Of a stretch of DNA of 9,784 nt, positions 1 to 9,784 are shown in pieces. Location: NCBI GenBank assembly GCA_025774865.1, contig JALGZO010000300.1, forward strand, positions 1 through 9,784, written 5' to 3'. The DNA comes from a bacterium (lineage in GTDB: Bacteria; ARS69). Below the pieces are notes generated by a model. The model was not told the DNA's origin, searched no databases, and was given only the letters and a program-made list of their open reading frames with translations. Position numbers and translations under genes: made by a program. How positions within the stretch are numbered: position 1 is the stretch's first letter; each line of letters opens with the position of its first letter.

Positions 1-231
1 TTCCGCCAAGCCGATTTCGCCGCGGTGCCCTACGTCGGCGCCGGTATCGCGCTCGCGTACTACAATTTCGATAGCGCCGCCGCGAAAGACTCGGCTACCG
101 AGATCGGCGTGAATTTATTCGGCGGGCTCGAGTGGGAGCTCGGCGGCTACCGGTCCGCGTTCGCGGAGCTCCGAATCGGCCTGGGCGACATCCCGGACCT
201 CAAGATCATGGGAGGCTTCGCGTTCCTCTAG
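1..231 (+). CDS. Outer-membrane beta-barrel protein, C-terminal fragment
   Basis: The reading frame is open from the first base and ends with TAG at 229-231, giving the last 76 residues of a protein that begins outside the window. The fragment alternates polar and hydrophobic residues in short strands separated by small turns (YVGAGIALAYYNF, then IGVNLFGGLEWELGG, then SAFAELRIGLGD, then LKIMGGFAFL). This is the pattern of the last transmembrane strands of a small porin-like or OmpA-like outer-membrane barrel. The chain ends in an aromatic-hydrophobic strand (FAFL), as expected for recognition by the BAM complex, although the final residue is Leu rather than the usual Phe. An internal GTG at 25 is in frame but is not a credible start because the frame continues upstream. 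The specific barrel family and any ligand cannot be named from this fragment. Confidence 0.75.
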   Translation, partial: FRQADFAAVPYVGAGIALAYYNFDSAAAKDSATEIGVNLFGGLEWELGGYRSAFAELRIGLGDIPDLKIMGGFAFL

Positions 232-774
232 GACGCTGCCGCGGTTCGTTCGCTTCTCACGGCGCGCACCGGATCGGTGAGGTATGAGCACGATCCTGAA
301 CTGTCGCCGGTACGCGTCGAGAAAGAAAGTCGGCACGTCACTTCGAAGTAACGCTAATCCCAACGAGCGTCGCAGCCGATCAGGCTAGCGTTGCCGGAAC
401 GGTCCTTCGCTGCATCCCGCCGGACCCCAAGCCTCGAAGTCTGCACCGGACAACAGGATCCCGCGAGTCGCGCTCGAACACCGGTCGATCGACATCCCGC
501 GAAACATCGCTTGCCGGACCCGCACGGCGTTCCCGGAACGTCGACGGACCAGGGCACGGCGCCGGCCGGCTCCGACATTTGGTTCGAGCATCGTTCGACG
601 CGGTCTCGCGGATCTTCGAAACCTCGAAGGCTCTCGGAGTCTTCGAGGTTTCTCTTTGGGGGGAAGCACTGGGCGCCTAGACGATGTCGGGACGCCGGGG
701 CGTCTCCGGAGGTCGCCAGCCGGCCCGAGATCGACTAACATCGTCGTCCCCGGAATCCCACGGAGCGACGACCC
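232..774. other. Non-coding gap between barrel gene and S9 peptidase
   Basis: These 543 bases hold no convincing protein gene on either strand. The open frames present have arginine- and proline-rich random composition, no ribosome binding site, and one of them runs through the terminator hairpin. I saw no tRNA or rRNA signature. The recognisable items are the hairpin at 618-652, a smaller GC-rich inverted repeat at about 691-704 (GACGCC, GG, GGCGTC), and an imperfect 18-base dyad at 336-353 centred on TTCGAA. The promoter of the peptidase gene should lie between the hairpin and 775. No clear -35/-10 pair is visible there, only a weak TAACAT at about 736. Confidence 0.6.
618..652 (+). terminator. 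Strong hairpin, probable intrinsic terminator
   Basis: GAAACCTCGAAG (618-629) pairs perfectly with CTTCGAGGTTTC (641-652). The pairing continues inward through one G-T pair (630/640) and CTC/GAG (631-633/637-639) to a TCG triloop. The result is a 16-pair stem with a single wobble. It is followed by TCTTT, a short and weak T tract, and then a G run. The stem strength and the lack of a gene around it fit a transcription terminator insulating the peptidase gene. The long distance from the upstream stop (nearly 390 bases) means it may instead end an unrecognised short RNA in this gap. The stem is AT-rich at its base, so antisense use is also possible. Confidence 0.6.
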
Positions 775-2757
775 ATGGCTCGGCACGTACGTATCGACGA
801 TCTGTTCCGATTCATTCTGCCCGGCTCTCCCGCGCTGTCTCCCGACGGCGAGAGGATCGCGTTTTGCGTCAAGCGTGTGAACAAGAAGGAAAACCGATAC
901 GAGTCGCACCTGTGGCTCGTCCCGACGAAGGGAGGCCGGCCGCGGCAGCTCACGCGGGGGCTCGTCCTGGACACGTCGCCGGCGTGGAGCCCGAACGGCA
1001 AGACCCTGGCGTTCCTTTCGGATCGTAGTGAGGCACCCCAGGTCTGGACCCTGTCTCTCGAGGGTGGTGAACCACGGCGGCTGACTTCGTTCGGGGGCGG
1101 ACCGATCGCGGAACTCTCATGGTCGCCGATCGGCCGGGAGGTCGTCTTCCAGCACTTTCCGGTGCCCAAGATCTCCGAGGACGAGCGGAAGAGGCGCGCG
1201 ACGTTCAAGCACATCACGCGACTCTGGCACAAGGAGGACGGCTTCGGCTGGTACGCGGACGAGTGGTGGGGGGTGTTCCGAGCGAGCGTTCCGGCCGGGC
1301 GAACGAAACGGCTGACGGCCCGGGACCACCACGCGACGTCGCCCCGGTGGAACCCGAACGGCCAGCGAATCGCGTACGTATCGAGCGGCGGCGACCAGCT
1401 CGCGAATACGCCGGACCTCAGCACGATCTGCATGGTGAACCGCGGCGGCACCGGTCTCCGGAACATCACGCCGACGTCCGGGCAGCGGGACGCGCCGCGG
1501 TGGAGCGCGAATGGCAAGTATCTGTACTGGATCGGCTACGAGGGCAAGACCGGTGAATGGCTCGATCACGAGCACTCGGTCTGGCGAACGAGGGTGTCCG
1601 GCGGATCGCCGGTCGCGCTGAACCCGGGGCACGATCGGTGGGCGATGAACATGGTCGGCTCGGACGCGACGTCGTCGATGGCGACCATGATGGAGGTCTA
1701 CCAGGACACGGGCGAGGAACGCGTCGTGTTCGGCTCGGACGAAGACGGTAGCTACCGCCTCTACTCCGTCGCGGGCGATGGCGGCGACATCCGTCCCGAG
1801 CTCGAAGGAAACGTGTCGGTGCTCGGACTCTCGGTCGGCAGCGGTGAGCGCCCGGCGGCCGCGGCCGTCATCGGAACGCCGCGCGACACCGGCGAAGTCT
1901 ACCGGGTGCCGCTCGACGGAACCGGCGGCTTCGCTCCGCTCACGAACCTGACGAAACCGTTTTTCGCTCCGCTCCGCTGGCGCGAGCCGGAAGAGTTCCG
2001 CCTGAAGAACGGGAAGATCGATCTGCAGTGCTGGGTGCTGAAGCCTCCCCGCTTCAGCCGCAGCCGCAAATATCCCTGCCTCATCGAGGTCCACGGTGGC
2101 CCGATGACCCAGTACGGCGACGCGTGGTTCCACGAGATGCAGGTGCTCGCGGCGCAGGGGTGGGTGGTCGCGTATTGCAATCCGCGCGGCAGCTCCGGTC
2201 GCGGCAAGAAGTTCTGCAACGTCATCGAGGGCGACTGGGGCAACCGGGATTGGAGCGACGTGCAGGCGCTCACGAACCACATGGTGCGACGGCGGTACGT
2301 GGACTCGAAACGAATGGGGATGCTCGGCGGCAGCTACGGCGGATACATGACGACGTGGGCCGTCGCGCACACGAATCGTTTCCGGGCGGCCGTCACACAG
2401 CGCCAGGCCGGCGACTTCTGGGTCCACTGGGGCTCGAGCGACTACGGGCACATGCGAACGGGTTTCTTCGGTGGCAAGCACCCCTGGCAGGCGCCCGCCG
2501 CCTACCACCAGCAGTCTCCCAACTTTCACGTGAAGAACATCAAGACACCGCTGCTCATCATTCACTCCGAGGGCGACCTGCGCTGCCCCATCGCGGAGAG
2601 CGAAGCGCTCTTCACGGCGATGAAAGTGCTCGACCAGGCGCCTTGCGAGATGGTGCGTTTCGAAGGCGAGTTCCACGGATTGTCGCGGGGCGGGAAGCCG
2701 CTGAACCGGGAAGAGCGCCTCGAGAGGATCGTCGACTGGTTCGAGAGGTACCTCTAG
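775..2757 (+). CDS. S9 family serine peptidase (prolyl oligopeptidase / acylaminoacyl-peptidase type)
   Basis: This 660-residue protein has the two-domain plan of S9C oligopeptidases. Residues about 15-390 form a beta-propeller with repeated WD40-like PD40 signatures (LSPDGERIAF at 21-30, WSPNGKTLAF at 71-80, WNPNGQRIAY at 192-201, WSANGKYLYW at 243-252). Residues about 415-660 are an alpha/beta hydrolase domain. The catalytic triad is visible: Ser520 in GGSYGGYM, Asp601 in EGDLRCP, a form typical of the S9C branch, and His634 in GEFHGLS. The oxyanion-hole element HGGP is at 440-443, and NPRGSSGRG follows at 469-477. It should cleave short peptides, perhaps removing N-acylated residues or dipeptides. 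No signal peptide is seen, so it is probably cytoplasmic. GGAG at 762-765 lies 9 bases before the ATG and supports the start. The HD-domain gene follows after 2 bases, so the two are likely co-transcribed. Exact peptide specificity is not readable from sequence. Confidence 0.95.
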   Translation: MARHVRIDDLFRFILPGSPALSPDGERIAFCVKRVNKKENRYESHLWLVPTKGGRPRQLTRGLVLDTSPAWSPNGKTLAFLSDRSEAPQVWTLSLEGGEPRRLTSFGGGPIAELSWSPIGREVVFQHFPVPKISEDERKRRATFKHITRLWHKEDGFGWYADEWWGVFRASVPAGRTKRLTARDHHATSPRWNPNGQRIAYVSSGGDQLANTPDLSTICMVNRGGTGLRNITPTSGQRDAPRWSANGKYLYWIGYEGKTGEWLDHEHSVWRTRVSGGSPVALNPGHDRWAMNMVGSDATSSMATMMEVYQDTGEERVVFGSDEDGSYRLYSVAGDGGDIRPELEGNVSVLGLSVGSGERPAAAAVIGTPRDTGEVYRVPLDGTGGFAPLTNLTKPFFAPLRWREPEEFRLKNGKIDLQCWVLKPPRFSRSRKYPCLIEVHGGPMTQYGDAWFHEMQVLAAQGWVVAYCNPRGSSGRGKKFCNVIEGDWGNRDWSDVQALTNHMVRRRYVDSKRMGMLGGSYGGYMTTWAVAHTNRFRAAVTQRQAGDFWVHWGSSDYGHMRTGFFGGKHPWQAPAAYHQQSPNFHVKNIKTPLLIIHSEGDLRCPIAESEALFTAMKVLDQAPCEMVRFEGEFHGLSRGGKPLNREERLERIVDWFERYL

Positions 2758-2759
2758 TC

Positions 2760-3350
2760 GTGACGCCGCCGGACGGGAGCGGCCGCGCGACGTCATCCGA
2801 AAGAGGCACGGTCCCCCGGGAGTGGGTCCGGGATCTTCTGCAGCTCAAGCGGACGACTCGGGCGGGCTGGCTCCGAGTGGGCGTCGAGCGTCCGGAGTCG
2901 GTCGCCGACCACAGCTTCGCGATGGCGCTCTTGGCGTGGCGGATCGCGCGCGACGTCCCCGGTCTGGACGCGTCTCGCGTCGTGCTCCTGGCGTTGCTCC
3001 ACGACTTCCACGAAGCGCGTCTCGGCGACATTCCCACGCCCACGAAGACCCACTTTCCCGAGGGCGCGATCGAAGAGGCCGAGCGCAGCATCGCGACCGA
3101 GCAGTGGCCGCCGGGCGATGCCGCCGCGGAGCTTCTCGAGGAGTTCACGAACGGCGACTCACCCGAGGCGGAGCTCGCGCGGGCGATCGATCATCTGGAG
3201 TTTCTGCTCCAGGCGTCGGCGTATTTGGAAGCGGGGAATCCTCAGGTCGAACGAATGCTACAACGGGCGAAGAACGGAGCCGCCTGGCGACACCCGGTGA
3301 CGCGACCCTGGGCAGAAGAGATTCTTCGAGGGCCGCCCGCCGCGTGCTAG
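2760..3350 (+). CDS. HD-domain phosphohydrolase, HDDC2 / YfbR-like (probable 5'-deoxynucleotidase)
   Basis: This 196-residue protein resembles the HDDC2/YfbR group, which removes phosphate from deoxynucleoside 5'-monophosphates using a divalent metal. The opening LLQLKRTTRAGW...PESVADHS is typical of that group. Metal-binding residues can be placed at His51 (ADHS), His81-Asp82 (LLHDFHEARLGD) and Asp144 (ARAIDHLEFLLQA), and Glu85 in HDFHE is the usual acidic helper. The later HLEFLLQASAY segment also matches the family. The start is taken as GTG at 2760, 2 bases after the peptidase stop, with GAGAGG at 2743-2748 as a possible ribosome binding site inside the peptidase gene. The frame stays open upstream, but that part overlaps the peptidase and has a shadow composition. 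The stop overlaps the stop of the convergent sulfotransferase. Nucleotide-pool cleaning is the likely role; substrate preference is inferred from the family. Confidence 0.88.
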   Translation: MTPPDGSGRATSSERGTVPREWVRDLLQLKRTTRAGWLRVGVERPESVADHSFAMALLAWRIARDVPGLDASRVVLLALLHDFHEARLGDIPTPTKTHFPEGAIEEAERSIATEQWPPGDAAAELLEEFTNGDSPEAELARAIDHLEFLLQASAYLEAGNPQVERMLQRAKNGAAWRHPVTRPWAEEILRGPPAAC

Positions 3351-3958
3351 CGCCGGTTCCGGTACAGTCTCTCGTCGACCACGCCCGTCATCTTGTCGAT
3401 GTCCATCGGCAGGTCGAGAAACGCCTTGATGCGCTCGGCCGTGTGCCGCGCGTCGTTCAGGGCGTCCTTGTACTTGATATCCATCACCTCGAACTGCGGG
3501 CCCATCTTCAGGAGACGACGCACCTGCGCGAGATGACCGGCGTAGATGTCCGTCATCCGATCGTCTTCAGTCTCGTCGACCTCGCCGCGCCGGTCGAGCA
3601 TCTTGGCCTGAGACGCGAGAACCTCCTCGATGTTCCGGACCATGAACAGAATCCGGTAGTTGTTGTCCTCGGGGAGGTCCTTGAGGAGGAAGGAGATGAT
3701 CTTGACCGCCTTGCCCCGGGCCTCCTTCAGCCACTCCTTCTCGTCCGATTTGTCGAGCTCCTTCACCTTCTCGAGCTCGAAGTAGCCCTTGGGGTTGTCC
3801 TCGTCGGCGGTGCGGATGCCGTCCATCAGGAGAGGCACGCCACCGGCCTCCAGCATCTTCATGCACATGGACGTGCCCGATCGGGGCAGGCCGGAGACCA
3901 CGACGATCGGGGCGCCGTGTTTCAGCTTGCGCAGGGAACGCTGGAGGAAGCCGGCCAT
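3347..3958 (-). CDS. P-loop sulfotransferase family protein
   Basis: With the start at 3958 the product has 203 residues. Near the N-terminus, VVVSGLPRSGTSMCMKML (residues 19-36) contains the 5'-phosphosulfate-binding loop PRSGTS of PAPS-dependent sulfotransferases. RILFMVRNIEEVLASQ (102-117) matches the 3'-phosphate-binding region, with Arg108 and Ser116. The middle part (DEDNPKGYFELEKVKEL) is characteristic of a bacterial subgroup of short sulfotransferases. No signal or membrane segment is seen, so it is cytoplasmic. The ATG at 3958 was preferred because a purine-rich GGGGCGAGAG lies just upstream and the homologous-looking part begins there. An in-frame TTG at 4075 would add 39 residues of low-complexity character. 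The gene is divergent from the AlkP-type gene at 4123 and convergent with the HD gene. The acceptor (lipid, sugar or protein) is unknown. Some members of this P-loop group are annotated without proven sulfotransferase activity. Confidence 0.85.
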   Translation of the reverse strand: MAGFLQRSLRKLKHGAPIVVVSGLPRSGTSMCMKMLEAGGVPLLMDGIRTADEDNPKGYFELEKVKELDKSDEKEWLKEARGKAVKIISFLLKDLPEDNNYRILFMVRNIEEVLASQAKMLDRRGEVDETEDDRMTDIYAGHLAQVRRLLKMGPQFEVMDIKYKDALNDARHTAERIKAFLDLPMDIDKMTGVVDERLYRNRR

Positions 3959-4122
3959 CTCTCTCGCCCCACTTTCGATGGGTTGCCCGCACGTGGTAGA
4001 ATGCTGGCTTCCCCCGTCGAGCCACGAGCGAACTGGACGGTCCAGGGCGCGGCTCGCCTCGGTTTCGAAATCCAAGTGATTGGCAACCTGTCATTTATAG
4101 CATAATCGAAGCCTCGGCGGCC
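3959..4122. promoter_or_regulatory. Divergent control region between sulfotransferase and AlkP-type gene
   Basis: This 164-base gap separates two divergent genes and must contain both promoters. Its only AT-rich island is at about 4091-4108. On the plus strand, TTGGCA (4080-4085) and CATAAT (4101-4106) resemble -35 and -10 boxes with a 15-base spacer, which is shorter than ideal. On the minus strand the same island reads TATAAA (4099 down to 4094), a possible -10 for the sulfotransferase, but no good -35 is seen at the right distance. If the plus-strand boxes are used, transcription would start near 4113, only about 10 bases before the ATG at 4123. This fits the lack of a clear ribosome binding site for that gene. 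No regulator site can be named. Confidence 0.45.
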
Positions 4123-6303
4123 ATGAGCCGATACGCAAGACAGCCGCGCAGAACGGCCCCCAGCGCACCACCCCGGCTCCCCGGCCAGCGACTCGGCGCC
4201 GCGTTCGGGCTCTGTCTCCTGGGACTCGTGGTCTGGCCGGTCGCGGCTCACGCGTACGTGGGACCTGGCGCCGGCTTCGCGCTTCTCTCGTCCTTCATGG
4301 TGGTGTTCATCACCGCCCTGATCGCGTTCGCGGCGCTGCTGGCCTGGCCGTTCCGGACGCTCTGGAAGGCGCTGCGCCACCGTCGCAAGGGGAAGCCGTT
4401 CGTCAAGCGGCTGATCGTGGTCGGGCTCGACGGTCAGGACCCGCGCCTCACCGACCGCTTCCTGGAAGAAGGCAAGCTCCCGAACTTCCGAAAGCTCGCG
4501 GACCGCGGCTGCTATACGAGGCTCGAGTCGACGTATCCGTCGGTGTCGCCCGTCGCGTGGTCGTCGTTCAGCACCGGGACTCATCCCGCGAAACACAACA
4601 TCTTCGACTTCTTGGATCGGGACCTGCGGACATACCTGCCGGTGTTGTCGTCGGCGAAGATCGGGAAGATCGAGAAGTTCCTGAAGCTCGGCCCGTTCAA
4701 GATCCCGCTGCAAAAGCCGGAGCTCACGCTCCTCCGGAAATCGAAACCGTTCTGGACGATCCTGGGGGAGGCCAACATCTGGAGCACGGTGTTGCGCGTG
4801 CCCATCACGTTCCCCCCGGACAAGTTCTACGGCGCACAACTCGGCGCGATGTCGATCCCCGATCTGCTCGGCACCCAGGGTACGTTCCTGCTCTTCACGA
4901 CTCGCGACGCGAGCGAGGGGTTCAAGGAAGGCGGCATGCGGGTGGCGCTCACGAACGGTACGCCCAACAACTACTCGGCGGCGGTGCCCGGCCCGAACAA
5001 CATGTTCCGCGAGGGAGATCCGGAGCTCACGATTCCGATCCAGCTGGAGGTCGACCGAGAGTCGCGGCGGGTGCGAGTATCGCTCAATGGCGAAAATCAC
5101 GACCTGTCCGAGCACGAGCTCTCCGATTGGATCCCGTTGAAGTACCACGCGGCTCCGGGCGTCAACGTGCAGGGGCTCTGTCGCATGATGGTGACGGAGC
5201 TCGACGAGCACGTGTCGATGTACGTCACGCCGATCTCGATCGACCCCGAGAAGCCGGCGATGCCCATCTCGCATCCGTCGTACTACTCCACGTACCTCGC
5301 CAAGAAAGTCGGGCCGTACTGCACGCTCGGCCTGGCGGAAGACACGTGGGCGCTCAACGAGAAGATCACGGACGACGCCGTCTTCTTGAAGCAAGCCTAC
5401 GACATCGACGACGAGCGCAAGACGATGTTCTTCTCCGCCCTCGAAAGGCTCCAGCAGGGCACTCTCACGTGCGTGTTCGACGGCACCGATCGGATCCAGC
5501 ACATGTTCTGGCGCTACCTGGAGGACGGCCATCCGGCGGCCCGCGGCCGAGAAGACGCCGAGCATCGGAACGCGATCGAAGAACTGTACAAGCGGAACGA
5601 TGAGCTCGTCGGGCGGGTCATGGAGAAGCTTCGCGACGGCGACCTTCTCATGGTCCTCTCCGACCACGGGTTCACGTCGTTCCGTCGCGGCGTCAACTTG
5701 AACCGGTGGCTCCTCGACCACGGCTACCTCGCGCTGAAGGAAGGAACCGACGGCACGTCGGAGTGGCTCCGCGATGTCGACTGGTCGAAGACGAGGGCCT
5801 ATTCGCTCGGCCTCACCGGCATGTTCCTGAATCTCCAGGGACGAGAGGGCGAGGGAATCGTGAAGCCGGGGAACGAAGCCCAAGCACTGAAGGCGGAGAT
5901 CATCGAGAGACTCTCCGAACTCCGCGACGAGGAGAAGAGCGAAACCGGCATCAACGAGGCCTTCGAGACGGCAAAGCTCTACCAGGGACCGTACCTGGAG
6001 AACGCCCCCGATCTCCTCATCGGGTACAACCACGGCTACCGGGTGTCTTGGGACTGCGCGACCGGGGTGGTGGCCGGACCCGTCTTCGAGGACAACGCCA
6101 AGGCCTGGAGTGGCGACCACTGTGTGGATCCCCGCCTCGTCCCGGGCGTGTTCTTCTGCAATCGTGAGATCGACCGCGAGGATCCCGCTCTCATCGACAT
6201 CGCGCCGACGGCGCTCCGGCTCTTCGGACTCGTCCCGCCGCCCCACATGGACGGCAAGCCGCTCTTCGACGACGAAACCTTGGCGTCGGTCGGTGGTTCG
6301 TAG
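4123..6303 (+). CDS. Membrane-anchored AlkP-superfamily phosphohydrolase/phosphomutase-type protein (COG3379-like)
   Basis: This 726-residue protein is the first of two tandem paralogues. A basic N-terminus is followed by two hydrophobic helices (about 25-43 and 52-76) joined by AHAYVGPGAG, and then by a strongly basic stretch (78-96). The catalytic domain starts at about 97. The bimetal centre of the alkaline phosphatase superfamily is complete: Asp103 (GLDGQD), nucleophile Ser142 (VSPVAW), Asp456 and His460 (FDGTDRIQH), Asp514-His515 (LSDHGF) and His666 (SGDHC). The SPVAW...STGTHPAKHNIFDF block is typical of the COG3379 group, predicted phosphohydrolases or phosphomutases. The reaction should be hydrolysis or transfer of a phosphate, phosphodiester or sulfate group; the substrate is unknown. 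The charge pattern places both ends of the helical hairpin inside, so the catalytic domain is predicted to be cytoplasmic. No clear ribosome binding site precedes the ATG, and a promoter-like motif lies about 17 bases upstream. The gene leads a five-gene run. Confidence 0.9.
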   Translation: MSRYARQPRRTAPSAPPRLPGQRLGAAFGLCLLGLVVWPVAAHAYVGPGAGFALLSSFMVVFITALIAFAALLAWPFRTLWKALRHRRKGKPFVKRLIVVGLDGQDPRLTDRFLEEGKLPNFRKLADRGCYTRLESTYPSVSPVAWSSFSTGTHPAKHNIFDFLDRDLRTYLPVLSSAKIGKIEKFLKLGPFKIPLQKPELTLLRKSKPFWTILGEANIWSTVLRVPITFPPDKFYGAQLGAMSIPDLLGTQGTFLLFTTRDASEGFKEGGMRVALTNGTPNNYSAAVPGPNNMFREGDPELTIPIQLEVDRESRRVRVSLNGENHDLSEHELSDWIPLKYHAAPGVNVQGLCRMMVTELDEHVSMYVTPISIDPEKPAMPISHPSYYSTYLAKKVGPYCTLGLAEDTWALNEKITDDAVFLKQAYDIDDERKTMFFSALERLQQGTLTCVFDGTDRIQHMFWRYLEDGHPAARGREDAEHRNAIEELYKRNDELVGRVMEKLRDGDLLMVLSDHGFTSFRRGVNLNRWLLDHGYLALKEGTDGTSEWLRDVDWSKTRAYSLGLTGMFLNLQGREGEGIVKPGNEAQALKAEIIERLSELRDEEKSETGINEAFETAKLYQGPYLENAPDLLIGYNHGYRVSWDCATGVVAGPVFEDNAKAWSGDHCVDPRLVPGVFFCNREIDREDPALIDIAPTALRLFGLVPPPHMDGKPLFDDETLASVGGS

Positions 6304-6324
6304 TGTGGTCCCGGCGATGAGCGC

Positions 6325-6330
6325 AGGAGG
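6325..6330 (+). promoter_or_regulatory. Ribosome binding site that fixes the second AlkP-type start
   Basis: A consensus AGGAGG lies 7 bases before the ATG at 6338. An earlier in-frame ATG at 6317 lies upstream of this site and would add only seven residues in front of the signal peptide, so 6338 is the better start. Confidence 0.8.
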
Positions 6331-6337
6331 TCCCCCG

Positions 6338-8353
6338 ATGAAAGAGACACGCATCCTCGCCACCGCGGTGGTCTTGAGCGCGCTTCTCGCTCCGGTCGTC
6401 GTGGCCGACGTGGCCGAGGCGAAAGAGGAAAGGAAGGTCATCGTGCTCGGGTTCGACGGTCTCGACTATGAGCTCGTGCGGGATCTCATGGACGATGGTC
6501 GGCTTCCGAACTTCGCGCGGATGATCCAGCGCGGTACATTCGGGCCGCTCGGTACTTCGATCCCGCCGCAGAGCCCGGTTGCCTGGTCGAACTTCATCAC
6601 GGGCATGGACGCCGGTGGGCACGGCATCTTCGACTTCATCCACCGCGACCCCAAGACCATGATTCCGTACCTCTCCACGAGTCGCCCGGCCGACGCGGAC
6701 GCCGAGCCGATGAAGCTCGGGAAGTACCAGCTGCCGAAGGGCGGCGGCTTCGAGCTCCTTCGTCACGGCCGGGCGTTCTGGGAGGTGCTCGAGGAGAACG
6801 GAATCGAGACCACGGTGCTCCGGATGCCGGCGAATTTCCCGCCCTCGGGAACGGCGAGCCGCGAGCTCAGCGGGATGGGGACGCCCGACGTACTCGGTAC
6901 GTACGGGACCTTCTCGTTCTGGACGACCGATCGGTCGCCATTCGCCGGACGTAACGTCTCGGGCGGCAAGGTCTACGGTGCCCGGGTGCGCAACAACGTC
7001 GTGAAGGCGTCGATCTACGGACCCACGAACCCGTACCTCGCCGAAGCCGAGAAGGTGAAAACGGACTTCGCCGTGCACCTCGATCCCGAAGAGCCGTTCG
7101 CGAAGCTCGTGATCGGCGCCGAGGAACGTATTCTGAAAGAGGGCGAATGGTCCGACTGGGTTCCGATCGAGTTCGAGCTGGCGCCGAACTGGGCGTTCAA
7201 GTTGCTCGATCCGCTCGGCATCCCCCAGACGCTTCCCGTGATGTGCCGGTTCTATCTGAAGCAGGTACGGCCGGAGTTCATGTTGTACGCGTCGCCGGCC
7301 AACATCGACCCGATGAATCCGGCGTTCCCCATCTCCACCCCGCCTTCGTACGCGGCCGAGCTCGCGAAAGGGGCCGGGCGCTTCTACACCCAGGGCATGA
7401 TGGAAGAGACGAAAGGCCTCACGGAGGAAGTGCTGACGCAGGAGGAGTTCCTGACGCAGGCGAAGATCGCCGGCCAGGAGATCGTCGATCAGTACGCTTA
7501 CGTGCTCCGCAACTTCGAGAAGGGTTTCCTCTTCTACTACTTCGGGAACCAGGACCAAACGGGTCACATGATCTGGAAGTCGATGGACCCCGAGCACCCG
7601 GCGTACCGCGACCAGGACGCGGCGTTCGCGAACGTCATTCCGAAGATATACGAGGAGCTCGACAAGATCGTGGGCCTGACGCTCGGGGCGATCGACGACG
7701 AGACCACGCTCATCGTGATGTCGGATCACGGCTTCGCGAGCTGGCGCCGCGCCATGAACCTCAATTCCTGGCTCCACCAGAACGGCTATCTCGCTCTCAA
7801 GAACCCGGACATCCGCGACGACCCGGGTCTATTCCTGAACGTCGACTGGACCCGGACGAAGGCTTACGGACTGGGGCTCAACGGTCTGTACCTGAACCTT
7901 CGCGGCCGGGAGCGCTGGGGCACCGTGAACGAGTCGGACGTGGAGACGCTTCTCGCCGAGATCGGCGACAAGCTCCTCGCGACCGTCGATCCGGCGACGA
8001 ACCAGCGCGCCGTCACGAAGGTGTACCGGTCGGAGACCACATTCCGCCACCGGGATCACCTCGACATCGGCCCCGATCTCCTCGTCGGCTACGCCGAAGG
8101 AATGCGGTGCTCGAACCAGTCCGCGCTCGGCGAGGTTCCGCAGGAGGTCTTCACCGACAACGAGGACGAGTGGAGCGGCGACCATTGTATGGACCACGAG
8201 ACGGTTCCCGGCGTTCTGTTGACGAACCGCCCGCTGCAGCGCCCGGCCCCCGCGCTCGAGAACCTTGCCGCGGCGGTGCTCGCCGAGTTCGGAATCCACG
8301 GTTTCGCGGGCGAGGTGAAGGACGAGAACCTGGAGGCGGTCGCCTCGCAGTAG
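6338..8353 (+). CDS. Secreted AlkP-superfamily phosphohydrolase/phosphomutase-type protein, paralogue 2
   Basis: This 671-residue protein is a paralogue of the preceding gene product along its full catalytic domain. Shared blocks include SPVAWS, HGIFDF/HNIFDF, the TVLR-P-FPP segment, a PD(V/L)LGT-GTF segment, DHGF, GYLALK, VDW-T-AY-LGL, and WSGDHC-D---VPGV. The N-terminus is a classical Sec signal peptide: Lys2 and Arg5, a hydrophobic core at about 6-24, and a probable cut after AEA at 28. There is no second helix, so the mature enzyme should be periplasmic. The metal and nucleophile set is complete: Asp40 (GFDGLD), Ser79 (QSPVAW), Asp406 and His410 (NQDQTGH), Asp463-His464 (MSDHGF) and His616 (SGDHC). 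It probably acts on a phosphate, phosphodiester or sulfate ester in the envelope; the substrate is unknown. The gene starts 34 bases after the preceding stop behind a strong ribosome binding site and is likely in the same operon. The signal peptide could alternatively remain uncleaved as an anchor. Confidence 0.92.
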   Translation: MKETRILATAVVLSALLAPVVVADVAEAKEERKVIVLGFDGLDYELVRDLMDDGRLPNFARMIQRGTFGPLGTSIPPQSPVAWSNFITGMDAGGHGIFDFIHRDPKTMIPYLSTSRPADADAEPMKLGKYQLPKGGGFELLRHGRAFWEVLEENGIETTVLRMPANFPPSGTASRELSGMGTPDVLGTYGTFSFWTTDRSPFAGRNVSGGKVYGARVRNNVVKASIYGPTNPYLAEAEKVKTDFAVHLDPEEPFAKLVIGAEERILKEGEWSDWVPIEFELAPNWAFKLLDPLGIPQTLPVMCRFYLKQVRPEFMLYASPANIDPMNPAFPISTPPSYAAELAKGAGRFYTQGMMEETKGLTEEVLTQEEFLTQAKIAGQEIVDQYAYVLRNFEKGFLFYYFGNQDQTGHMIWKSMDPEHPAYRDQDAAFANVIPKIYEELDKIVGLTLGAIDDETTLIVMSDHGFASWRRAMNLNSWLHQNGYLALKNPDIRDDPGLFLNVDWTRTKAYGLGLNGLYLNLRGRERWGTVNESDVETLLAEIGDKLLATVDPATNQRAVTKVYRSETTFRHRDHLDIGPDLLVGYAEGMRCSNQSALGEVPQEVFTDNEDEWSGDHCMDHETVPGVLLTNRPLQRPAPALENLAAAVLAEFGIHGFAGEVKDENLEAVASQ

Positions 8354-8384
8354 GAAGAGATTTGCAGGGTCACGGAGGAAGAAC

Positions 8385-8579
8385 ATGTTCGGCTCGAACA
8401 AGGTCAAGCTCGACAAGGACGTCATGGCCAAGGTCCGGCGCTACGCGGCACTGGCCGGGTACTCCTCGCCCGAGGAGTTCGTGATGCACGCCCTCGAGAA
8501 AGAGATCGCGAAGCTGGAAGACGCGGACTCCGAAGAGGACATCAAAAAGCGGCTGAAGGGTCTCGGCTACATCTCGTAG
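8385..8579 (+). CDS. Small ribbon-helix-helix-like protein (64 aa)
   Basis: This complete 64-residue gene is preceded by GGAGG at 8374-8378, 6 bases before the ATG, so it is very likely translated. The pattern VKLDKDVMAKVRRYAALAG (residues 7-25) followed by YSSPEEFVMHALEKEI (26-41) looks like a short beta-strand plus two helices, as in CopG/ParD/MetJ-type ribbon-helix-helix proteins. Residues 42-52 are very acidic, and the chain ends in KKRLKGLGYIS. That tail reminds me of the L-x-x-LGY(I/V) segment near the C-terminus of many AlkP-superfamily sulfatases; this is from memory and not searched. No toxin gene stands beside it, so it is not an obvious antitoxin. It lies 31 bases after the second AlkP-type gene and 15 bases before the membrane-protein gene. 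It could be an operon autoregulator or a small partner of its neighbours. The fold call is moderate; the function is unknown. Confidence 0.8.
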   Translation: MFGSNKVKLDKDVMAKVRRYAALAGYSSPEEFVMHALEKEIAKLEDADSEEDIKKRLKGLGYIS

Positions 8580-8594
8580 CCGCACACACGGAGA

Positions 8595-9437
8595 ATGCAG
8601 ATCGTCAACGCCATCCTTCGTCCGATCTTCGACGGTCTTCTCATGCCGTTCAAGGGACTCCACCCGCTGGTCGGGCTGACCGTCGTGTCGTTGCTCACGT
8701 CCGTGATGATGCTCGTCATGTTCAAGCGCACCTCGAACCAGGACAAGATCGCTGCCGTGAAGGCGAAGATCACGGCGGGTCTGTTCGAGATCCGTCTCTT
8801 CAACGACGATCTTCGGGCGATCTTCCGGGCGCAGGGTGAGATCCTCCGGCACAACCTGTCCTACCTCGGTCTCTCGCTCGTCCCGTTGCTCTGGATGATC
8901 GTGCCGATCGTCCTGATCATCGCGCAGCTCCAGTTTCATTACGGGTACCGGGGTCTGGAACCGGGTGAAGCGGCGCTGCTGACGGTGGAGCTTCGGGAAG
9001 ACTGGCCGGAGCGTCTCTCCGGCGGAGGGGTCGCCGGCAAGCCCGCGGTGGAGCTCAACGCTCCCGACGCTTTCCGTATCGACTCGCCGGCCGTTTGGTT
9101 GCCGTCTCTGGACGAGATCGTCTGGCGGATCACTCCCGAGAAGTACGGGGATTGGGAAGTCGGCGTGAAGCTCGGCGACGAGGAGTACTCGAAAGTGGTA
9201 CGAGTCTCCGACGAGATCGTGCGCCGCTCGCCATCACGGCTCGCCCCCGCGTTGCTCGACCAGGTACTCTACCCGGCCGAGCCTTCTCTACCGAAGCACA
9301 GCCCGATCCGGTCGATCGCGATATCGTATCCCGAGACCGGATCCGCCGCCGGTTTGCCGACATGGCTCTGGATCTTCTTCCTGCTCTCCATCGTGTTCGC
9401 CTTCGCGCTCAAGGGCCGGTTCGGCGTGAAGATCTGA
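8595..9437 (+). CDS. Three-helix membrane protein, Oxa1/EMC3-like N-terminal half with periplasmic insert
   Basis: The 280-residue product has hydrophobic helices at about 24-43, 89-112 and 255-273. Between the first two lies a basic, helical, coiled-coil-like segment (44-88, including TSNQDKIAAVKAKI and LRAIFRAQGEILRHN), which should be cytoplasmic. From about 114 to 254 there is a strand-rich soluble domain (GEAALLTVEL, EIVWRITPEKYGDWEVGVKL), predicted periplasmic and possibly immunoglobulin-like. A short basic tail (KGRFGVKI) ends inside. An N-out helix, a cytoplasmic coiled coil and a returning helix form the core layout of the Oxa1/EMC3/DUF106 membrane-insertase superfamily, so I suggest a distant relationship, unproven. 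GGAG abuts the ATG too closely for a normal ribosome binding site, so translation may depend on coupling with the small gene ending 15 bases upstream. Its place in the run suggests a role in the envelope with the AlkP-type proteins. Confidence 0.85.
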   Translation: MQIVNAILRPIFDGLLMPFKGLHPLVGLTVVSLLTSVMMLVMFKRTSNQDKIAAVKAKITAGLFEIRLFNDDLRAIFRAQGEILRHNLSYLGLSLVPLLWMIVPIVLIIAQLQFHYGYRGLEPGEAALLTVELREDWPERLSGGGVAGKPAVELNAPDAFRIDSPAVWLPSLDEIVWRITPEKYGDWEVGVKLGDEEYSKVVRVSDEIVRRSPSRLAPALLDQVLYPAEPSLPKHSPIRSIAISYPETGSAAGLPTWLWIFFLLSIVFAFALKGRFGVKI

Positions 9438-9451
9438 CGAGGAGAGATCAA

Positions 9452-9784
9452 GTGTCGAACGATTCGCGGAACGCACCACCCACCCTGCCCGAGGGAGTGA
9501 CAACCGTTCGGTCCGACAGTGGGTTGGAAATCGTCGAAGTCGTTGCGGGAGACGGTGCGACCGCCGAGCCCGGGAGCACGATTCGCGTTCGGTACCGTGC
9601 CTGGCTCGCCGAGGGCTCGCTCGTCGACGACACGGAACGACGCGGCGGGCCGGTCGAGCTGCACTTGGGTGAGGAACAGACCATTGCGGCTCTCGAAGAA
9701 GGCGTCGTGGGTATGCGGGTCGGCGGTCACCGTCGCCTCATTGCGCCCTCCGATCTCGCCTACGGGCCCACCGGTCACGGCGAC
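9452..9784 (+). CDS. FKBP-type peptidyl-prolyl cis-trans isomerase, 3' end outside window
   Basis: The frame starts at GTG 9452, with GGAG at 9441-9444 placed 7 bases upstream, and runs open to the last base (111 codons). The FKBP fold signature is clear: VRYRAWLAEGSLVDD (46-60), ELHLGEEQTI (69-78), LEEGVVGMRVGGHRRLIAP (81-99) and LAYGPTGHG (102-110). Only the last strand or so should be missing if it is a single-domain protein. FKBPs speed up rotation about Xaa-Pro bonds and often act as chaperones. No signal peptide is present, so it is probably cytoplasmic. Several pocket positions differ from the FKBP12 type: Val-Asp-Asp replaces Phe-Asp-Ser, Leu81 replaces the pocket-floor Trp or Phe, and Ala-Pro-Ser replaces Ile-Pro-Pro. 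Catalytic activity may therefore be altered. It starts 14 bases after the membrane-protein gene and probably belongs to the same transcript. Confidence 0.9.
   Translation, partial: MSNDSRNAPPTLPEGVTTVRSDSGLEIVEVVAGDGATAEPGSTIRVRYRAWLAEGSLVDDTERRGGPVELHLGEEQTIAALEEGVVGMRVGGHRRLIAPSDLAYGPTGHGD

Follow-up and report, generated by a model that had tools for sequence, protein, structure and literature searches.

The window, by which we mean the whole 9,784-nucleotide stretch analysed, carries four consecutive genes on the forward strand. The first two encode AlkP-superfamily paralogues: AlkP1 (4123..6303, 726 aa), assigned from PF01663, its catalytic residues and its AF2 fold, and AlkP2 (6338..8353, 671 aa), an exported paralogue recognized from PF01663, its export signals and its low Cys content. 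Only 34 bp separate them, and the likely AlkP2 start is the ATG at 6338, with AGGAGG upstream. They are followed by a 64-aa ribbon-helix-helix (RHH)-type protein with a C-terminal LGYIS (8385..8579; RHH profiles, alignment, synteny) and a 280-aa putative Oxa1-superfamily membrane protein (8595..9437; MJ0480 profile match, PF01956, AF2, synteny). Upstream, on the reverse strand, lies a divergently transcribed P-loop sulfotransferase (3347..3958, likely start 3958; PF13469, PAPS-binding motifs, synteny). The remainder of the window holds an S9 prolyl oligopeptidase-type gene that overlaps the HD-domain (YfbR-like) gene after it (775-3350) and, beginning 14 bp past the membrane protein gene, an FKBP-type PPIase (9452-9784) that may be co-transcribed in the source genome. 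That genome is a fragmented assembly with 8.3% contamination.

A single scan of GTDB genomes with AlkP1 as query returned 368 relatives, 80 of which were retained. These relatives belong to Acidobacteriota (among them Thermoanaerobaculia, Vicinamibacteria, and Holophagales), Gemmatimonadota, candidate division B38, and further taxa. The gene order AlkP1-AlkP2-small RHH protein-membrane protein recurs in Acidobacteriota, Gemmatimonadota, and several other phyla, and its carriers are known almost wholly from metagenomes. Operon completeness was scored on the 56 loci in which 5.2 kb or more follows AlkP1. These loci are not independent, since related genomes contribute many of them. Genes for the 64-aa protein and for the 280-aa membrane protein lie on the same strand in 56/56 each, and AlkP2 is present in 55/56. 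The single exception, L033, and another locus, L070, have no AlkP2 adjoining AlkP1; loss of AlkP2 was considered for both and rejected, as each genome carries an AlkP2-like gene elsewhere (41–42% identity). The membrane-protein ORF of L033 is broken by masked bases. Our literature search for a description of this operon found none.

Both enzymes score far above the PF01663 cutoff of 23 bits (109 bits for AlkP1, 118 bits for AlkP2) and are 37% identical to each other. The seven active-site residues that the earlier note had named in each, Asp103/Ser142/Asp456/His460/Asp514/His515/His666 in AlkP1 and Asp40/Ser79/Asp406/His410/Asp463/His464/His616 in AlkP2, are correctly numbered. These positions read D/S(T)/D/H/D/H/H in 87 AlkP1 and 74 AlkP2 sequences (a few alignment rows are gapped), the sole substitution being Ser142 to Thr in six AlkP1s. 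The AF2 model of AlkP1 (pLDDT 88.9) has the NPP/ENPP fold and matches ENPP7, ENPP5, Xac NPP, ENPP6, SPAP, PafA, and PhnA with tied scores (Z ∼25–26); as modelled, AlkP1 is of the NPP type and carries a large insert. Judged by sequence, both proteins belong to the NPP branch of the AlkP superfamily, and phosphodiesterase-type activity is predicted. AlkP1 has a fold like that of NPP/ENPP enzymes (Xac NPP, ENPP6, ENPP7, and phosphonoacetate hydrolase PhnA; ∼350 residues aligned), and the two-metal D-S/T-D-H-D-H-H site is common to that branch and to AlkP1 and AlkP2. However, the pair differs in its Ser nucleophile, a large insert that splits the PF01663 match, an identity of only 14–19%, and, for AlkP1, a hairpin anchor predicted to place the domain in the cytoplasm. 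A formylglycine sulfatase (PF00884) was excluded for both proteins because the nucleophile context is SPVAW; the C/S-x-P-x-R nucleophile motif is absent. A literature search for COG3379 found no papers. The source genome shows a very large AlkP/sulfatase-type expansion, with 63 PF01663 match pieces in dozens of ORFs.

The N-termini of the two paralogues point to different compartments. In AlkP1, the N-terminal hairpin (4183..4410, delimited from homologues and AF2) comprises a first helix with AxA, a YVGPGAG loop, a second helix, and the basic run RHRRKGKPFVKR, which lies at residues 85-96 as previously claimed; AF2 places the helices at 21-37 and 48-85. All 81 homologues with a readable motif have the same order (signal-like helix, AxA, YxGPGAG, second helix, basic run) and an uncharged loop, so the two-helix hairpin with basic flanks described from one sequence is an invariant architecture, kept to a degree well above chance expectation. 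Two loci, L108 and L112, fall outside this count, their motif search having failed (N-terminus probably mis-called; YAGPGAG). An AxA-like site stands ahead of the Tyr in 80/81 homologues, and the segment joining helix 2 to the catalytic domain averages 7.9 K/R against 0.16 D/E across the 81. Within the source genome, the YxGPGAG motif was found in AlkP1 only. From the hairpin of all 81 homologues, the AlkP1 catalytic domain is predicted to be cytoplasmic with or without cleavage of helix 1, in agreement with the earlier note.

AlkP2 is predicted to be periplasmic, and each of the 72 readable homologue N-termini is an export signal, which upholds the view that it is exported. Its description as a simple Sec protein is accurate for the window copy, which has an SPI-type signal, and for close relatives, but does not extend to the family, where most homologues are lipoproteins and a few use Tat. 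A lipobox occurs in most of the 72 (50 caught by a regular expression) and a Tat signal in three, while several of the 19 classed as ‘other’ also have a Cys after the hydrophobic stretch. Cys content of the catalytic domains is 0.94% in AlkP1 vs 0.23% in AlkP2, compared with 0.80% in the signal-less AlkP3/AlkP4 and 0.32% in exported AlkP/sulfatase proteins of the source genome. These Cys and charge arguments, drawn from sequence, are statistical in nature.

We looked across the operon family for homologous pairs whose members share an N-terminal type and found none. Opposite compartments are thus well supported, by the N-termini of ∼80 homologues, by Cys content, and by the reciprocal monophyly described below, and we strongly infer that the AlkP1 catalytic domain would lie in the cytoplasm and that of AlkP2 in the periplasm. 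Were AlkP1 misassigned, both domains would be periplasmic and the tandem pair ordinary. Most membrane-anchored NPP-family enzymes do act outside, and in one distant relative (L122) an additional, third helix at the N-terminus would place the domain outside; nevertheless, the constancy of two helices, basic flanks on either side, and an uncharged loop, together with the Cys contrast and its calibration, makes such a misassignment very improbable.

The joint alignment of AlkP1 and AlkP2 contains 84 near-invariant columns that are identical across both families, against only four that are fixed but different (S207/G144, T229/N166, A242/G179, and V451/Y401). The proposal that the pair performs matched chemistry is supported as far as the 84 columns go, and qualified by the four, which mean that the substrates could differ. 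In a quick ML tree, one branch sets apart all AlkP1s and another all AlkP2s (SH-aLRT 95 for each), AlkP3/AlkP4 lying at a distance from both. Such reciprocal clades indicate that a single old duplication fixed the compartment split; a duplication predating the divergence of the phyla is the simplest reading of these sequences, which support the opposite-compartment arrangement as an ancient property of the pair. If the predicted topology is right, the locus is a clear example from nature of a duplicated enzyme whose copies became fixed on the two sides of a membrane.

The membrane protein of the window has no Pfam family match, PF01956 included; EMC3_TMCO1 (PF01956) is matched by 13 of 48 homologues (best 2e-5). 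A profile of the family matches MJ0480 (PDB 5c8j) with E 8.5e-10 over TM1-hairpin-TM2, and the match at TM3 is collinear and weak. The AF2 model (pLDDT 95.2; helices 24-46, 49-68, 73-116, and 256-272) shows a three-TM core with a cytoplasmic helical hairpin between TM1 and TM2, the arrangement that defines the Oxa1 superfamily (PMC8675477). The hairpin has a net charge of +4.1, and a beta domain at ∼118-208, between TM2 and TM3, resembles filamin/Ig repeats (Z ∼5). From the charge distribution, the predicted topology is N-out, hairpin in, Ig domain out, and C-in. Foldseek and VIA searches with the whole model matched almost only the Ig/filamin-like domain and listed no Oxa1 chain, which we take as a limit of that search, given that MJ0480 is recovered with the sequence profile. 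On sequence grounds, we place the protein in the archaeal Ylp1/DUF106-EMC3-TMCO1 branch of the Oxa1 superfamily. The core and cytoplasmic hairpin are common to Ylp1/DUF106 (MJ0480, PDB 5c8j) and EMC3/TMCO1 (PF01956), whereas the present protein is bacterial, carries the filamin/Ig-like periplasmic domain between TM2 and TM3, and sits in an operon with two AlkP enzymes. Members of PF01956 are treated as archaeal or eukaryotic (PMC8675477). The locus places an EMC3/Ylp1-type Oxa1 protein in bacteria alongside canonical YidC, which is encoded separately in the source genome.

Among the 48 membrane-protein sequences, the cores of TM1 and TM3 have no charged residue and TM2 has no conserved one; a YidC-type positive groove residue is absent, K/R occurring in only 6/48, at one TM2 position. 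The groove of YidC-family proteins contains a conserved positive residue (PMC8920935), and the lack of one in these TM cores makes YidC-like insertion doubtful. Oxa1-superfamily insertases can also scramble lipids in vitro (PMC10491306), and the locus is therefore well suited to asking whether scrambling is the real job of any Oxa1-family protein.

The genomic context links the operon to sulfation. The sulfotransferase (PF13469, E 1.2e-10) has the PAPS motifs GLPRSGTS (5'-PSB) and RNxxEVxxSQ (3'-PB; R147...S155), which are conserved in 66 sequences, and it lies upstream of the operon on the opposite strand in 54 of the 66 loci with room for it. APS kinase, ATP sulfurylase, or CysQ-like genes occur near the operon at ∼14 loci in varying layouts, a clustering with a chance probability of ∼1e-9 if one assumes 0.5% per locus and 7 independent groups of 40. 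At L105, L115, and L116, the genes form a continuous run, sat-AlkP3-apsK-AlkP4-AlkP1-AlkP2-small-mem; the APS kinase of that run is the only match in one genome (G046) and the only strong match in another (G028). Elsewhere, the operon adjoins a sulfate-type ABC transporter and sulfatases (L118) or a PAPS-reductase/CysD-type gene (L111). A strong APS kinase match was present in 10/10 other operon-bearing genomes examined vs 18/50 of the rest (p 1.7e-4, a value without kinship correction). In the source genome, which is fragmented and 92.65% complete, the APS kinase match is only marginal, so the PAPS link rests on the relatives and would apply to the window's own genome by analogy.

PAPS-dependent sulfation loci, for example those for sulfated capsules (PMC11641403), likewise combine sulfate-activation genes with a P-loop sulfotransferase, but the constant partners here are AlkP1, AlkP2, the RHH-type protein, and the Oxa1-type protein, and no polysaccharide-synthesis family was a constant operon neighbour among the neighbour families identified. 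The PAPS/sulfation genes and operon partners together constrain the substrate more than the AlkP pair alone. Signal-less AlkP3/AlkP4 genes lie beside APS kinase and ATP sulfurylase at 5484-9963 of L105, 12634-17144 of L115, and 11216-15735 of L116. Signal-less AlkPs also adjoin APS kinase and ATP sulfurylase at G005:C87, G018:C69, and G044:C82, in G005 and G018 without a full-length AlkP1 match.

Starting from the fold, the catalytic residues, the operon, the ancient duplication (quick tree), the Oxa1-superfamily core, and the PAPS-gene clustering, we favor with middling confidence a reading in which the four operon products (AlkP1, AlkP2, the RHH protein, and the Oxa1-type membrane protein) make up a single conserved system that processes a head group on both sides of the membrane, is linked to sulfation, and has an Oxa1-type helper. 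AlkP1 would be anchored in the inner membrane, its NPP-type active site toward the cytoplasm, and AlkP2, with a nearly identical invariant site, would work in the periplasm, usually lipid-anchored. Probably both act on the same kind of membrane-associated molecule, cleaving or transferring a phosphate-diester-type group, AlkP1 before and AlkP2 after the molecule crosses the membrane; an alternative target would be a sulfate ester, a chemistry found within the AlkP superfamily. A common kind of substrate is moderately well indicated, and the earlier suggestion of a lipid-linked or exported head group is plausible. The gene neighbors hint that the molecule may be sulfated in the cytoplasm by the PAPS-dependent sulfotransferase, although a sulfated product is only tentatively indicated. 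The three-TM Oxa1-type protein, its Ig-like domain facing AlkP2, probably serves the pair, perhaps by moving a lipid-linked substrate or by inserting or holding the short-loop hairpin of AlkP1; either role, scramblase or insertase, is likewise tentative.

The main rival dispenses with a lipid-linked substrate and assigns the enzymes to nucleotide housekeeping in sulfate activation. Cytoplasmic APS, PAPS, or pAp would be hydrolysed by AlkP1, joined by AlkP3/AlkP4 at loci that have them, and AlkP2 would scavenge by hydrolysing periplasmic nucleotides or sulfate/phosphate esters. NPP-fold members do cleave nucleotides, ATP sulfurylase and APS kinase are interleaved with signal-less AlkPs at L105, L115, and L116 and stand beside AlkPs in G005, G018, and G044, and CysQ-like genes occur at several loci. 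Yet AlkP1 is membrane-anchored in every operon homologue, which a soluble nucleotide would not require, the operon always includes a membrane protein for which such a substrate has no need, and pAp is already removed by CysQ. We consider this rival possible but doubtful.

Two further proposals turn on the membrane protein, and we give each little weight. It could be a dedicated insertase or chaperone for the AlkP1 hairpin, the phosphodiesterases serving general phosphate or lipid turnover and the sulfur link being incidental. Short uncharged translocated segments are known to suit Oxa1-type insertases, and the AlkP1 loop is of this kind in 81/81 homologues; the MJ0480 match and the separate canonical YidC also fit. 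An insertase with this one client, however, would leave both the large periplasmic Ig domain and the recurrent clustering with PAPS genes unexplained, and the uncharged TM1 and TM3 differ from the positive groove described for the YidC family (PMC8920935). Alternatively, and with in vitro scrambling by insertases as its basis, the cytoplasmic and periplasmic enzyme copies could act on opposite leaflets in a transmembrane head-group relay, with the Oxa1 protein moving a sulfated or phosphorylated lipid. If true, this would, to our knowledge, give the Oxa1 superfamily its first member devoted to the traffic of lipids or head groups.

The fourth constant member of the operon, the 64-aa protein, appears RHH-like from profile matches across its family: RHH_1 is matched by 13/38 homologues (best E 3e-5) and PSK_trans_fac by 17/38, the window's protein by itself giving only a sub-threshold PSK_trans_fac match. 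For most family members, identity to the window copy is 52–78%. The protein ends in LGYIS (8522-8579), and many exported AlkP/sulfatase proteins of the source genome end in an LGY-type sequence, as though a C-terminal tag were supplied in trans; the likeness might reflect a common docking site. At L116, another RHH protein, whose tail is LGYL (15765-16055), lies directly upstream of ATP sulfurylase.
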